DNA of 64,000 bases, taken from positions 1-64,000 of the forward strand of contig NZ_CXPG01000016.1 of assembly GCF_001403735.1 (NCBI RefSeq), written 5' to 3'. Positions 1 to 64,000 of the stretch are shown here, piece by piece (within the stretch, counting starts at the first letter, position 1; every line of letters starts with the position of its first letter). The position numbers were made by a program, and so were the translations under genes. A model generated the notes under the pieces. The model searched no databases and had not been told where the DNA came from. It saw nothing but the letters and a program-made list of their open reading frames with translations. This stretch comes from Jannaschia rubra (GTDB lineage: Bacteria; Pseudomonadota; Alphaproteobacteria; Rhodobacterales; Rhodobacteraceae).

Positions 1-214
1 GCCGTAGCGCCATGCCAAACAGAACCTTCATCGTCAGGCATGTCTGGATGGCGGTATCGCTGTAGATCTGCTGTCGACCACGTTTGCCGGTCGGCGCAGC
101 CTCCCAACTGATCTCGGGATCGAACCAGATAGTCAGTGAGCCCCGGCGCTTGAGCGCTTCATTGTAGGCGGGCCAGTTCCTGGTCTTGTAAGTCGGGGGT
201 ATGTGTCTGCTCAT
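1..214 (-). CDS. IS5-family transposase, N-terminal part
   Basis: The first 71 codons of an IS5-family DDE transposase read MSRHIPPTYKTRNWPAYNEA and continue with a GSLTIWFDPE motif and a YSDTAIQTCLTMKVLFGMAL helix. This is the usual N-terminal domain of IS903-like transposases. The start is the ATG at 214, 46 bp inside the terminal repeat. The catalytic DDE residues lie beyond the window edge, so whether the copy is active cannot be judged. No frame damage is visible in the part seen. Confidence 0.8.
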   Translation of the reverse strand, partial: MSRHIPPTYKTRNWPAYNEALKRRGSLTIWFDPEISWEAAPTGKRGRQQIYSDTAIQTCLTMKVLFGMALR

Positions 215-259
215 CCATCCCAGCTACCGCGCTGAATTCGCGAGATGAATCCCTCACAG

Positions 260-277
260 GATTTGTGCAACAGAGCC
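260..277 (-). repeat. Terminal inverted repeat of IS903-type element
   Basis: The minus-strand sequence GGCTCTGTTGCACAAATC matches the known IS903-type end pattern GGCTTTGTTGxAxAAATC with few changes. It marks the outer boundary of the insertion sequence at 277. Confidence 0.75.
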
Positions 278-278
278 G

Positions 279-580
279 GATAGAGGGGAAAAGTTTAACG
301 TTCTAGATAGGCCGGGCAAGCTTCGAGAGCAGGCCGGAGTAGAGAGGATCAAAGAACATACGATTCTCGTATTTGGAACTGATGATACACTAGAGATTTT
401 CGGGTTTACCAAAGCTTCAAGAGCTGTTGAGCGAGAAGAAGAGCTTATTAGCGATCCGAAGTGTTCTCACGTGGTCTATGTTAGATCATCTACGCCTGCA
501 ATCATTAAGAACTCTTATAGAAATTATCTTACCAATCCAGCAGATTTTGTAAGACTGATGAAGGAGGGGCTGCAGAACGT
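279..580 (+). pseudogene. AT-rich gene remnant cut by the insertion sequence
   Basis: An open frame runs from the IS end to the parE stop with no initiation codon at its left. The peptide includes VERIKEHTILVFGTDDTLEI, a charged helix AVEREEELIS, then HVVYVRSSTPAIIKNSYRNY and ADFVRLMKEGL. The DNA is clearly more AT-rich than its neighbours. The frame continues past 580 only as antisense of parE, so the natural 3' end also appears lost. The pattern (hydrophobic strand, acidic helix, VxVxSS, KxxYxNY, FVxxL) vaguely recalls the C-terminal tail of RelA/SpoT-domain proteins, but this is a guess. It is best read as a laterally acquired gene broken on both sides. Confidence 0.5.
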
Positions 581-2539
<1,959 letters not shown>

Positions 2540-2707
2540 GCTGCTGCTCTATCTTGTGTGATCGGGGTGCAAGATAGGCCAGAAGCGGGAGCGGCGAAAG
2601 GGGGCGCGCCACGCGCGTCACGCCGGCAAGGATGCGCATGCCCTTTTTTGCCGGCCTTTCGTCCGGCGGACGGGAAGGCTAGGAAAGGCCCGCAAACCGG
2701 AGGTTCC

Positions 2708-3724
2708 ATGCCACGTATCTTGTTGACCGGCGGAGCCGGATATATCGGCAGCCATACCTATGCCGCGCTTCGCGATGCAGGGCACGAGGCGACGATCCTC
2801 GACGATTTCTCGAACGCCGATCCGTCGGTCATTGACCGGCTCGGGCGACTGACGGGCGGTGAGGTCGATGTCGTGCGCGGGTCGGTGCTGGACCGCGACG
2901 TGCTCGACCGGACCTTCGCGTCGCGCACCTTCGACGGCGTGATCCATTTCGCCGCGCGCAAGGCCGTGGGCGAAAGCGTGCTGAAACCGCTGGACTATTT
3001 CGAGACGAACATCGGGGGGCTCATCACGCTGACGCAGGCGATGAAGGCGGCGGACGTCTGGCGCATCGTCTTTTCCTCCACCGCGACCGTCTACGGCGAG
3101 CCGGAGGTGTTCCCCATCTCCGAGACGGCGCCCCTGTCGCACACCTCGCCCTATGCGTTCACCAAGCTCACCTGCGAGAACATCCTGACGCAGGCCGCGC
3201 AGGCCGACCCGTGGGTCGTCGGCATCCTGCGATACTTCAACCCCGTGGGCGCCCATCCGACCGGTCTGATCGGGGAAGACCCGCAGGGCATCCCCGACAA
3301 CCTTATGCCCTTCATCGCCAAGGTCGCCCTCGGCGAATTGCCCGAATTGCAGGTCTTCGGCGACGACTACGACACGCCGGACGGCACGGCCTGGCGCGAC
3401 TATATCCACGTGGTCGACCTGGCGCGGGCGCATGTGCAGTCGCTGGACGCGCTGCTGGCGGGGCGGGCGCATACTCTCAACATCGGGACGGGAACGCCCG
3501 TATCGGTGCTGGAGATGCACGCCGCCTATCAGGCGGCCGTGGGCCGCGACCTGCCGTATCGGATCGTCGGGCGGCGGCCAGGCGATGTGCCGAAGCTTTA
3601 CGCCGATCCGGCGCGCGCGCAGCAGGAATTGGACTTCCATGCCGAACACGGGCTGGAGGAGATGTGCGCGTCGAGCTGGAACTGGGTGCAGCGCCAGGCC
3701 GAAGGATGGCGCTTCAACAGCTGA
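2708..3724 (+). CDS. galE: UDP-glucose 4-epimerase
   Basis: GalE interconverts UDP-glucose and UDP-galactose with tightly bound NAD, supplying galactose for surface polysaccharide. The 338-residue length is standard. The N-terminal Rossmann motif is GGAGYIGSHTYAAL. The extended SDR catalytic set appears as FSSTATVYG (Ser/Thr) and YAFTK (Tyr-xxx-Lys). RYFNPVGAHP, the substrate region and IGTGTPVSV are also present. The ATG at 2708 is preferred over an upstream in-frame ATG because it follows a GGAGG ribosome site at about 2699 and begins directly at the Rossmann fold. Confidence 0.95.
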   Translation: MPRILLTGGAGYIGSHTYAALRDAGHEATILDDFSNADPSVIDRLGRLTGGEVDVVRGSVLDRDVLDRTFASRTFDGVIHFAARKAVGESVLKPLDYFETNIGGLITLTQAMKAADVWRIVFSSTATVYGEPEVFPISETAPLSHTSPYAFTKLTCENILTQAAQADPWVVGILRYFNPVGAHPTGLIGEDPQGIPDNLMPFIAKVALGELPELQVFGDDYDTPDGTAWRDYIHVVDLARAHVQSLDALLAGRAHTLNIGTGTPVSVLEMHAAYQAAVGRDLPYRIVGRRPGDVPKLYADPARAQQELDFHAEHGLEEMCASSWNWVQRQAEGWRFNS

Positions 3725-3733
3725 CCCGCAGGG

Positions 3734-4273
3734 TCAGGGCGCGCGTGCAGCCTCGATCGCGGGCAGGATCGTGTCGGTGGCCACGGACTGCGTGATCGGC
3801 CCCGCGAACCGCAGGCGCACGACGCCCTCGCCGTCGATCACGAAAGTCTCGGGCACGCCGGTGACGCCCCAGTCGATCCCGGTCCGACCTTGATCGTCCG
3901 CCGAGATCGCGGCATAGGGGTTGCCGAGTTCGTCCAGAAACGCCTGCGCGGCGTCGGAAGTGCCGTCGCGCGAGTCCTTGTAGTTGATGCCATAGACGGG
4001 AACGACCTCGGACAGGGCTTCGAGCTGGGGATGTTCCACGCGGCAAGGGACGCACCAACTGGCCCAGAAGTTCACGAGCTTGACCTGTCCGTCGGTCAGC
4101 ATGGCGGGAGTGAGCGGCGTCTGTCCCGGCATGACCGACAGGGTCAACTGCGGCGCGGGTCGCCCGATGAACGCAGACGGAAGGGCATCTGGGTCATCGC
4201 GGTAGAGGCCGGATACGAAGAACCCGCCGAGCAGGGCAAACAGGGCCACGGGGATCAGGGCGAGCCATCTCAT
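3734..4273 (-). CDS. ccmG: Thiol:disulfide interchange protein CcmG/DsbE
   Basis: This is a membrane-anchored periplasmic thioredoxin that reduces the apocytochrome c CXXCH cysteines before heme attachment. The 179 residues start with one membrane anchor (LALIPVALFALLGGFFVSGL). The redox motif WASWCVPC follows, with Cys74 and Cys77, and then the cis-proline loop GVTGVPETFVID. The start at 4273 overlaps the end of ccmD by 4 bp (ATGA). It closes the ccmABCDG run, which reads in the usual alphaproteobacterial order. Longer upstream readings are shadow sequence inside ccmC and ccmD. Confidence 0.93.
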   Translation of the reverse strand: MRWLALIPVALFALLGGFFVSGLYRDDPDALPSAFIGRPAPQLTLSVMPGQTPLTPAMLTDGQVKLVNFWASWCVPCRVEHPQLEALSEVVPVYGINYKDSRDGTSDAAQAFLDELGNPYAAISADDQGRTGIDWGVTGVPETFVIDGEGVVRLRFAGPITQSVATDTILPAIEAARAP

Positions 4274-4404
4274 TTCTCGGCCTCCTCCAGCCTTTTGCGG
4301 GCGGCGCGGGACGCCAGTACGGATTGCAAGACAAGGCCCAGGATCAGGATGCCAGACAGCCCGTAGGCCAGCAGGATGTCGAAGGCGTACTTTCCCAGAT
4401 CCAT
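4270..4404 (-). CDS. ccmD: Heme exporter protein CcmD
   Basis: This 44-residue single-span membrane protein starts MDLGKYAFDILLAYGLSGIL and ends with a charged cytoplasmic tail RAARKRLEEAEK, typical of CcmD. CcmD helps release heme-bearing CcmE from the CcmABC complex. It overlaps ccmC by one ATGA junction upstream and ccmG downstream. Identification rests on position, size and topology, because the family is short and poorly conserved. Confidence 0.88.
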   Translation of the reverse strand: MDLGKYAFDILLAYGLSGILILGLVLQSVLASRAARKRLEEAEK

Positions 4405-5132
4405 CACGCCAGCCGCTCCCGCGCGGCCAGCGCCTGGATGCGGCGGCGGCGGATTTCCGTGCGTGTCCGGACGAGCACCAGTGCGATGAACAACAGAACG
4501 AACCCTGCCAGCGACACCACCAGCGGCAGCCAGAACACGTCCGCGACGTTCTCTTCGGCATCCAGCGACAACGATGCGCCCTGATGCAACCCCTGGTTCC
4601 AGAAATGAGCAGCATAGCGGGACAACACCGCGAAGACCGTACCCACCAGGCAGAGGATCGACGTCAGGTCGGCCGCCTGATCGGCTGCCTCGATCGCGGA
4701 CCAGAGGGCGATGTAACCCAGATAGAACAGGCCCAGGATCAGGAAGGCCGTCAGGCGCGGGTCCCATTCCCAATAGGTGCCCCACATCGGCTTGCCCCAG
4801 ATCGCCCCCGTCAGCAGCGCCACGGCCGTCATCACGAGGCCTATGGGGGCGGCGGCACGCGCGGCAAGCGCGCTGACGTGGTGGCGGCGCACAAGCCAGA
4901 TCAACGAGGCGACCAGCATCATGAACCAGGCGTTGATCGCGATGAAGGCCGAGGGGACGTGCAGGTAGATGATCTTGACCGAATACCCCATCCGGTAGTC
5001 TTCGGGCGTGAAGAAGAACCCCCAGATCAGCCCCGTCGCGCAAAGAACCGCCGCCGCCGTCCAGACCCAAGGCAGGACAGCGGTCGATGTCGCCATGAAT
5101 CGGCGGGGGTTGGCGTATTCCCAGATTGACAT
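4404..5132 (-). CDS. ccmC: Heme exporter protein CcmC
   Basis: CcmC is a six-helix membrane protein that binds heme and hands it to CcmE in the periplasm. The 242-residue product has the tryptophan-rich heme-handling motif GTYWEWDPRLT and two candidate periplasmic axial histidines (LHVPSA and HFWNQGLHQG). It lies 41 bp downstream of ccmB and overlaps ccmD. Length and motif order match the family. Confidence 0.95.
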   Translation of the reverse strand: MSIWEYANPRRFMATSTAVLPWVWTAAAVLCATGLIWGFFFTPEDYRMGYSVKIIYLHVPSAFIAINAWFMMLVASLIWLVRRHHVSALAARAAAPIGLVMTAVALLTGAIWGKPMWGTYWEWDPRLTAFLILGLFYLGYIALWSAIEAADQAADLTSILCLVGTVFAVLSRYAAHFWNQGLHQGASLSLDAEENVADVFWLPLVVSLAGFVLLFIALVLVRTRTEIRRRRIQALAARERLA

Positions 5133-5173
5133 GGAGGTGTCCTAAGTAGTCGGGGGCAAGGCGGCAAGCGGCC

Positions 5174-5830
5174 TCACTTCAGATTGATGCGCAATGCCGC
5201 GGCCGTGGCGAACGGCAGCAGGCCGATGCAGCCCAGCGTGATGCCGGCGAGCAGGGCCAGCGGGGTGGCAGGCGACAGGCCTTCGGCCCCACGGCGCACG
5301 ACCTCGGCCCCGAAGACGAGAGTGGGGATGTAGAGCGGCAGGACCAGCAGCGACAGGAGGAGCGACCCGCGCCGCAACCCCACCGTCAGCGCCGCCCCGA
5401 ACGTCCCGATCCAGGACAGGGCGGGCGTTCCAAGGAGGAGCGACAGCCCGAGCCATGGCACAGCCGGCGCAGGCATGAACAACAGAAGCGAGAGCGCGGG
5501 CCCTGCGATGGCCAGTGGTAGGCCGGTGGTCAGCCAGTGCGCCAGCGCCTTCGTCGCCGCCACGCCTTCGAGCGGCAGTGGCGCCGTGGCCAGCAGGTCC
5601 AGCGATCCGTCGTCGAGGTCGAGCGCGAAGATCCGGTCGAGCGACAGGAGGCAGGCGAGAAGCGCGCCCAGCCAGAGGATGCCGGGCGCGATGGGGGCCA
5701 GCAGGTCGGGCTGCGGTCCCACCGCCAGCGGAACCAGCGTGGCGAGGATCAGGAAGAAAGCGAGCCCAAGACCGAAGCCGCCCCCGGCGCGGATCGCAAG
5801 GCGCAGGTCGCGCAGGAGCAGGGCGATCAT
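5174..5830 (-). CDS. ccmB: Heme exporter protein CcmB
   Basis: CcmB is the membrane subunit of the CcmAB ATPase, which drives release of holo-CcmE during cytochrome c maturation. The 218 residues are almost entirely hydrophobic with about six membrane spans. The start [20 protein letters not shown] is the typical N-terminus. It overlaps ccmA by 4 bp, so the two are translationally coupled. Confidence 0.93.
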
Positions 5831-6444
5831 TCCACGGCCTCGGCGAAGGGATCGTGGGCATCGGGCGCGTGGCTTGCGGCGAAGCGCGACACGTCGAGCG
5901 TGGCCGCGCCCGGCAGCCCCAGGTCGATATGGGTCGCGATGACCGCGCTGCCGCCGCCGGCCAGATGCGCACCCGCGGCCGCCGCGAACCGCGCCACGTT
6001 GTCGGCATCGAGCGAGACCGTCGGTTCGTCCAGCAGCCAGACCGGCCGCCCGGTCAGCGGCAGGCGGGCAAGCGCGGCGCGGCGCTTCTGCCCCGCCGAC
6101 AGGTCCGCCACTCTGCGCGACAGAAGGGGGGCCAGGTCGAAGGCGACCACGGCCGGCGCGATGTCGCGGGTGCCGAAGACATGCGCCCAGAACGTCAGGT
6201 TCTCGGCCACCGTCAACTGTCCCTTCAGGCCGTCGGCATGGGCCGCATAGGCGCAGAGGTCGGGCACGACCGATCCCGTCATCGGCGGCGTCAGCCCCGC
6301 CAGCGTTCGCAGCAGCGTCGTCTTGCCCGCCCCGTTCGCCCCGCGGAGGACGAGCGCCTCGCCCGCGCCCACGGCGAAGGTCACGCCGTGCAGAACGGTC
6401 GTCTCGCCGCGGCGGCAGGACAGGTCGGTGATGGTCAGCGTCAT
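5827..6444 (-). CDS. ccmA: Heme exporter ATP-binding protein CcmA
   Basis: CcmA is the cytoplasmic ATPase of the cytochrome c maturation system. The 205-residue ABC domain has Walker [10 protein letters not shown], signature [14 protein letters not shown], Walker [13 protein letters not shown] and a switch His in ATHIDLGL. It is the first gene of the ccmABCDG run, whose promoter must lie in the 142-bp gap shared with acnA. The remaining maturation genes (ccmE, ccmF, ccmH, ccmI) are not in this window. Confidence 0.95.
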
Positions 6445-6495
6445 CCTGCCCCTCTAGCTGCCTCGACCGGGAAAGGGGAGGGGCCCGATCACATT

Positions 6496-6511
6496 GTATG
6501 CGATTGCATAC
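6496..6511. promoter_or_regulatory. Perfect palindrome between ccmA and acnA
   Basis: GTATGC-GATT-GCATAC is a perfect 6+6 inverted repeat in the divergent ccmA/acnA gap, 75 bp upstream of the chosen acnA start. It is a likely operator for a dimeric regulator. Its TGCGATTGC core also occurs (on the minus strand) in the palindrome upstream of sitA at 61113-61127. Confidence 0.45.
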
Positions 6512-6586
6512 CGGAACCCCTTGAACCGCGACGGACGTTGGGGCATGACCCTTTCAAGCATCCCAGCCATATCTCCGGAGACAGCC

Positions 6587-9361
<2,775 letters not shown>

Positions 9362-9382
9362 TGCGGTCTGCAGCGTATGACG

Positions 9383-9407
9383 ACGGGGCCCTGCGGGGCC
9401 CCGTTTT
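9383..9407 (+). terminator. Rho-independent terminator of acnA
   Basis: An 8-9 bp GC stem (ACGGGGCC, paired with GGCCCCGT) closes a short loop and is followed directly by TTTT. It lies 22 bp after the acnA stop and separates it from the TM2 genes. Confidence 0.88.
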
Positions 9408-9489
9408 CGTGTCGGATGCGATTTTTACCGGACCTTAAGGAATTGGTCGCAATGTCCGGCTGAATGGCTTTCAAAATGGCAGACGGATC

Positions 9490-9822
9490 ATGGCTCTGAC
9501 GACGGAACAGATGATGCTGGTCGAACAGCGGGTGACGAACGAGAAGAAAAGCGCCGGTTTGGCATATCTGCTCTGGTTCTTCCTACCGGCTTTTGGGGCG
9601 CACCGCTTCTATCTTGGCTCGACCGGCGCGGGCGTCGCACAGTTGCTGCTCTTCTGGCTCGGTCTTTTCAGCAGCGTCATCCTCATCGGTTTCTTCCTGC
9701 TTGCGGTTTGGGGCATCTGGGTTCTGGTCGATGCGTTTCTCATTCCCGGCCTCGTCGACCGTGACGTCATGGAGCGCCGGCAGCGTATCGGACTGGACGT
9801 GGGACTGGCCGCACCTGCCTGA
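9490..9822 (+). CDS. TM2-domain membrane protein
   Basis: This 110-residue protein has a TM2 domain. A basic segment NEKKSAGLAYLLWFFLPAFG leads into the first span, followed by the HRFYLGSTGAG turn and a second span region ending VDAFLIPGLV. The TM2 family is widespread in bacteria but its molecular role is not settled. The next gene encodes a second, shorter TM2 protein, so the two form a pair. The start ATG matches the compact N-terminus MALTTEQMMLVEQRV. Confidence 0.85.
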   Translation: MALTTEQMMLVEQRVTNEKKSAGLAYLLWFFLPAFGAHRFYLGSTGAGVAQLLLFWLGLFSSVILIGFFLLAVWGIWVLVDAFLIPGLVDRDVMERRQRIGLDVGLAAPA

Positions 9823-9920
9823 CGGACGCCGTCGGTTCGTGATCGATATCGCACGCGGCGACGTCTGGCGAAACTGCGACATCGGAAATCAGGAAATCGG
9901 TGCCGAAAGGTGGACCTGAA

Positions 9921-10265
9921 ATGTGGATCGAGAACGAGTCGGGGAAAAGACCGGACCGCAGGCCCGTACGCAGCAAGAGCCTTGGCGTGGCCTACGCCCT
10001 CTGGCTGATCTTGGGCGTCTTCGGCGCGCATCGCTTCTATCTCGGGTCGTTTCCCGTGGGGTTGGCTCAGGTCTGCCTCCTGATCCTCGCTCTCGTGACG
10101 CCCGGAGAGATCGAGGGACGCTTCGTCCTCTCCGTATGGGCCGTTTGCTATCTGGCCGATCTCTGGCGCCTGCCGCGCCTGGCGATGCTTGCCCGGACCG
10201 ATCCGCTGGCCGTACCTCGTGACCGACCGGCGCCCCCGCCATCTGTGACCTTCACCAAGGGGTGA
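9921..10265 (+). CDS. Second TM2-domain membrane protein
   Basis: This 114-residue product repeats the TM2 pattern: KSLGVAYALWLILGVFGAHR, then FYLGSFPVGLAQ, a second span, and a DLWRLPRL segment. The motif order mirrors the upstream TM2 gene, and the sequences look diverged rather than freshly duplicated. The ATG at 9921 follows an AAAGGTGG ribosome site. An in-frame GTG at 9900 is less likely. Function is unknown. Confidence 0.8.
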   Translation: MWIENESGKRPDRRPVRSKSLGVAYALWLILGVFGAHRFYLGSFPVGLAQVCLLILALVTPGEIEGRFVLSVWAVCYLADLWRLPRLAMLARTDPLAVPRDRPAPPPSVTFTKG

Positions 10266-10333
10266 TTGGCTGGGAGCCGGTTCAACGCGTAGATGGGTCA
10301 GGCTCTGTCCCTGTTTTGAACACGCTGGTTTTC

Positions 10334-11023
10334 ATGCGCACATTGATCCTGTCTCTCATGGCCTCGTTTACCCTTGGCGGTGCGACCGCCTCTGCCGACC
10401 CTGTTGTAGTCGAGCTGTTCACGTCCCAAGGATGCTCGTCCTGTCCTCCGGCGGATGAGTTGCTGGGCGACCTTGCGGCGCGGGAGGACGTTCTGGCCCT
10501 GTCGCTTCACGTTGACTATTGGGACTGGATCGGTTGGTCCGACACATTCGCCAAACCCGCCTTCAGCGAACGACAGCGTGCCTACGCCGAAAACGTCAGG
10601 TCCAACGTCGTCTACACACCCCAATTCGTAATTGGAGGCATTGATCAGGTCGCGGGCGTATCCGGCATGAAGATGGCAGACCTGCTCGAGGTGCATGGGG
10701 CGGTGTCCAAGGACATGCTGCGCATCGCGTCCACGGCCGACGGGCGAGAGGTCGTGGCAATGCCGGGGCCAGGTGCCGGCGCCCTGATCCTGGTGGGCTA
10801 CATTCCGGAAGCCACTGTCCGCGTCCTCGCAGGAGAGAATGCCGGTAAGGAGATCACCTATCACAACGTCGTCGTCTCTTGGGACGAACTGGCCGACTGG
10901 AACGGTGACGAAGTCTCGGTGCCCATCCCCCCTGCCGCGGCGGGACTTCGGCAAGCGGTGATCGCGCAATCCGCGGAAGACGGCCGTCCGGGCGAGATCC
11001 TTGGCGCCGTCCGCGTGGATTGA
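10334..11023 (+). CDS. DUF1223 exported thioredoxin-like protein
   Basis: The 229-residue product starts with a signal peptide (MRTLILSLMASFTLGGATAS) cut near Ala21. A VVELFTSQGCSSCPPADELL motif follows with Cys34 and Cys37, the hallmark of the DUF1223 family, which has a thioredoxin-like fold. Later segments include HVDYWDWIGWSD and YTPQFVIGG. It probably acts in the periplasm, possibly as a redox protein, but no substrate is known. The start at 10334 is chosen because the upstream in-frame extension lacks a signal sequence. Confidence 0.85.
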   Translation: MRTLILSLMASFTLGGATASADPVVVELFTSQGCSSCPPADELLGDLAAREDVLALSLHVDYWDWIGWSDTFAKPAFSERQRAYAENVRSNVVYTPQFVIGGIDQVAGVSGMKMADLLEVHGAVSKDMLRIASTADGREVVAMPGPGAGALILVGYIPEATVRVLAGENAGKEITYHNVVVSWDELADWNGDEVSVPIPPAAAGLRQAVIAQSAEDGRPGEILGAVRVD

Positions 11024-11050
11024 CCGACGTTGCCTCGCAAGGATGCCAGC

Positions 11051-11758
11051 ATGATACGCGCGATCCTGTTCGACAAGGACGGCACGCTTACTGATTTCCG
11101 TGCGACCTGGGAATGGTGGATGCCTGGCATGATTGCAGCGCTGGCGAGAGACAGCGGGTACGACCCGGTGGAGATCGGTGCGGCCTTCGGCTTCGATATG
11201 AAGACCGGCCGCATCCTTTCCGACGGCCTTTTCGTGACGGCGCCCGGTCACATCACAACGGCCCGGGTTGCCGAGCGGATCGGTTGGGAGGTTCACAGGC
11301 TTTCGGCTTGGCTGGCGCTTCGGTCGCGCGAAGTCCGGCAAGTTCCGGTGCCCGGCCTCCCCCGCCTGTTTGCGGAATTGCGAGAGGGCGGACTGGCCAT
11401 TGGCGTTCTGACCAATGCTGACGAGAAGGAGGCCAGGCATCATCTGCAACAGATGGGATTGGCCCCCCTGGTCGATCGCCTGATCGGCTGCGACACCGGT
11501 TTTGGTGCGAAGCCCGACCCCGCTGGCGCTGCGGACTTTGCGGATGCCTTGGGCTTTGCGCGGAACGAGGTCGCGATGGTCGGCGACGGCCTGACGGACA
11601 TGGCGGCCGCACTCGGCGCCGGCCTGTTTCCCGTGGGTGTGCTAACCGGTACGCTCGATCGCGCAACGCTATCGGCCCATGCATCGGTGGTTCTACCGGA
11701 CGTCACCCATCTGACGGATTGGCTGATCGCACAGGGGATCCTGCGCGCCCGATCTTAA
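11051..11758 (+). CDS. HAD-family phosphatase (phosphoglycolate phosphatase-like)
   Basis: This is a 235-residue haloacid dehalogenase-superfamily hydrolase. Motif I is ILFDKDGTLTDF (first Asp is the nucleophile). Motif II is VLTNAD. Motif III lysine is in GAKPDP, and motif IV is MVGDGLTDMAAALGAG. An alpha-helical cap lies between motifs I and II, as in phosphoglycolate phosphatases. Note Lys in place of the usual second hydrophobic residue of DxDGT. The ATG at 11051 follows AAGGAT; the in-frame TTG at 11030 is less likely. The true substrate cannot be told from sequence. Confidence 0.85.
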   Translation: MIRAILFDKDGTLTDFRATWEWWMPGMIAALARDSGYDPVEIGAAFGFDMKTGRILSDGLFVTAPGHITTARVAERIGWEVHRLSAWLALRSREVRQVPVPGLPRLFAELREGGLAIGVLTNADEKEARHHLQQMGLAPLVDRLIGCDTGFGAKPDPAGAADFADALGFARNEVAMVGDGLTDMAAALGAGLFPVGVLTGTLDRATLSAHASVVLPDVTHLTDWLIAQGILRARS

Positions 11759-11817
11759 CCCGATATTCAGGGCTGACTGCTTCAAAGACCTCGAGGGAAG
11801 CTGTTCCGGAGAGTTCA

Positions 11818-12414
11818 ATGTACGGTCTGATCTGCAAGTCCCTCGAGGGGTTCGTTCGAGACAGGCGCGGCGCCGAAGCATGGGGGCGTATCGTCGCCCG
11901 TGCGGAACTTCCCTTCGAAACGTTCGAAGCGCTGCGCGTCCATGACAAGGAGATGATGTTGCGTCTGATAGCAGCCGCCGCACAGGAGATGCAGCGCGAA
12001 ACGCTCGCTCTGATCGAGGACGTCGGCCATTGGATCTGCACTCATCCGCCGCTCGAACCGGTGCGGCGGTTGATCCGGTTTTCCGGTCGAAACTATGTCG
12101 ATCTGATCCATTCGTTCGACGAAATGCAGGAGCGGGCGAAGCTTGCGCTGCCGGGCATAGACTTCCCGGAGTTCCTGGTGACCGAGGTAGGGCCCGGTCG
12201 GTTCGAGGTCGTTGCGCGGTGGGAGATGGCCGGTGCCGCCGCACTTCTCACGGGCATGTTCCGTGCGATGGCGGATGATTACGGCGCGCTGGCCCTTATC
12301 GAGACGACGGATTTCCGACGTGAGGACGGTCTCTCGATCGAAGTGATCTCCATCCATGTCATCGAACAGGCTTTCCAGGAACCCAAGGAATTCAAGCTGG
12401 GATTAGGAGTGTGA
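11818..12414 (+). CDS. H-NOX-like (heme NO-binding fold) protein lacking the usual heme His
   Basis: The 198 residues follow the H-NOX layout: MYGLICKSLEGFV, a helical bundle, LIRFSGRNYVDLIHSFDEMQ, LPGIDFPEF and a C-terminal half-barrel ending IEVISIHVIEQAF. In ordinary H-NOX proteins the segment after LRFGG reads LDxLHxR, and that His ligates heme iron near residue 102. Here the aligned segment is FDEMQER, so the position is Gln104; the nearest His is His98, one turn earlier. The YxSxR heme-propionate motif is also not visible. Family membership is clear by pattern, but heme binding is doubtful. The stop overlaps the start of a GGDEF gene (GTGA), a common H-NOX partner. Confidence 0.8.
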   Translation: MYGLICKSLEGFVRDRRGAEAWGRIVARAELPFETFEALRVHDKEMMLRLIAAAAQEMQRETLALIEDVGHWICTHPPLEPVRRLIRFSGRNYVDLIHSFDEMQERAKLALPGIDFPEFLVTEVGPGRFEVVARWEMAGAAALLTGMFRAMADDYGALALIETTDFRREDGLSIEVISIHVIEQAFQEPKEFKLGLGV

Positions 12415-13433
12415 ATACCGTCACGCTCCATCAGGATGTTTTGGACGGTATGATTCCGATGTCCATGGTCGTGGATCGGGCCGGGCTGGTCGTTCACGTC
12501 GGCCCGACCGTCGGCAAGATCGCCGCCGGCGTCGTGGGCGCGACTGTCGATCGCGCAGTCAGGTTTACCCATCCCACGCTCCCCGCGACTTATGATGCGA
12601 TGATCGGGCATAGCGGGCGAAAGTTGCGCGCGGAATTGTTGACCGAGAGAAAGGTCGGACCCGGCGAAGAGCGTACATCCCTCCGGGCAATGGTGATCCC
12701 GCTGGTCAGTGGCCAGGCCATGATCAGCTTTTCACTCGGTGCGAATCCGGCCCCGGCGCTCAGCCGTCACTCGCTGACGGCCAAGGACTTTTTCGAGACT
12801 GATCCGATCGTGGACGTTCTCTACCTGATCGAAGCGCACAAGCTTGTCCTGTCCGAATATCGAAACCTGAGCGGGCGGCTTGAGGAAGCTCGCGTACTCG
12901 CCGAGGAGGACGCGGTGACCGACATGCTCACGGGACTGCGGAACCGAAGGGCGATGGACGAGCATTTGTCGCGGCTTGTCGGCAGGAAGGGAGCGCGCTT
13001 CGGTCTGATGCATCTGGACCTCGACTATTTCAAGACCGTCAACGACACGCTTGGTCATGCGGCCGGCGATCGGGTTCTGGCGGAGGTGGCCCGGATCCTT
13101 CGGGAGGAGGTGCGGCAGGGGGACCTGGTCGCGCGCGTAGGGGGCGACGAGTTCATGCTGGCATTCGACAATTGCGCCGATGTGGACATGCTTCGCGGCA
13201 TCGCAGGCCGCATCATCTCGCGTCTGGAGATTCCAATCGACTGGGACGGACATGTCTGCCGTATCTCGGGCAGCATCGGCCTTACGATGTCGGGCTTTTA
13301 TGACGAGATGGACACTGAACGTCTGATTCTCGATGCGGACAAGGCGCTTTACGAAGCGAAGCGGACGGGCAGGGGGCGGCTCGCCGTCTTCACTCCGGTT
13401 CAGTCAGGGACGACAGCGGGTGGCAATTGCTAG
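12411..13433 (+). CDS. Diguanylate cyclase with HNOB-associated sensor domain
   Basis: The 340-residue protein has an N-terminal PAS-like region (1-115, with MVVDRAGLVVHVGPTVGKIA) typical of H-NOX-associated HNOBA domains. A helical linker (130-168, LYLIEAHKLVLSEYRNLSGR) leads into a C-terminal GGDEF domain. The active site GGDEF is intact at 244-248, the product-inhibition RxxD site is present at 235-238, and metal Asp lies in HLDLDYFKTVNDTLGH. It should make cyclic di-GMP. The GTG start overlaps the H-NOX stop by 4 bp, so the two are made together and probably form a sensor/output pair. Confidence 0.88.
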   Translation: MNTVTLHQDVLDGMIPMSMVVDRAGLVVHVGPTVGKIAAGVVGATVDRAVRFTHPTLPATYDAMIGHSGRKLRAELLTERKVGPGEERTSLRAMVIPLVSGQAMISFSLGANPAPALSRHSLTAKDFFETDPIVDVLYLIEAHKLVLSEYRNLSGRLEEARVLAEEDAVTDMLTGLRNRRAMDEHLSRLVGRKGARFGLMHLDLDYFKTVNDTLGHAAGDRVLAEVARILREEVRQGDLVARVGGDEFMLAFDNCADVDMLRGIAGRIISRLEIPIDWDGHVCRISGSIGLTMSGFYDEMDTERLILDADKALYEAKRTGRGRLAVFTPVQSGTTAGGNC

Positions 13434-13917
13434 ATCGCCAGTTGGACAGCGGAGATACGTCTATGCTGTCTCGCTGGAGCAACCCCCGGAAACGTGCCGA
13501 GGCATCGACATGGCGGCTTTGGGGCCCTTGGTCCGACCGGAAATTCCGATTTCCCTGTTCATTCGAAGAATGAAGTAACGCCGGACGGGAACGACGTCAA
13601 TTCGATAAACGCGAAGCATGTCGGCGATATCGAAGCGTCAAGCGGGTGGCGCCGGCGGTTCACTCTCTGGCGGAATGTTTGGATGCGAAGACGGGCATTC
13701 CTCTTAAGGCTGAAATCCGACAAAGGGATTCTCCTCGCACTAAAAGTGTTGAACTCCACCGGAGGGCAGGTGCCCAAGCAACAGTTCGACTTGAGAGTTT
13801 CAAACACTTGTCGCCCGGGATACTGCAGGGGCAAGATGGCAACGATTCCAGCAGTTGACGCGTATGCCGTCACTGTACGGCCCTCGTATCTGACAGTCCT
13901 GCGAATGATGTGCTGAG
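13434..13917. other. 484-bp gap without a convincing gene
   Basis: Between the diguanylate cyclase and the LysR gene no protein family is recognisable in any frame. One 36-codon reading frame at 13463-13573 (MLSRWSNPRKRAEASTWRLW, four Trp) has a GGAGA site about 7 bp before its ATG. It could be a small gene, but there is no further support. No terminator, tRNA or repeat stands out. Confidence 0.5.
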
Positions 13918-14838
13918 TCAGGCCAAGATCGTCCCCGGAAATTCCGTTCCATCTCGTGCCGCAAAAGCCCAATTCCGGAAGGTAGCTGCCATCGACAGCG
14001 TGACATCATGTTCCGGATCGTGCGAGAGAAGGTAGTAGCCGAACCCTTCGAGCACTGTGACGTCCGACAGTCGGACAAGGTGCCCCTGGGCCAGATCGCT
14101 TTCGATCATGGCGGTGGGACATAAGGCGACGCCCTGGCCGGACAGGGCCGCCGCGCGCAAAAGGTTGAAGTCCTCGAAAACCGGGCCTTCGAACGTCGCG
14201 GGCGACGTGCTGCCGGAGCGGGAAAACCACGCGGACCATCCCGACGTGTCCGTGTCGTGCAGGAGGCCCACGTCGAGAAAACCCCGGCCGGGTGGGATCG
14301 TGCCGCCATATCGGTCGATCAGGGCGGGGCTGCAGACCGGCACGCTTGCGCCGGACAGGAAGCGCTCCGTCCGCATCCCGGTCAGGGCAGGCACCGTCGG
14401 GGCATAGACGAAGGCCAGGTGGACGGTGCTGACGTCGATCTCATGTCCGAAGAAGGAATAGACGATCCGCACGGGAATATCGGGATAGGCCGCCCGGAAG
14501 GCCGGAAGTCTGGGGATAAGCCAGCATACCGCCACGGACGGAATGGCGGCAATGACCAGGGACTGCGATTCGGATTGTGCCCGGGCGCGGTCGCAGGCCG
14601 CTTCAATGCCGCCCAGGGCCAGCGTCAGGTCGCGGGCGAGATCCCGCCCATGTGGCAGAAGCCGCGGCCGTGGGCCCCTGCGGTCGAACAGCGGCCGTCC
14701 CAGCCAGTCCTCAAGATGACGGACCTGGTGGCTGACGGCCGATTGCGAGACGAACAACGCTTTGGCCGCAGCCCCGAAGCTGCCGAGCCGTGCGACGGCC
14801 TCGAACGCCCTGAGCGCGGTGAGCGGCGGCTTCGGCAT
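13918..14838 (-). CDS. LysR-family transcriptional regulator (GcvA-like)
   Basis: The 306-residue regulator has an N-terminal winged helix-turn-helix (LTALRAFEAVARLGSFGAAA, SQSAVSHQVRHLE) and a C-terminal periplasmic-binding-like effector domain. The head sequence is of the GcvA type. It is transcribed divergently from creatinase with only about 116 bp between the start codons, the classic arrangement for a LysR protein controlling its neighbour. An inverted repeat at 14860-14876 is a candidate binding site. The inducer is presumably creatine or a breakdown product, which is inference from context. Confidence 0.88.
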   Translation of the reverse strand: MPKPPLTALRAFEAVARLGSFGAAAKALFVSQSAVSHQVRHLEDWLGRPLFDRRGPRPRLLPHGRDLARDLTLALGGIEAACDRARAQSESQSLVIAAIPSVAVCWLIPRLPAFRAAYPDIPVRIVYSFFGHEIDVSTVHLAFVYAPTVPALTGMRTERFLSGASVPVCSPALIDRYGGTIPPGRGFLDVGLLHDTDTSGWSAWFSRSGSTSPATFEGPVFEDFNLLRAAALSGQGVALCPTAMIESDLAQGHLVRLSDVTVLEGFGYYLLSHDPEHDVTLSMAATFRNWAFAARDGTEFPGTILA

Positions 14839-14859
14839 CTAATCCTCGCTGAAGATTTA

Positions 14860-14876
14860 TTCATGTGGATCATGAA
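14860..14876. promoter_or_regulatory. Inverted repeat, candidate LysR operator
   Basis: TTCATG-TGGAT-CATGAA is a perfect 6+6 inverted repeat, 21 bp upstream of the LysR start and between the divergent LysR and creatinase genes. Position and dyad symmetry suit a LysR-type site that could repress its own gene and control creatinase. Confidence 0.45.
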
Positions 14877-14886
14877 AAGCGGTCTT

Positions 14887-14916
14887 TTGACAAGGAAAAT
14901 GACGTTGGGTCATTAT
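14887..14916 (+). promoter_or_regulatory. Candidate sigma-70 promoter of creatinase
   Basis: TTGACA at 14887-14892 and CATTAT at 14911-14916 are separated by 18 bp, with the creatinase start 39 bp further on. It lies directly downstream of the candidate LysR operator. Confidence 0.4.
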
Positions 14917-14954
14917 TGAAAGGATCAGATACCCTCATATCGACAGGAGCTACC

Positions 14955-16181
14955 ATGGAGCGCGAACGTCTTCAGAACTACGTCGGCAATGGCGACAAGG
15001 CTGTGCCGACCTTCACGCCCGCCGAAATGCGGCGTCGTCAGGACGCGATCCGGTCGCATATGGCGGATGCGGACATCGACGCCGCACTGTTCACCTCGTA
15101 TCATTGCATCAACTACTACTCCGATTTCCTCTACTGCCAGTTCGGGCGGCGCTACGGCCTCGTCATCGACCAGGACCATGCCACCACGATCAGTGCGGGC
15201 ATCGACGGCGGCCAGCCCTGGCGGCGCACCTTCGGCGACAACGTCACCTATACCGATTGGCGCAAGGACAATTATTTCCATGCCATCCGTCAGCTTGTCG
15301 GCAAGGCCAAGCGCATCGGGATCGAGTTCGACCATGTCAACATCGAGACGCTGAACCTGCTGAAGGAGGAGTTTCCCGGCATCGACTTCGTTGACATCGC
15401 TGCCGCGTCGATGCGCCTGCGGATGATCAAGTCCGCGGAGGAGATCGACCACATCACCGAGATGGCCCGCATCGCGGACGTGGGCGGGGCGGCCTGCGTC
15501 GAGGCGACGGCCGTTGGCGTGCCCGAGCGTGAGGTCGCGCTGCATTCGACGCAGACGATGATCCGCGAGATCGCCAGGACCTGGCCCCATGCCGAGATCC
15601 TGGACACCTGGACCTGGTTCCAGTCCGGCATCAACACCGATGGCGCGCACAATCCCGTCACCTCGCGCCGGATCGAGCGCGGCGACATCCTGTCGCTCAA
15701 CTGCTTCCCCATGGTCGCGGGCTACTATGTCGCGCTGGAGCGCACGCTGTTCGCGGAGGAGGCGAGCGACGAGCACCTGCGGCTGTGGGAGTTCAACTGC
15801 AAGGTCCACGATCGCGGCAAGGAGCTTCTGGTGCCTGGCAAGAAGTGCTCGGAAATCGCCGAAGAGCTGAACGAGATGTATGCGGTCGAGAACCTGCTTC
15901 AGTACCGCAGCTTCGGCTACGGCCACTCCTTCGGGGTGCTTTGCCACTACTACGGTCGCGAGGCGGGGCTGGAACTGCGCGAGGACTGCGAGACGGTTCT
16001 CGAGCCCGGCATGGTCGTGTCGATGGAGCCGATGATCACCATCCCCGAGGGCCAGCCCGGCGCCGGTGGATACCGCGAACACGACATCCTGGTGATCGAG
16101 GACGGCGGCAACCGCAACATCACCGGATTCCCCTACGGCCCCGAGCATCTGATCGTAAAGGGCAAGGCCAAGGCCGCCTGA
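14955..16181 (+). CDS. Creatinase (creatine amidinohydrolase)
   Basis: Creatinase hydrolyses creatine to sarcosine and urea. The 408-residue product closely follows the pseudomonad enzyme along its whole length: FTSYHCINYYSDFLYCQFGR, the INIDGGQPWRR-like segment AGIDGGQPWRR, DTWTWFQSGINTDGAHNPVT, FGYGHSFG and EPGMVVSMEPMI. His232 in TDGAHNP falls exactly at the known catalytic histidine. The pita-bread fold lacks the metal ligands of related aminopeptidases, as expected for creatinase. The ATG at 14955 follows a GACAGGAGC ribosome site. It is first in a locus that continues with a transporter and sarcosine oxidase. Confidence 0.93.
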   Translation: MERERLQNYVGNGDKAVPTFTPAEMRRRQDAIRSHMADADIDAALFTSYHCINYYSDFLYCQFGRRYGLVIDQDHATTISAGIDGGQPWRRTFGDNVTYTDWRKDNYFHAIRQLVGKAKRIGIEFDHVNIETLNLLKEEFPGIDFVDIAAASMRLRMIKSAEEIDHITEMARIADVGGAACVEATAVGVPEREVALHSTQTMIREIARTWPHAEILDTWTWFQSGINTDGAHNPVTSRRIERGDILSLNCFPMVAGYYVALERTLFAEEASDEHLRLWEFNCKVHDRGKELLVPGKKCSEIAEELNEMYAVENLLQYRSFGYGHSFGVLCHYYGREAGLELREDCETVLEPGMVVSMEPMITIPEGQPGAGGYREHDILVIEDGGNRNITGFPYGPEHLIVKGKAKAA

Positions 16182-16275
16182 CCGCGGCGACCCCCGGCTC
16201 CCGTTGCCGATCCTGAACGTCTTGCGGAGGAAGACGGTCAGGGCCAGGCACCGCTGCCGATCCTGCAATGACCAG

Positions 16276-16299
16276 CCGGGCGGTGTGACTGCCGCCCGG
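16276..16299 (+). terminator. GC-rich hairpin between creatinase and the transporter genes
   Basis: CCGGGCGG and CCGCCCGG form an 8-bp stem around an 8-base loop, 95 bp after the creatinase stop. No T-run follows, so it may be a processing site or a weak attenuator reducing expression of the downstream transporter rather than a full terminator. Confidence 0.4.
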
Positions 16300-16360
16300 A
16301 GTCCACCGGCCCGATTTGGCCGGACCTGAAGTCACGCGCCGATCACGGGAGGACAAGCGC

Positions 16361-16471
16361 ATGATGATATTCGATTCCTGGATCCTGAACTGGTTCGTCT
16401 GGCTGAATGCCGCGACGATCCTGCTCGCCCTTGTGATGTTCGTCGCGGGCGCGCTTCGAAAGCCCCGCTGA
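16361..16471 (+). CDS. 36-residue single-span membrane peptide, likely symporter accessory
   Basis: The reading frame MMIFDSWILNWFVWLNAATI continues LLALVMFVAGALRKPR and stops. It has one hydrophobic helix rich in Trp, Phe and Leu with a short basic C-terminal tail. An excellent GGGAGGA ribosome site lies 7 bp before the start. It ends 57 bp before the sodium/solute symporter gene on the same strand. Several symporters are known to have a tiny single-span partner encoded directly upstream, and this fits that pattern. No family was recognised; a role in transporter stability or activity is inference. Confidence 0.6.
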   Translation: MMIFDSWILNWFVWLNAATILLALVMFVAGALRKPR

Positions 16472-16528
16472 CGGGCATTGGCGACCGGAGGGCCGCCCGG
16501 TGCGGTCCGCCCATGAGGAGGAGACACA

Positions 16529-17983
16529 ATGGACGACATACTCTGGCTCAACTGGACCATCATGGCGATTTCCTTCGCGGTCCTGATCTGGCTCGGCTGG
16601 CGGTCGAGCACGATCGCCGAAGGCGACGACGAAAGCGGGTTCCTGATCGCGGGGCGGTCGCTCGGCCCGTTCGTGGGCGCTTCGACCATCGTTGCGACGG
16701 GCTTCTCGGGATGGGGCTTCATGGGCTCCCCCGGCGTGGCCTACGAGTTCGGGGCGACCGAGCTTCTGGGCAACTTCATGTTCGCGCCCGCCATGGTCAT
16801 CGCGGTGCTGTTCTTCGCCCGCTACCTCGCCAGGCGCGCGCAAAAGATGAGAAGCTGCACCATTCCCGAATACGCAGCGCGGCTGCATGGCGACGGCAGC
16901 CTCAGCCGCTGGGTGCAGGGCGTCGCCGCGGTCATCACCATCGTGCTGCTTCTGGTGTTCCTGACCAGCCAGATCAAGGCGGTCGGCATCCTCGCCGCTG
17001 GTTGGCTCGACTTTCCGGAGGAATGGGGCGCAACGCTGATGATCTCGATCATCATTCTCTACACCGTGTTGGGTGGCCTGACGGCGGTCGCCTGGACGGA
17101 TACGCTGATGCTCATGGGCATGTTGCTGGGCGCGGTCATCATCGCGACCCAGATCTTCGGCGACCTCTCACCCTTCGCCCTCGTCGAGCAGCTTCGCGCC
17201 ATCGACCCCGCGCTGGTCGATCCGGCGACCGCGCGGCCCTACGGGGAGGCCAAGGGCTCGGTGTTCCTGGTGCTCCCTTATGCGTTCCTCTTTGCAGCGG
17301 TGTTGCCGTTCATGGCGGTCCGGTTCCTGGCTTTCCGCCCGGACGTGAAGTTCCACCACGCGGGCATGTTCGTGGCGCCCTTCGCCTGCATCCTGTCGAT
17401 CATCCCGGTCGTGGGTCTCTACATGCGGGTCAAGATGCCGGGGCTGGAACATGCCGACCAGGCAATGCCGATCTACCTTGAGACGTTTCTGCATCCGGCC
17501 TCGGGCGGCTTCATCACGCTCTGCATCCTCTTCGCGATGAAATCGACGGCGAACTCGCTGCTCCATACCGTCGCTTCGGCTGCCTCGCACGACCTGCGCG
17601 TCGCGATCTTTCCCGGTCATCACGACCCGCGGTTGACCCTGAACATCAACCGTCTTGCGGTGGTCGTCTTCGGTGTCACAGGGCTCCTCATGATGCTGTT
17701 CGCGCCGCCCTTCCTTCTGTCGTTCCTCGGCATCCTGGGGACGGGCACGCTTCTGGCGACGCTGGTGGGGCCGGTCTTTGTCTCGTCCATCTGGCGCGGT
17801 AACGCCTGGGGTGCCCTCGCCGCGATGCTGGGCGGGTTCGTGACCTCGGGCGGGATGCTGCTGTTCACCGACGCGGGCTGGGTCGAAGGGCCGCTGATGG
17901 GATGCGTCATCTCGACCCTGCTCTACGTCGGGGTCAGCATGGCGACCTTCGGGTTGACCCCCCGGGTCGGCGTGACCGCCTGA
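16529..17983 (+). CDS. Sodium/solute symporter (SSS family), probable creatine importer
   Basis: The 484-residue permease has about 12-13 membrane spans and the SSS family order: DDESGFLIAGRSLGPFVGAS near the first span, ATGFSGWGFMGSPGVAYEFG, LTSQIKAVG, YTVLGGLTAVAWTDTLM, and the later ILFAMKSTANSLLHTVASAA with the conserved Ser/Thr sodium-site region. A strong GAGGAGGAGA ribosome site precedes the ATG. It stands between creatinase and the sarcosine oxidase genes, so creatine (or sarcosine or creatinine) is the likely substrate, by context only. Confidence 0.88.
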   Translation: MDDILWLNWTIMAISFAVLIWLGWRSSTIAEGDDESGFLIAGRSLGPFVGASTIVATGFSGWGFMGSPGVAYEFGATELLGNFMFAPAMVIAVLFFARYLARRAQKMRSCTIPEYAARLHGDGSLSRWVQGVAAVITIVLLLVFLTSQIKAVGILAAGWLDFPEEWGATLMISIIILYTVLGGLTAVAWTDTLMLMGMLLGAVIIATQIFGDLSPFALVEQLRAIDPALVDPATARPYGEAKGSVFLVLPYAFLFAAVLPFMAVRFLAFRPDVKFHHAGMFVAPFACILSIIPVVGLYMRVKMPGLEHADQAMPIYLETFLHPASGGFITLCILFAMKSTANSLLHTVASAASHDLRVAIFPGHHDPRLTLNINRLAVVVFGVTGLLMMLFAPPFLLSFLGILGTGTLLATLVGPVFVSSIWRGNAWGALAAMLGGFVTSGGMLLFTDAGWVEGPLMGCVISTLLYVGVSMATFGLTPRVGVTA

Positions 17984-18004
17984 TCGCAGACAAGGGACAA
18001 CGGC

Positions 18005-18032
18005 GGGGGCGGTCCGGCGACGGGCCGCCCCC
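18005..18032. terminator. GC hairpin between convergent symporter and AraC genes
   Basis: GGGGGCGG pairs with CCGCCCCC around a 12-base loop that can pair further. It lies between two convergent genes and could end both transcripts, though no long T-run is present. Confidence 0.5.
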
Positions 18033-18038
18033 GATCCG

Positions 18039-19040
18039 TTAAAGCAACATCGACGGCGCCGTCTTGCGCCGCCAGACCTCCGGCGTCTCGCCCTCCCGCT
18101 CCCGGAACACTCGGATCAGGTGCGAGGCGTCGCAGAACCCGGCCTCGGCCGCGATCTCGGTCACCGTCCGATCCGTCCGGTTCAGCAGGAACCGAGCGTG
18201 CGACAGGCGCACACGCAGGAACGCCTCGCTCGGGCTGAGGCCGAGGGCTTCCCTGAAGTGCCGTTCCAGCTTGCGCCGCCCTACGCCCAGGCGCTCGGCC
18301 GTGCGTCCGACGCTCGTGGCGCTGTCGAGGTTCTGCTGCGCATGCAGAAGCGCGCGACGGACCAGCGGATCGCGGGTCAGCAGCTCCAGCGGCAGGCCGG
18401 GCTGGGGGTCTTCCGCGGCCAGGGCTTCGTCGATGATCATGATGTGAAGGCTCTTGCGCGCGGCAGCACGGCCGATATGGCGGTCGACGAGAAACGCGGC
18501 CAGATGGGCCGAGCTCGCGCCACCGGAGCAGGTCAGCCGGTCGCGGTCCACGACGAAGACCTGGTCCGAGACCGGCTTGAGCCCCTCGAACCGTTCGAGA
18601 AAATCGTCGTGATGGAACCAGCTGACGCAGCAGCGATACCCCTGCATCAAGCCGGCATGATGCAGCACGAAGGCCCCGGTGCAGACGCCGATGAGGGGCA
18701 CCTTGGCGGCGGCGCCGCGCCGGAGGAACGCCATCTCCTCGGGGCCGAGCGTCTCGGTCCCGTCGATCAGCCCGCCCACGACGACGATGTAGTCGAAGCG
18801 CGTCGGATCGCCCAGGCGCTCGTCAGGAAAGACGGCGATCCCGCAGCTCGATCGAAGAGGGTTCAACCGCGCCGACAGGACGCGCCAGCTGCACAGGATC
18901 GGACGGGACCGATCGCCTTCGTCCGCGGCCAGTCGCAGCACGTCCACGAAATTCGCGAAGGCGGACAACGTGAAGTCCCGCGTCAGGATGAAACCGACGT
19001 TCAGGCGCGGCCGATGGGGCGGTGTCTCGATGAGTGGCAT
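18039..19040 (-). CDS. GlxA-type AraC-family transcriptional regulator
   Basis: The 333-residue regulator joins an N-terminal DJ-1/PfpI-like domain (LNVGFILTRDFTLSAFANFV, IVVVGGLIDGTE, IGVCTGAFVLHHAGLM with the nucleophile-elbow Cys) to a C-terminal AraC double helix-turn-helix (VGRTAERLGVGRRKLERHFR, VTEIAAEAGFCDASHLIRVF). GlxA/GbdR-type regulators commonly control catabolism of glycine betaine, carnitine and sarcosine. It is divergent from soxB with a 94-bp gap that carries several symmetric elements. Control of soxBDAG-glyA-sdaA is the natural inference. Confidence 0.88.
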   Translation of the reverse strand: MPLIETPPHRPRLNVGFILTRDFTLSAFANFVDVLRLAADEGDRSRPILCSWRVLSARLNPLRSSCGIAVFPDERLGDPTRFDYIVVVGGLIDGTETLGPEEMAFLRRGAAAKVPLIGVCTGAFVLHHAGLMQGYRCCVSWFHHDDFLERFEGLKPVSDQVFVVDRDRLTCSGGASSAHLAAFLVDRHIGRAAARKSLHIMIIDEALAAEDPQPGLPLELLTRDPLVRRALLHAQQNLDSATSVGRTAERLGVGRRKLERHFREALGLSPSEAFLRVRLSHARFLLNRTDRTVTEIAAEAGFCDASHLIRVFREREGETPEVWRRKTAPSMLL

Positions 19041-19051
19041 GTCGCAATCCT

Positions 19052-19109
19052 AATGCGGAAGTGACGCATTGATCCAGCGGTTTCCGCAGCGGAAACGGCA
19101 TTGTGACGC
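19052..19109. promoter_or_regulatory. Cluster of repeats between AraC regulator and soxB
   Basis: The gap holds AATGCG-N7-CGCATT (19052-19070), a 7+7 inverted repeat GTTTCCG-CAG-CGGAAAC (19080-19096), and a direct repeat GTGACGC at 19061-19067 and 19103-19109. The direct copies are 42 bp apart, four helical turns, as expected for AraC half-sites on one face of DNA. They are likely operator sites for the adjacent regulator. Confidence 0.45.
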
Positions 19110-19134
19110 GGACCGAGAATCCATGAGGATCGCC

Positions 19135-20388
19135 ATGACCCATTTCTCCGCCATGTCCCTGCTGAAGAACGCGCTGAACGGCCACAAGGGCTGGCGCGAG
19201 CAATGGCCCGATTCCGAACCCAAGAAGGAATACGACGTCGTCATCGTCGGCGCCGGAGCCCATGGTCTCGGCGCGGCCTATTATCTGGCCAAGGAGCATG
19301 GCATCACCAACGTCGCGGTTATCGACAAGGGCTGGCTGGGCGGCGGGAACACGGGGCGCAACACCACGATCATCCGCTCGAACTACCTCTATGACGAGAG
19401 CGCGAAGATGTACGACCACGCGCTCGACCTCTGGGAGGGGTTGAGCCAGGAGCTGAACTACAACGTCATGTTCTCGCGCCGCGGCGTTATGATGCTGGCC
19501 CACAACGTCCACGACGTGCAGAGCTTCCAGCGTCATGTCCATTCCAATCGTCTGAACGGCGTGGACAACCGCTGGCTGACGCCCGAGGAAGCCAAGAAGT
19601 TCTGTCCGCCGCTTAACATCTCCCGGGATGCGCGCTATCCGGTGATGGGCGCCGCGCTACAGATGCGCGCCGGGACCGCGCGGCACGACGCCGTGGCCTG
19701 GGGCTATGCGCGCGCCGCCGCCGCGCGGGGCGTCGACATCATCCAGAACTGCCCTGTCATCGCGATCCGCCGCGGCGTGGACGGTGCGGTCGAGGGGGTG
19801 GACACCGCGAGGGGGTTCATCCGTGCGCGCAAGGTCGCGGTGTCCGCCGCCGGCCACACCTCCGTCGTGATGCAGAGCGCGGGCGTCCGGATGCCGCTCG
19901 AAAGCTATCCGCTGCAGGCCCTGGTCAGCGAGCCGGTGAAGCCCTGTTTCCCTTGCGTCGTCATGTCGAACGCGGTCCACGCCTACATGAGCCAGTCGGA
20001 CAAGGGCGAGCTGGTGATCGGATCGGGCACCGACCAGTACGTCAGCTATTCGCAACGCGGCGGCCTGCCGCTGATCGAACATACGCTCGCTGCCATCTGC
20101 GAGGTCTTTCCAATCTTCACCAGGATGCGGATGCTGCGGAAGTGGGGCGGAATTGTCGACGTGACGCCGGACCGGTCGGCCATCGTCGGAAAGACGCCGG
20201 TGAAAGGTCTCTACGTCAACTGCGGCTGGGGCACGGGGGGGTTCAAGGCCACGCCGGGGGCCGCGCATACGCTGGCCCATACGGTCGCGCGCGACGAGCC
20301 GCACCCGATCAACGCGCCCTTCACGCTGGAGCGCTTCACAACCGGACGCCTCATCGACGAGGCCGCCGCCGCGGCCGTCGCGCATTGA
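19135..20388 (+). CDS. soxB: Sarcosine oxidase beta subunit
   Basis: SoxB holds the FAD, sarcosine-oxidising site and covalent FMN interface of heterotetrameric sarcosine oxidase. The 417 residues show the FAD Rossmann motif [20 protein letters not shown], then [20 protein letters not shown]. The segment [10 protein letters not shown] has His184 at the position that binds FMN covalently in characterised enzymes, and [15 protein letters not shown] lies near the C-terminus. The ATG at 19135 has GAGGAT directly before it and matches the family start. The order soxB-soxD-soxA-soxG is canonical. Confidence 0.94.
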
Positions 20389-20401
20389 GGGAGGACATGC
20401 G

Positions 20402-20701
20402 ATGCTTCTGATCCACTGCCCCTACTGCGACGAAACGCTGCCGGAGCTCGAGTTCGCCTATGCGGGCGAAGCCCACATCGAGCGGCCGAAGGATCCTTCC
20501 GCCCTGTCGGACGAGGAATGGCGCGACTTCCTGTTCATCCGCACCAACCCCAAGGGCACCCATTACGAGCGCTGGCGCCATGTCCACGGCTGCGCGCGCT
20601 ATTTCAACGCCGCCCGCGACACCGTGAGCGACAAGTTCCTGACCACGTACAGGGCTGGCGAGGCCCGTCCCGATCTGGACCGCAAGGAGGCAGCGGAATG
20701 A
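20402..20701 (+). CDS. soxD: Sarcosine oxidase delta subunit
   Basis: This is the small zinc-binding subunit of sarcosine oxidase. The 99-residue product has the zinc set CPYCDE (Cys6, Cys9) and WRHVHGCARYF (His60, Cys64). FIRTNPKGTHYERW is highly characteristic. It is encoded 13 bp after soxB, and its stop overlaps the soxA start in an ATGA. Confidence 0.95.
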   Translation: MLLIHCPYCDETLPELEFAYAGEAHIERPKDPSALSDEEWRDFLFIRTNPKGTHYERWRHVHGCARYFNAARDTVSDKFLTTYRAGEARPDLDRKEAAE

Positions 20702-23691
20702 GCACCTATCGCGTTTCCGGCAAAGGCCGCGTCAACCGCGGCGAGACGGTCCGGTTCACGTTCGACGGCACGTCCTACGAGGGCTATCGCGGCGATACCA
20801 TCGCTTCGGCGCTGCTGGCGCATGGCGTTCATCTGATGGGCCGGTCGTTCAAGTATCATCGCCCCCGTGGCCCCGTGGCCGCCGGCACCGAGGAGCCGAA
20901 TGCGCTGGTCGGCACCTCGCGCGGCAAGGGCCGGTTCGAGCCCAACACCCGCGCCACCGCGCAGGAGCTGCGTCGGGGCCTGACAGTCGAGAGCCAGAAC
21001 AAGTGGCCGAACCTCAAGTTCGACGTGGGCGGTATCAACGACCGCATGTACATGCTGTTTTCGGCGGGATTCTACTACAAGACCTTCATGTGGCCCCGCA
21101 GTTTCTGGGACCGGGTCTATGAGCCGATCATCCGCGCCGCCGCGGGTCTGGGCCGCCCGCCCGAGGATCTGGACCCCGACCGTTATGCCTCGCGCTATCT
21201 GCACACCGACCTGCTGGTCGTCGGCGCCGGACCCGCCGGGATCGCCGCCGCCTTGGCCGCCGCCCGGGCAGGGGCCGAGGTGACGCTGATGGACGAGCAC
21301 GCCGAGATGGGCGGATCGCTCCTGTCCGACCCGGACGTGACAATCGAAGGCGCCCCCGCCTGGGAGTGGCTGGCGACCCAACTGGCCGAACTGGACCGCC
21401 TGGGCGTGCGGCGGATGACGCGCACGACGGCTATCGGCTACTATCATCAGAACATGGTCGGGCTGTGCGAGAAGCTGACCGATCATCTGGACGATGTGCC
21501 CGCCGACGCACCGCGCGAGCGGATGTGGCGTGTCCGGGCGAACCGCGTGGTCCTGGCGCAGGGCGCGCTGGAAAAGCCGCTGGTCTTCGACGGGAACGAC
21601 CGCCCCGGCGTCATGCTGGCGGGTGCGGCGCAGACCTATCTGAACCGCTACGGCGTCAAGGTGGGCGACCGGGCCGTGATCGTTACCAGTCACGACAGCG
21701 CCTATTACGCGGCCTTCGACCTCGCCGACGCGGGCACCCGCATCGCGGCCATCGTCGACACGCGCGACACCCCGCGCGACGACCTGGCGCAGGAGGCGAA
21801 GCGGCGCGGCATCGACCTGCTGGCCGGGCACACCGTCACCGGCACCTCAGGCCGGCTGCGGGTGAAATCCGTCCGCGTGGCCCGCGTCAGCGGTGGCAAG
21901 GTCACGGACGGGCGAGCCGTCGCCTGCGACTGTCTGCTGATGTGTGGCGGCTGGACGCCCAGCCTGCATCTGTTCTCGCATACGAAGGGCACGCTGAAGT
22001 TCGACGATGCGCTTCAGGCGTTCCTGCCGGACTATTCGGCCGAAGACTGTCACATCGCCGGCGCCGGTCGCGGCCTGTGGGGGTATGAGGCAACCTTGTC
22101 CGATGGCAATGCGGCGGGCGTGGCGGCGGCGGTGGCACTGGGGCACGAGGCACAGGAAAGCCGCATCGAGGTGCAGGGCGACCGCCCCGGCACCGGCGTC
22201 ACCCACAAGGAACTGCCGACCGACGGCCAGCCCGGCCGGGCACGCGCCTTCGTCGACTTCCAGAACGACGTGACGGCCAAGGACATCCGGCTGGCGGTGC
22301 GCGAGGGCATGCGCTCCATCGAGCACGTGAAGCGCTATACCACCAACGGGATGGCCACGGATCAGGGCAAGATGTCCAACATCAACGGCCTGATGATCGC
22401 GTCGGACGCGGTGGGCAAGGCGCCGCCGCAGGTCGGTCTGACCACCTTCCGCCCGCCCTATACGCCCACGACCTTCGGCACCTTCGCGGGTTATCACCGC
22501 GGCGGTCATTTCGAGGTCACGCGCAAGACCCCCATCGATGCCTGGGCGGAAAGCCATGGCGCGGCGTTCGAGCCGGTCTCGCTCTGGCGCCGGGCGTGGT
22601 ACTTCCCCAAGGCAGGCGAGGACATGGACGCCGCCGTCGCGCGGGAATGTGCCGCGACCCGCAATTCGGTTGGCATCTTCGACGCATCCACGCTGGGCAA
22701 GATCGAGGTACAGGGACCGGATGCGGTCGAATTCATGAACCGCATGTACACGAACCCCTGGACGAAGCTGGGGATCGGCCGCGCCCGATACGGCCTGCTG
22801 CTGGGCGAGGACGGGTTCATCCGCGACGACGGCGTGATCGGCCGGCTGGCACAGGATCTGTTCCACGTCACCACCACGACCGGCGGCGCCGCACGGGTGC
22901 TGACGATGATGGAGGACTATCTTCAGACCGAATGGCCCGACCTCGACGTCTGGCTCACCTCCACCACCGAACAATGGGCGACCATCGCCCTGAACGGACC
23001 GAACGCCCGTCGCGTGCTGGAGCCGCTGGTCGAAGGGCAGGACATGTCAGCGGAGGCATTCCCGCACATGTCGGTCGCCGAATGCCGCGTGGCCGGTTTT
23101 CCCGCCCGCCTGTTCCGCATCAGCTTCACGGGTGAGCTGGGCTTCGAGATCAACGTCCCCGCGCGCCACGGTCTGGCACTGTGGGAGGCGCTGATGAAGT
23201 CGGGCGCACAATACGACATCTGCCCCTATGGCACCGAGACGATGCACGTCCTGCGCGCTGAAAAGGGCTTCATCATCGTCGGTCAGGACACCGACGGCAC
23301 GGTGACGCCCGGCGATGCGAACCTGTCGTGGGCCGTCGGCAAGAAGAAGCCCGATTTCGTGGGCATGCGTTCGCTGGCGCGCCCCGATCTGGTCGCGCCG
23401 GGGCGCAAGCAGCTCGTCGGGTTGATGACCGGCGACGGGAAGGTGAAGCTGGAGGAGGGGGCGCAGATCGTCGCCGACCCGAACCAGCCGAAGCCGATGA
23501 AGATGCTGGGGCACGTCACTTCGTCCTACTACAGCGCGGCACTCGGGCGGCATTTCGCCATGGCGCTGATCGAAGGCGGGCACGAGATGGAGGGACGGGA
23601 GGTCTATGTTCCCATGCCCGACGGAAACCACGCGGCGAAGATCACCACCACGGCCTTCTACGATCCCGAAGGCGAGCGGCTGAAAGTCTGA
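20698..23691 (+). CDS. soxA: Sarcosine oxidase alpha subunit
   Basis: This 997-residue subunit binds NAD and contains the folate-binding aminomethyltransferase-like half. N-terminal residues hold a ferredoxin-like SoxA_A3 segment (FTFDGTSYEGYRGDTIASAL, SFKYHRPRGPVA). A Rossmann domain follows (LLVVGAGPAGIAAALAAARA) with a second dinucleotide region (LAQGALEKPLVFDGNDRPGV). From about residue 620 the GcvT-like domain starts (FRPPYTPTTFG, TRNSVGIFDASTLGKIEVQG, FTGELGFEIN). It passes the methyl-derived one-carbon unit of sarcosine to tetrahydrofolate. Length and order are normal for the family. Confidence 0.95.
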   Translation: MSTYRVSGKGRVNRGETVRFTFDGTSYEGYRGDTIASALLAHGVHLMGRSFKYHRPRGPVAAGTEEPNALVGTSRGKGRFEPNTRATAQELRRGLTVESQNKWPNLKFDVGGINDRMYMLFSAGFYYKTFMWPRSFWDRVYEPIIRAAAGLGRPPEDLDPDRYASRYLHTDLLVVGAGPAGIAAALAAARAGAEVTLMDEHAEMGGSLLSDPDVTIEGAPAWEWLATQLAELDRLGVRRMTRTTAIGYYHQNMVGLCEKLTDHLDDVPADAPRERMWRVRANRVVLAQGALEKPLVFDGNDRPGVMLAGAAQTYLNRYGVKVGDRAVIVTSHDSAYYAAFDLADAGTRIAAIVDTRDTPRDDLAQEAKRRGIDLLAGHTVTGTSGRLRVKSVRVARVSGGKVTDGRAVACDCLLMCGGWTPSLHLFSHTKGTLKFDDALQAFLPDYSAEDCHIAGAGRGLWGYEATLSDGNAAGVAAAVALGHEAQESRIEVQGDRPGTGVTHKELPTDGQPGRARAFVDFQNDVTAKDIRLAVREGMRSIEHVKRYTTNGMATDQGKMSNINGLMIASDAVGKAPPQVGLTTFRPPYTPTTFGTFAGYHRGGHFEVTRKTPIDAWAESHGAAFEPVSLWRRAWYFPKAGEDMDAAVARECAATRNSVGIFDASTLGKIEVQGPDAVEFMNRMYTNPWTKLGIGRARYGLLLGEDGFIRDDGVIGRLAQDLFHVTTTTGGAARVLTMMEDYLQTEWPDLDVWLTSTTEQWATIALNGPNARRVLEPLVEGQDMSAEAFPHMSVAECRVAGFPARLFRISFTGELGFEINVPARHGLALWEALMKSGAQYDICPYGTETMHVLRAEKGFIIVGQDTDGTVTPGDANLSWAVGKKKPDFVGMRSLARPDLVAPGRKQLVGLMTGDGKVKLEEGAQIVADPNQPKPMKMLGHVTSSYYSAALGRHFAMALIEGGHEMEGREVYVPMPDGNHAAKITTTAFYDPEGERLKV

Positions 23692-23704
23692 GGAGGACAG
23701 GACG

Positions 23705-24235
23705 ATGACCAACCAGAAGCACGACTTCCCCTGGGTCACGATCGAGGATCTGGCCCCCGACGCCCGCTTCTCGCTGCGCGTGGGCGAGGCGGGGCGGGAC
23801 CGCGCCGGCCTGACCCTAGGGCTGTCCCTGCCGACCGGCGTGAGCAATGTCGTCCGGCATGGCGAACGCGCCGTCGTCTGCCTGGGGCCCGACGAATGGC
23901 TGGTGACCGCGCCGGAGGGCGAGCGGGATGCCATCGTGGAGGCCTTCGCGACCATCTACGACCAGACGCCCCATAGCCTGGTCGAGATCTCGGACCGGGA
24001 ACTGACGTATCGCATCACCGGTCCCGCCGCGTTCACGCTCATGACCATCGGTTGCCCGCGCGACCTGTCCCGGCTGACCCCCGGCCGCGCGGTCCGCACC
24101 GTCTTCGACGGCGCGACGGTGATCCTCTGGCGCGACGCCGAAGATGCGTTCCGCCTTGATGTCTGGCGCTCCTTCGCGCCGCATGTGCGCGACCTTCTGG
24201 ACACCGGCCGCGCGGAGCTTGCCGCCGGCCTCTGA
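23705..24235 (+). CDS. soxG: Sarcosine oxidase gamma subunit
   Basis: The 176-residue gamma subunit completes the SoxBDAG complex. Recognisable segments are WLVTAPEG, SLVEISDRELTYRITGPAA and the conserved GCPRDLSRLTPGRAVRTVFDGATVILWR. It starts 13 bp after soxA behind an AGGAGGACAGG ribosome site. The family is structurally related to the C-terminal part of GcvT-like proteins. Confidence 0.93.
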   Translation: MTNQKHDFPWVTIEDLAPDARFSLRVGEAGRDRAGLTLGLSLPTGVSNVVRHGERAVVCLGPDEWLVTAPEGERDAIVEAFATIYDQTPHSLVEISDRELTYRITGPAAFTLMTIGCPRDLSRLTPGRAVRTVFDGATVILWRDAEDAFRLDVWRSFAPHVRDLLDTGRAELAAGL

Positions 24236-24316
24236 CCGGAGATGCCTTCCGATGTGACGACGGCCGCCTCCGGGTAGCCGCCCCCCACCTCTTCGCCCCG
24301 AGAAAGGGAGAGTGAC

Positions 24317-25579
24317 ATGCTCGACAAGACCACCGACCGGATCACCGACATCGCCATCGCCGACGCCATCGCGCTGGAACTGGAACGTCAGCAGAGCCAG
24401 ATCGAACTGATCGCCTCCGAAAACATCGTCAGCCGCGATGTCATGGCCGCGCAGGGCTCCGTCCTGACGAACAAGTACGCCGAAGGCTATCCCGGCCGCC
24501 GCTACTACGGCGGGTGCAAACATGTGGACACGGTCGAGGATATCGCCCGCGATCGCCTGAAGAAGCTGTTCGGCGCCGAATACGTCAACGTCCAGCCCCA
24601 TTCCGGCGCGCAGGCAAACCAGGCGGTGTTCCTCGCGCTCCTCAAGCCCGGCGACAAGATCATGGGGATGTCGCTCGCCCACGGCGGGCATCTTACGCAC
24701 GGATCGCCGGTGACCATGTCGGGCAAGTGGTTCGATGTCGTCTCCTACGAGGTGGAGGAGGACAGCCACCTGATCGACATGGAAAAGGCCCGCGAGATCG
24801 CGCTGGCCGAGCGTCCGAAGCTCATCATCGCCGGCGCCTCGGCCTATCCGCGTCACATCGACTTCGCCGCGTTCCGAGCGATCGCCGATGAGGTCGGGGC
24901 CTGGCTGATGGTCGACATGGCCCACTATGCCGGACTTGTCGCCGCGGGCGTCTATCCAGATCCGGTGCCCCATGCCCATGTCGTCACCTCGACCACGCAC
25001 AAGACCCTCCGCGGACCGCGCGGCGGGATCATCCTGACCAACGACGCGGACCTGGCCAAGAAATTCAACTCCGCCGTCTTTCCAGGCAATCAGGGCGGGC
25101 CGCTGATGCATGTGATCGCGGCAAAGGCCGTGGCCTTCGGCGAGGCGCTGGACCCATCGTTCAAGGTCTATGCCAAGCAGGTAGTAGCCAATGCACAGGC
25201 ACTTTCGGACACGTTGAAGCAGGGGGGGCTCGGCATCGTCTCAGGCGGCACCGACTGCCACATGGTCCTGGTGGACCTGCGCCCAATGGGTGTAACCGGC
25301 AAGGCGGCCGAGATCGCGCTCGAGCGGGCCGGCCTGACCTGCAACAAGAACGCCATCCCCTTCGATCCCGAAAAGCCCTTCGTCACGTCCGGCATCCGCC
25401 TCGGATCCTCCGCCGGCACCACGCGCGGCTTCGGCGAGGAGGAGTTCCGCAAGGTCGGAACCCTCATCCTGCGGGTGATCGAGGCATTGTCGGCCGACCC
25501 GGAGGGCGACGCCGAGGTGGAAAAAGCGGTCCGCGCCGAAGTTCGCGCGATCTGCGACGCCTTTCCGATCTACGGGTGA
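24317..25579 (+). CDS. glyA: Serine hydroxymethyltransferase
   Basis: GlyA interconverts glycine plus methylene-tetrahydrofolate with serine, using pyridoxal phosphate. The 420-residue product shows [34 protein letters not shown] and [10 protein letters not shown]. The PLP lysine lies in [14 protein letters not shown]. Placed after soxG it would use both products of sarcosine oxidation, glycine and methylene-THF, to make serine. It may be a dedicated second copy beside a housekeeping glyA elsewhere, which the window cannot show. Confidence 0.95.
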
Positions 25580-25583
25580 GTCC

Positions 25584-27002
25584 ATGTTCATCTCGGTCTT
25601 CGAGGTCTTCAAGCACGGCATCGGTCCCTCGTCGTCGCACACGATGGGGCCGATGGTCGCCGCCGAGCGGTTTCTCGACGACCTGCGCGGTGCGGCGGAG
25701 CCGATCCCCGGCGGTGGTGCGCCCGCGTCGGTGAGGGTTTCGCTGCACGGCAGTCTCGCCTTCACTGGCAAGGGTCATGCGACCGACCGCGCCGTGATGC
25801 TCGGGCTGCTGGGACAACGGCCGGATACGATGGACCCGGACGCGGCCGACGACATGCTCGCGGCGCTGGCGGAAAGCCGGACGCTCGACCTGCCGGACCT
25901 GCCGCCGTTGGCTTTCGACCCGGCGCAGGATCTGGTCTTCGACTATGGCCCGGCCCTGCCGCATCACCCCAACGGCATGATCTTCCGCGCCTTCGACAAG
26001 CGCGGGAACCCGCATCAGACGCAGACCTACTATTCGGTCGGCGGCGGTTTCGTGATGACCGAGACGGAATTGCTGGCCGAGCGCGAAAGCAAGGAGCGCG
26101 GGGTCGCCCTGCACGACGCGAAGGCCGGGCGCAGCTATCCCTATCCCTTCGGCACGGCACGCGAGATGCTGGAGATGGGCGCGGCGGCGAAGCTCAGCAT
26201 CGCGCAGATGAAGCGCGCCAACGAGGTGGCCGGGGGGGTCGCCGATCTGGACGCGAGGCTCGATGAGCTTGCTTTGGCGATGAACGGTTGCATCGACCGG
26301 GGGCTCAACCAGGAGGGTATCCTGCCGGGCGGGCTGAAGGTCCGACGTCGTGCCAAGGCGATCCGCGACAAGCTGGAGGCGGAGCGGTTCAGCAACCGCC
26401 AGTCGCCCCATGTCGCGAACGAATGGATGGGCGTCTATGCCATGGCGGTCAACGAGGAGAACGCCGCCGGCGGTCGCGTCGTCACCGCCCCCACCAACGG
26501 CGCGGCCGGGACCGTTCCCGCGGTGCTGCGGTATTGGCAGGACCATTGCGACGGCCTGTCGGACGATGCCCGACGCGACTTTCTGCTGACCGCCGCGGCG
26601 ATCGGCGGAATCATCAAGGCCAACGCGTCCATTTCCGGCGCCGAGGTCGGATGCCAAGGAGAGGTTGGCAGCGCGGCTGCCATGGCGGCGGCCGGGCTTT
26701 GCGCCGCGATGGGAGGCAGCAATGCCCAGATCGAAAACGCCGCCGAGATCGCGCTGGAGCATCATCTGGGCATGACCTGCGACCCGGCCGGCGGGCTGGT
26801 CCAGGTGCCCTGCATCGAGCGCAACGCCTTGGGTGCGATCAAGGCGGTTTCAGCGGCCGCTCTCGCGCTGCGCGGCGACGGCACGCATTTCATGCCACTC
26901 GACAACTGCGTCGAGGTCATGCGCCAGACCGGTCAGGACATGAGCACGAAGTACAAGGAAACCTCCACCGGCGGCATCGCCGTCAACCTGCCGGAATGCT
27001 GA
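25584..27002 (+). CDS. sdaA: L-serine ammonia-lyase (iron-sulfur type)
   Basis: This enzyme deaminates L-serine to pyruvate and ammonia. The 472-residue single-chain form joins the beta domain ([17 protein letters not shown]) and the alpha domain. Cluster cysteines are visible in [39 protein letters not shown] and the C-terminal region. It starts 4 bp after glyA and completes a route from sarcosine to pyruvate. The C-terminal [20 protein letters not shown] is the normal family end. Confidence 0.95.
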
Positions 27003-27003
27003 C

Positions 27004-27221
27004 GTGGTGCGCAACCTGATCGTCACCGGGTCAGGTCGTCCAACCGAGGCCTGACCGCAGCTGTCGCCGGGTGCCTTGCCGACGAAGGCTGCAACATCCT
27101 CGACATCGGGCTGTTCAGAGACGAAGCCTCTGGCCGCTTCTTTCCATGGATGATCGTACGCAGCGAAACCGGGTCCGACCACAGCGGGCTTCGCACGGCC
27201 CTGGACGAAACCGGTAGATGC
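27004..27221 (+). pseudogene. purU: Broken formyltetrahydrofolate deformylase (purU) fragment
   Basis: Directly after sdaA the translation VRNLIVTGSGRPTEA in one frame switches at about 27050 to LTAAVAGCLADEGCNILDIG and continues LFRDEASGRFFPWMIVRSET in another. This is the N-terminal ACT domain of PurU, normally about 280-300 residues. The fragment has a frameshift and is cut after about 72 residues, where insertion-sequence relics begin. PurU releases formate from 10-formyl-THF and often accompanies sarcosine oxidase genes to drain the one-carbon pool. This copy cannot work. Confidence 0.75.
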
Positions 27222-27400
27222 GTGTCGCTCTATTTGTCGATGCACCAGGCGGAGCGGCCGAGGCGCGTGATCGTTGCGGCTCCCCGCTTTGTGCACTGCC
27301 TAGCTGTTCAGTCCCGGCATTTGGTGGATCGGGTCGAGGATGGATCAATTGGCTCTGATGTCCAGATTGTGCAGATGGATCCGTAGGGCGTGAGACCTCC
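27222..27400 (-). mobile_element. IS481-family transposase relic (C-terminal end)
   Basis: The minus strand holds LTPYGSICTIWTSEP followed, after a frameshift, by LDPIHQMPGLNS and a stop at 27300-27302. This is the typical end of IS481-family transposases. The rest of the element is missing. It lies against the broken purU and was probably the insertion that cut it. Confidence 0.6.
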
Positions 27401-27407
27401 GAGAGTC

Positions 27408-28490
27408 CTACGCCATGCGGTCCCTGGAGGTGTTCCTGGTTTCGTGGACGCCTGCCTTGTTCAGTATTTTGCTGCCGTGTCTTGAATTCGACGGGCGACA
27501 GCATCCCGTTCGTGTGTTTGCGCTTGGGGTTGTCGAATGTCTCGATGTACTCGAACACGTCCTGCCGCGCGGCCTCTGGGGTCGCGCAGGCCCATGGCCG
27601 GATCCGTTCCCGCTCGAGAAGCTGGAAGAAGCTTTCCGCGACTGCGCTGTCATGACAATTTCCGCGTCGGCTCATGCCGGGTTCGAGATCGTGCTGCGAC
27701 AGGAATGTTCTCCAGTCGTGGCTCCAGAACTGCCTGCCCTGAACTGGGTGAACCAAGACGGTGTCCTTGGGCTTCCTGCGGCGGACGGCCGTGAGCACCG
27801 CCTGTAAGGGCGAGCTCCGCTGTCATCCGGGGTTGCATCCAACGCCCGGCAATGGTTCGCCAGCAAACCACGAGAGGGGACCTCGAACTGGCGGTCCAGC
27901 CTGTTTTCAGCAGCGACCGCCGGCTTGCCGCCCTGGCCTTCGCCGGCAACCGATCCGGGCTGCGATCCCCGCGTGGCACGGCTTGCGAGCCTCGCGGTTC
28001 GGTGAACACGTCTCGCCTTGGGTCCCGTAGATCGTCATGCAGCTTGCGGTAGCCGTAGACCTTGCCGCTGTCAGGCCAGGCATCGCGGATCAGTGAAGTC
28101 TGCCGGGCATCTTCCCTGGCCCGCACGCCGAACTCCTCGCGATGCGCCTGAACAAAGGCGTACTTCATCGGAACTCCCGCGCGAAGTACGCGCTGGGCAT
28201 CGTCCTCGGACCGATGGCGGACAAGCCTCGCCCTTTTTTCCGGGTATCGCGCTCCTCGATCGCCCGCGCCAGCTCGCGCTTCAGACGCCCGATCCCGGTA
28301 TCCTTTCCACCATCGCCGGGTGACGTCGTCGCGAACTTCCTTTCCAGGCGGAGGGCGAATATGGACCTACCCCGAGCCGCCCCGACACCCCGCTGACCGG
28401 GCAACCTCGCTCGGTGATCCGCGCGACCGCATCCCGCTCGAACTCATCGCTGTCACGGCTCGTCCCCTTGTCGACCTCCCGACCTCAAAG
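27408..28490 (-). mobile_element. Degenerate IS3-family element (orfA and orfB relics)
   Basis: Reading on the minus strand, an orfA relic (DEFERDAVARITERGCPVSG, then in another frame RLKRELARAIEERDT and AYFAREF) lies at about 28490-28165. An orfB relic follows: MKYAFVQAHREEFGVRARED, SGKVYGYRKLHDDL, and in a further frame SRRGNCHDSAVAESFFQLLE and NPKRKHTNGMLSPVEFKTRQ, ending KILNKAGVHETRN. Several frameshifts and an internal loss of the early DDE region show the element is dead. The SRRGNCHDxAVAESFF block with the catalytic Glu is the IS3 signature. Confidence 0.8.
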
Positions 28491-28567
28491 TCAGGGGGCG
28501 AAGCGTCTGCAAATCTTGGGGCACTTCGGTCATCAGGTTTTCTTGTCCCTGGAACTCCGCTGATCAG

Positions 28568-28729
28568 GTCAAATGGGAAACGTCGAAATGGGTCGACCAG
28601 TATAACAAGACGCGTTTCCACAGCGCTATTCGCTACGTCACGCCTAAAGAAGCAGAGGAAGCCTTCCATGCAAGCTTGAACGCTGCGAAAAAAAGCAGCC
28701 TAATCATTGAACTAGAAACTCTCCCATAA
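28568..28729 (+). mobile_element. Second IS3-family orfB relic, plus strand
   Basis: An open frame KWETSKWVDQYNKTRFHSAI followed by RYVTPKEAEEAFHASLNAAK ends at a stop at 28727. It is the C-terminal tail of a different IS3-family transposase, pointing opposite to the first. Only this tail survives. It shows at least three separate elements landed in this 1.5-kb spot. Confidence 0.65.
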
Positions 28730-29258
28730 ATCCGGGGCGGATTTAAGTTAAGGAACGGTGGACTTCTTCCGCCACACCCTCGACGAGGGCGGTCAAGCCT
28801 GTCGCGATAGGATGTTGGCTATATCGCCTTGAAACGAAGCAAAAACCGCTAAAACGCGAGATTTCTATCTTCCTTAGCCCAATGAGTGAGTTGCGAGGAA
28901 AAATTTTCGCAGATCGGAGCGTCTCGACAGCGAGCGCCAACTTCAAAGACACCGCGAGAGGGGCGACCTGTCGCGACGATCACGGCAGCTCTGGCTTCAG
29001 TTGGGTCTCACCGGATAGAATGCGTTATCCTGCAGGGTCGCCCTTTTTTTTGGAACGCTCCGTGCAGCCGTACGGAGCGATCCCGCCGTCGGCGGAATTC
29101 GGAACGGTTTTGGGCATGGTTCTGCCGGCACGTGGGCGACAAGCGACCGGATGGCGGAGCGACCCCACCGTCAGGTGGCGAAGAGGGAAGACGTCGCGCA
29201 GACCCGGATCGAGGGGCCGGCATGTTGCCGTCCGAACCGTGACAGGAGATCGACCGAC
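28730..29258. other. 529-bp gap after the IS relics, no recognisable gene
   Basis: This stretch is AT-richer near 28800-28960, then returns to normal composition. Short frames on both strands lack ribosome sites and resemble no family known to me. The last 40 bp carry the AGGAGA ribosome site (29244-29249) of the EF-hand gene, so its promoter must lie in the right part of the gap. No tRNA or hairpin terminator was seen. Confidence 0.5.
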
Positions 29259-29645
29259 ATGAAGAAGACACTACTGACCGCAACGACCATCGGCGCCGCG
29301 ATGATGCTGGCCCAACCTGTGCTTGCCCAGGCCGCGTGGGATACCGACGGCGATGGCGCTCTGGGAGCGGAGGAATTCGTCGCGGGCTTCGGCTCGATGG
29401 GGACGTTCGCGAATTTCGATGCAGACGGCAACGGCCTGCTCGACGCGACCGAATGGGGCAGCGGCCTGACCGAGGTGGGTCAATACGAGAACATGGACCT
29501 CAACGGCGATGGCGGCGTGGACGAGGCGGAGTACAATGCGCTCCTGTTCAACCGCTACGACGCCGACGGGTCGGGCACGATCGACGCGACCGAACTGGGC
29601 ACGATCGAGGCCGACATGACGCCGGGCGGCATGCTTGGCGGTTAG
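29259..29645 (+). CDS. Exported EF-hand calcium-binding protein
   Basis: The 128-residue product has a signal peptide (MKKTLLTATTIGAAMMLAQP, cut after VLAQA) and four complete 12-residue EF-hand loops. These are DTDGDGALGAEE (28-39), DADGNGLLDATE (54-65), DLNGDGGVDEAE (80-91) and DADGSGTIDATE (101-112). Each has Asp at 1, 3 (or Asn) and 5, Gly at 6 and Glu at 12, so all four should bind calcium. There is little else in the protein, which suggests a periplasmic calcium buffer or sensor. The ribosome site AGGAGA supports the start. Confidence 0.85.
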   Translation: MKKTLLTATTIGAAMMLAQPVLAQAAWDTDGDGALGAEEFVAGFGSMGTFANFDADGNGLLDATEWGSGLTEVGQYENMDLNGDGGVDEAEYNALLFNRYDADGSGTIDATELGTIEADMTPGGMLGG

Positions 29646-29681
29646 GCAGGGCATGGGGGCGGGCGACCGCCCCGATGCGCG

Positions 29682-31454
29682 CTAGACCAGGACCGATCCC
29701 TTGGCGTCGATGACGCCCTGGGTCCCCGCCTCGGCCATCAGCATCTCGTTGTGGGCTTTCCCCGACGGGATCATGGGGAAGCAGTTCTCGTGCTTCTCGA
29801 CCAGGCAATCGAAGATCACCGGGCCGTCATGGGCGATCATCTCGGCGATGGCCTCGTCCAGATCGGCCGGGTCGGAGCAGCGGATGCCCTTGGCCCCGAA
29901 GGCTTCGGCCAGCTTGACGAAATCGGGCAGGGATTCAGACCACGAATGGCTGTAGCGCTCGCCGTGCAGAAGCTCCTGCCACTGGCGGACCATGCCGAGC
30001 CGTTCGTTGTTCAGGATGAACTGCTTGACCGGCAGGCGGTATTGCGCGGCGGTTCCCATCTCCTGCATATTCATCAGCCACGACGCCTCGCCCGCCACGT
30101 TGATGACGAGCGCATCCGGGTGCGCCACCTGGACGCCGATGGACGCTGGGAAGCCGTAGCCCATGGTGCCGAGGCCCCCGGAGGTCATCCAGCGGTTCGG
30201 GTCCTCGAAGCCGAGGTATTGTGCAGCCCACATCTGGTGCTGCCCGACCTCGGTGCAGATGTAGCGGTCATGCCCCTTGGTCAGCGCCTCCAGCCGAGCG
30301 ACGGCATGCTGCGGCTTGATGGTCGGGCCATCCTGCCGGAACTTCAGGCAATCGACCGCGCGCCAGCCCTCGATCTTCTTCCACCACTTCGCCAGTCCGG
30401 CCGCATTGGTTTTCGACCCGCGCGATTTCCACAGCGCGAGCGCATCCTCCAGCACATGCGCCACATCGCCCAGGATCGGGACATCGGCCTTGACCACCTT
30501 GTTGATGGAGGATGCGTCGATGTCGATGTGCACCTTCTTCGACTGAGGCGAAAAGGCTGAGAGCACGCCCGTGATCCGGTCGTCGAACCGCGCGCCGACG
30601 TTGATCATCAGGTCGCAGCCGTGCATCGCCATGTTCGCCTCGTAAAGGCCGTGCATCCCCAGCATCCCCAACCACGCCTCGCCCGACGCAGGGTAGGCGC
30701 CCAGCCCCATCAGGGTCGAGGTGATTGGAAAGCCCGTTGCCCCCACGAACTCCCGCAGGAGCCGGGACGCGGCGGGCCCCGAGTTGATGACCCCGCCGCC
30801 GGTGTAGAACACGGGCCGCTCGGCCCGTTCGATGAGCTCAACCATCCGCTCGATCTCGGCCGCGTCCCCGCGCAGGCGGGGCTGATAATGCGAGGTCGCC
30901 ACGCGCGTCTTCGGCACATAGCCGGCCGAGGCGAACTGCACGTCCTTCGGGATGTCCACGAGCACCGGACCGGGTCGGCCCGAGGTGGCGACATGGAACG
31001 CCTCGTGCAGGACGGCTGACAGGTCGGCGGTGTCCTTCACCAGCCAGTTGTGCTTGGTGCAGGGCCGGGTGATGCCGACCGTATCCGCCTCCTGAAAGGC
31101 GTCCGATCCGATCATGAAGGTCGGCACCTGGCCCGACAGGACGATGACCGGAATGCTGTCCATCAGCGCATCGGTCAGGCCGGTCACGGCGTTCGTCGCT
31201 CCCGGCCCGGAGGTCACGAGCGCCACGCCGATCCGGCCCGTGCTGCGCGCATAGCCTTCGGCCGCATGGACGGCGGCCTGCTCGTGGCGGACGAGGATGT
31301 GGCGGATCTTCTGCTGCTGGAAGATCGCGTCATAGATCGGCAGGACCGCACCGCCGGGATAGCCGAAAATGGTGTCCACGCCCTGATCCACCAGCGCCTT
31401 CACGACCATATCCGCCCCGGTCATCTGCTTGCCGCCCGTCTGCTTGTTCATCAT
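29682..31454 (-). CDS. ilvB: Acetolactate synthase, large catalytic subunit
   Basis: This thiamine-diphosphate enzyme makes acetolactate and acetohydroxybutyrate, the first common step of valine, leucine and isoleucine synthesis. The 590 residues show the catalytic Glu in RHEQAAVHAAEGYAR, the FAD-binding middle domain, and the C-terminal ThDP motif with GLGTMGYGFPASIGV, GEASWLMNMQE and LNNERLGMVRQWQEL. Two ATG codons occur at the start, after GGAGGA. A leader peptide and terminator upstream point to attenuation by branched-chain amino acids. The small subunit ilvN/ilvH is not next to it in the window. Confidence 0.94.
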   Translation of the reverse strand: MMNKQTGGKQMTGADMVVKALVDQGVDTIFGYPGGAVLPIYDAIFQQQKIRHILVRHEQAAVHAAEGYARSTGRIGVALVTSGPGATNAVTGLTDALMDSIPVIVLSGQVPTFMIGSDAFQEADTVGITRPCTKHNWLVKDTADLSAVLHEAFHVATSGRPGPVLVDIPKDVQFASAGYVPKTRVATSHYQPRLRGDAAEIERMVELIERAERPVFYTGGGVINSGPAASRLLREFVGATGFPITSTLMGLGAYPASGEAWLGMLGMHGLYEANMAMHGCDLMINVGARFDDRITGVLSAFSPQSKKVHIDIDASSINKVVKADVPILGDVAHVLEDALALWKSRGSKTNAAGLAKWWKKIEGWRAVDCLKFRQDGPTIKPQHAVARLEALTKGHDRYICTEVGQHQMWAAQYLGFEDPNRWMTSGGLGTMGYGFPASIGVQVAHPDALVINVAGEASWLMNMQEMGTAAQYRLPVKQFILNNERLGMVRQWQELLHGERYSHSWSESLPDFVKLAEAFGAKGIRCSDPADLDEAIAEMIAHDGPVIFDCLVEKHENCFPMIPSGKAHNEMLMAEAGTQGVIDAKGSVLV

Positions 31455-31484
31455 TCCAAATCCTCCGGCCGTCCGCCTCTCAGT

Positions 31485-31517
31485 AAAAACCCTCCGGGGG
31501 GGGGATCCACCGGAGGG
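31485..31517 (-). terminator. Attenuator terminator in the ilvB leader
   Basis: On the minus strand CCCTCCGG and CCGGAGGG form an 8-bp stem around a 12-base C-rich loop, followed at once by TTTTT. It lies after the leader peptide stop and 31 bp before the ilvB start, so it would end transcription inside the leader. This is the arrangement of a classical amino-acid attenuator. Confidence 0.82.
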
Positions 31518-31547
31518 CGCATGGTCACCTTTATGGTCGCCGATCCC

Positions 31548-31592
31548 TCAGCCCATGCATCCCTGTCCGGTAATTACGAGAAGCGTGGTCAT
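31548..31592 (-). CDS. Branched-chain amino acid leader peptide for ilvB
   Basis: A 14-residue frame reads MTTLLVITGQGCMG and stops. It contains Leu-Leu-Val-Ile in a row, the three products of the pathway served by ilvB. A purine-rich GAAGGAA ribosome site precedes the ATG, and a rho-independent terminator follows 31 bp after the stop. When charged Leu, Val or Ile tRNA is scarce, the ribosome should stall here and let an alternative fold form. The design is well known from ilv operons; this instance is inferred from sequence alone. Confidence 0.75.
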   Translation of the reverse strand: MTTLLVITGQGCMG

Positions 31593-31617
31593 CCGCGTTT
31601 CCTTCGCACCTGCGCCA

Positions 31618-31645
31618 TCCATACCGACCGGGCGTCGGGGGTCAA
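31618..31645 (-). promoter_or_regulatory. Candidate promoter of the ilvB leader transcript
   Basis: On the minus strand TTGACC (31645-31640) and TATGGA (31623-31618) are 16 bp apart, and transcription would begin about 18 bp before the leader ATG. The site lies about 100 bp beyond the 3' end of the dctM gene next door. Confidence 0.35.
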
Positions 31646-31717
31646 CAGGCTGCGGCGGATAAAATTGCCGCAGGGGGATCAAATCTTTCTGATTGTTGCG
31701 TCACCTTGGGTGGCGAC

Positions 31718-33133
31718 TCATAGAAGGTTGGGCAAGAACAGCACGATGCCGGGAAAGGCGACCAGCACGATCACCGTTACCACGTCCGCCACGAAGAAAG
31801 GCGATGCTCCGCGAAAGACGTCCTGCACTGATATGTCCATCCGCGCATCCTGCGCCACGCCCGCAACCACGAAGCAGTTAAGACCGATGGGCGGCGTTAT
31901 CAGACAGAGCTCGGCCATCTTCACCACGATGATGCCGAACCAGATCGCGCATTCCTCGGTCGTCATGCCAAGGGCGCCCGCCTCGCCGCCGACCGCGCCA
32001 TTGAGGGCCATGACGGCGGGAAAGGTGACCGGCAGGGTCAGGATCAGCATGCCGATCGCATCCATGAACATGCCCAGCACGACATACACCAGCAGGATGC
32101 ACATCAGGACGACGTACGGCGAATAGGGCAGGCCGGCGATGAAGTCTGCGAAATGGTCGGGCAGTTTCGCAAAGCCCAGGAAGCGGACATAGATCAGCAC
32201 GCCCCAGATCATCGCGAAGATGACGACCGAGAGCTTCGCCGCCTCCATCAGCGCGCCCTTCAGCTCCCGCCAGCGCATCCCCTGCCAAAGCGCCATGGCC
32301 AGCACGACGCCCGCGCCCAGGGCGCCCGCCTCCGTCGGGGTCGCCCAGCCGAAGCTGATCGAAAGGACGATGATGAGGACGACGAGAAGGATGGGCGCGG
32401 CGCCCGGCAGGCTCTGGAATCGCTGCTTCCAGGTGAAGCCGCCCACCGGTGGGCCCAGCGACGGGCGCAGGCGCGCCAGCCCCATCACCAGTCCGGCATA
32501 GATCACCGCGCTGACCGCGCCGGGCAGGAACCCCGCCAGCAGCAGCTTGCCCACGGATTGCTCCACGATGATCGCATAGATTACCAGGATCGCGCTGGGC
32601 GGGATCAGCGACGCCAGCGTCCCGCCCGCAGCAACCACGCCGGCCGCGAACCGCTTGTCGTAGCCGAGCTTCAGCATCTCGGGGATCGCGATGCGCGCGA
32701 AAACGGCCGAGGTCGCGACCGACGCGCCCGACACAGCCGCGAACCCTGCCGTGGCAAAGACGGTGGCCACCCCCATGCCGCCCGGCGTCCAGCCGATCCA
32801 CCGTTTCGCGGCCTCGAACAGATAGCGCGTAAGGCCCGCATAATAGGCCAGATAGCCGATCAGGATGAAAGTGGGGATGAGCGACAGCGCATAGCTCGTC
32901 GTCTTGGAATGGGGCACCTGACCCACGAGCTTCGCCGCCGTGACGAGACCTTGGTCGAACCCCTGCTTCTGCATGAAGAACAGGCAGAGGCCGAGAAACC
33001 CGATGAAGGCCGCAGCGAAGGCCACTCGCACGCCGATGACCACCAGGATAAGGAGCAGGCCCGACAGCCACAGCGACATGTCGAAGACGTCGACACCCTC
33101 CAGCAGGGCCTTCATGTCGATCAGGTTATCCAT
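31718..33133 (-). CDS. dctM: TRAP transporter large permease (DctM)
   Basis: This is the transport-channel subunit of a tripartite ATP-independent periplasmic transporter, driven by a sodium gradient. The 471 residues have about 12 membrane spans with family motifs ATAGFAAVSGASVATSAVFA, GGTLASLIPPSAILVIYAII, FGWATPTEAGALGAG and LITPPIGLNCFVVAG. The start at 33133 overlaps dctQ by 8 bp; longer upstream readings are shadows of dctQ. It works with the dctQ and dctP genes directly upstream. Confidence 0.92.
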   Translation of the reverse strand: MDNLIDMKALLEGVDVFDMSLWLSGLLLILVVIGVRVAFAAAFIGFLGLCLFFMQKQGFDQGLVTAAKLVGQVPHSKTTSYALSLIPTFILIGYLAYYAGLTRYLFEAAKRWIGWTPGGMGVATVFATAGFAAVSGASVATSAVFARIAIPEMLKLGYDKRFAAGVVAAGGTLASLIPPSAILVIYAIIVEQSVGKLLLAGFLPGAVSAVIYAGLVMGLARLRPSLGPPVGGFTWKQRFQSLPGAAPILLVVLIIVLSISFGWATPTEAGALGAGVVLAMALWQGMRWRELKGALMEAAKLSVVIFAMIWGVLIYVRFLGFAKLPDHFADFIAGLPYSPYVVLMCILLVYVVLGMFMDAIGMLILTLPVTFPAVMALNGAVGGEAGALGMTTEECAIWFGIIVVKMAELCLITPPIGLNCFVVAGVAQDARMDISVQDVFRGASPFFVADVVTVIVLVAFPGIVLFLPNLL

Positions 33134-33770
33134 TCCGGTCGACCCTGGCGCCTGCGACGGTCGCGGCTTCCTTGTTGGCCTGCTCCGCCGGATCCTCGAT
33201 AAGCGGCACGGCCACGGGTGCCGGATCGGCCCGCAGGAATGCCCGCCCATAGGCCCAAAGCTGCAACGCCAGCCGCAGCCAGAGCACTGCCAGCGCGAAG
33301 GGGATGAGCAGCTTCGACGGCCAGAGCGGCAGGCCGATGTCGATGGTGCTGTCGTTGCTCCAGAGCGGCTTCGACACATCGAAGCTGCGATCGAAATGGA
33401 ACCAGGTACCATAGATCAGCGCCGTTGCCATCAGGAGCATGAACAGCACCGACAGCCATTCCGCCGCCCAGAGCCTGCGCCCCGACAGACGCCCCACGAC
33501 GATGTCCATGCGGATGTGCGCCCCCTCCCGCTGGGCATAGGCGAGGCCGAGGAAGGCGAAGGTCGCCATCAGCTGTTCGGTCCAGTCGACGAACCCCGGC
33601 ACCGGCGCGTTGAAGACCGAGCGCCCCACGACATTCCATACAGCCAGGCAGACCAGTGCGAAGATCACGCAACCCGCCAGCAGGTTCAGAAGGCTCTCGA
33701 ACCGGAACACGCTGCGGTCGATGCGCGACAGAAGGCTGTCGTCAGCCAGGACGGAGGACGGGGTGGACAT
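33126..33770 (-). CDS. dctQ: TRAP transporter small permease (DctQ)
   Basis: This 214-residue membrane protein has four spans and the DctQ family pattern (LAGCVIFALVCLAVWNVVGR, TEQLMATFAFLGLAYAQREG, AHIRMDI). It bridges the channel DctM and the binding protein. It lies 57 bp downstream of the binding-protein gene, and the order P-Q-M is typical. Confidence 0.9.
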   Translation of the reverse strand: MSTPSSVLADDSLLSRIDRSVFRFESLLNLLAGCVIFALVCLAVWNVVGRSVFNAPVPGFVDWTEQLMATFAFLGLAYAQREGAHIRMDIVVGRLSGRRLWAAEWLSVLFMLLMATALIYGTWFHFDRSFDVSKPLWSNDSTIDIGLPLWPSKLLIPFALAVLWLRLALQLWAYGRAFLRADPAPVAVPLIEDPAEQANKEAATVAGARVDRNG

Positions 33771-33827
33771 GACGGTTCCCGGAGTTGCAAACGCCCCCGC
33801 CCATCATTCGGGCGGGGGCGGGAGGAT

Positions 33828-34841
33828 CTACTTGCCTGCGGCCTTGGCCTCGGCCAGCGAGGATCTCGCCAGATCGTAGAGTTCCTGACCGGGCAGGCCC
33901 TGCGCCGTCATCTCCGCGATCCACGCCTCGTGAATGGGCTGTGCCTCCTCGGCCAGCCGGGCCAGTTCCTCGTCGGAGAACCGGACCTTTTCGATCTCCT
34001 TCTCCTCCAGAACGTTGTCCCAATCCTCAAGCAGCAGGGCATATTGATCCAGATAGTGCTGGATCGCATCGTCCACCGCGCCTTCCAGAATCGCCTTGTT
34101 CTCGTCCGACAGCGCCTCGTAGGCGTCGATGTTGACGACGACAGGGCAGTTGACGGTGCCCGGGTTCAGGTTCTCCGTCCACCAGTCGGCCACGTCGATG
34201 GTGCGGAACGACAGATGCGCGTGCTGCGCAAAGGATACGGCGTCGACCACGCCCGATTCCATAGCGTTGTAGGCTTCCGTCGCCGTGACCGACGTGGGCA
34301 CCGCGCCCTCGGCCGCCAGAAGCTCACCTATGCCGCCGGACGCACGCACCCGCAGACCATCGAGCGATTCGACCGTCGCACGCGGCTCGCCGGTGCCGAC
34401 CAGGTTGTACTGCGGCATCGGGCTGGTCATCATCAGGCGGGCGTTCCACTGCGCCATCTCGTCCTGCACCGCGGGGTGGGCATAGATCGCGCGGGCGACG
34501 GCCACTTCCTGCTCCAGCGTCTCGACCCCCATCAGCGGCAGTTCCAGCACGGTGATCGCGCGGTTCTTGTCGGGGTGATAGCCCGCGCAGAACTGCGCCA
34601 TCTCGAAGGCGCCGATGCTGATGCCGTCCAGGTTCTCGCGCTCGTTCGACAGGCCGCCATAGCTGATGGCCATGGTGAAATCGCCGTTCGACCGCTCCTC
34701 GACCAGTTCGGCGATTTTCTCGATGTGTTCGGTGAACTCGCGCCGCTTGCCCCAGACGGACACGTTCCATTCCACGGCCAGCGCCTCGGTGGCGAAGGCA
34801 AGGCTTATGGCGGCGATGGACGCCGACGACAGATACTTCAT
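33828..34841 (-). CDS. dctP: TRAP transporter substrate-binding protein (DctP)
   Basis: The 337-residue periplasmic protein has a signal peptide (MKYLSSASIAAISLAFATEALA). The DctP fold follows: WGKRREFTEHIEKIAELVEE, SYGGLSNERENLDGISIGAF, FCAGYHPDKNRAITVLELPL, the binding Arg region LDGLRVRASGGIGELLAA, and VDAVSFAQHAHLSFR. The start at 34841 gives a proper signal; the frame stays open far upstream only as shadow of the divergent aldolase. The ligand is unknown, but the divergent HpcH/HpaI aldolase and mutarotase suggest a sugar acid. Confidence 0.9.
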   Translation of the reverse strand: MKYLSSASIAAISLAFATEALAVEWNVSVWGKRREFTEHIEKIAELVEERSNGDFTMAISYGGLSNERENLDGISIGAFEMAQFCAGYHPDKNRAITVLELPLMGVETLEQEVAVARAIYAHPAVQDEMAQWNARLMMTSPMPQYNLVGTGEPRATVESLDGLRVRASGGIGELLAAEGAVPTSVTATEAYNAMESGVVDAVSFAQHAHLSFRTIDVADWWTENLNPGTVNCPVVVNIDAYEALSDENKAILEGAVDDAIQHYLDQYALLLEDWDNVLEEKEIEKVRFSDEELARLAEEAQPIHEAWIAEMTAQGLPGQELYDLARSSLAEAKAAGK

Positions 34842-34927
34842 GCGTTTTCTCCCTCCCGGACGGGGCTCCCTCCCCGTTTGAACCCCGAGACTAGCAGCGC
34901 AGGCGCGAAGATCGAAAGCGGAATATG

Positions 34928-34964
34928 CAACCGTTGTCCGACCGTTGTCCGTGAACCGGTTGCG
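34928..34964. promoter_or_regulatory. Tandem 11-bp repeats and dyad in the dctP/aldolase gap
   Basis: ACCGTTGTCCG occurs twice without spacing (34931-34941 and 34942-34952), one helical turn apart. The same block is bracketed by GCAACCG (34928) and CGGTTGC (34958-34964). It lies in the 225-bp divergent gap and is a strong operator candidate for a regulator shared by the transporter and aldolase genes. No regulator gene is adjacent. Confidence 0.5.
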
Positions 34965-35066
34965 GGGCGAACTTGATGCGGTCGTTCCAGCGTGTGTGAA
35001 AACCCGCACGGTTTCGCTATCCTTTCCGCTTGCCTGCCCGGGACGGTGCGTGGCACGCCCGGAGCC

Positions 35067-35780
35067 ATGAACAGCCTTCGGGACAGGATCGCCTCCGGCG
35101 CGGTCACGCGCGGCATCTGGCAGAACCTTCCGGGGCCGGAAGCGGCGGAGCTTGCCGCGGCCGCGGGCTTCGACTGGATCGTGATCGACGGGGAGCACGG
35201 CGCCTGGGACCCGGGCTGCATCCGTCGCCGCCTCATCGCTGCGCCCGACGCCGTGGTCCGGGTGCCGGTGAACGAGGCGTGGATCCTCAAGCAGGCGCTC
35301 GACCTCGGGGCACGCACGGTGCTGGTGCCCATGGTCGACGACGCCGATGCGGCCCGAAAGGCCGTCGCCGCCTGCCGTTATCCGCCTTATGGCGTGCGCG
35401 GGATGGGCGCCTTCGTGGCGCGGGCCGCGATGTATGGCCTCGACCCCGGATACGTCGATCGTGCGGATGCCGACGTGTCGGTCTGGGTTCAGGCCGAAAG
35501 CCGGGCAGCCCTGGTGAACCTCGAAGCGATCTGCGCGGTGCCGGGCGTGGACTGCGTCTTTCTCGGCCCGGCCGACCTTGCTGCCGACATGGGCTTGACG
35601 ACGGACGATCCCGCGCTGCTGGCCGCCCTGACGGAGGCCATCGCACGCATCGCCGCCCGCGGCATCGCGCCTGGCGTCTTCGCGGCCGACCCCGACCGCT
35701 GGGTCGCGGCAGGCGCGCGGGTGGTGTCGCTCGGCTCCGACGCGATGGTGCTGGCGCGGGGGCTGAAGGCGCTCCTGTGA
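35067..35780 (+). CDS. HpcH/HpaI-family aldolase
   Basis: This is a 237-residue class II metal-dependent aldolase of the 2-keto-3-deoxy acid type. Visible are FDWIVIDGEHGAWD with the metal-site region, VRVPVNEAWILKQALDLGAR, TVLVPMVDDADAA, CRYPPYGVRGMG, a Gln/Glu metal-binding stretch WVQAESRAALVNLEAI, and VFLGPADLAADMG. It would cleave a 2-keto-hydroxy acid into pyruvate and an aldehyde. The ATG at 35067 follows CCGGAGCC. It overlaps the mutarotase-like gene, and is divergent from a TRAP transporter that may import its substrate precursor. Confidence 0.87.
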   Translation: MNSLRDRIASGAVTRGIWQNLPGPEAAELAAAAGFDWIVIDGEHGAWDPGCIRRRLIAAPDAVVRVPVNEAWILKQALDLGARTVLVPMVDDADAARKAVAACRYPPYGVRGMGAFVARAAMYGLDPGYVDRADADVSVWVQAESRAALVNLEAICAVPGVDCVFLGPADLAADMGLTTDDPALLAALTEAIARIAARGIAPGVFAADPDRWVAAGARVVSLGSDAMVLARGLKALL

Positions 35781-36739
35781 TCCTGTCGGCGCGCGGCATC
35801 TCGGCCCGATGGGACGCCTCGTGCGGCCATCTGCCCTCGCTGGTGATCGACGGCTCGTCGGTCCTCTGGTCCGCGCCCTGGCGCAGCGACCCTCGCGTTC
35901 AGGCGGACTCGGCGATCCCCATGGTCGACCGGCGGCTGGCCGGCACCTTCGTCTGCGCTCCCTTCGGCCGCGACGACGTCGATCATGGTCCGCCGCACGG
36001 GTTGTCGGCCAATGCGCCTTGGCGAATGACCCGCGCCGGGCCCGAGGCACTGACGGCGGTGCGGCGGTTGTCGCGGGGGCACGTCACGGCGCGGATCGCG
36101 TTGCGTAACGATCATCCGGTGCTTTATCAAACGCATATGCTCGATCTCGACCGGCCCTGCACCTTCGCGCATCATCCGATGTTCGCGCTGTCCGGCGGCG
36201 GCACGCTCACCGCCAACTGCCGCGCCACCCTGACCTTCGCGGCCGAGACGCCGGTGTTGCCACAGACCAGCCGCTGGGACGGGCTCGCGCCGGAGTTGCG
36301 TGAGTATCCGAAAGAAAAGGCCGAAGATTTCGCCACCCTGGTCGGCCCCATCGGCCTGGGTTGGACGGCCGTGGCGCGCCATGCCGAAGGCGACACCCTC
36401 CTGACCCTGCGTCGGGCCGAGCAGCTTCCGGTTACCAACATCTGGATCTCCAACGGCGCGCGCGGCGATCACTGGTCCGCTGTCCGCGGCCTCCTGGGAA
36501 TCGAGGATGCCATCTGCGCAGGGGCCGGGGGCTTCGCCGCTGCGCTGACCGACAATCGCGTCAAGGCGGAGGGCGTCGCCACCGCTCTTCCGCCCGGCCG
36601 TCATGTCATCCCGCATGCCATCGTGCGGATCGCGGGCGTACACGAGGTGCGGGACGTCCGGCTCGGCAACGGCCATCTTGCCATTCACACCGACGGGGCG
36701 GACATGACCGTCCCCTTCGCTCAGGAGCATTTCAAATGA
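35777..36739 (+). CDS. Aldose 1-epimerase-like (galactose mutarotase fold) protein
   Basis: The 320-residue product shows a mutarotase-like beta sandwich pattern: SIPMVDRRLAGTFVCAPFGR-type region, DHGPPHGLSANAPWRM with a His in the HG motif, TFAHHPMFAL, and a later TNIWISNG. Substrate is uncertain. The GTG start overlaps the aldolase stop (GTGA) and the stop overlaps the next start (ATGA), so the three genes are one operon. A very long open frame runs in from upstream, but that part is antisense-style shadow of the aldolase. Confidence 0.7.
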   Translation: MILSARGISARWDASCGHLPSLVIDGSSVLWSAPWRSDPRVQADSAIPMVDRRLAGTFVCAPFGRDDVDHGPPHGLSANAPWRMTRAGPEALTAVRRLSRGHVTARIALRNDHPVLYQTHMLDLDRPCTFAHHPMFALSGGGTLTANCRATLTFAAETPVLPQTSRWDGLAPELREYPKEKAEDFATLVGPIGLGWTAVARHAEGDTLLTLRRAEQLPVTNIWISNGARGDHWSAVRGLLGIEDAICAGAGGFAAALTDNRVKAEGVATALPPGRHVIPHAIVRIAGVHEVRDVRLGNGHLAIHTDGADMTVPFAQEHFK

Positions 36740-37194
36740 TCCTCATCGACGCCGATGCCAGCCCCGTAAAGGCTGAGATCACGGAAATAGCAATTCGCCG
36801 CGACGTCCGTGCCATCTTCGTAGCGGGCAGCTATCTGCGTGTGGCCGACCATCCGCTGATTGCCTTCTTCGCGGCCGGTGACGCCTTCGATGCGGCCGAC
36901 GACGCCATTGCCGAAGTCGCGCGTCCCGGGACCGTCACCGTGACGGCCGACGTCCTGCTCGCCGAGCGGGTGATCCGGGCTGGCGGCGCGGCGCTCGACC
37001 CGCGCGGGCGGGAGTTCACCGAGACGTCGATCGGGGACACCGTCGCCAGCCGCAACCTGATGCACGAACTACGGCCGGGGATGGAGGGGATGACCGGAGG
37101 GCAGGGGGGCGGGCAGCGGCCCTACGGCCCCCGCGACCGCGCCGCGTTCAAGAATGCGCTCGACCGCATTCTGACGCGGCTGGCCCGGACTTGA
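36736..37194 (+). CDS. DUF188 family protein (YaiI/YqxD-like)
   Basis: The 152-residue product is a full DUF188 protein: MILIDADASPVKAEITEIA (normally IDADACPVK, here Ser for Cys), VADHPLIAFFAAGDAFDAAD, PGTVTVTADVLLAERVI, and the FTETSIGDTVASRNLMHELR segment. The family fold is PIN-like with conserved acidic residues, and its function is unknown. It is coupled by ATGA to the mutarotase-like gene, although the family has no known link to sugar metabolism. Confidence 0.88.
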   Translation: MILIDADASPVKAEITEIAIRRDVRAIFVAGSYLRVADHPLIAFFAAGDAFDAADDAIAEVARPGTVTVTADVLLAERVIRAGGAALDPRGREFTETSIGDTVASRNLMHELRPGMEGMTGGQGGGQRPYGPRDRAAFKNALDRILTRLART

Positions 37195-37210
37195 GGGCGC
37201 CGCGGCGCCC
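37195..37210. terminator. GC palindrome between convergent DUF188 and trpE genes
   Basis: GGGCGCCGCGGCGCCC is a perfect palindrome between two convergent genes, able to form a 7-bp hairpin in either transcript. A loose T-rich stretch (ATCTTCGCTTT) follows on the plus side. A weak bidirectional terminator is plausible. Confidence 0.45.
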
Positions 37211-37246
37211 ATCTTCGCTTTCCAGGATCCCCGCCCGGCGCAACTC

Positions 37247-38749
37247 CTAGCGGTTGCCACGTGCCACGAACCGACCGGCTTCGGCGGCGGCAAGGCGCAG
37301 GGCGCGGGACTTGTTTACCGTCTCCTGCCATTCGGCTTCCGGGTCGCTGTCGTGAACCACCCCGCCCCCGGCCTGGACGTAGAGCTTCCCATCCTTCACC
37401 ACGCCGGTCCGCAGGGCGATGCACATGTCCATGTCGCCATTGGCCGAGAAGTAGCCGACGCCACCGCCGTAGACGCCGCGTTTTTCCGGCTCCAGCTCGT
37501 CGATGATCTCCATCGCGCGAACCTTGGGCGCGCCTGAAACCGTTCCCGCAGGCAGCCCCGCCAGCAGCGCCGACAACGCGTCCTGATCCTCCGACAGCTC
37601 CCCGACGACGTTCGAGACGATGTGCATGACATGGCTGTAGCGCTCGATCACAAAGCGTTCGGTCGGGCGGACCGTCCCGATCTTCGCCACGCGCCCCACA
37701 TCATTGCGGCCAAGATCGAGCAGCATGAGGTGCTCCGCCAGTTCCTTCGGATCGGCCAGCAGTTCTTCCTCCAGCGCCTTGTCCCGCGCGGGCGTCGTGC
37801 CGCGGGGCCGGGTGCCGGCGATTGGCCGGATCGTGACCTCGGACCCGAAGACGCGGACCAGGATCTCGGGGCTGGCGCCGACGATCTGGAAGTCGCCCAT
37901 GTCGAAGTGGAACATGAAGGGCGAGGGGTTCGTCCGCCGCAACGCGCGGTAGAGCGAGAACGGCGGCAGCGGAAAGTCGAAGGTCCAGCGCTGCGACGGC
38001 ACCACCTGAAAGATGTCGCCCGCCGCAATGTAGTCCCGCGCCCGCTCCACCACCGCCTTGTAGGCGTCGGGGGTGAAGTTGCACATGGGTTCCATCAGGG
38101 CGAACGGCTCGGCCATATCGCGCGGCTGGGGCAGGGCGCGGCCCAGCGATGTGAGCGCGTCCTGCAGGCGTTCGGCGGCCTGCGCATAGGCGGCTCGCGC
38201 CGTTGCGTCACTCCGGTTCCAGACCGGCGCGACCAGGATCACCTCACCCTTCACGCCGTCCAGCACAGCCACCACCGACGGCCGCATCAGCACCGCATCG
38301 GGCAGGCCGAGCGTATCGGGGTTCACGTCCGGTAGATGCTCTACCAGCCGGATCATGTCGTAGCCGAGATAGCCGAACAGCCCGGCACAGGCTGCGGGCA
38401 GCCCGTCGGGCAGGTCGATGCGCGATTCCTCCAGCAGCGCCCGGATGGCGGCCAGCGGCTCGCCCGCGTCGGTCCAGGCGGTCGGGTCGTAGCGCGCGGC
38501 ACGGTTCACGCGGCTCGCCGTGCCGCGACACTCCCAGATCAGGTCGGGCTTCATCCCGACGATGGAGTAGCGACCCCGGATCTCGCCCCCCGTCACCGAC
38601 TCGAGGACAAAGGAGAACGGCTCCGCCTCCGCCAGCTTCAGCATCAGGCTGACGGGGGTATCCAGATCGGCGGGCAGGCGGGTCCAGAGGACCTGATTGT
38701 CGCCCCGGACATGCGCGGCCTCGAAGGCAGCGAAGTCGGGCGCGATCAT
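37247..38749 (-). CDS. trpE: Anthranilate synthase component I
   Basis: TrpE converts chorismate to anthranilate, the first step of tryptophan synthesis, using ammonia from TrpG. The 500-residue product has the N-terminal regulatory region with FSFVLESVTGGEIRGRYSI (the LLES-type feedback site as VLES). Catalytic-domain motifs are SPEILVRV, PIAGTRPRG, LMLLDLGRNDVGRVAKIG, HIVSNVVGEL, GTVSGAPKVRAMEIIDELE and YGGGVGYFSANGDMD. It overlaps the ppiD-like gene by 4 bp (ATGA). trpG is not adjacent downstream, where a convergent gene lies. Confidence 0.95.
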   Translation of the reverse strand: MIAPDFAAFEAAHVRGDNQVLWTRLPADLDTPVSLMLKLAEAEPFSFVLESVTGGEIRGRYSIVGMKPDLIWECRGTASRVNRAARYDPTAWTDAGEPLAAIRALLEESRIDLPDGLPAACAGLFGYLGYDMIRLVEHLPDVNPDTLGLPDAVLMRPSVVAVLDGVKGEVILVAPVWNRSDATARAAYAQAAERLQDALTSLGRALPQPRDMAEPFALMEPMCNFTPDAYKAVVERARDYIAAGDIFQVVPSQRWTFDFPLPPFSLYRALRRTNPSPFMFHFDMGDFQIVGASPEILVRVFGSEVTIRPIAGTRPRGTTPARDKALEEELLADPKELAEHLMLLDLGRNDVGRVAKIGTVRPTERFVIERYSHVMHIVSNVVGELSEDQDALSALLAGLPAGTVSGAPKVRAMEIIDELEPEKRGVYGGGVGYFSANGDMDMCIALRTGVVKDGKLYVQAGGGVVHDSDPEAEWQETVNKSRALRLAAAEAGRFVARGNR

Positions 38750-40605
38750 CCCGCGCCGCCCAGTTGGGCCTGAACTCCCTGGACCGCCTGGCTGTCGACG
38801 GTGAAGCCGAGGTCGCCCTGGATCGCCTGACCATAGCTTTCAAACAGGTCCCCGACCAGTTCGCCACGGGTCCGTTCCACGACTGCATCGCGCAGCCGCG
38901 CGCCGTCACCTGCGGTCAGGTCGGCTGCGTTGATCGCGTCGAGCCGCACGACATAGGCCCGGGTGTCGTCGCCCTCGACTGCAAGGACCTCGCCGGGCTC
39001 CGCTTCGAAGATACGGTCGATCAGGGCGGGCGGCGTGTTCTCAAGCACGGCGTCGCGTGCGATGCCGGTCAGGACCTCGGGCGTCACCGCGATGTCGGCC
39101 GATGGGTCGCGCGCCAGTTCCTCGGCCCGTTCCGTCAGGCGCCTGCGCAGGGTGTCGGTCTGCCAGGCGGTCTCCACCGCGCCGCGCACCTCCTCAAAGG
39201 GCGGCACGGTTGGCGGCGTGACCCCGTCGAGCCGGACCGCAAAGAGGCCGCCGTCGGACAGGGACGCCAACTCTGGGAAGTCGCCCTCCTCGGCCGCGCG
39301 AGCGACCTCACGGAACTCCTGATAGGCGGCGATGCCCACTGCCTCGGCCGTGCCGGTCGGGTCCCAGTCGAATGTCGCGACCTCCATGTCGGTTTCGCCC
39401 GCAAGTTCCTCCAGCGTGGCCCCCCCGGCCAGCAGGTCGTCGATCCCGTCGCGGCCCGCGTCGATCCGACGCCGCGCGGCGTCGGCGCTGAACTCGATGG
39501 CAAGGTCGTCGCGCACGTCGTCGAAGGGGACCTCGGTCGGATCCAGGATCGCGTTCACACGGTAGAGCGCAGGCCCGAGCGGCGTCTCGACCGGGCCGGC
39601 GATGCCCGGCTGGTCCAGGGCGAACAGGGCGTCGGCCACAGCGTCGTCCACGTCGCTCCTGGCGACCTCTCCCTGATCCACGTCGTCGAGCGTCAGGCCG
39701 CGGTCGGTCACGAGCGCATCGAACGTGGTCTCGCCCGCCTCGATGGCGGCGCGGGCGGCCTCCGCCGCCTCCATGTCCGCGAAGGCGAGCCGTTCGGCCA
39801 GAACGCGGGCGGGTTGCCGGAACTCGGTGGCGCGCTCCTCATAGAGGTCGCGCAGGGCCCCTTCGTCCACCTCGATCCCGGCGGCGATCATGTCCGGCGT
39901 GACCCAGGCGTAGGTGATGGTGCGCCGCTCGGGCGTCTCGAACAGCTCCGGGTTCGCGTCGTAGAAAGCGGTCAGGTCGATCTCGGACGGCGCGGTGGGA
40001 CCACCCGGCAGATCGGGAACGGTGACGGTGGCCAGCGTGACGTCGCGTGTCTCGGCGATCCAGGCGGCCATGCGATCGGCATAGGCATCGGGCACGGCGA
40101 CCCCGCCCACCACGGCAGCCTGCAGGATCTCGCGCGCCACATCCTCGCGCACCGTCTGCTCATAGCGCGCTTCGTCGAGGCCCGCATTCTGCAGCGCACG
40201 AGCGTAATAGTCCCGGTCGAACGTGCCGTCGATGCCGCCGAAGGCCGGGGTTTCGCGGATGCGGCGGGCGACCTGCGCGTCGCCGGCCGACAGCCCGATC
40301 CGGTCGGCCTCGGCTGCCAGCGCCGTGCCGGCCAGAAGCCGTTCCATCACCTGCCGGTCGATCCCGAACAGCGCCATCTGCTGCATCGGGATCGTCTGTC
40401 CCGTCTGCTCCTGCAACCGCGCCTGTTCATTGCGGAGGGCGTCGAAATACTGCTGCGCGGTGATCTCACGGTCGCCGACGGTCGCGACGGTCGAGACCGA
40501 CCGGCCGAACCCCGTAGCGCCGAAGCCGCCAAGCGCCAGGATCAGAAGACCCAGAACGATCCAGACGAGGATGTTCGTTTTCTTTTTCCCACGTTCCCCG
40601 GCCAT
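38746..40605 (-). CDS. Peptidyl-prolyl cis-trans isomerase, PpiD/SurA type
   Basis: The 619-residue protein has a short cytoplasmic start (MAGERGKKKTN), one membrane anchor (ILVWIVLGLLILALGGFGAT) and a long periplasmic part: a SurA_N-like chaperone domain and a parvulin-like region near 245-360. This is the PpiD arrangement of a membrane-bound folding factor for exported proteins. It precedes trpE with a 4-bp overlap, an arrangement I believe is common in this family of bacteria. Parvulin catalytic residues are not obvious, so it may act mainly as a chaperone. Confidence 0.85.
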   Translation of the reverse strand: MAGERGKKKTNILVWIVLGLLILALGGFGATGFGRSVSTVATVGDREITAQQYFDALRNEQARLQEQTGQTIPMQQMALFGIDRQVMERLLAGTALAAEADRIGLSAGDAQVARRIRETPAFGGIDGTFDRDYYARALQNAGLDEARYEQTVREDVAREILQAAVVGGVAVPDAYADRMAAWIAETRDVTLATVTVPDLPGGPTAPSEIDLTAFYDANPELFETPERRTITYAWVTPDMIAAGIEVDEGALRDLYEERATEFRQPARVLAERLAFADMEAAEAARAAIEAGETTFDALVTDRGLTLDDVDQGEVARSDVDDAVADALFALDQPGIAGPVETPLGPALYRVNAILDPTEVPFDDVRDDLAIEFSADAARRRIDAGRDGIDDLLAGGATLEELAGETDMEVATFDWDPTGTAEAVGIAAYQEFREVARAAEEGDFPELASLSDGGLFAVRLDGVTPPTVPPFEEVRGAVETAWQTDTLRRRLTERAEELARDPSADIAVTPEVLTGIARDAVLENTPPALIDRIFEAEPGEVLAVEGDDTRAYVVRLDAINAADLTAGDGARLRDAVVERTRGELVGDLFESYGQAIQGDLGFTVDSQAVQGVQAQLGGAG

Positions 40606-40666
40606 GCGGCACCCCCATCCTGTCCGGTCGCGTTGATAGGGCGCGGGCGGGGTGGGGGCAAGCGGA

Positions 40667-41881
40667 TCAGAGGCCCCGGTAGGTCACGCGCGCCAGCCGG
40701 TCGAACAGGGTGGCGATCCCGGCCAGGTCGGCATTGGCATAGGCGATCCGCAGCGTCGCCTCCGCCCGGCCCGACCCCCCCTCGGCCCGCGTGGGGCCGA
40801 ACATCGTGCCGGGCAGCAGCAGAAGCGATGCCTTCCGCACCAATCTGCGGGCCACCGCGTCGCTCTCCAGCGCGAAAGGATGCGCCACATAGGCGAAATA
40901 GGCACCGCAGCCCAGCACCTGCCACTGCGGCAGGCTGGCGAAGCCCTGTTCCATCGCGGCGCGCCGGGCGAGGATCTCCGCGCGTTCGCCGGCTAGCCAG
41001 TCCGACAGGTTTTCCATACCCCAGAGCGCTGCGCGCTGCCCCAGACCGTTGGGACAGATCGTCACCGTGTCGAGCCATTTCTCGACCTGCGCCAGCCGCG
41101 CGGGCGAGGCGCAGATCGCGCCGACACGGTGGCCTGTCAAACGATACGCCTTGGAGAAGGAATAGAGCTGGATCAGCGTGTCGTCCCAATCGGGATCGGC
41201 GAACAGGTCGTGCGGTGCGGAGTGCCCGCCCGGCATCGCGGTCCGGCTGTCGAAGTCGCGATAGGTCTCGTCCACGATGAGGGCGAGCCCGCGCGACCTT
41301 GCCAGATCGCGGAAGGCGGAAAGGGTCTCGGCCGGATACTCCACCCCACCGGGATTGTTGGGGCTGACCAGGACGATGGCGCGGGTGCGGTCGTCCACCA
41401 GCGCGGCTGCTGCCTCGGCATTGGGCAGGAGGTCGGGCCCGGTTTCCAGAACGCGGATCCCGATGCCCTGCATGTCGAGCCACATGCGATGGTTGAAATA
41501 CCACGGCGCCGGAAGGATCACGTTGTCGCCCCGGACGGCCAATGTGGCGATCGCGGCGGTGAACGCCTGGTTGCAGCCCGATGTGATGGCGACCTGATCG
41601 GGTGCGATGCGGCCCCCATAGGCCCGCGACCAGTCCGACGCGACGCGGGCGCGCAATTCCGGGATGCCCAGCACCGGACCGTAGAGATGCGCCGAGGCAT
41701 CGCGCAGCACGATGTCGGCCAATGCCTGTCGCAGGGCCACGGGCGGAGGATCGGCCGGCGCCGCTTGGCTGAGGTTCAGAAGCGGGCGGTCGGGCGGAAA
41801 GCTCACTCCCTCGACCCACTGCCGCGCCTCCATCACCGGAGGCGAGAGCGTCGCGGCCAGATCGGGGTTCAGGTTCCGCAT
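40667..41881 (-). CDS. Pyridoxal-phosphate aminotransferase, class I/II
   Basis: The 404-residue product has fold type I aminotransferase features: LYGPVLGIPELRARVASDWS, SGCNQAFTAAIATL, PAPWYFNHRMWLDM, VSPNNPGGVEY, VDETYRDF and the PLP lysine in LYSFSKAYRLTGHRVG. It catalyses amino-group transfer between an amino acid and a 2-oxo acid; the substrate is not evident. The start at 41881 matches the family start. It follows ssb by 19 bp. Confidence 0.87.
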   Translation of the reverse strand: MRNLNPDLAATLSPPVMEARQWVEGVSFPPDRPLLNLSQAAPADPPPVALRQALADIVLRDASAHLYGPVLGIPELRARVASDWSRAYGGRIAPDQVAITSGCNQAFTAAIATLAVRGDNVILPAPWYFNHRMWLDMQGIGIRVLETGPDLLPNAEAAAALVDDRTRAIVLVSPNNPGGVEYPAETLSAFRDLARSRGLALIVDETYRDFDSRTAMPGGHSAPHDLFADPDWDDTLIQLYSFSKAYRLTGHRVGAICASPARLAQVEKWLDTVTICPNGLGQRAALWGMENLSDWLAGERAEILARRAAMEQGFASLPQWQVLGCGAYFAYVAHPFALESDAVARRLVRKASLLLLPGTMFGPTRAEGGSGRAEATLRIAYANADLAGIATLFDRLARVTYRGL

Positions 41882-41900
41882 CGGGCGCCCCTTCGCGCGA

Positions 41901-42389
41901 TCAGAACGGGATTTCGTCGTCCATGTCCGAGGGGCCGCCATAACCGCCCCCCTGATTGCTGCCGCCGTAGTTGCCGCCGCGGTCGTCCGAACCGCCCTGC
42001 GACCGGCCGCCGCCATAGTCGCCGCCACCCTCGCCGCCGCGGCCGTCGAGCATCGTCAGTTCCGACCGATAGGGGCGCAGCACCACCTCGGTCGAATAGC
42101 GGTCCTGACCCGACTGGTCCTGCCATTTGCGGGTTTCGAGCTGGCCCTCGATGTAAACCTTGGAGCCCTTCTTGAGATACTGCTCCGCCACGCGGACAAG
42201 TGGTTCGCTGAAGATGGCGACCGAGTGCCATTCGGTCCGCTCCTTGCGCTCCCCTGACGCCTTGTCGCGCCATGTCTCGGAGGTGGCGATCCGCAGGTTG
42301 CAGACCTTGCCGCCGTTCTGAAAGCTGCGGACCTCGGGGTCGCGCCCCAGATTGCCGATCAGGATTACCTTGTTCACGCTGCCGGCCAT
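41901..42389 (-). CDS. ssb: Single-stranded DNA-binding protein
   Basis: The 162-residue protein has the OB fold in its first 110 residues ([60 protein letters not shown]). A glycine-rich linker follows, then the acidic tip DMDDEIPF, which binds partner replication and repair proteins. It coats single-stranded DNA in replication, repair and recombination. The start at 42389 gives the standard N-terminus [15 protein letters not shown]. Confidence 0.96.
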
Positions 42390-42580
42390 GCCGCACCCCC
42401 GTCTCTGCCCGAATCTGTCCCGGCACCTGAGCACCCGGGGGGTTAACTATCCATGAAGCTCGCAGAGGGAAAGGGGGCCGAAAAGCTTGGATTCGGACGT
42501 CCATTCGGTTAACGCTTGCAAGGCGCGAACGCCCCGCAACGGGGGCGACGGGCGAAAATGGGACAGACCGGGGAAATCAT

Positions 42581-43177
42581 GTGATCCGATCAGCCATGCG
42601 CGCCTGCGCCTGCGCGACGCTTCTCGTCGCCGCGACCGCCGAGGCCCAGACCTTCTCGAGCCGCAGCCGCAGCGACCTGTTCTCCAATCAGACCGCCCTG
42701 ATGGACCGCAGGCTGTCGAGCCAATACGCGGGCTCCGGCCGGCTTGCCCCCGCCGTGGCCGGAACACGGTCGCTCGGCGGGCAGGAGGTCATCCCCCGTT
42801 ACAGCGGCAGCCAGCGGTCGGAGTGGATCGACCATGCCCGTGTCTCCGCCCGACGCCATGGCGTGCCCGAGGACCTGTTCCTGCGCCTGATCCGGCAGGA
42901 ATCGGGTTGGAACCCAGGCGCCGTGTCGCGCAAGGGGGCCCTGGGCTTGACGCAGTTGATGCCTGCGACTGCCGCGACGCTTGGGGTGAACCCCAACGAC
43001 CCGCGCCAGAACCTGGACGGCGGTGCGCGTTACCTTGCGCTGCAATACCGCAACTTCGGAAGCTGGCGTCTGGCGCTCGCGGCCTACAACGCGGGGCCGG
43101 GTGCCGTGCAGAAGCACAACGGCATCCCGCCCTATGACGAGACGCAGAACTACGTGGTGGCGATCCTGGGTCGCTGA
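42581..43177 (+). CDS. Lytic transglycosylase, SLT domain, exported
   Basis: The 198-residue protein has a signal peptide (ending TAEAQ) and a short linker. The SLT lysozyme-like domain from about residue 85 has [20 protein letters not shown] with the catalytic Glu, [37 protein letters not shown] and [12 protein letters not shown]. It cleaves peptidoglycan to 1,6-anhydro muropeptides in the periplasm. The GTG at 42581 follows GGGGAA; an in-frame ATG at 42596 is an alternative. It is divergent from ssb. Confidence 0.9.
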
Positions 43178-43349
43178 CAGCCATATCAAAAGGTTAGGGT
43201 GCGACGTTCATGTGACGCGGGCGTCATCGGCGCCACCTGCGGGACACGTCGCCACAGATTGCACTTGAACATTCGCCGGGTCGCTGGCTCACATCACGCA
43301 GGCGCACGGCCAAGACGCCGTGCACATGGACCTTATGGGAGGATAGACG

Positions 43350-44435
43350 ATGGACCGTCGCTCGTTTCTGAGAACCGGCACGCTGGGTAGCACGGCCGCC
43401 GCCGCGACCGCGCTCGCCGCGCCCGCCTATGCGCAGGGCAACCGCACGCTGACCATGGTGACGAGCTGGGGCCGTGGCCTCGCCGGCGTGCATGACAGCG
43501 CGCAGTATGTCGCCGACCGGATCACCGCGATGTCGGACGGAACGCTGACCGTTGATCTGAAGTCCGCCGGGGAGCTTGTAGGGGCGTTCGAGGTGTTCGA
43601 CGCGGTCACGTCTGGTCAGGCCGACATGTACCAGTCGGCCGATTACTATTTCACCGGCCAGCACCCGGCCTATCAGATGTTCTGCTCGCTGCCCTTCGGG
43701 ATGACCCCCCAGGAGTTGAACAACTGGTACTACCACGATGGCGGATCGGACCTGCACAACGAGCTGGGCCAGATCTTCGGGCTAAAGTCGTTCCTGTCGG
43801 GCAACACGGGGCCGCAGCCGGGCGGCTGGTTCCGCAAGGAAATCAACTCCGTCGCCGATTTCCAGGGCCTTGCGTTCCGCATGCCGGGGCAAGGTGGCGA
43901 GGTGCTGGGCAAGCTGGGCGCGTCGGTCCAGAACCTGCCGGGCGCGGAGGTCTACCAGGCGCTGGCCTCCGGCGCGCTGGACGGGGTGGACTGGGTCGGT
44001 CCCTGGGCGGACGAGAAGGCCGGGTTCCAGGAGATCACCAAGTTCTACTACACCGCCGGTTTTCAGGAGCCGGGTCCGGCGCTGAGCCTTGCCTGCAACC
44101 TCGACGTCTACGAGGGGCTGTCGCCCGCGCATCAGGCAATCATCGAGCAGGCCGCCGTGGCCGCGAACACTTGGACGCTGTCGCTGTTCATGAAGAACAA
44201 TGCCGCGGCCCTGAAGCGGCTGCAATCGGGTGGCGTCCAGGCGCTGACTTTCCCCGACGACGTCTGGGCGGCGTTCAAGACCGCATCGGAAGAAGTCTAC
44301 CAGCAGTACATGGGCGATGAGCTCTACAAGAGGATCTTCGACAGCTATCAGGCGTCGATGCGCGACAGCGCCGCCTGGATCGAGACGTCGGAAGGCGCCT
44401 ACACCCGGCAAAGGGACCGTCTGCTCGGCATCTGA
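43350..44435 (+). CDS. TRAP substrate-binding protein, first of a tandem pair
   Basis: The 361-residue protein begins with a Tat-type signal (MDRRSFLRTGTLGSTAAAAT) ending AYAQG. The DctP fold of the TakP type follows: TLTMVTSWGRGLAGVHDSAQ, GELVGAFEVFDAVTSGQADM, MPGQGGEVLGKLGASVQNLP with the conserved Arg/Gly site, and GALDGVDWVGPWADEKAGFQ. Relatives bind 2-oxo acids or similar organic acids. It is followed by a close paralogue and then by the membrane subunits. Which of the two proteins feeds the permease, or whether both do, cannot be told. Confidence 0.9.
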   Translation: MDRRSFLRTGTLGSTAAAATALAAPAYAQGNRTLTMVTSWGRGLAGVHDSAQYVADRITAMSDGTLTVDLKSAGELVGAFEVFDAVTSGQADMYQSADYYFTGQHPAYQMFCSLPFGMTPQELNNWYYHDGGSDLHNELGQIFGLKSFLSGNTGPQPGGWFRKEINSVADFQGLAFRMPGQGGEVLGKLGASVQNLPGAEVYQALASGALDGVDWVGPWADEKAGFQEITKFYYTAGFQEPGPALSLACNLDVYEGLSPAHQAIIEQAAVAANTWTLSLFMKNNAAALKRLQSGGVQALTFPDDVWAAFKTASEEVYQQYMGDELYKRIFDSYQASMRDSAAWIETSEGAYTRQRDRLLGI

Positions 44436-44553
44436 GCATATCAGCCGTTTGACATGGCGGGGCCAGTCGTTACGGTCCCGCCACGCCCCCGGAAGCCGGG
44501 GCCGTCGCCCCGCCGGCACAGGCAGGCGGCCGACAAGGGACCAGGGGGACAGG

Positions 44554-45630
44554 ATGGACCGTCGCGCATTTCTGAAGACTACCACGATGGGGGGCGCCGC
44601 CGGAGTGGCGCTCGCCGCGCCGGCCTATGCGCAGGGCAAGCGCACGCTGACCATGGTGACGACCTGGGGGCGGGGCCTTGCCGGGGTTCACGACGCCGCG
44701 CAGCGCATGGCCGACAACATGTCGATGATGAGCGACGGGCAATTGACGGTCGACGTCAAGGCTGCGGGCGAACTCGTCGGCGCGTTCGAGGTCTTCGATG
44801 CCGTCACCTCGGGTCAGGCGGACATGTACAACGGCGCCGACTACTATTTCGTGGGCCAGCATCCGGGCTATGCCTATTTCACCGCCGTGCCCTTCGGGAT
44901 GACGGCGCAGGAGACGCTGAACTGGTACTATCATGCCGGCGGCATGGAGTTGCACGACGAGCTCGGTCAGATCTTCGGGCTCAAGGCGTTTCTCGGCGGC
45001 AATACCGGCGCGCAGTCGGGCGGCTGGTTCCGCGACGAGATCACGGGGCCGGAGGACTTCCGTGGCCTCAAGTTCCGCATGCCGGGTCTGGGCGGCCAGG
45101 CCCTGGGCAAGATGGGCGCGTCGGTCCAGAACCTGCCGGGTGCCGAGGTCTATCAGGCGCTGGCATCGGGCGCGATCGACGGCACCGAATGGCTGGGTCC
45201 CTGGGCCGACGAGAAGGCCGGGTTCCAGGAGGTTGCGAAGAACTACTACCCCGCCGGCTTCCATGAACCGGGCGCGGCGCTGTCGAACGCGATGAACCGC
45301 GACGTCTACGACAGCCTGACGCCCGCGCAACAGCGCATCTTCAAGGTCGCCTCGGGCGAATGTCACCAGTGGAGCCTGGCGCAGTTTCTGACCAACAACG
45401 CGCTGGCCCTGGGTCGTCTGGAATCGGCCGGTGTCACGCTGCGCGAATTCCCGCAGGAAGTGTGGGACGCCTTCGGCGCCGCTTCGCGCGAGGTGACGGA
45501 GGAGAACATGGGCGACGATCTGTTCGCCCGCATCCACAATTCGGCCACCGAATCCATGCGCGCGTCATCGCGCTGGATCACCCGGTCCGAAGGGAAGTAC
45601 CGGGCCGAACGCGACCGCGTGATGGGCTGA
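44554..45630 (+). CDS. TRAP substrate-binding protein, second of a tandem pair
   Basis: This 358-residue paralogue of the preceding gene has a Tat-type signal (MDRRAFLKTTTMGGAAGVAL) and the same landmarks with changes: TTWGRGLAGVHDAAQ, MPGLGGQALGKMGASVQNLP, GAIDGTEWLGPWADEKAGFQ. The pair arose by duplication. Differences around the pocket (DGVDWVGP versus DGTEWLGP) may reflect different ligands. The start ATG at 44554 follows GGGGGACAGG. Confidence 0.9.
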   Translation: MDRRAFLKTTTMGGAAGVALAAPAYAQGKRTLTMVTTWGRGLAGVHDAAQRMADNMSMMSDGQLTVDVKAAGELVGAFEVFDAVTSGQADMYNGADYYFVGQHPGYAYFTAVPFGMTAQETLNWYYHAGGMELHDELGQIFGLKAFLGGNTGAQSGGWFRDEITGPEDFRGLKFRMPGLGGQALGKMGASVQNLPGAEVYQALASGAIDGTEWLGPWADEKAGFQEVAKNYYPAGFHEPGAALSNAMNRDVYDSLTPAQQRIFKVASGECHQWSLAQFLTNNALALGRLESAGVTLREFPQEVWDAFGAASREVTEENMGDDLFARIHNSATESMRASSRWITRSEGKYRAERDRVMG

Positions 45631-45709
45631 CCTGTCAACGGTCCGTCCCCCCGGGGCGGGCCATTCACCGCCGGGGCATCCCGGACCACGAGCCTTGACG
45701 GGGGACGTC

Positions 45710-46624
45710 ATGCTTGAATGGATCGGCTGGTTCTTCGCGAACATCGCCCAGGCCTTCCTGAACGTCGGATACGCTGTGACGCATCCGGCGTCGTGGCTTG
45801 CCTGGACCGGCGGGCTCGACACGCCCGAGGCCGGGGAGTCGCTGATGCGACTGATCTATTATGGCGCGAGCGTCGAGTTGTTCTTCGTTGTGTTCGTCGT
45901 CTTCCTGCTCGTCACCGCCATCGGCGCGGCGTCGCGCCGATTTCTGTGGGGCACGGTGCGGGGGCTGGAGTTCGGGCTGAACTGGCTGGGCCGGATCGCG
46001 GCCTGGGCGGGGCTTCTGATGGTGCTTCAGCAGATCATGATCGTTTTCCTGCAACGCATCTTCCGCGTCTCGGAAATCAGCGTCGGGCCATTGGGCATGA
46101 CCTTCACCCGCGACCTGTCGTGGTATTCGGAGGAGCTGAAGCTGTGGAACGCGATGATCGTCTGCCTTTGCGTGGGATGGACCTTCATCCAGAATGGCCA
46201 TGTGCGCGTGGACCTGATCTATTCCGCCGTGGGTCACGGAACGAAGCGCGTGATCGACATGGTGGGCAGCGTCCTGTTCATGATGCCGGCGCTTCTGCTG
46301 ATCTGGCTGTTCTCTTGGTTCTTCTTCTGGCGATCCATGGTCACGCCCGCCACATCGGCCAGCGACCCGCTCGACCGGCTGTTGATGAAGGCGCGCGCCG
46401 TGCGCTGGAACGTCGAGACCATCGGGTTCAGCCCCAACGGCTTCGATGCCTACTGGATGTTCAAGGTGCTGGTCCTGCTGTTCGTGGCGACCGCCTTCCT
46501 GCAGGCCTGCACCTTCTTCTGGCGAAGCTGGCTGGAACTGCGTGAGGGCGAGATGAGCGCCGGCCGCTATCTGGACCTCGACCGGATGGGCGACGATGAA
46601 CGGCTGGCAGCCGACATTCACTAG
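45710..46624 (+). CDS. dctQ: TRAP transporter small permease, long form (DctQ)
   Basis: The 304-residue membrane protein has the DctQ core (MIVCLCVGWTFIQNGHVRVD, LIYSAVGHGTKRVIDMVGSV) and an N-terminal extension with extra spans and a loop (THPASWLAWTGGLDTPEAGE). It is about 100 residues longer than ordinary DctQ. This form accompanies the very large DctM encoded next. The ATG at 45710 follows GGGGGAC. Confidence 0.87.
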   Translation: MLEWIGWFFANIAQAFLNVGYAVTHPASWLAWTGGLDTPEAGESLMRLIYYGASVELFFVVFVVFLLVTAIGAASRRFLWGTVRGLEFGLNWLGRIAAWAGLLMVLQQIMIVFLQRIFRVSEISVGPLGMTFTRDLSWYSEELKLWNAMIVCLCVGWTFIQNGHVRVDLIYSAVGHGTKRVIDMVGSVLFMMPALLLIWLFSWFFFWRSMVTPATSASDPLDRLLMKARAVRWNVETIGFSPNGFDAYWMFKVLVLLFVATAFLQACTFFWRSWLELREGEMSAGRYLDLDRMGDDERLAADIH

Positions 46625-46683
46625 GCGATAACGCGGGCAACGGCAGAACAACGCAGGCGCGGACCGCCTGAAGGGGACAGGGA

Positions 46684-49041
46684 ATGCCATTCGGACTGGA
46701 CGGGGTCGAGATCGGCCTGATCATCGTCTTTCTCTGCCTGTTCGCAGGGATCATGTCGGGGTTTCCCGTGGCCTTCGCCATCGCCGGCGCGGGCGTCATC
46801 AGCTTCGCGATCATCGCGGCGCTCGACAGCGCAGGCATCCTGATCCACCAGGCCATCGACACGTCATCGGCAGAATACGCGACGCTGATCCGCGACGGCG
46901 TCGCGCGCGAGGCGATATCCATCTTCCGCTATCCCGAACTGCCCCGCGCCGCCGAGGCCCTGTTCCCGCAGGGTTGGGAAATGGCAATGGACCGAAACAT
47001 CGGCTTCATCGTCAACCGCATGAACGAGCGCGTGATCGCGGGCGCGTCCATCGAGACCCTGCTCGCCGTGCTGATGTTCGTGATGATGGGCATCACGCTG
47101 GAGCGGTCGCGGATCGCCAACGACCTGCTGACCACCATGGCGCGCGTCTTCGGCCCGCTGCCCGGCGGACTGGCCGTCAGCATCGTGATCGTGGGCGCCT
47201 TCCTCGCCGCATCGACCGGCATCGTGGGCGCGACGGTCGTGACCATGGGTTTGCTGGCGCTGCCGACGATGCTGCGGAACAACTATTCGCCCGAACTGGC
47301 AACGGGGGTGATCGCAGCTTCGGGCACGCTGGGGCAGATCATTCCGCCGTCCATCGTGATCGTGCTGCTGGGCACGCTGGCGGGCGACATCTATTCCACC
47401 GCGCAGGAGAACCGGGCGGCGATGGTCGGCTGCTCCGACGCGCTGACCTATCTGGGCGAGCCGGCCGTGGTGTCCGTCGGCACGCTGTTCCAGGCGGCGC
47501 TGTTGCCGGGCATCTTCCTCGCGTTCCTCTATGGCGCCTACGCGTTCGGCTTCGCGCTGCTCAACCCGTCAAAGGCGCCGGCGGTGCTGTTCGCGGATGC
47601 CCGGCCCACCTACACGACGCGGCGCGATGCATTGACGTGGTATCTGGCCGTGCCTGTCGCCATCGTCCTCGGCGGGGTGGCTCTCGGACTGGCCGGAGTG
47701 ATCGGATCGCAGGACGTGGTCGTCAGCAGCTACAGCCAGGCGGGAGAGACGGCCAGCCTTCGCACCAACGTCAGCGAGGCGTGCCAGGCGGCGATGATCG
47801 ACCTGCACGGCCAGGCCGCCTGGGACGCAGCCGTGGCGCAGCAGGCTACCATTGATGCCTCGGGCGGCGTGCAGCAGGCCCGCGCGCGCACGGCGGAGGA
47901 GCTCATCGAGGCCCGCAGCCTCGCCATCGGAGGCGCCGCGCCCATCGGGACCGGCGTGGCGACCCTGTTCCTCGGGCTGGGTCTGGTCCTCGCCGTGGCG
48001 CGGGGGGTCAACCCGCTGGCCGAAGGACGGCCGCTCGCCATCGGGGCAGCCGGCATCGTGCTGGCCTTCGCGGTCGATGTCCTGCTCCTCGGGCCGCTCG
48101 CCTCCTCCGGCCGGACGTTCCTTCTGCTGGCGATCCCCATGGCGATCACCGGCTATGGCGTCTGGTTCGCGGTCAAGCGGCTGGCCCGGAACGAACTCAT
48201 CAGCGTGGTCTTTCCGCCCCTCGTCCTCATCGTCGCGGTGCTGGGCTCGATCCTGGGCGGCATCACCAATCCGACGCCCGCCGCCGCATTGGGGGCAGGC
48301 GGGGCGATCATGCTTGCCGCCTATCGCAAGCTGTCGGAGGAGGGGCGCGGCGGTGGCTGGATCCTGCTGTCGACCCTGGCCCTCGTGGTGATGATGCTGC
48401 TGGGCATGAACTTCGACCTGCGGACGGGGCTGGAGACGACTTCGGGCGGCGACAGGGTGGCGCTCGTCGTGGGTCAGGTCGCTTATCATGCCGCGTTCCT
48501 CGGGCTTCTCTACGCGTGCTGGGTTCTGCTGCGAACGGGGGTGCTGGGCCCCGTGGTACGCGAGACGGCCAAGGTCACGTCGATGGTCTTCACCATCCTG
48601 ATCGGATCGCAGCTTCTGAATCTCGTGCTGATCTCCTTCGGCGGCGAACACTACATCCAGGATTTCCTGCGGTCCTACGATAATGAACTCACGGTCTTTC
48701 TGATCGTCATGCTGATCCTGTTCGTCCTGGGCTTCGTCCTCGACTTCCTCGAAATCATCTACATCGTGATCCCCATCGTCGGGCCGGTCATCTATGGCGG
48801 CACCTTCGACCCCAAGTGGGTGACGATCATGATCGCGGTGAACCTCCAGACCTCTTTCCTGACGCCGCCGTTCGGGTTCGCGCTGTTCTACCTGCGCGGC
48901 GTGGCGCCCGCGTCGGTGACCACAGGGCACATCTATCGCGGCGTGGTGCCCTTCGTCCTGATCCAGGTGGTGGGGCTGGCAATCCTGTGGCTGTTCCCGT
49001 CGATCGTGACGGTCGTGCCGAACCTGCTGCCGAACAACTGA
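46684..49041 (+). CDS. dctM: TRAP transporter large permease, oversized form (DctM)
   Basis: At 785 residues this DctM is far longer than the usual 420-470. Core motifs are split by insertions. The N-terminal core is VFLCLFAGIMSGFPVAFAIA; a 70-residue hydrophilic insert follows (about 50-115, with SAEYATLIRDGVAREAISIF). Then come FLAASTGIVGATVVTMGLLA and IAASGTLGQIIPPSIVIVLL. A second insert of about 150-200 residues (near 330-480) has loops and extra spans. The end has VNLQTSFLTPPFGFALFYLR. Large TRAP permeases of this kind are known with TakP-like binding proteins, which fits the upstream genes. Confidence 0.87.
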   Translation: MPFGLDGVEIGLIIVFLCLFAGIMSGFPVAFAIAGAGVISFAIIAALDSAGILIHQAIDTSSAEYATLIRDGVAREAISIFRYPELPRAAEALFPQGWEMAMDRNIGFIVNRMNERVIAGASIETLLAVLMFVMMGITLERSRIANDLLTTMARVFGPLPGGLAVSIVIVGAFLAASTGIVGATVVTMGLLALPTMLRNNYSPELATGVIAASGTLGQIIPPSIVIVLLGTLAGDIYSTAQENRAAMVGCSDALTYLGEPAVVSVGTLFQAALLPGIFLAFLYGAYAFGFALLNPSKAPAVLFADARPTYTTRRDALTWYLAVPVAIVLGGVALGLAGVIGSQDVVVSSYSQAGETASLRTNVSEACQAAMIDLHGQAAWDAAVAQQATIDASGGVQQARARTAEELIEARSLAIGGAAPIGTGVATLFLGLGLVLAVARGVNPLAEGRPLAIGAAGIVLAFAVDVLLLGPLASSGRTFLLLAIPMAITGYGVWFAVKRLARNELISVVFPPLVLIVAVLGSILGGITNPTPAAALGAGGAIMLAAYRKLSEEGRGGGWILLSTLALVVMMLLGMNFDLRTGLETTSGGDRVALVVGQVAYHAAFLGLLYACWVLLRTGVLGPVVRETAKVTSMVFTILIGSQLLNLVLISFGGEHYIQDFLRSYDNELTVFLIVMLILFVLGFVLDFLEIIYIVIPIVGPVIYGGTFDPKWVTIMIAVNLQTSFLTPPFGFALFYLRGVAPASVTTGHIYRGVVPFVLIQVVGLAILWLFPSIVTVVPNLLPNN

Positions 49042-49143
49042 TCCCCTTGCCATGCGGTCCGCCGCCGATGCTGCGGGCGCACTTTCCCTCGGGCGGGCGG
49101 CGGTCTAGGTTCCGCCCGGCACCAATGCGAAGGAGAGATCGGC

Positions 49144-49644
49144 ATGGCCGAGATCAAGGATCCCGAAAACACCATCATCATCGAGCTTAAGGACGGCCCC
49201 GTCGTCATCGAGCTTCTGTCCGACGTGGCCCCCGGCCACGCCGAGCGGATGAAGGAGCTGGCCCGAGCCGGCGCCTATGACGGCGTGGTGTTCCACCGCG
49301 TCATCGACGGCTTCATGGCCCAGACTGGCGATGTGGAGCATGGGCGCGATGCCGACAACATGTCGCGCGCCGGCACCGGCGGCAGCGACAAGCCCGACCT
49401 GAAGGCCGAGTTCAGCGGCATCCCGCACGACCGCGGCACCCTGGGCGCGGCGCGTTCCGCCAGCCCGGATTCGGCAAACAGCCAGTTCTTCATCAACTTC
49501 GCCGACAACCATTTCCTGAACCGGCAGTATACGGTCTATGGCCGCGTGATCGACGGGATGGAGCATGTGGACAAGATTACACGTGGCGAACCACCCGCAA
49601 ACCCCGATCGCATGATCAGCGTCAAGGTGGCCGCCGATGCATAA
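49144..49644 (+). CDS. ppiB: Peptidyl-prolyl cis-trans isomerase, cytoplasmic cyclophilin
   Basis: This 166-residue cyclophilin has no signal peptide and catalyses proline isomerisation in the cytoplasm. Motifs include YDGVVFHRVIDGFMAQTGDV with the catalytic Arg, SRAGTGGSDKPDLKAEFSGI, RGTLGAARSASPDSANSQFF and the TVYGRVIDGMEHVDKI end. It overlaps the start of a second, exported cyclophilin by 8 bp, so the two compartments are served by one transcript. Confidence 0.93.
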   Translation: MAEIKDPENTIIIELKDGPVVIELLSDVAPGHAERMKELARAGAYDGVVFHRVIDGFMAQTGDVEHGRDADNMSRAGTGGSDKPDLKAEFSGIPHDRGTLGAARSASPDSANSQFFINFADNHFLNRQYTVYGRVIDGMEHVDKITRGEPPANPDRMISVKVAADA

Positions 49645-50197
49645 GGTCATTCACGCAGCCGCCTTCGGCGCCTTCGCCCTGACGGCCCAGCAAGCGCTGG
49701 CCACCGGCCTCGAGATCGATGTCTCTGGCGAGGCCAACGGCACCATCACCATCGACCTGCTGGAGGATGTGGCCCCGGAGCACGTCGCCCAGATCACGGA
49801 ACTGGCCGAGTCGGGGGCCTATGACGGCGTGGTGTTCCACCGCGTCATCGACGGCTTCATGGCCCAGACCGGCGACGTCCAATACGGGCGCGGAGGCAGC
49901 GACCTGAGCCTTGCGGGCACTGGGGGCAGCGACCGGCCTGACCTCGCGGCCGAATTCTCGGACCAGCCGTTTGAAGCGGGAACGGTCGGCATGGCCCGCT
50001 CTGCCAACCCCAATTCGGCAAACAGCCAGTTCTTCATCATGTTTGCGCCGGCATCGCATCTGGACGGGCAGTACACGGTGGTCGGTCGCGTGACCGACGG
50101 CATGGATGTCGTGAACGCGATCAAGCGGGGCGAGGGGGCGAACGGCGCCGTGACCTCCGACCCCGATGTGATGACGGACGTGCGCGTCACCGACTAA
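49637..50197 (+). CDS. ppiA: Peptidyl-prolyl cis-trans isomerase, exported cyclophilin
   Basis: The 186-residue paralogue has a signal peptide (MHKVIHAAAFGAFALTAQQA, cut after ALA) and the same cyclophilin core (YDGVVFHRVIDGFMAQTGDV, GGSDRPDLAAEFSD, GMARSANPNSANSQFFIMFA). It should assist folding in the periplasm. Identical 20-residue stretches in both copies point to duplication with conservation. A strong terminator follows. Confidence 0.92.
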   Translation: MHKVIHAAAFGAFALTAQQALATGLEIDVSGEANGTITIDLLEDVAPEHVAQITELAESGAYDGVVFHRVIDGFMAQTGDVQYGRGGSDLSLAGTGGSDRPDLAAEFSDQPFEAGTVGMARSANPNSANSQFFIMFAPASHLDGQYTVVGRVTDGMDVVNAIKRGEGANGAVTSDPDVMTDVRVTD

Positions 50198-50219
50198 ACC
50201 GGCAATTCACCACGACGAA

Positions 50220-50248
50220 GGGCCGCCCCAGCTTGGGGCGGCCCTTTC
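50220..50248 (+). terminator. Rho-independent terminator after the cyclophilin pair
   Basis: GGGCCGCCCCA pairs with TGGGGCGGCCC over 11 bp around a 3-base loop, followed by TTTC. It ends the ppiB-ppiA transcript and may also serve the convergent small gene. Confidence 0.85.
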
Positions 50249-50269
50249 GCGTTCCGGCCTGACCGGGAG

Positions 50270-50464
50270 TTATTCCGTGACGGTCGCGGGAGCCACGACC
50301 TCCGGCTCATCCGTGGCACCGGGGATTTCCTCGCCCGGGCCAGACATCGTAACCAGAAAGACGACGAAGATGATCGCCGCAAAGACGAGGCCCGCCGCTA
50401 TGCCGATGATCGGACCGAAGTGGCGGCGCTTTTGCTTCTCGATGTTGGTTTCGGGGGCGCTCAT
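50270..50464 (-). CDS. Small single-span membrane protein
   Basis: The 64-residue product has a basic N-terminal segment (MSAPETNIEKQKRRHFG), one membrane helix (PIIGIAAGLVFAAIIFVVFL) and an acidic periplasmic tail (EEIPGATDEPEVVAPATVTE). Topology is N-in. GGAGGA lies before the ATG, so translation is likely. No family was recognised. It sits downstream of tyrS with an 81-bp gap. Confidence 0.65.
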   Translation of the reverse strand: MSAPETNIEKQKRRHFGPIIGIAAGLVFAAIIFVVFLVTMSGPGEEIPGATDEPEVVAPATVTE

Positions 50465-50545
50465 GCGGCGGTCCTCCTGTTTTTGCGTAAGGTTGTGCAG
50501 ATACGGAACGCATGGTGCACGTCCCGGGTTCCGCAGGGTCAGGGG

Positions 50546-51799
50546 TCAGTCGGCCAACTTCACCAGCGCATGACGCTTGCGCCCCGCCGACAGCTTGACG
50601 GTCGCGGCGATCTGTTCGGCGTCGACCATCATCCCCGCATCGTCCAGCGGGGCATCGTTCAGACGCGCGCCGCCTTCTGCGATCAGGCGCTTTGCCTCCT
50701 TTCCCGATTTGGCGAGGCCTGCCCGGACAATCAACTGGACGACCGTCACGCCCTCCGCCGCCTCCTGTCGCGTGACGGTCGCCGTGGGCAGGTCGTCGCC
50801 CGCGCCGCCATGCTCGAAGACTTCCTGCGCGGTGGCCTGCGCGGTCTCGGCGGCTTCCCGCCCGTGCAGGAGGGCCGTCACCTCGTTTGCGAGGATGATC
50901 TTGGCTTCGTTGATCTCCGACCCCTCCAGCGCGCCCAGACGGTCGCATTCCGCCACCGGAAGCTCGGTATAGAGCTTCAGGAATCGCCCGACGTCGGCGT
51001 CGGTCGTGTTGCGCCAGAATTGCCAGAACTCATAAGGCGACAGCATGTCGGCGTTGAGCCAGACGGCGCCGTTCTGCGACTTGCCCATCTTGCGCCCGTC
51101 GGACGTGGTCAAGAGCGGCGAGGTCAACCCGAAGACCGCGTCGTCCAGAATGCGCCGTGTCAGGTCGATGCCGTTGACGATGTTGCCCCACTGGTCGCTG
51201 CCGCCCATCTGCAACAGGCAGCCATGACGGCGGTGAAGCTCCATGAAGTCATAGGCTTGCAGGATCATGTAGTTGAATTCGAGGAACGACAGCGACTGCT
51301 CCCGGTCGAGGCGGGACTTCACGCTTTCGAAGGACAGCATCCGGTTGACGCTGAAATGACGGCCCACGTCGCGCAGGAAATCGAGGTAGTTCAGCCCGTC
51401 GAGCCATTCGGCATTGTCCAGCATCAGCGCATCGGTCGGCCCCTCGCCGTAGTCGAGATAGCGGGCGAACACCTGCTTCATCCCGGCGATATTGGCGGCG
51501 ATCTGATCGGGCGTGAGGAGGGGCCGTTCGTCGGCGCGAAAGCTGGGGTCGCCCACCTTGGTCGTGCCGCCACCCATGAGCGTGATGGGCTTGTGCCCGG
51601 TCTTCTGCAGCCAGCGCAGCATCATCACGTTGAGCAGGTGGCCGACATGCAGCGACGACGCCGTCGCATCATAGCCGATGTAGGCCGGAACCACCCCGGC
51701 ATTCAGCGCATCGTCCAACCCCTGCACGTCGGTGCAGTCGGCAAGGAACCCACGCTCGATCATCACGCGCATGAAGTCTGATTTGGGGTGGTAGGTCAT
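50546..51799 (-). CDS. tyrS: Tyrosyl-tRNA synthetase
   Basis: TyrS charges tRNA-Tyr. The 417-residue enzyme has the class I signatures HVGHLL (HIGH) and KMGKS (KMSKS), the tyrosine-recognition stretch [39 protein letters not shown], and a C-terminal S4 RNA-binding domain ([20 protein letters not shown]). The start at 51799 gives the family N-terminus [17 protein letters not shown]; longer upstream readings are antisense of anmK. Confidence 0.96.
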
Positions 51800-51865
51800 G
51801 TGGCTTCCGGTGCATTTCCGTAGTGTGCCCCGGCTTAACGCGGGGCGATGGCAAGGGGAAGCGCG

Positions 51866-53014
51866 ATGGAACCGATCCGCGCATTGGGGGCGATGTCCGG
51901 TACGTCGATGGACGGGGTGGACGCCGCCGTGATCGTGACCGACGGCAAGGCGATAGAGGCCTTCGGCGAAAGCGCATACGTGGAATACAGCGAGGCGGAG
52001 CGGTCGGTCATCCGGCGTGCCATGGGCCAGTGGAAGGGCGATAAGGACGTCAACGCCGCCGCGAAAGTCGTCGAGGACGCCCATATTCGCGTGTTGGACG
52101 GCTTCGCGGACGTGCAGGTCGTGGGTTTTCACGGACAGACCTTGGCGCATGACCCCGCGAACCGGCGAACGCATCAGGCAGGCGACGGCGCGGCGCTGGC
52201 GCGGACGCTGCGCAAACCTGTCGTCTGGGATTTCCGTACCGCCGACGTGACGCTGGGCGGCGAGGGCGCGCCGCTGGCACCGGCGTTCCACCACGCCTGC
52301 GCCCGCTGGATCGGCGCGACGAAGCCGCTGGCGTTCCTGAACCTCGGCGGGGTCGGCAACCTGACGTGGCTCGACCCTGCGAAAGTGGTGGAGGAGGACG
52401 GCGCGCTTCTGGCCTTCGACACCGGGCCGGCCAACGCTCCGATCAACGACCTCTGCATGGATTGGCTGGGCCAGCCCTTCGACCGCGATGGTGAGCTTGC
52501 GCGTGAAGGTGAGGCGGACGCGCGGCTGGTCGCGGACCTCATGGGGCATCCCTACTTCTTTCGCATGCCTCCCAAGTCGCTCGACCGCGACAGTTTCCGT
52601 CAGGCGGGCGCGACCATCAACGCCCTGCCGCCTAGCCATGCCGCGGCAACCTGGGTCGCCGTCATCGCCGCCAGCGTGGACCATGCGCTGAGCCAATGCC
52701 CGACCATGCCCGACCGGCTGCTCGTGACCGGCGGCGGGCGGCGCAACCCCGCCATCATGGATGCGCTGGCCGCGCTGTCATTGCCCGTTGCCCCGGTCGA
52801 GGAGGTCGGGCTCGATGGAGACATGCTGGAGGCGCAGGCCTTCGCCTTTCTCGCCGTGCGGGTGCTGCGCGGCCTGCCGACCAGCTTTCCGGGGACGACC
52901 GGCGTCAGGGCGCGGGTGGGCGGCGGTATCGTTTCGCGCCCGGAAGGGCAGGTGGACGATCTGCCAACGAGTGCTAGACACAGACCGGACGGCCGGATAG
53001 CCAAGGCCCGTTAG
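51866..53014 (+). CDS. anmK: Anhydro-N-acetylmuramic acid kinase
   Basis: AnmK phosphorylates and opens 1,6-anhydro-MurNAc during recycling of cell-wall fragments. The 382-residue protein shows the ATPase-fold motif [51 protein letters not shown] and [13 protein letters not shown]. The ATG at 51866 follows AAGGGGAAG; the in-frame ATG at 51848 is less likely. It is divergent from tyrS. Confidence 0.93.
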
Positions 53015-53041
53015 CGGTAACAATACCCGAAGGAGCAGCTC

Positions 53042-54493
53042 ATGGTCTCACGCACGATCCCTGTCGATAGCTTCGATCTCGTCTTGTTCGGGGCTACCGG
53101 CGACCTGGCCGGCCGCAAGATCCTGCCCTCGCTCTATCGGCGGTTCCTGGCGGGCCAGATGCCGGAGGATGCCCGCGTCATCGGCGCCGCCCGGTCCGAG
53201 ATGGACGACGACGGGTTCCGGGACGTCGTACGCGCCGCCATCGAAGAATTCGTGGCGAAACCCATGCAGGACGCCGGCACGATCGACGCGTTCCTTCAGC
53301 AGTGCAGCTATATTCCGATAGACGCCAAGGGCGAGGGCGGCTGGAAGGAATTGAAGAAGTCCGTGCGCGACGATGTGGTCAAGGCGTTCTACTTTTCCGT
53401 CGCGCCCTCGATCTTCGGGCCGCTGGCGCAACAGCTGCGCAACCACGGGATCGCCTGCGAGAACTCCCGCCTCGTCGTGGAAAAACCCTTCGGCACCGAC
53501 CTTGAGACCGCCAAGAAGCTGAACGCCGATCTGGCCGCTTCCTTCGACGAGACGCAGATCTACCGGATCGACCATTTCCTGGGCAAGGAAACGGTGCAGA
53601 ACCTGATGGCCGTACGCTTCGCCAACGTCCTGTTCGAGCCGCTGTGGAACGAACGCTATGTCGATCACGTCCAGATCACCGTGGCCGAGACGATGGGCGT
53701 GGGCGGGCGCGGCAGCTATTACGACAAGTCCGGCGCCATGCGGGACATGGTGCAGAACCACCTGATGCAGCTTCTGTGCCTGACCGCGATGGAGCCGCCC
53801 AACCAGTTCGAGCCTGACCGTCTGCGCGACGAGAAGCTCAAGGTCATTCGCGCGCTCGATCCCGTTCCGCTCAAGCATGTCGTGCGCGGGCAGTACAAGG
53901 AGGGCGAGCATCCGTCCTATGTCGAGGATGCCGAAAACCCCGAGAGCCTGACCGAGTCCTTCATTGCGCTCAAGGTCGGCATCTCGAACTGGCGGTGGAA
54001 GAACACGCCGTTCTACCTTCGCACCGGCAAGCGGATGTCGCGCCGCTTGTCCGAGATCGTGGTCCAGTTCAAGGAAGCCCCCCATTCCATCTTCGAGAAG
54101 GACGACGGATCGACGGCCAATTCCCTGACGATCCGGTTGCAGCCGGACGAGGGAATCGACCTGTCGGTCACGATCAAGGAACCGGGACCGGGCGGCATGC
54201 GTCTGGTCAACGTGCCCTTGGACATGACGTTCGCAGATGCCCTGGGGTCGGAGGGAGCGGATATACCCGATGCTTATGAACGGCTGATCATGGATGTGAT
54301 CCGGGGGAATCAGACCCTGTTCATGCGCGGCGATGAGGTGGAGGCTGCCTGGGCCTGGACGGATCCGATCATCGCGGCCTGGGAGGAAAAGGGCGACCGT
54401 CCGCTTCCCTATTCGCAAGGCTCCACCGGGCCGGAGGAGGCACAGATGCTGATGCACAAGGACGGTCGCCGCTGGCAACACCTGGAGGGATGA
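53042..54493 (+). CDS. zwf: Glucose-6-phosphate 1-dehydrogenase
   Basis: Zwf oxidises glucose-6-phosphate to 6-phosphogluconolactone with NADP, the entry to the Entner-Doudoroff and pentose phosphate routes. The 483 residues have the coenzyme motif LFGATGDLAGRKILPSLYRR, the active-site RIDHFLGKETVQNLMAVRFA, and TGKRMSRRLSEIVVQFK. It begins an operon with pgl (1-bp gap) and pgi. AAGGAG precedes the start. Confidence 0.96.
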   Translation: MVSRTIPVDSFDLVLFGATGDLAGRKILPSLYRRFLAGQMPEDARVIGAARSEMDDDGFRDVVRAAIEEFVAKPMQDAGTIDAFLQQCSYIPIDAKGEGGWKELKKSVRDDVVKAFYFSVAPSIFGPLAQQLRNHGIACENSRLVVEKPFGTDLETAKKLNADLAASFDETQIYRIDHFLGKETVQNLMAVRFANVLFEPLWNERYVDHVQITVAETMGVGGRGSYYDKSGAMRDMVQNHLMQLLCLTAMEPPNQFEPDRLRDEKLKVIRALDPVPLKHVVRGQYKEGEHPSYVEDAENPESLTESFIALKVGISNWRWKNTPFYLRTGKRMSRRLSEIVVQFKEAPHSIFEKDDGSTANSLTIRLQPDEGIDLSVTIKEPGPGGMRLVNVPLDMTFADALGSEGADIPDAYERLIMDVIRGNQTLFMRGDEVEAAWAWTDPIIAAWEEKGDRPLPYSQGSTGPEEAQMLMHKDGRRWQHLEG

Positions 54494-54494
54494 C

Positions 54495-55166
54495 ATGCAA
54501 TGGCGCGAATACCCCGACCGTGAACTTCTTGCGATGGGCCTGGCCGATGCGTTGGCCGCGTCACTGAAATCCGCCCTGAACCTGCACGACACGGCCAGCT
54601 TCTGCGTGCCCGGAGGGTCGTCGCCGGGCGAGGTCTTCGCCACGCTGTCCGGCGTCTCGCTCGACTGGGGCCGGGTGCACGTGTTTCTGAACGACGAACG
54701 CTGGGTTCCCGAAAGCGACCCGCGGTCGAACACCGCACTGCTGCGACGGACCCTTCTGACGGGAAATGCGGCGGAGGCGGTGCTGGTGCCCATGGTCAAC
54801 GACGCGCCTACGCCGGAGGCCGGCATCCCCGACCTCGTCGCGGGGTTCGAGGGCGAACTGCCCATCTCGCTTCTGCTGCTGGGAATGGGCCAGGACATGC
54901 ATACCGCCAGCCTGTTCCCGGGCGGCGACCGGCTGGCGGAGGCGATGGCCGACGACGCCCCCCTTTTGGTGCCGATGCGTGCACCCCATGCGGATGAGCC
55001 GCGCGTGACGCTGAGCCGGCCCGTGCTGGCCGGGGCGATGGAGACGCATGTGCTGATCTTCGGCGACGACAAGCGTACGGCGGTCGAACGTGCGGAAGGT
55101 ATGGACCCGATGCAGGCACCCATCGCGGCCTTCCTGCGCGATGCGACGGTGCATTGGGCCCCCTGA
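54495..55166 (+). CDS. pgl: 6-phosphogluconolactonase
   Basis: Pgl hydrolyses 6-phosphogluconolactone. The 223-residue protein shows [34 protein letters not shown] and [20 protein letters not shown], the DevB/Pgl family pattern. It lies between zwf and pgi with minimal spacing, making a glucose-6-phosphate node. The downstream Entner-Doudoroff genes edd and eda are not in the window. Confidence 0.94.
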
Positions 55167-55179
55167 CAGAGAGGCGAGC

Positions 55180-56769
55180 ATGAACTTCTGGAATGGCATC
55201 GACCGGCTGCGCGGCATGACCGGGCAACGAATTACCGACCTTCTGGGCGACGCGGAGCGCAACGCCTCTCTGCGCGCGCAGGCAGGACCGTTCCTGTTCG
55301 ACCTGTCCAAGACGTCGCTGACGCAGGAAGCACTGGACCTGCTGCTGGAGCTGGCCGCCGATGTCCCCAGCCGCCGGAACGCCATGTTCGCAGGCCAGCG
55401 GATCAACACGACGGAGGATCGCGCCGTTCTCCACACCGCCCTGCGCGGGACCGAACCGGTCCCGGTCGACGGGGAGGACGTTATGCCGGGGGTGCGCGAG
55501 ACGCTCGACCGGATGCGCGCCTTCGCCGAGGATGTGCGCGACGGCACCTTCCGGGGCAAGGGCGGGGCGATCACGGATGTGGTCAACATCGGCATCGGGG
55601 GGTCCGACCTTGGGCCGGCGATGGCGACGCTGGCACTGGCGCCATGGCACGACGGTCCGCGCTGCCATTTCGTGTCGAACGTCGACGGGGCCGACTGGGC
55701 CGAGACGGCCAAGGGTCTGGACCCTGCGACGACGCTTGTGATCGTGGCCTCCAAGACCTTTACCACCATCGAGACGCTGACCAATGCGCGCACCGCACGG
55801 CACTGGATGGCGCAGGCCGTTCCCGACCCCGGAACGCAGTTCGCCGCCCTCAGCAGCGCGGAGGACAAGACCACCGACTTCGGCATCGACCCCACCCGCG
55901 TCTTCGGGTTCGAGGATTGGGTGGGCGGCCGCTATTCCGTCTGGGGGCCCATCGGCCTGTCGTTGATGATCGCAGTGGGGCCGGACGCCTTCGACGCGTT
56001 CCTGCGCGGCGCGCGCGAGATGGACGACCATTTCCGCACCGCGCCCCTGGCCCGGAACCTGCCGGTCCTGCTGGCCCTTCAGGGCATCTGGCATAATCAG
56101 GTCTGCGGTTATCCCACCCGCGCGATCCTGCCTTATGACAATCGGCTCGCGCGGTTGCCCGCCTATCTGCAACAGCTTGAGATGGAATCGAACGGCAAGG
56201 CCGTGACGCTCGCCGGCGACCCGCTGCCCGGCCCCGCGGGGCCCGTCGTCTGGGGGGAGCCGGGAACGAACGGACAGCACGCGTTCTATCAGCTGATCCA
56301 TCAGGGCAAAACTCCGGTACCCTGCGAATTCATGGTCGCTGCGCGGGGGCAGGAGCCCGAGCTGGACCACCATCATCGCCTGCTCATCGCCAACTGCTTG
56401 GCGCAATCGGAAGCGCTGCTCAAGGGGCGCAGCCATGCAGAGGCACGGGCGATCATCGCGGACCGTTTTTCCGGCGAGGAGCTGGAGCGTCAGGCGGCAC
56501 ACCGGGTCTTTCCCGGCGACCGGCCGTCGACCACTCTCATCTATCCTGCGCTGACGCCCGAGGTTCTGGGTGGCATCCTCGCGCTCTACGAACACCGGGT
56601 GTTCGTCGAAGGCGTGATGTTGGGCATCAACAGCTTCGACCAATGGGGCGTTGAGTTGGGAAAGGAGCTTGCCACCTCGCTCGGCCCGCTGGTCGAGGGA
56701 GAGGACGCAAGCGCCAAGGACGCTTCCACGCAGGCGCTGCTTGGGCAGTTGCTCGACTGGCGGGCCTGA
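55180..56769 (+). CDS. pgi: Glucose-6-phosphate isomerase
   Basis: Pgi interconverts glucose-6-phosphate and fructose-6-phosphate, letting fructose and gluconeogenic carbon enter the Zwf route. The 529-residue enzyme has [48 protein letters not shown], the active-site [22 protein letters not shown] and the PGI signature [15 protein letters not shown]. The start at 55180 follows GAGGCGAGC, 13 bp after pgl. Confidence 0.96.
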
Positions 56770-56773
56770 GAGG

Positions 56774-57256
56774 TCAACCTTCGAATACTGCGCCGTCGCG
56801 GTCGCGGAAGGCCGCGACATAGGTGTCGGGCAAACGCTTGCGGGTGACGAAATCGCGCTCCATCAGCACGATCACCGCCTCAGACGTGGCGCAAAGACGG
56901 CCAGCGGAGAAGACGGCATATTCCATCGTCCAGGATGTGTTGCGATAGGCGCGCGTGCGGCCGGTGACGATGTAGACGTCTTCCAGGTAAAGCGGCGCGC
57001 GATAGTCCACGGCGACCGAGCGGAGCACGAGCACGGGGCGCCCCGCCGCGTCGGCGTAGTCGCTGATGCCGTAGCTGCGGAGATAGGCGATGCGGAACGT
57101 CTCGAACCACGACAGATAGCGGGCGTTGTTCACATGATCGAGCGCGTCGAGTTCGTGAAATCGCACGCGATCCGCCTGACCGAAGGCGAAGGGCGCAGGC
57201 ACGCCTTGGGCCCGCAGGGTGGGAACGTCGAGGGGGGTAAGGAAGGGAAGCGTCAT
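56774..57256 (-). CDS. Acyl-CoA thioesterase, hotdog fold (4HBT type)
   Basis: The 160-residue protein has the 4-hydroxybenzoyl-CoA thioesterase pattern RFHELDALDHVNNARYLSWF, with the active-site Asp in the DALDHVNN turn, and the hotdog strand VDYRAPLYLEDVYIVTGRTR. It hydrolyses an acyl-CoA, substrate unknown. It is convergent with pgi (4-bp gap) and precedes the tRNA on the other side. Confidence 0.85.
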   Translation of the reverse strand: MTLPFLTPLDVPTLRAQGVPAPFAFGQADRVRFHELDALDHVNNARYLSWFETFRIAYLRSYGISDYADAAGRPVLVLRSVAVDYRAPLYLEDVYIVTGRTRAYRNTSWTMEYAVFSAGRLCATSEAVIVLMERDFVTRKRLPDTYVAAFRDRDGAVFEG

Positions 57257-57326
57257 GCGATGCTTCTAGCCCGTGGCCGCGGCGGCGCAAGCACCTGAAG
57301 ATCGACCTGCATACATCTAAAATCGT

Positions 57327-57400
57327 TGGAGCGGGTAACGGGAATCGAACCCGTAACTAAAGCTTGGGAAGCTGCCGTGATACCTTTTCACCATACCCGC
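57327..57400 (-). tRNA. tRNA-Gly (CCC anticodon), CCA encoded
   Basis: The minus strand gives a cloverleaf. Acceptor GCGGGTA pairs with TACCCGC, D arm GTGA...TCAC, anticodon loop TTCCCAA (anticodon CCC, glycine), T arm ACGGG-TTCGATT-CCCGT, then TCCA. In the anticodon stem GCAGC faces GCTTT, giving one C-U mismatch and a G-U pair. It reads GGG codons. Confidence 0.92.
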
Positions 57401-57443
57401 CACGCCAACGCGAACCGATCTTTGCCACAGGCCGCGCGCGACC

Positions 57444-58292
57444 TCAAGTCTGTTCCGCAATGGCCGCGCGGGATGCGCGACGGGCCTGACGGGTGCGCCG
57501 CAGGAACGCCAGCACGAAGATCGCAGTCAGGATCAGGACGATGGTGGCCGCCGGTGCGCTGTCGATGAAGAAGCTCGCGTAGGTGCCCGACAGCATGGCG
57601 AACAGACATACCCCCACCGATACGAACAGCATCGGCCCGAAGCTGCGGACGGTCAGGAAGGCGATGGCCCCCGGCGTCACGAGAAGGGCGACCGCGAGGA
57701 TCAGGCCCGTGGCCGAGAGGGTCGAGACGATGGAGAGCGACAGGACCGAAAGCAGGGCGTAGTGCAGGAAGCCGGTGTGAAGCCCGCTCGCCTGCGCCTG
57801 CGCCGGGTCGAAGGCGTGCAGCAGCAGGTCCTTCCACTTGAGGATGAGAAAGGCGCAGACAACGACTGAGATGATCCCTGCGGTCAGCAGGTCTTCGTTA
57901 CCCACGCCAAGCATGTTCCCGAACAGGACATGGTCGAGGTGCTCATTCGTCGTGATCGAGGTGTACATGATGAGGCCCACCCCGAACATGCCGGAGAAGA
58001 CCACGCCCATCACCGTATCCTGCTTGACCCGGCTGTTGTGCGACAGATAACCGGTCAGCAGCGCGCAAGTCATGCCCGCGCCAAAGGCCCCCACGATCAG
58101 CGGCAACCCGGTGATCCAGGCCAGCACGACACCCGGCAGGACGGCATGGCTGACCGCATCGCCCATCAGCGCCCAACCCTTGAGGACGAGGAAGCAGGAC
58201 AGCAAGGCCGTCGGCGGAGCGATCAGCAACGCGATGTAGAACGCGTTCTGCATGAACGGAAAACCGAAGGGTTGCAGCAAGGCGTCGATCAC
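57444..58292 (-). CDS. sitD: Mn/Fe ABC transporter permease, second subunit
   Basis: The 282-residue permease of the ABC-3 (metal) family has about 8 spans with ALMGDAVSHAVLPGVVLAWI, HNSRVKQDTVMGVVFSGMFG and SATGLILAVALLVTPGAIAF. It overlaps sitC by 4 bp. Two consecutive ABC-3 permeases with one ATPase and one binding protein are the SitABCD pattern. Confidence 0.9.
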   Translation of the reverse strand: MIDALLQPFGFPFMQNAFYIALLIAPPTALLSCFLVLKGWALMGDAVSHAVLPGVVLAWITGLPLIVGAFGAGMTCALLTGYLSHNSRVKQDTVMGVVFSGMFGVGLIMYTSITTNEHLDHVLFGNMLGVGNEDLLTAGIISVVVCAFLILKWKDLLLHAFDPAQAQASGLHTGFLHYALLSVLSLSIVSTLSATGLILAVALLVTPGAIAFLTVRSFGPMLFVSVGVCLFAMLSGTYASFFIDSAPAATIVLILTAIFVLAFLRRTRQARRASRAAIAEQT

Positions 58293-59179
58293 GGGCCGAC
58301 CTCCGTCGCGGGCGGAGCGGTGCGCGTCCGGCCGAGCGCGGCCTGCGCCTTGCGGCGGGCGGCCAGCGTGCCGTGCTTGGGCGCGAAGACGAAGGCCAGC
58401 AGGAAGATCACGGTCTGCAACGTGACGATGATGCCGCCCGTCGCCCCGTCGAGAAAATAGCTGGCATAGGCGCCGAGGAAGCTCGTGACGGTGCCGATCA
58501 GCACCGACACGACGATCAGGCGCGGAAACCGGTCGCAGAGCAGATATGCGGTGGCCCCCGGCGTGACGACCAGCGCGATGACCAGGAACGCTCCCACTGT
58601 CATCATGGCGGCGACGATGGCGGCCGACAGCAGGACGAAGAACACTCCGCGCAGAACCTCCGGGCGCAGGCCGATGGTACGGGCGTGCGTCTCATCGAAG
58701 AAGACGACCATCAGATCCTTCCATTTCGCCAGCAGCACGACCAGCGAAACGACGCCGATGATGGCCAGCTGCAGGATGTCCCCCGGCGCGATCGCCAGGA
58801 TGTTGCCCATCACGATGGTCTGGATGCTGACCGACATGGGCGAAAGCGACACCATGAACAGGCCCAGCCCGAAGAAGGACGTGAAGATGATGCCGATGAT
58901 GACGTCGATCTTGAGGCCCGACCGCTCCGACAGGAACAGCATGGCCCCGGCGGCAAGGCCGCCCGCCACGAAGGCGCCGAGTGCGAAGGGCAGCCCGAGG
59001 ATGTAGGCGCCCGCGACGCCCGGCACGACCGAATGGGACAACGCGTCGCCGATCAGGGACCACCCCTTGAGCATGAGGTAGCACGACAAAAAGGCGCAGA
59101 CGGCGCCGACAAGTGCCGACACCCACATGGCGTTGAGCATGTATTGATAGGTGAACGGCTGGAGCAGCGTCTCGATCAC
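58289..59179 (-). CDS. sitC: Mn/Fe ABC transporter permease, first subunit
   Basis: The 296-residue ABC-3 permease has [40 protein letters not shown] and [20 protein letters not shown]. It pairs with sitD to form a heterodimeric membrane channel for divalent metal. It overlaps the ATPase gene sitB by 4 bp. Confidence 0.9.
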
Positions 59180-60087
59180 GACCGGTTTCCCTTGTCCGCG
59201 GCCTTGCGCGCGCGGCGTTCGCCATACTGAACGAAGGGGCGTTCGTCGTCGGTTATGATGCGCACCTCGCGCCGGTCGTCGTCGTCGTGCAGGTCTGTCC
59301 CGCCCAGGGTGAAGTGCCGCAGCACGCCGCCGAAGGCGTGTTCCAGGTTGTCGTGGGTGAAGGTCGTGGCGGTGAGGCCGTATGCCAGCACCGTGCCCTT
59401 GACCAGGATGGTACGGTCGCAGAACTCCGGCACGGACCCGAGGTTGTGGGTCGAGACCAGCATCACGCGCCCTTCGTCGCGCAGCTCACGCAGAAGGGCG
59501 ACGATCTGCTCCTCCGTCCTGACGTCCACGCCTGTGAACGGCTCGTCCAGCAGGATGACCTGACCGTCCTGCGCCAGGCTGCGAGCCAGGAACACGCGCT
59601 TGCGCTGGCCACCGGACAACTCCCCGATCTGGCGGTGGCGATAGTCCTGCATGTTGACGCGGCGAAGCGCCTCGGCCACCGCGTCGCGGTCTGCCTGTCG
59701 GGGGCGGCGCAGGAAGCTCATGTGCCCATAACGGCCCATCATCACGACATCTTCCACGAGAACCGGAAAGGACCAGTCGACCTCCTCCGCCTGGGGAACG
59801 TAGGCCACGAGGTTTTCGCTAAGCGCCTGCTTCACCGTTCGGCCCAGCAGGCGGATCTCGCCGCGCGCGGTCGGAACGAACCCCATGATCGCCTTGAACA
59901 GCGTCGATTTTCCTGCGCCGTTGACGCCCACCAGCGCCGTGATCGTGCCGCGCGGGATCTCGAAGCTCGCATCGTGCAGGGCGGTGTGGCCGTTGCGATA
60001 GGTGACGGTCACGTCGCGCACCATGATGCCGCCCGCCGGTCCATCCGCGCGGTTGGCGTCGATCGCGTCGGGAGATCGGTCGAGCAT
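59176..60087 (-). CDS. sitB: Mn/Fe ABC transporter ATP-binding protein
   Basis: The 303-residue ATPase has Walker [12 protein letters not shown], signature [17 protein letters not shown], Walker [13 protein letters not shown] and switch His in [10 protein letters not shown]-terminal tail ends with the acidic [15 protein letters not shown], longer than usual. The start at 60087 ([17 protein letters not shown]) follows AAGGAA. It drives metal import through SitCD. Confidence 0.92.
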
Positions 60088-60164
60088 GTGGGGTTCCTTG
60101 CTTCGATGTGCGGGCACCGGAAACGGTTCGGGGCGTCACCTTGTTCTACGCGTGCGGCGCCGGA

Positions 60165-61073
60165 TCAGTTCGTCTGCGGCGCCAGCGCGTCGGCAATGGT
60201 TTCGGCATCGACCCGCAGCAGGTCGAGGTAGGTCGGCACGGGGCCGCTCGCCTCGGTGAGCGAGTCGACGTAAAGGACGCCGCCGTATTCGGCCCCGGTC
60301 TCGCGTGCGACCTGTTTGGCGGGGGACTGGTTGACGGTGCTTTCGCAGAAAACCGCCGGAATGTCATTTTCGCGCACGGTGTCGATGACACGGCGGACCT
60401 GTTGCGGCGTGCCGGTCTGATCGGCGTTGATCGGCCAGAGATAGGCTTCCTTCAAGCCGAAGTCGCGGGTCAGATAGCTGAACGCGCCTTCGCAGGTGAC
60501 AAGCCAGCGGCGGTCTTCGGGCAGGGACTGGATGCGCGCGCGCAGCGGCTCGATCGTGTCGCGGATCTGCTGTTTGTAGCGTTCGGCATTGGCAGAATAG
60601 GTCTCGGCGCTATCAGGGTCATGCTCCGAAAGGGCGTCGCGAATGTTGTCGACGTAGATCAAGGCGTTATCCAGGCCCATCCAGCCATGCGGGTTTGGCA
60701 GCCCCTCGTATTCCCCGGCCGAGATCGACACGGGCTCGATTCCCTCGGTCAGGACGGCGGAGGGCATGTCGCCCAGGTTGTTCACGAACTGCTCGAACCA
60801 ACGCTCCAGGTTCAGGCCGTTCCACAGGATCAGGTCGGCATCCGAGGCGCGTACGATGTCCTGCGGCGTCGGCTCATAGCCGTGGATCTCGGCGCCGGCC
60901 TTGGTGATCGACACGACCTCGGCCGCGTCACCGGCCACGTTTTGCGCCATGTCCTGCAGGATGGTGAAGGTCGTCACCACCTTGAAGAGCGCGTCGTCCT
61001 GTCGTGCCGCAGCACCGAGCGGAAGGAGCGAGGCCGAAGCGATCGTGGCTGCCAGAAGGGCGGAACGTATCAT
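60165..61073 (-). CDS. sitA: Mn/Fe ABC transporter substrate-binding protein
   Basis: The 302-residue periplasmic protein has a signal peptide (to about Ala22) and the cluster A-I fold. Four metal ligands can be placed: His64 (AEIHGYEP), His129 (NPHGWM), Glu195 (TCEGAFSY) and Asp270 (YVDSL). Glu at the third place and the YLWPINADQTGTP segment point to manganese/iron rather than the His-rich zinc type. The start at 61073 gives a proper signal; the upstream part of the open frame is leader. A palindrome lies 40 bp before the start. Confidence 0.92.
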   Translation of the reverse strand: MIRSALLAATIASASLLPLGAAARQDDALFKVVTTFTILQDMAQNVAGDAAEVVSITKAGAEIHGYEPTPQDIVRASDADLILWNGLNLERWFEQFVNNLGDMPSAVLTEGIEPVSISAGEYEGLPNPHGWMGLDNALIYVDNIRDALSEHDPDSAETYSANAERYKQQIRDTIEPLRARIQSLPEDRRWLVTCEGAFSYLTRDFGLKEAYLWPINADQTGTPQQVRRVIDTVRENDIPAVFCESTVNQSPAKQVARETGAEYGGVLYVDSLTEASGPVPTYLDLLRVDAETIADALAPQTN

Positions 61074-61112
61074 CGTCGAAACTCCTGATCTATCGATGTC
61101 AGGTAGTGTGAA

Positions 61113-61127
61113 TGCGAAGCAATCGCA
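61113..61127. promoter_or_regulatory. Palindrome upstream of sitA, candidate Mur/Fur-family box
   Basis: TGCGA-AGCAA-TCGCA is a 5+5 inverted repeat 40 bp upstream of sitA. Manganese-responsive Mur (a Fur-family protein) controls sitABCD in many alphaproteobacteria, and its boxes have this kind of TGC...GCA dyad. The minus-strand core TGCGATTGC also occurs in the acnA palindrome. Confidence 0.5.
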
Positions 61128-61157
61128 AGTGTCAAAGGAGATGCGAGTAGACCGCAA

Positions 61158-62078
61158 TCAAGATCGTGCCGCCCTGCGAACCGGCCGTTCCCGCCACCAG
61201 ATCGTTAGTCCGGCCAGCGCGATCACTGCCGCGCCCGTGAGCGTCATGACGTCAGGGACGGTGCCGAACACCAGAAAGCCGCTGATGGCGAGGTAGATCA
61301 GGAAGGAATAGCTGAAGGGCATCAGGACGCTGGCCGGAGCATAGCCGTGCGCGCGGCTGAAGAAGTGATGCCCCGACCACGCGAACAGCCCCACCGCGAA
61401 CATCAGCCCCCAGTCGATCGGCGTCACCGGCGCCTGCCAGACCCAGATCGCCACCGGCAGCAGGACGACCGTGCCGACCAGCCCGCCATAAAGCTGCATC
61501 GTGCGCGGCGCGGCGACCCCGGCCAGCCGCCGTGTCAGGATCGAGAACAGCGCCAGCGACGTGGCAGAGATGACCGAGAGCATGGCGGCGGGGTGGAACT
61601 CCGCCGACCAGGGCCGCACCACGATCAGCACACCAAGGAAGCCGAGCACGATCGCTCCCCACCTCCATGGCCCTACCCGCTCGCCCAGCAGCGGAACGGA
61701 CAGGGCGCAGACGAGGATGGGGGAGGAGAACTGGATGGCAGCCACGACGGTCAGGTCGAGATACCGCAGCGCAATGAAGTTGGTGGAGGTCGACACGAGC
61801 AGCAGCCCGCCCCGCAGCAGCATCAGCGCCGCCTGCGCGCGCGGCGCGGTCCAGCCGGAGTGGTCGCGGCCGAGCATCGGCCCGGTGGACAGCGCCAGAT
61901 GAACGCCGAAGCGCATGAAGGCGAGTTGCATCGCCGGGATGCCCGCAAGGCTGAGCCATTTGACCGAGGTGTCGGTGAAGGAGAACAGCAGATAGGCCGT
62001 CAGCATCAGCGCAATGCCCTTGCCCGCGTTGTCCTCGCGCGGGCGGGCCAGGTGCGACACGGGGGCGGGGTTTGCCAC
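61158..62078 (-). CDS. EamA/DMT-family membrane transporter
   Basis: The 306-residue permease has ten membrane spans in two EamA repeats (GIALMLTAYLLFSFTDTSVK; LGVLIVVRPW at the end of the first, LIYLAISGFLVFGTVPDVMT in the second). Members export small metabolites or drugs; substrate unknown. The motif RPW at the repeat boundary is typical. It precedes sitA on the same strand with an 84-bp gap that holds the sitA operator. Confidence 0.85.
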   Translation of the reverse strand: MANPAPVSHLARPREDNAGKGIALMLTAYLLFSFTDTSVKWLSLAGIPAMQLAFMRFGVHLALSTGPMLGRDHSGWTAPRAQAALMLLRGGLLLVSTSTNFIALRYLDLTVVAAIQFSSPILVCALSVPLLGERVGPWRWGAIVLGFLGVLIVVRPWSAEFHPAAMLSVISATSLALFSILTRRLAGVAAPRTMQLYGGLVGTVVLLPVAIWVWQAPVTPIDWGLMFAVGLFAWSGHHFFSRAHGYAPASVLMPFSYSFLIYLAISGFLVFGTVPDVMTLTGAAVIALAGLTIWWRERPVRRAARS

Positions 62079-62096
62079 GGGGTCAGCCTGTGGCCG

Positions 62097-63599
62097 TCAC
62101 ATCACCGCGCCGATCTGCCAAGGCACGAATTCATGGTCGCCCAACCCCTGTGCCTCGGACTTCGTCGCCTCGCCCGAAGCGACGCGCAGGAACATTTCGT
62201 AGATCTCGCGCCCCTTTTCCTCGACCGTGCTGCCGCCCGTCAGGATATCGCCTGCGTTGACGTCCATGTCCTCCGGCATCCGGTCGAACAGCGTCTGGTT
62301 GGTCGCCACCTTGATCGTCGGCGCCGGCTTCGATCCGAAAGCCGACCCGCGCCCGGTGGTGAAGCACACGATCTGGCACCCGCCCGCGATCTGGCCCGTG
62401 ACGGAGGCGGGGTCGTATCCGGGGGAATCCATGAAGGTGAAGCCCTTGGCCGTCACCTGTTCGGCGTATCTGTAGACCCCGGTCAGGGGTGTCGTCCCCC
62501 CCTTGGCTGCCGCGCCGAGCGACTTTTCAAGAATGGTCGTCAGCCCGCCCTTCTTGTTGCCGGGGCTCGGGTTGTTGTCCATGGAGCCCTTGTTCCGGCG
62601 GGTATAATCCTCCCACCAGTCGATCAGACCAACGAGCCGGTCGCCCACCTCGCGCGTGGCAGCGCGGCGGGTCAACAGGTGTTCGGCGCCATAGATCTCG
62701 GGCGTCTCGGCCAGGACGCCCGTGCCGCCCTGCGCGACCAGAAGGTCGCAGGCATGGCCGAGCGCGGGGTTCGCCGTGATCCCCGACCAGGCATCCGACC
62801 CGCCGCATTGCAGCGCCACCTTCAGCTTCGACGCGGGGCAGGGCGTCCGCCGGGCCTCGTTGGCGATGGGCAGCATGGCGCGGACCTTCTCGATGCCAAG
62901 CTCGACCGTGCGGCGCAGGCCGGCGACGTTCTGGATGTTCATCGTCTGGAACGTCGGCCCCTGCTTCAGGCCCCAGGCGTCGAGCAGCCAGTCGATCTGG
63001 TTCATCTCGCATCCCAGCCCGACCATCAGGACGGCGGCGTGGTTCGGATGGCGGGCATAGCCCCACATGACGCGCTGCAACGCTTCGAACCCGTCCCCGT
63101 CGCCCGCCATGCCGCAGCCGGTGCCGTGGACGAAGGCGCAGACGCCATCGACGTTGGGATAGGCGGCCAGCTCCTCCGGGCCGAAGGCATCCGCGATACG
63201 CCGCGCCGCCGTTGCCGAACAGTTCACCGAGGTGACGATGGCGACGTAGTTCCGCGTCCCGACGTCGCCGTTGTCGCGCTGATAACCCATGAAGGTGTCG
63301 CCCGCTGCGGGGGCAACGGGCCGCAGATCGGTGCCGAATTCATAGGCGTGGTCGGTCGCCGCGAAGGCGCAGTTCTGCGTATGGACATGGTCGCCGGGTG
63401 CCACGTCGCCGCTGGCATAGCCGATGACCTGACCGTATTTAAGGATCGCTTCGCCACGCGCTATGGGCGCGATGGCGATCTTGTGCCCCGAGGGGATCAG
63501 CGTCGCCGTCGCCACGCCGTCGACGGTCGTTCCCGCCTCCAGCGGCCGTGTTGCGGTGACGACGTTGTCGCGCGGGCTCAGTCTGATGGTGTGGTGCAT
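62097..63599 (-). CDS. Altronate/galactarate-type dehydratase (UxaA family)
   Basis: The 500-residue enzyme has the two-part UxaA/GarD layout. An N-terminal SAF domain (IRLSPRDNVVTATRPLEAGT, GHKIAIAPIARGEAILKYGQ) precedes the large C-terminal catalytic domain (YVAIVTSVNCSATAARRIAD, HGTGCGMAGDGDGFEALQRV, LQCGGSDAWSGITANPALGH, TTGRGSAFGSKPAPTIKVAT). It removes water from a sugar acid to give a 2-keto-3-deoxy acid. Substrate is not certain (altronate, galactarate or a related acid). A TRAP permease follows it upstream, probably importing the substrate. Confidence 0.9.
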   Translation of the reverse strand: MHHTIRLSPRDNVVTATRPLEAGTTVDGVATATLIPSGHKIAIAPIARGEAILKYGQVIGYASGDVAPGDHVHTQNCAFAATDHAYEFGTDLRPVAPAAGDTFMGYQRDNGDVGTRNYVAIVTSVNCSATAARRIADAFGPEELAAYPNVDGVCAFVHGTGCGMAGDGDGFEALQRVMWGYARHPNHAAVLMVGLGCEMNQIDWLLDAWGLKQGPTFQTMNIQNVAGLRRTVELGIEKVRAMLPIANEARRTPCPASKLKVALQCGGSDAWSGITANPALGHACDLLVAQGGTGVLAETPEIYGAEHLLTRRAATREVGDRLVGLIDWWEDYTRRNKGSMDNNPSPGNKKGGLTTILEKSLGAAAKGGTTPLTGVYRYAEQVTAKGFTFMDSPGYDPASVTGQIAGGCQIVCFTTGRGSAFGSKPAPTIKVATNQTLFDRMPEDMDVNAGDILTGGSTVEEKGREIYEMFLRVASGEATKSEAQGLGDHEFVPWQIGAVM

Positions 63600-63614
63600 G
63601 GGGGACTCGCGGGG

Positions 63615-64000
63615 TCAGTCGAGCAGCAGTTCGACGATGGGGGGCCAGATCAGCAGGACGGAGAGCGCGCAGAGCTGGATGCAGATGAAGGGCAGGAACC
63701 CTTTGAAGATGTCGGTCAAGGAAATATGCGGCGGCGCCACGGATTTCAGGTAGAACGCCGCCGGGCCAAAGGGCGGCGACAGGAAGCTGACCTGCATGTT
63801 CATGCAGAAGAGCACCCCGAACCAGACCGAAAGGTGCTGCGGGCTGGGCGAGCCGAGGAACCCGATCTCCTCGATCGGCAGGCGCTGCACGATGGGCAGG
63901 AAGACGGGGATGATGAGGAGGACGATGCCGACCCAGTCCATGAAGGCGCCCATGAACAGCAGGATCAGCATCATCACCAGCATGATGCCCATGGTCGGAA
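63615..64000 (-). CDS. dctM: TRAP transporter large permease, C-terminal part
   Basis: At least the last 128 codons of a DctM protein are present, open to the window edge. Visible motifs are FMGAFMDWVGIVLLIIPVFL, SVWFGVLFCMNMQVSFLSPP and FGPAAFYLKSVAP, the conserved final spans. It is 15 bp upstream of the UxaA-type dehydratase on the same strand, so the two are probably co-transcribed. The N-terminal part and partners lie beyond the window. Confidence 0.88.
   Translation of the reverse strand, partial: PTMGIMLVMMLILLFMGAFMDWVGIVLLIIPVFLPIVQRLPIEEIGFLGSPSPQHLSVWFGVLFCMNMQVSFLSPPFGPAAFYLKSVAPPHISLTDIFKGFLPFICIQLCALSVLLIWPPIVELLLD

Follow-up and report, generated by a model that had tools for sequence, protein, structure and literature searches.

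The H-NOX-fold protein encoded in the window (the 64,000-nucleotide stretch of Jannaschia rubra contig NZ_CXPG01000016.1 analysed here) has neither of the two features of canonical heme-binding H-NOX proteins, the proximal histidine and the YxSxR propionate motif, as judged from alignments. We conclude that it is probably an H-NOX of the Group 5 type that has lost both heme anchors and whose role is that of a regulatory subunit dedicated to the diguanylate cyclase co-translated with it (Table 1). The fold is retained and the heme-site residues are lost, the two genes overlap, their pairing is conserved, and the cyclase motifs are intact; the protein is likely to be heme-free, or at least not to carry a canonically liganded heme.

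Table 1. Features of the H-NOX/cyclase gene pair and its upstream neighbour, in window coordinates.
Feature	Coordinates	Strand	Remarks
HAD-type hydrolase	11048..11758	+	59 nt upstream of the H-NOX gene; candidate neighbour only
H-NOX-fold protein (HNOB family, Group 5 type)	11818..12414	+	198 aa; ATG start; Gln104; without YxSxR
Codon of His98	12109..12111	+	Alternative ligand proposed in the initial annotation
Codon of Gln104 (CAG)	12127..12129	+	Place of the proximal heme His in canonical H-NOX
Residues 133-137 (ARWEM)	12214..12228	+	Place of the YxSxR propionate motif in canonical H-NOX
Diguanylate cyclase	12411..13433	+	340 aa; GTG start; overlaps the H-NOX stop by 4 nt
Parts of the cyclase			HNOBA-like N-terminal domain; helix 132-168 (likely coiled coil); GGDEF domain 168-322

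The H-NOX layout that the initial annotation saw in this protein is well founded. It matches the HNOB family (PF07700) at 57.6 bits (cut-off 25.5) over residues 2–152, spanning profile positions 1–152 of 163, and is the one HNOB match in a profile search of the J. rubra genome. An AlphaFold2 model built with 60 sequences has a confident, full-length H-NOX fold (pLDDT 92.4, pTM 0.88) that matches Nostoc H-NOX (3tf8) with a TM score of 0.80, the beta subunit of soluble guanylate cyclase (8hbf_B) with Z 21.0 and an rmsd of 2.3 over 179 aligned residues, and 2o09_A with Z 19.7; these matches are collinear ranges (e.g. model 1–182 to Nostoc 1–182) and not residue pairs. The nearest named relatives are the proteins of J. 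helgolandensis (55% identity) and J. donghaensis (52%).

In an even sample of 394 genomes from the family to which J. rubra belongs, 296 have PF07700 matches, which we take to be of two classes, high-scoring and low-scoring, with the window protein in the latter. On the tree this low-scoring, cyclase-linked set is monophyletic (support label 98), and the gene is found in all 19 other genomes of the genus. A class-wide profile search matched 11 of 385 genomes, with strong matches in the window (247 bits) and in three other members of its family (278–290 bits) and scores of 29 to 115 bits in the remaining seven; one of these seven (G294) is a canonical copy, L002. Gly70, Gly146 and Pro117 are common to the clade and to canonical H-NOX proteins; Gly70 and Gly146 are conserved within the clade at 99% and 100%, respectively, and are assigned as the hinge glycines by alignment to canonical copies. 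A further 23 positions distinguish the clade, each with conservation of 95% or more within it and of 30% or less among the canonical copies; ten are charged (E37, E67, D68, R83, R84, R87, R106, R149, D153 and D154), and the window protein has the clade residue at 21 of the 23. We also note two departures in the window protein, Tyr2 (11821–11823) in place of the near-invariant clade His2, and His42 (11941–11943) in place of Tyr42, which is present in 99% of the clade and 100% of the canonical copies.

The phmmer alignment sets the query segment ‘deMQer’ opposite ‘nLHar’ of Nostoc H-NOX, so that Gln104 occupies the place of the proximal histidine; this placement rests on alignments with Nostoc H-NOX as well as with canonical sequences from within the same bacterial family. 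The segment ‘EVVARWEMAG’ falls opposite the YxSxR stretch. The initial annotation had claimed both losses, and both are confirmed; a histidine at the canonical position, the finding that it said would count against its proposal, does not appear in the sequence alignments, which have Gln104 there, the structural ranges being only collinear. The YxSxR motif is absent from all 173 clade members, His-bearers included, compared to its presence in 30 of the 32 canonical copies.

The proximal residue differs widely across the clade. Among 173 distinct sequences, including that of the window, it is Pro in 106, His in 24, Gly in eight, Ser in seven, Arg and Gln in six each, Glu and Ala in five each, Asp in three, Asn in two and Thr in one, such that 149 have a residue other than His. 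This set is biased, having been picked partly by similarity to the window's alignment and partly from the upper Pfam ranking, and its counts exclude repeated sequences, L032 (a second entry for the window) and two cyclase-linked H-NOX copies that are broken. Eight of the 24 His-bearers belong to Jannaschia, and 16 of the 153 sequences outside the genus have His. A second count comes from 40 family genomes outside the genus (G001–G040), in which 26 clade copies were read, 24 of them without His (18 Pro, two His, two Gly, and one each of Asp, Asn, Ala and Gln); here one of the broken copies, L096 (Gln), is included and G030, whose contig ends before the site, is excluded. The two broken copies are L106 (in G271), with an in-frame stop, and L096 (in G036), which reads as frameshifted and lies in two frames.

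Changes between His and non-His number at least 15 on the FastTree tree or at least 16 on the quick IQ-TREE tree, and six different proximal residues are present within the genus (the window and 19 genomes). This position has an entropy of 2.28 bits in the genus (46th of 198 positions), 2.07 in the clade (83rd) and 0.20 in the canonical copies (174th), and Arg106, two residues beyond, is invariant in the genus. A position with almost no variation in heme-binding H-NOX proteins is thus variable in this clade, within a fold that stays constant. The marked preference for Pro (61%) indicates that this variation is not free, and the position may have some role, since Pro at this level exceeds what free drift would give. 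Parsimony at the base of the clade gives a cost of 43 for a Pro root and 44 for a His root at equal costs, and of 52 for either when codon steps are counted, which favours neither clearly. We raise only tentatively, and with little confidence, the scenario that the Rhodobacteraceae pair descends from a heme-free H-NOX that controls cyclic di-GMP through some other ligand or through no ligand at all, and that heme-based NO sensing in His-bearers such as Dinoroseobacter shibae was regained later without the propionate motif.

The gene overlap with a GGDEF cyclase described in the initial annotation is present. The GGDEF domain matches its profile at 143 bits, and both the GGDEF motif (residues 244–248) and the RxxD site (residues 235–238) are intact; genome-wide, profile searches gave four GGDEF and three EAL matches. 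An HNOBA-like domain had also been proposed for the cyclase; the window protein matches HNOBA below threshold (16.5 bits, cut-off 23.4), and 35 of the 40 members of the cyclase's alignment match at E values up to 0.01 (best 2.7e-9). In the cyclase model (pLDDT 94.3, pTM 0.69) a mixed domain at the front is followed by a long helix (132–168) and the GGDEF domain; a fold search with this model was filled by GGDEF entries, and the few PAS-GGDEF entries that spanned the front part did so with an rmsd over 20. In all 188 rows (duplicates and fragments included) the gene immediately downstream encodes a cyclase of this type, and among 172 partner ORFs the GGDEF motif is kept in 171 and the 4-nt overlap is found in 117, taking in each case the start codon nearest to the overlap place. 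The coupling of the H-NOX to a diguanylate cyclase, as proposed in the initial annotation, is supported. The only partner ORF without a GGDEF motif in the frame read, L046 (in G406), adjoins a Pro-type H-NOX of the genus Jannaschia and may be a degenerate cyclase or a frameshift.

These features agree with those of Group 5 H-NOX proteins, a group built on Paracoccus denitrificans in which under 10% of members have the proximal His and most have Pro, the conserved cysteines are absent, the glycine hinges are kept, and the trigger is given as unknown (2022 review, PMC8738867). The clade fits these traits, with 149 of 173 members non-His, no Cys column above 49%, and Gly70 and Gly146 retained. 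A tblastn match (5e-21) links the window to P. denitrificans, whose H-NOX (Pden_3719, paired with dgcA) likewise has no proximal His and no three-cysteine site, keeps the hinge glycine, and is encoded by a gene overlapping a GGDEF gene; it differs in being 29–31% identical and in having Pro (in LRELPGRVKL) opposite Gln104. Absence of the axial His, as in the Rhodobacter sphaeroides protein, and the overlap with the cyclase gene were reported for P. denitrificans, along with a partial deficiency in attached growth (biofilm) of the hnoX deletion mutant, and inhibition of the cyclase was proposed (PMC5588039). The HNOX/Dgc1 pair of D. shibae (Dshi_2815 and its neighbour) belongs to the same clade and has the same gene pair, also without YxSxR; unlike the window protein, the single HNOB protein of strain DFL 12 (G035, L054) keeps the proximal His (LDDLHDRARL), and it is listed as heme-based and reported to inhibit Dgc1 when NO-bound (PMC7232146, PMC8846402).

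Soluble guanylate cyclase provides a further comparison. In its alpha subunit an H-NOX fold, said not to bind heme, is joined to HNOBA, coiled-coil and cyclase parts in one polypeptide, a guanylate cyclase that works with the heme-bearing beta subunit. The window pair resembles one such chain cut after the H-NOX domain, with a diguanylate in place of a guanylate cyclase; the likeness is one of layout and we make no claim as to origin. The beta subunit and the canonical H-NOX proteins of Nostoc, Caldanaerobacter and Shewanella share with the window protein the whole fold, the hinge glycines and the conserved proline, but have the proximal His and YxSxR and bind heme.

On the reading that we prefer, a Group 5-type regulatory subunit, the H-NOX would most likely dock directly on the HNOBA/coiled-coil part of the cyclase, and the hinge motion usual for the two H-NOX subdomains would alter GGDEF activity; the published P. 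denitrificans mutants suggest that the effect may be inhibitory. The trigger would not be a heme ligated by the usual His, and might be another pocket ligand, a differently held heme, or nothing, in which last case the H-NOX would act as a structural subunit. Among the three options left by the initial annotation, a fold that senses something else and a ligand-free adaptor are those favoured, and heme binding through His98 is unsupported. Against this reading is the His minority, including the D. shibae protein, whose listing as heme-based implies that the Group 5-type family can carry heme. The preference for Pro, the Cys133 and His163 counts given below and the copper nitrite reductase of the genome also weigh against it.

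The same listing is one of the points in favour of a contrary reading, namely that NO sensing persists, with heme attached by some other residue (His98 or His76 for the window protein, and His2, Cys133 or His163 for its relatives) or by an external ligand. Histidine is also common in the clade at columns 98 (110 of 173 sequences, 64%, otherwise Tyr, Leu, Gln, Phe and others), 76 (75%) and 2 (91%, Tyr in the window). We nevertheless consider this reading unlikely. His98 had been described as one turn ahead of position 104, but it is six residues before it, or about 1.7 turns; a single modelled helix (93–110) carries both, and in ideal helix geometry they would be separated by about 240 degrees round and 9 angstroms along, so that His98, on another face of the same helix, cannot simply stand in for the proximal His. 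Nor does column 98 compensate for the loss, being His in 98 of the 149 members without a proximal His and in 12 of the 24 with it, and over six independent pairs the comparison came out at 0.5 for, 0.3 against and 5.2 with no difference; whether columns were counted, set against the proximal residue in a contingency table or compared over the independent pairs, His98 gained no support as a replacement ligand. A scan of His, Cys, Met, Tyr, Lys and Trp columns found none that is both general in non-His members and missing from His members. Two residues are commoner in the non-His members, Cys133 at the Tyr place of YxSxR (54%, compared to 21% of His members) and His163 (50% compared to 29%), and on these counts other clade members might hold metal or heme differently; the window protein, however, has Ala133 and Thr163, and the YxSxR motif is gone as well. 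Trp135, at the serine place of YxSxR, is present in 19 of 24 His-bearers and 26 of 149 non-His members (Fisher 4e-9, uncorrected, many columns having been scanned), but six phylogenetically independent pairs gave means of 1.1 in the same direction, 0.0 in the other and 4.9 with no difference, and we do not claim covariation with the proximal His.

That the H-NOX is a decaying relic without function, only the cyclase being of consequence, would be in keeping with the broken copies L106 and L096 and with the variability of the proximal position, but it is very improbable given the presence of the gene throughout the genus, the 23 strongly conserved clade-specific positions and the phenotype of the P. 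denitrificans deletion (PMC5588039). Least credible of all is redox sensing by a zinc/cysteine site, for which there is precedent in the heme-free activation of the Vibrio cholerae H-NOX (PMC7108781). The window protein has just two cysteines (Cys6 and Cys74) and no three-cysteine site, so that this candidate fails already on sequence; the commonest Cys columns of the clade reach 49% and 31%, and the conserved cysteines are reported as absent from Group 5 (PMC8738867).

The J. rubra genome encodes a copper nitrite reductase (450 bits, over the family cut-off), which makes NO plausible as a signal, perhaps by another route than the H-NOX heme. No link is shown between the proximal His and denitrification genes in the 80 of 104 genomes compared (the 24 left out were all non-His, with every intact His genome kept): a nirK match above the family cut-off or a nirS-type match over 380 bits, stricter than Pfam's threshold, is found in nine of 17 His genomes and 24 of 63 non-His genomes (p = 0.28), and within the genus in four of eight and two of 12, respectively (p = 0.16).

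An H-NOX missing its heme ligand is real, but in kind it is already in print as Group 5 (PMC8738867), to which the window adds a Gln member. The present analysis adds a minimum number of exchanges between His and non-His, the finding that His-bearers too lack YxSxR, the observation that His98 is unsupported as a ligand, and the recognition that the NO-responsive D. shibae member belongs to the His minority, a contrast with the rest of the group on which the portions of the literature searched carry no remark. Because this one member found to be reported as NO-responsive keeps the His, NO control is not simply transferable to the others. Where a label is given, members of the group are called ‘heme NO-binding’ (on two of six plasmid records, the other four being unlabelled), yet most of them lack the known means of ligating heme. 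The close mixing of His and non-His members, down to a single genus, provides matched pairs with which the Group 5 signal could be tested.

A separate loss is seen outside the cyclase-linked clade in one of the 32 canonical copies, L100 (in G086, 2417–3040), which keeps YHSDRS and is otherwise canonical but in which the proximal residue is likewise Gln, immediately preceded by an insertion of one residue; by eye, the ORF that follows resembles a histidine kinase. As to the surroundings of the pair, a same-strand HAD match lies upstream of the H-NOX gene in 92 of 173 loci, further than 300 nt away in 70 of these 92, and to the left of the HAD-type gene in the window (9490–11023) are two adjoining TM2-domain proteins followed by a DUF1223 protein.
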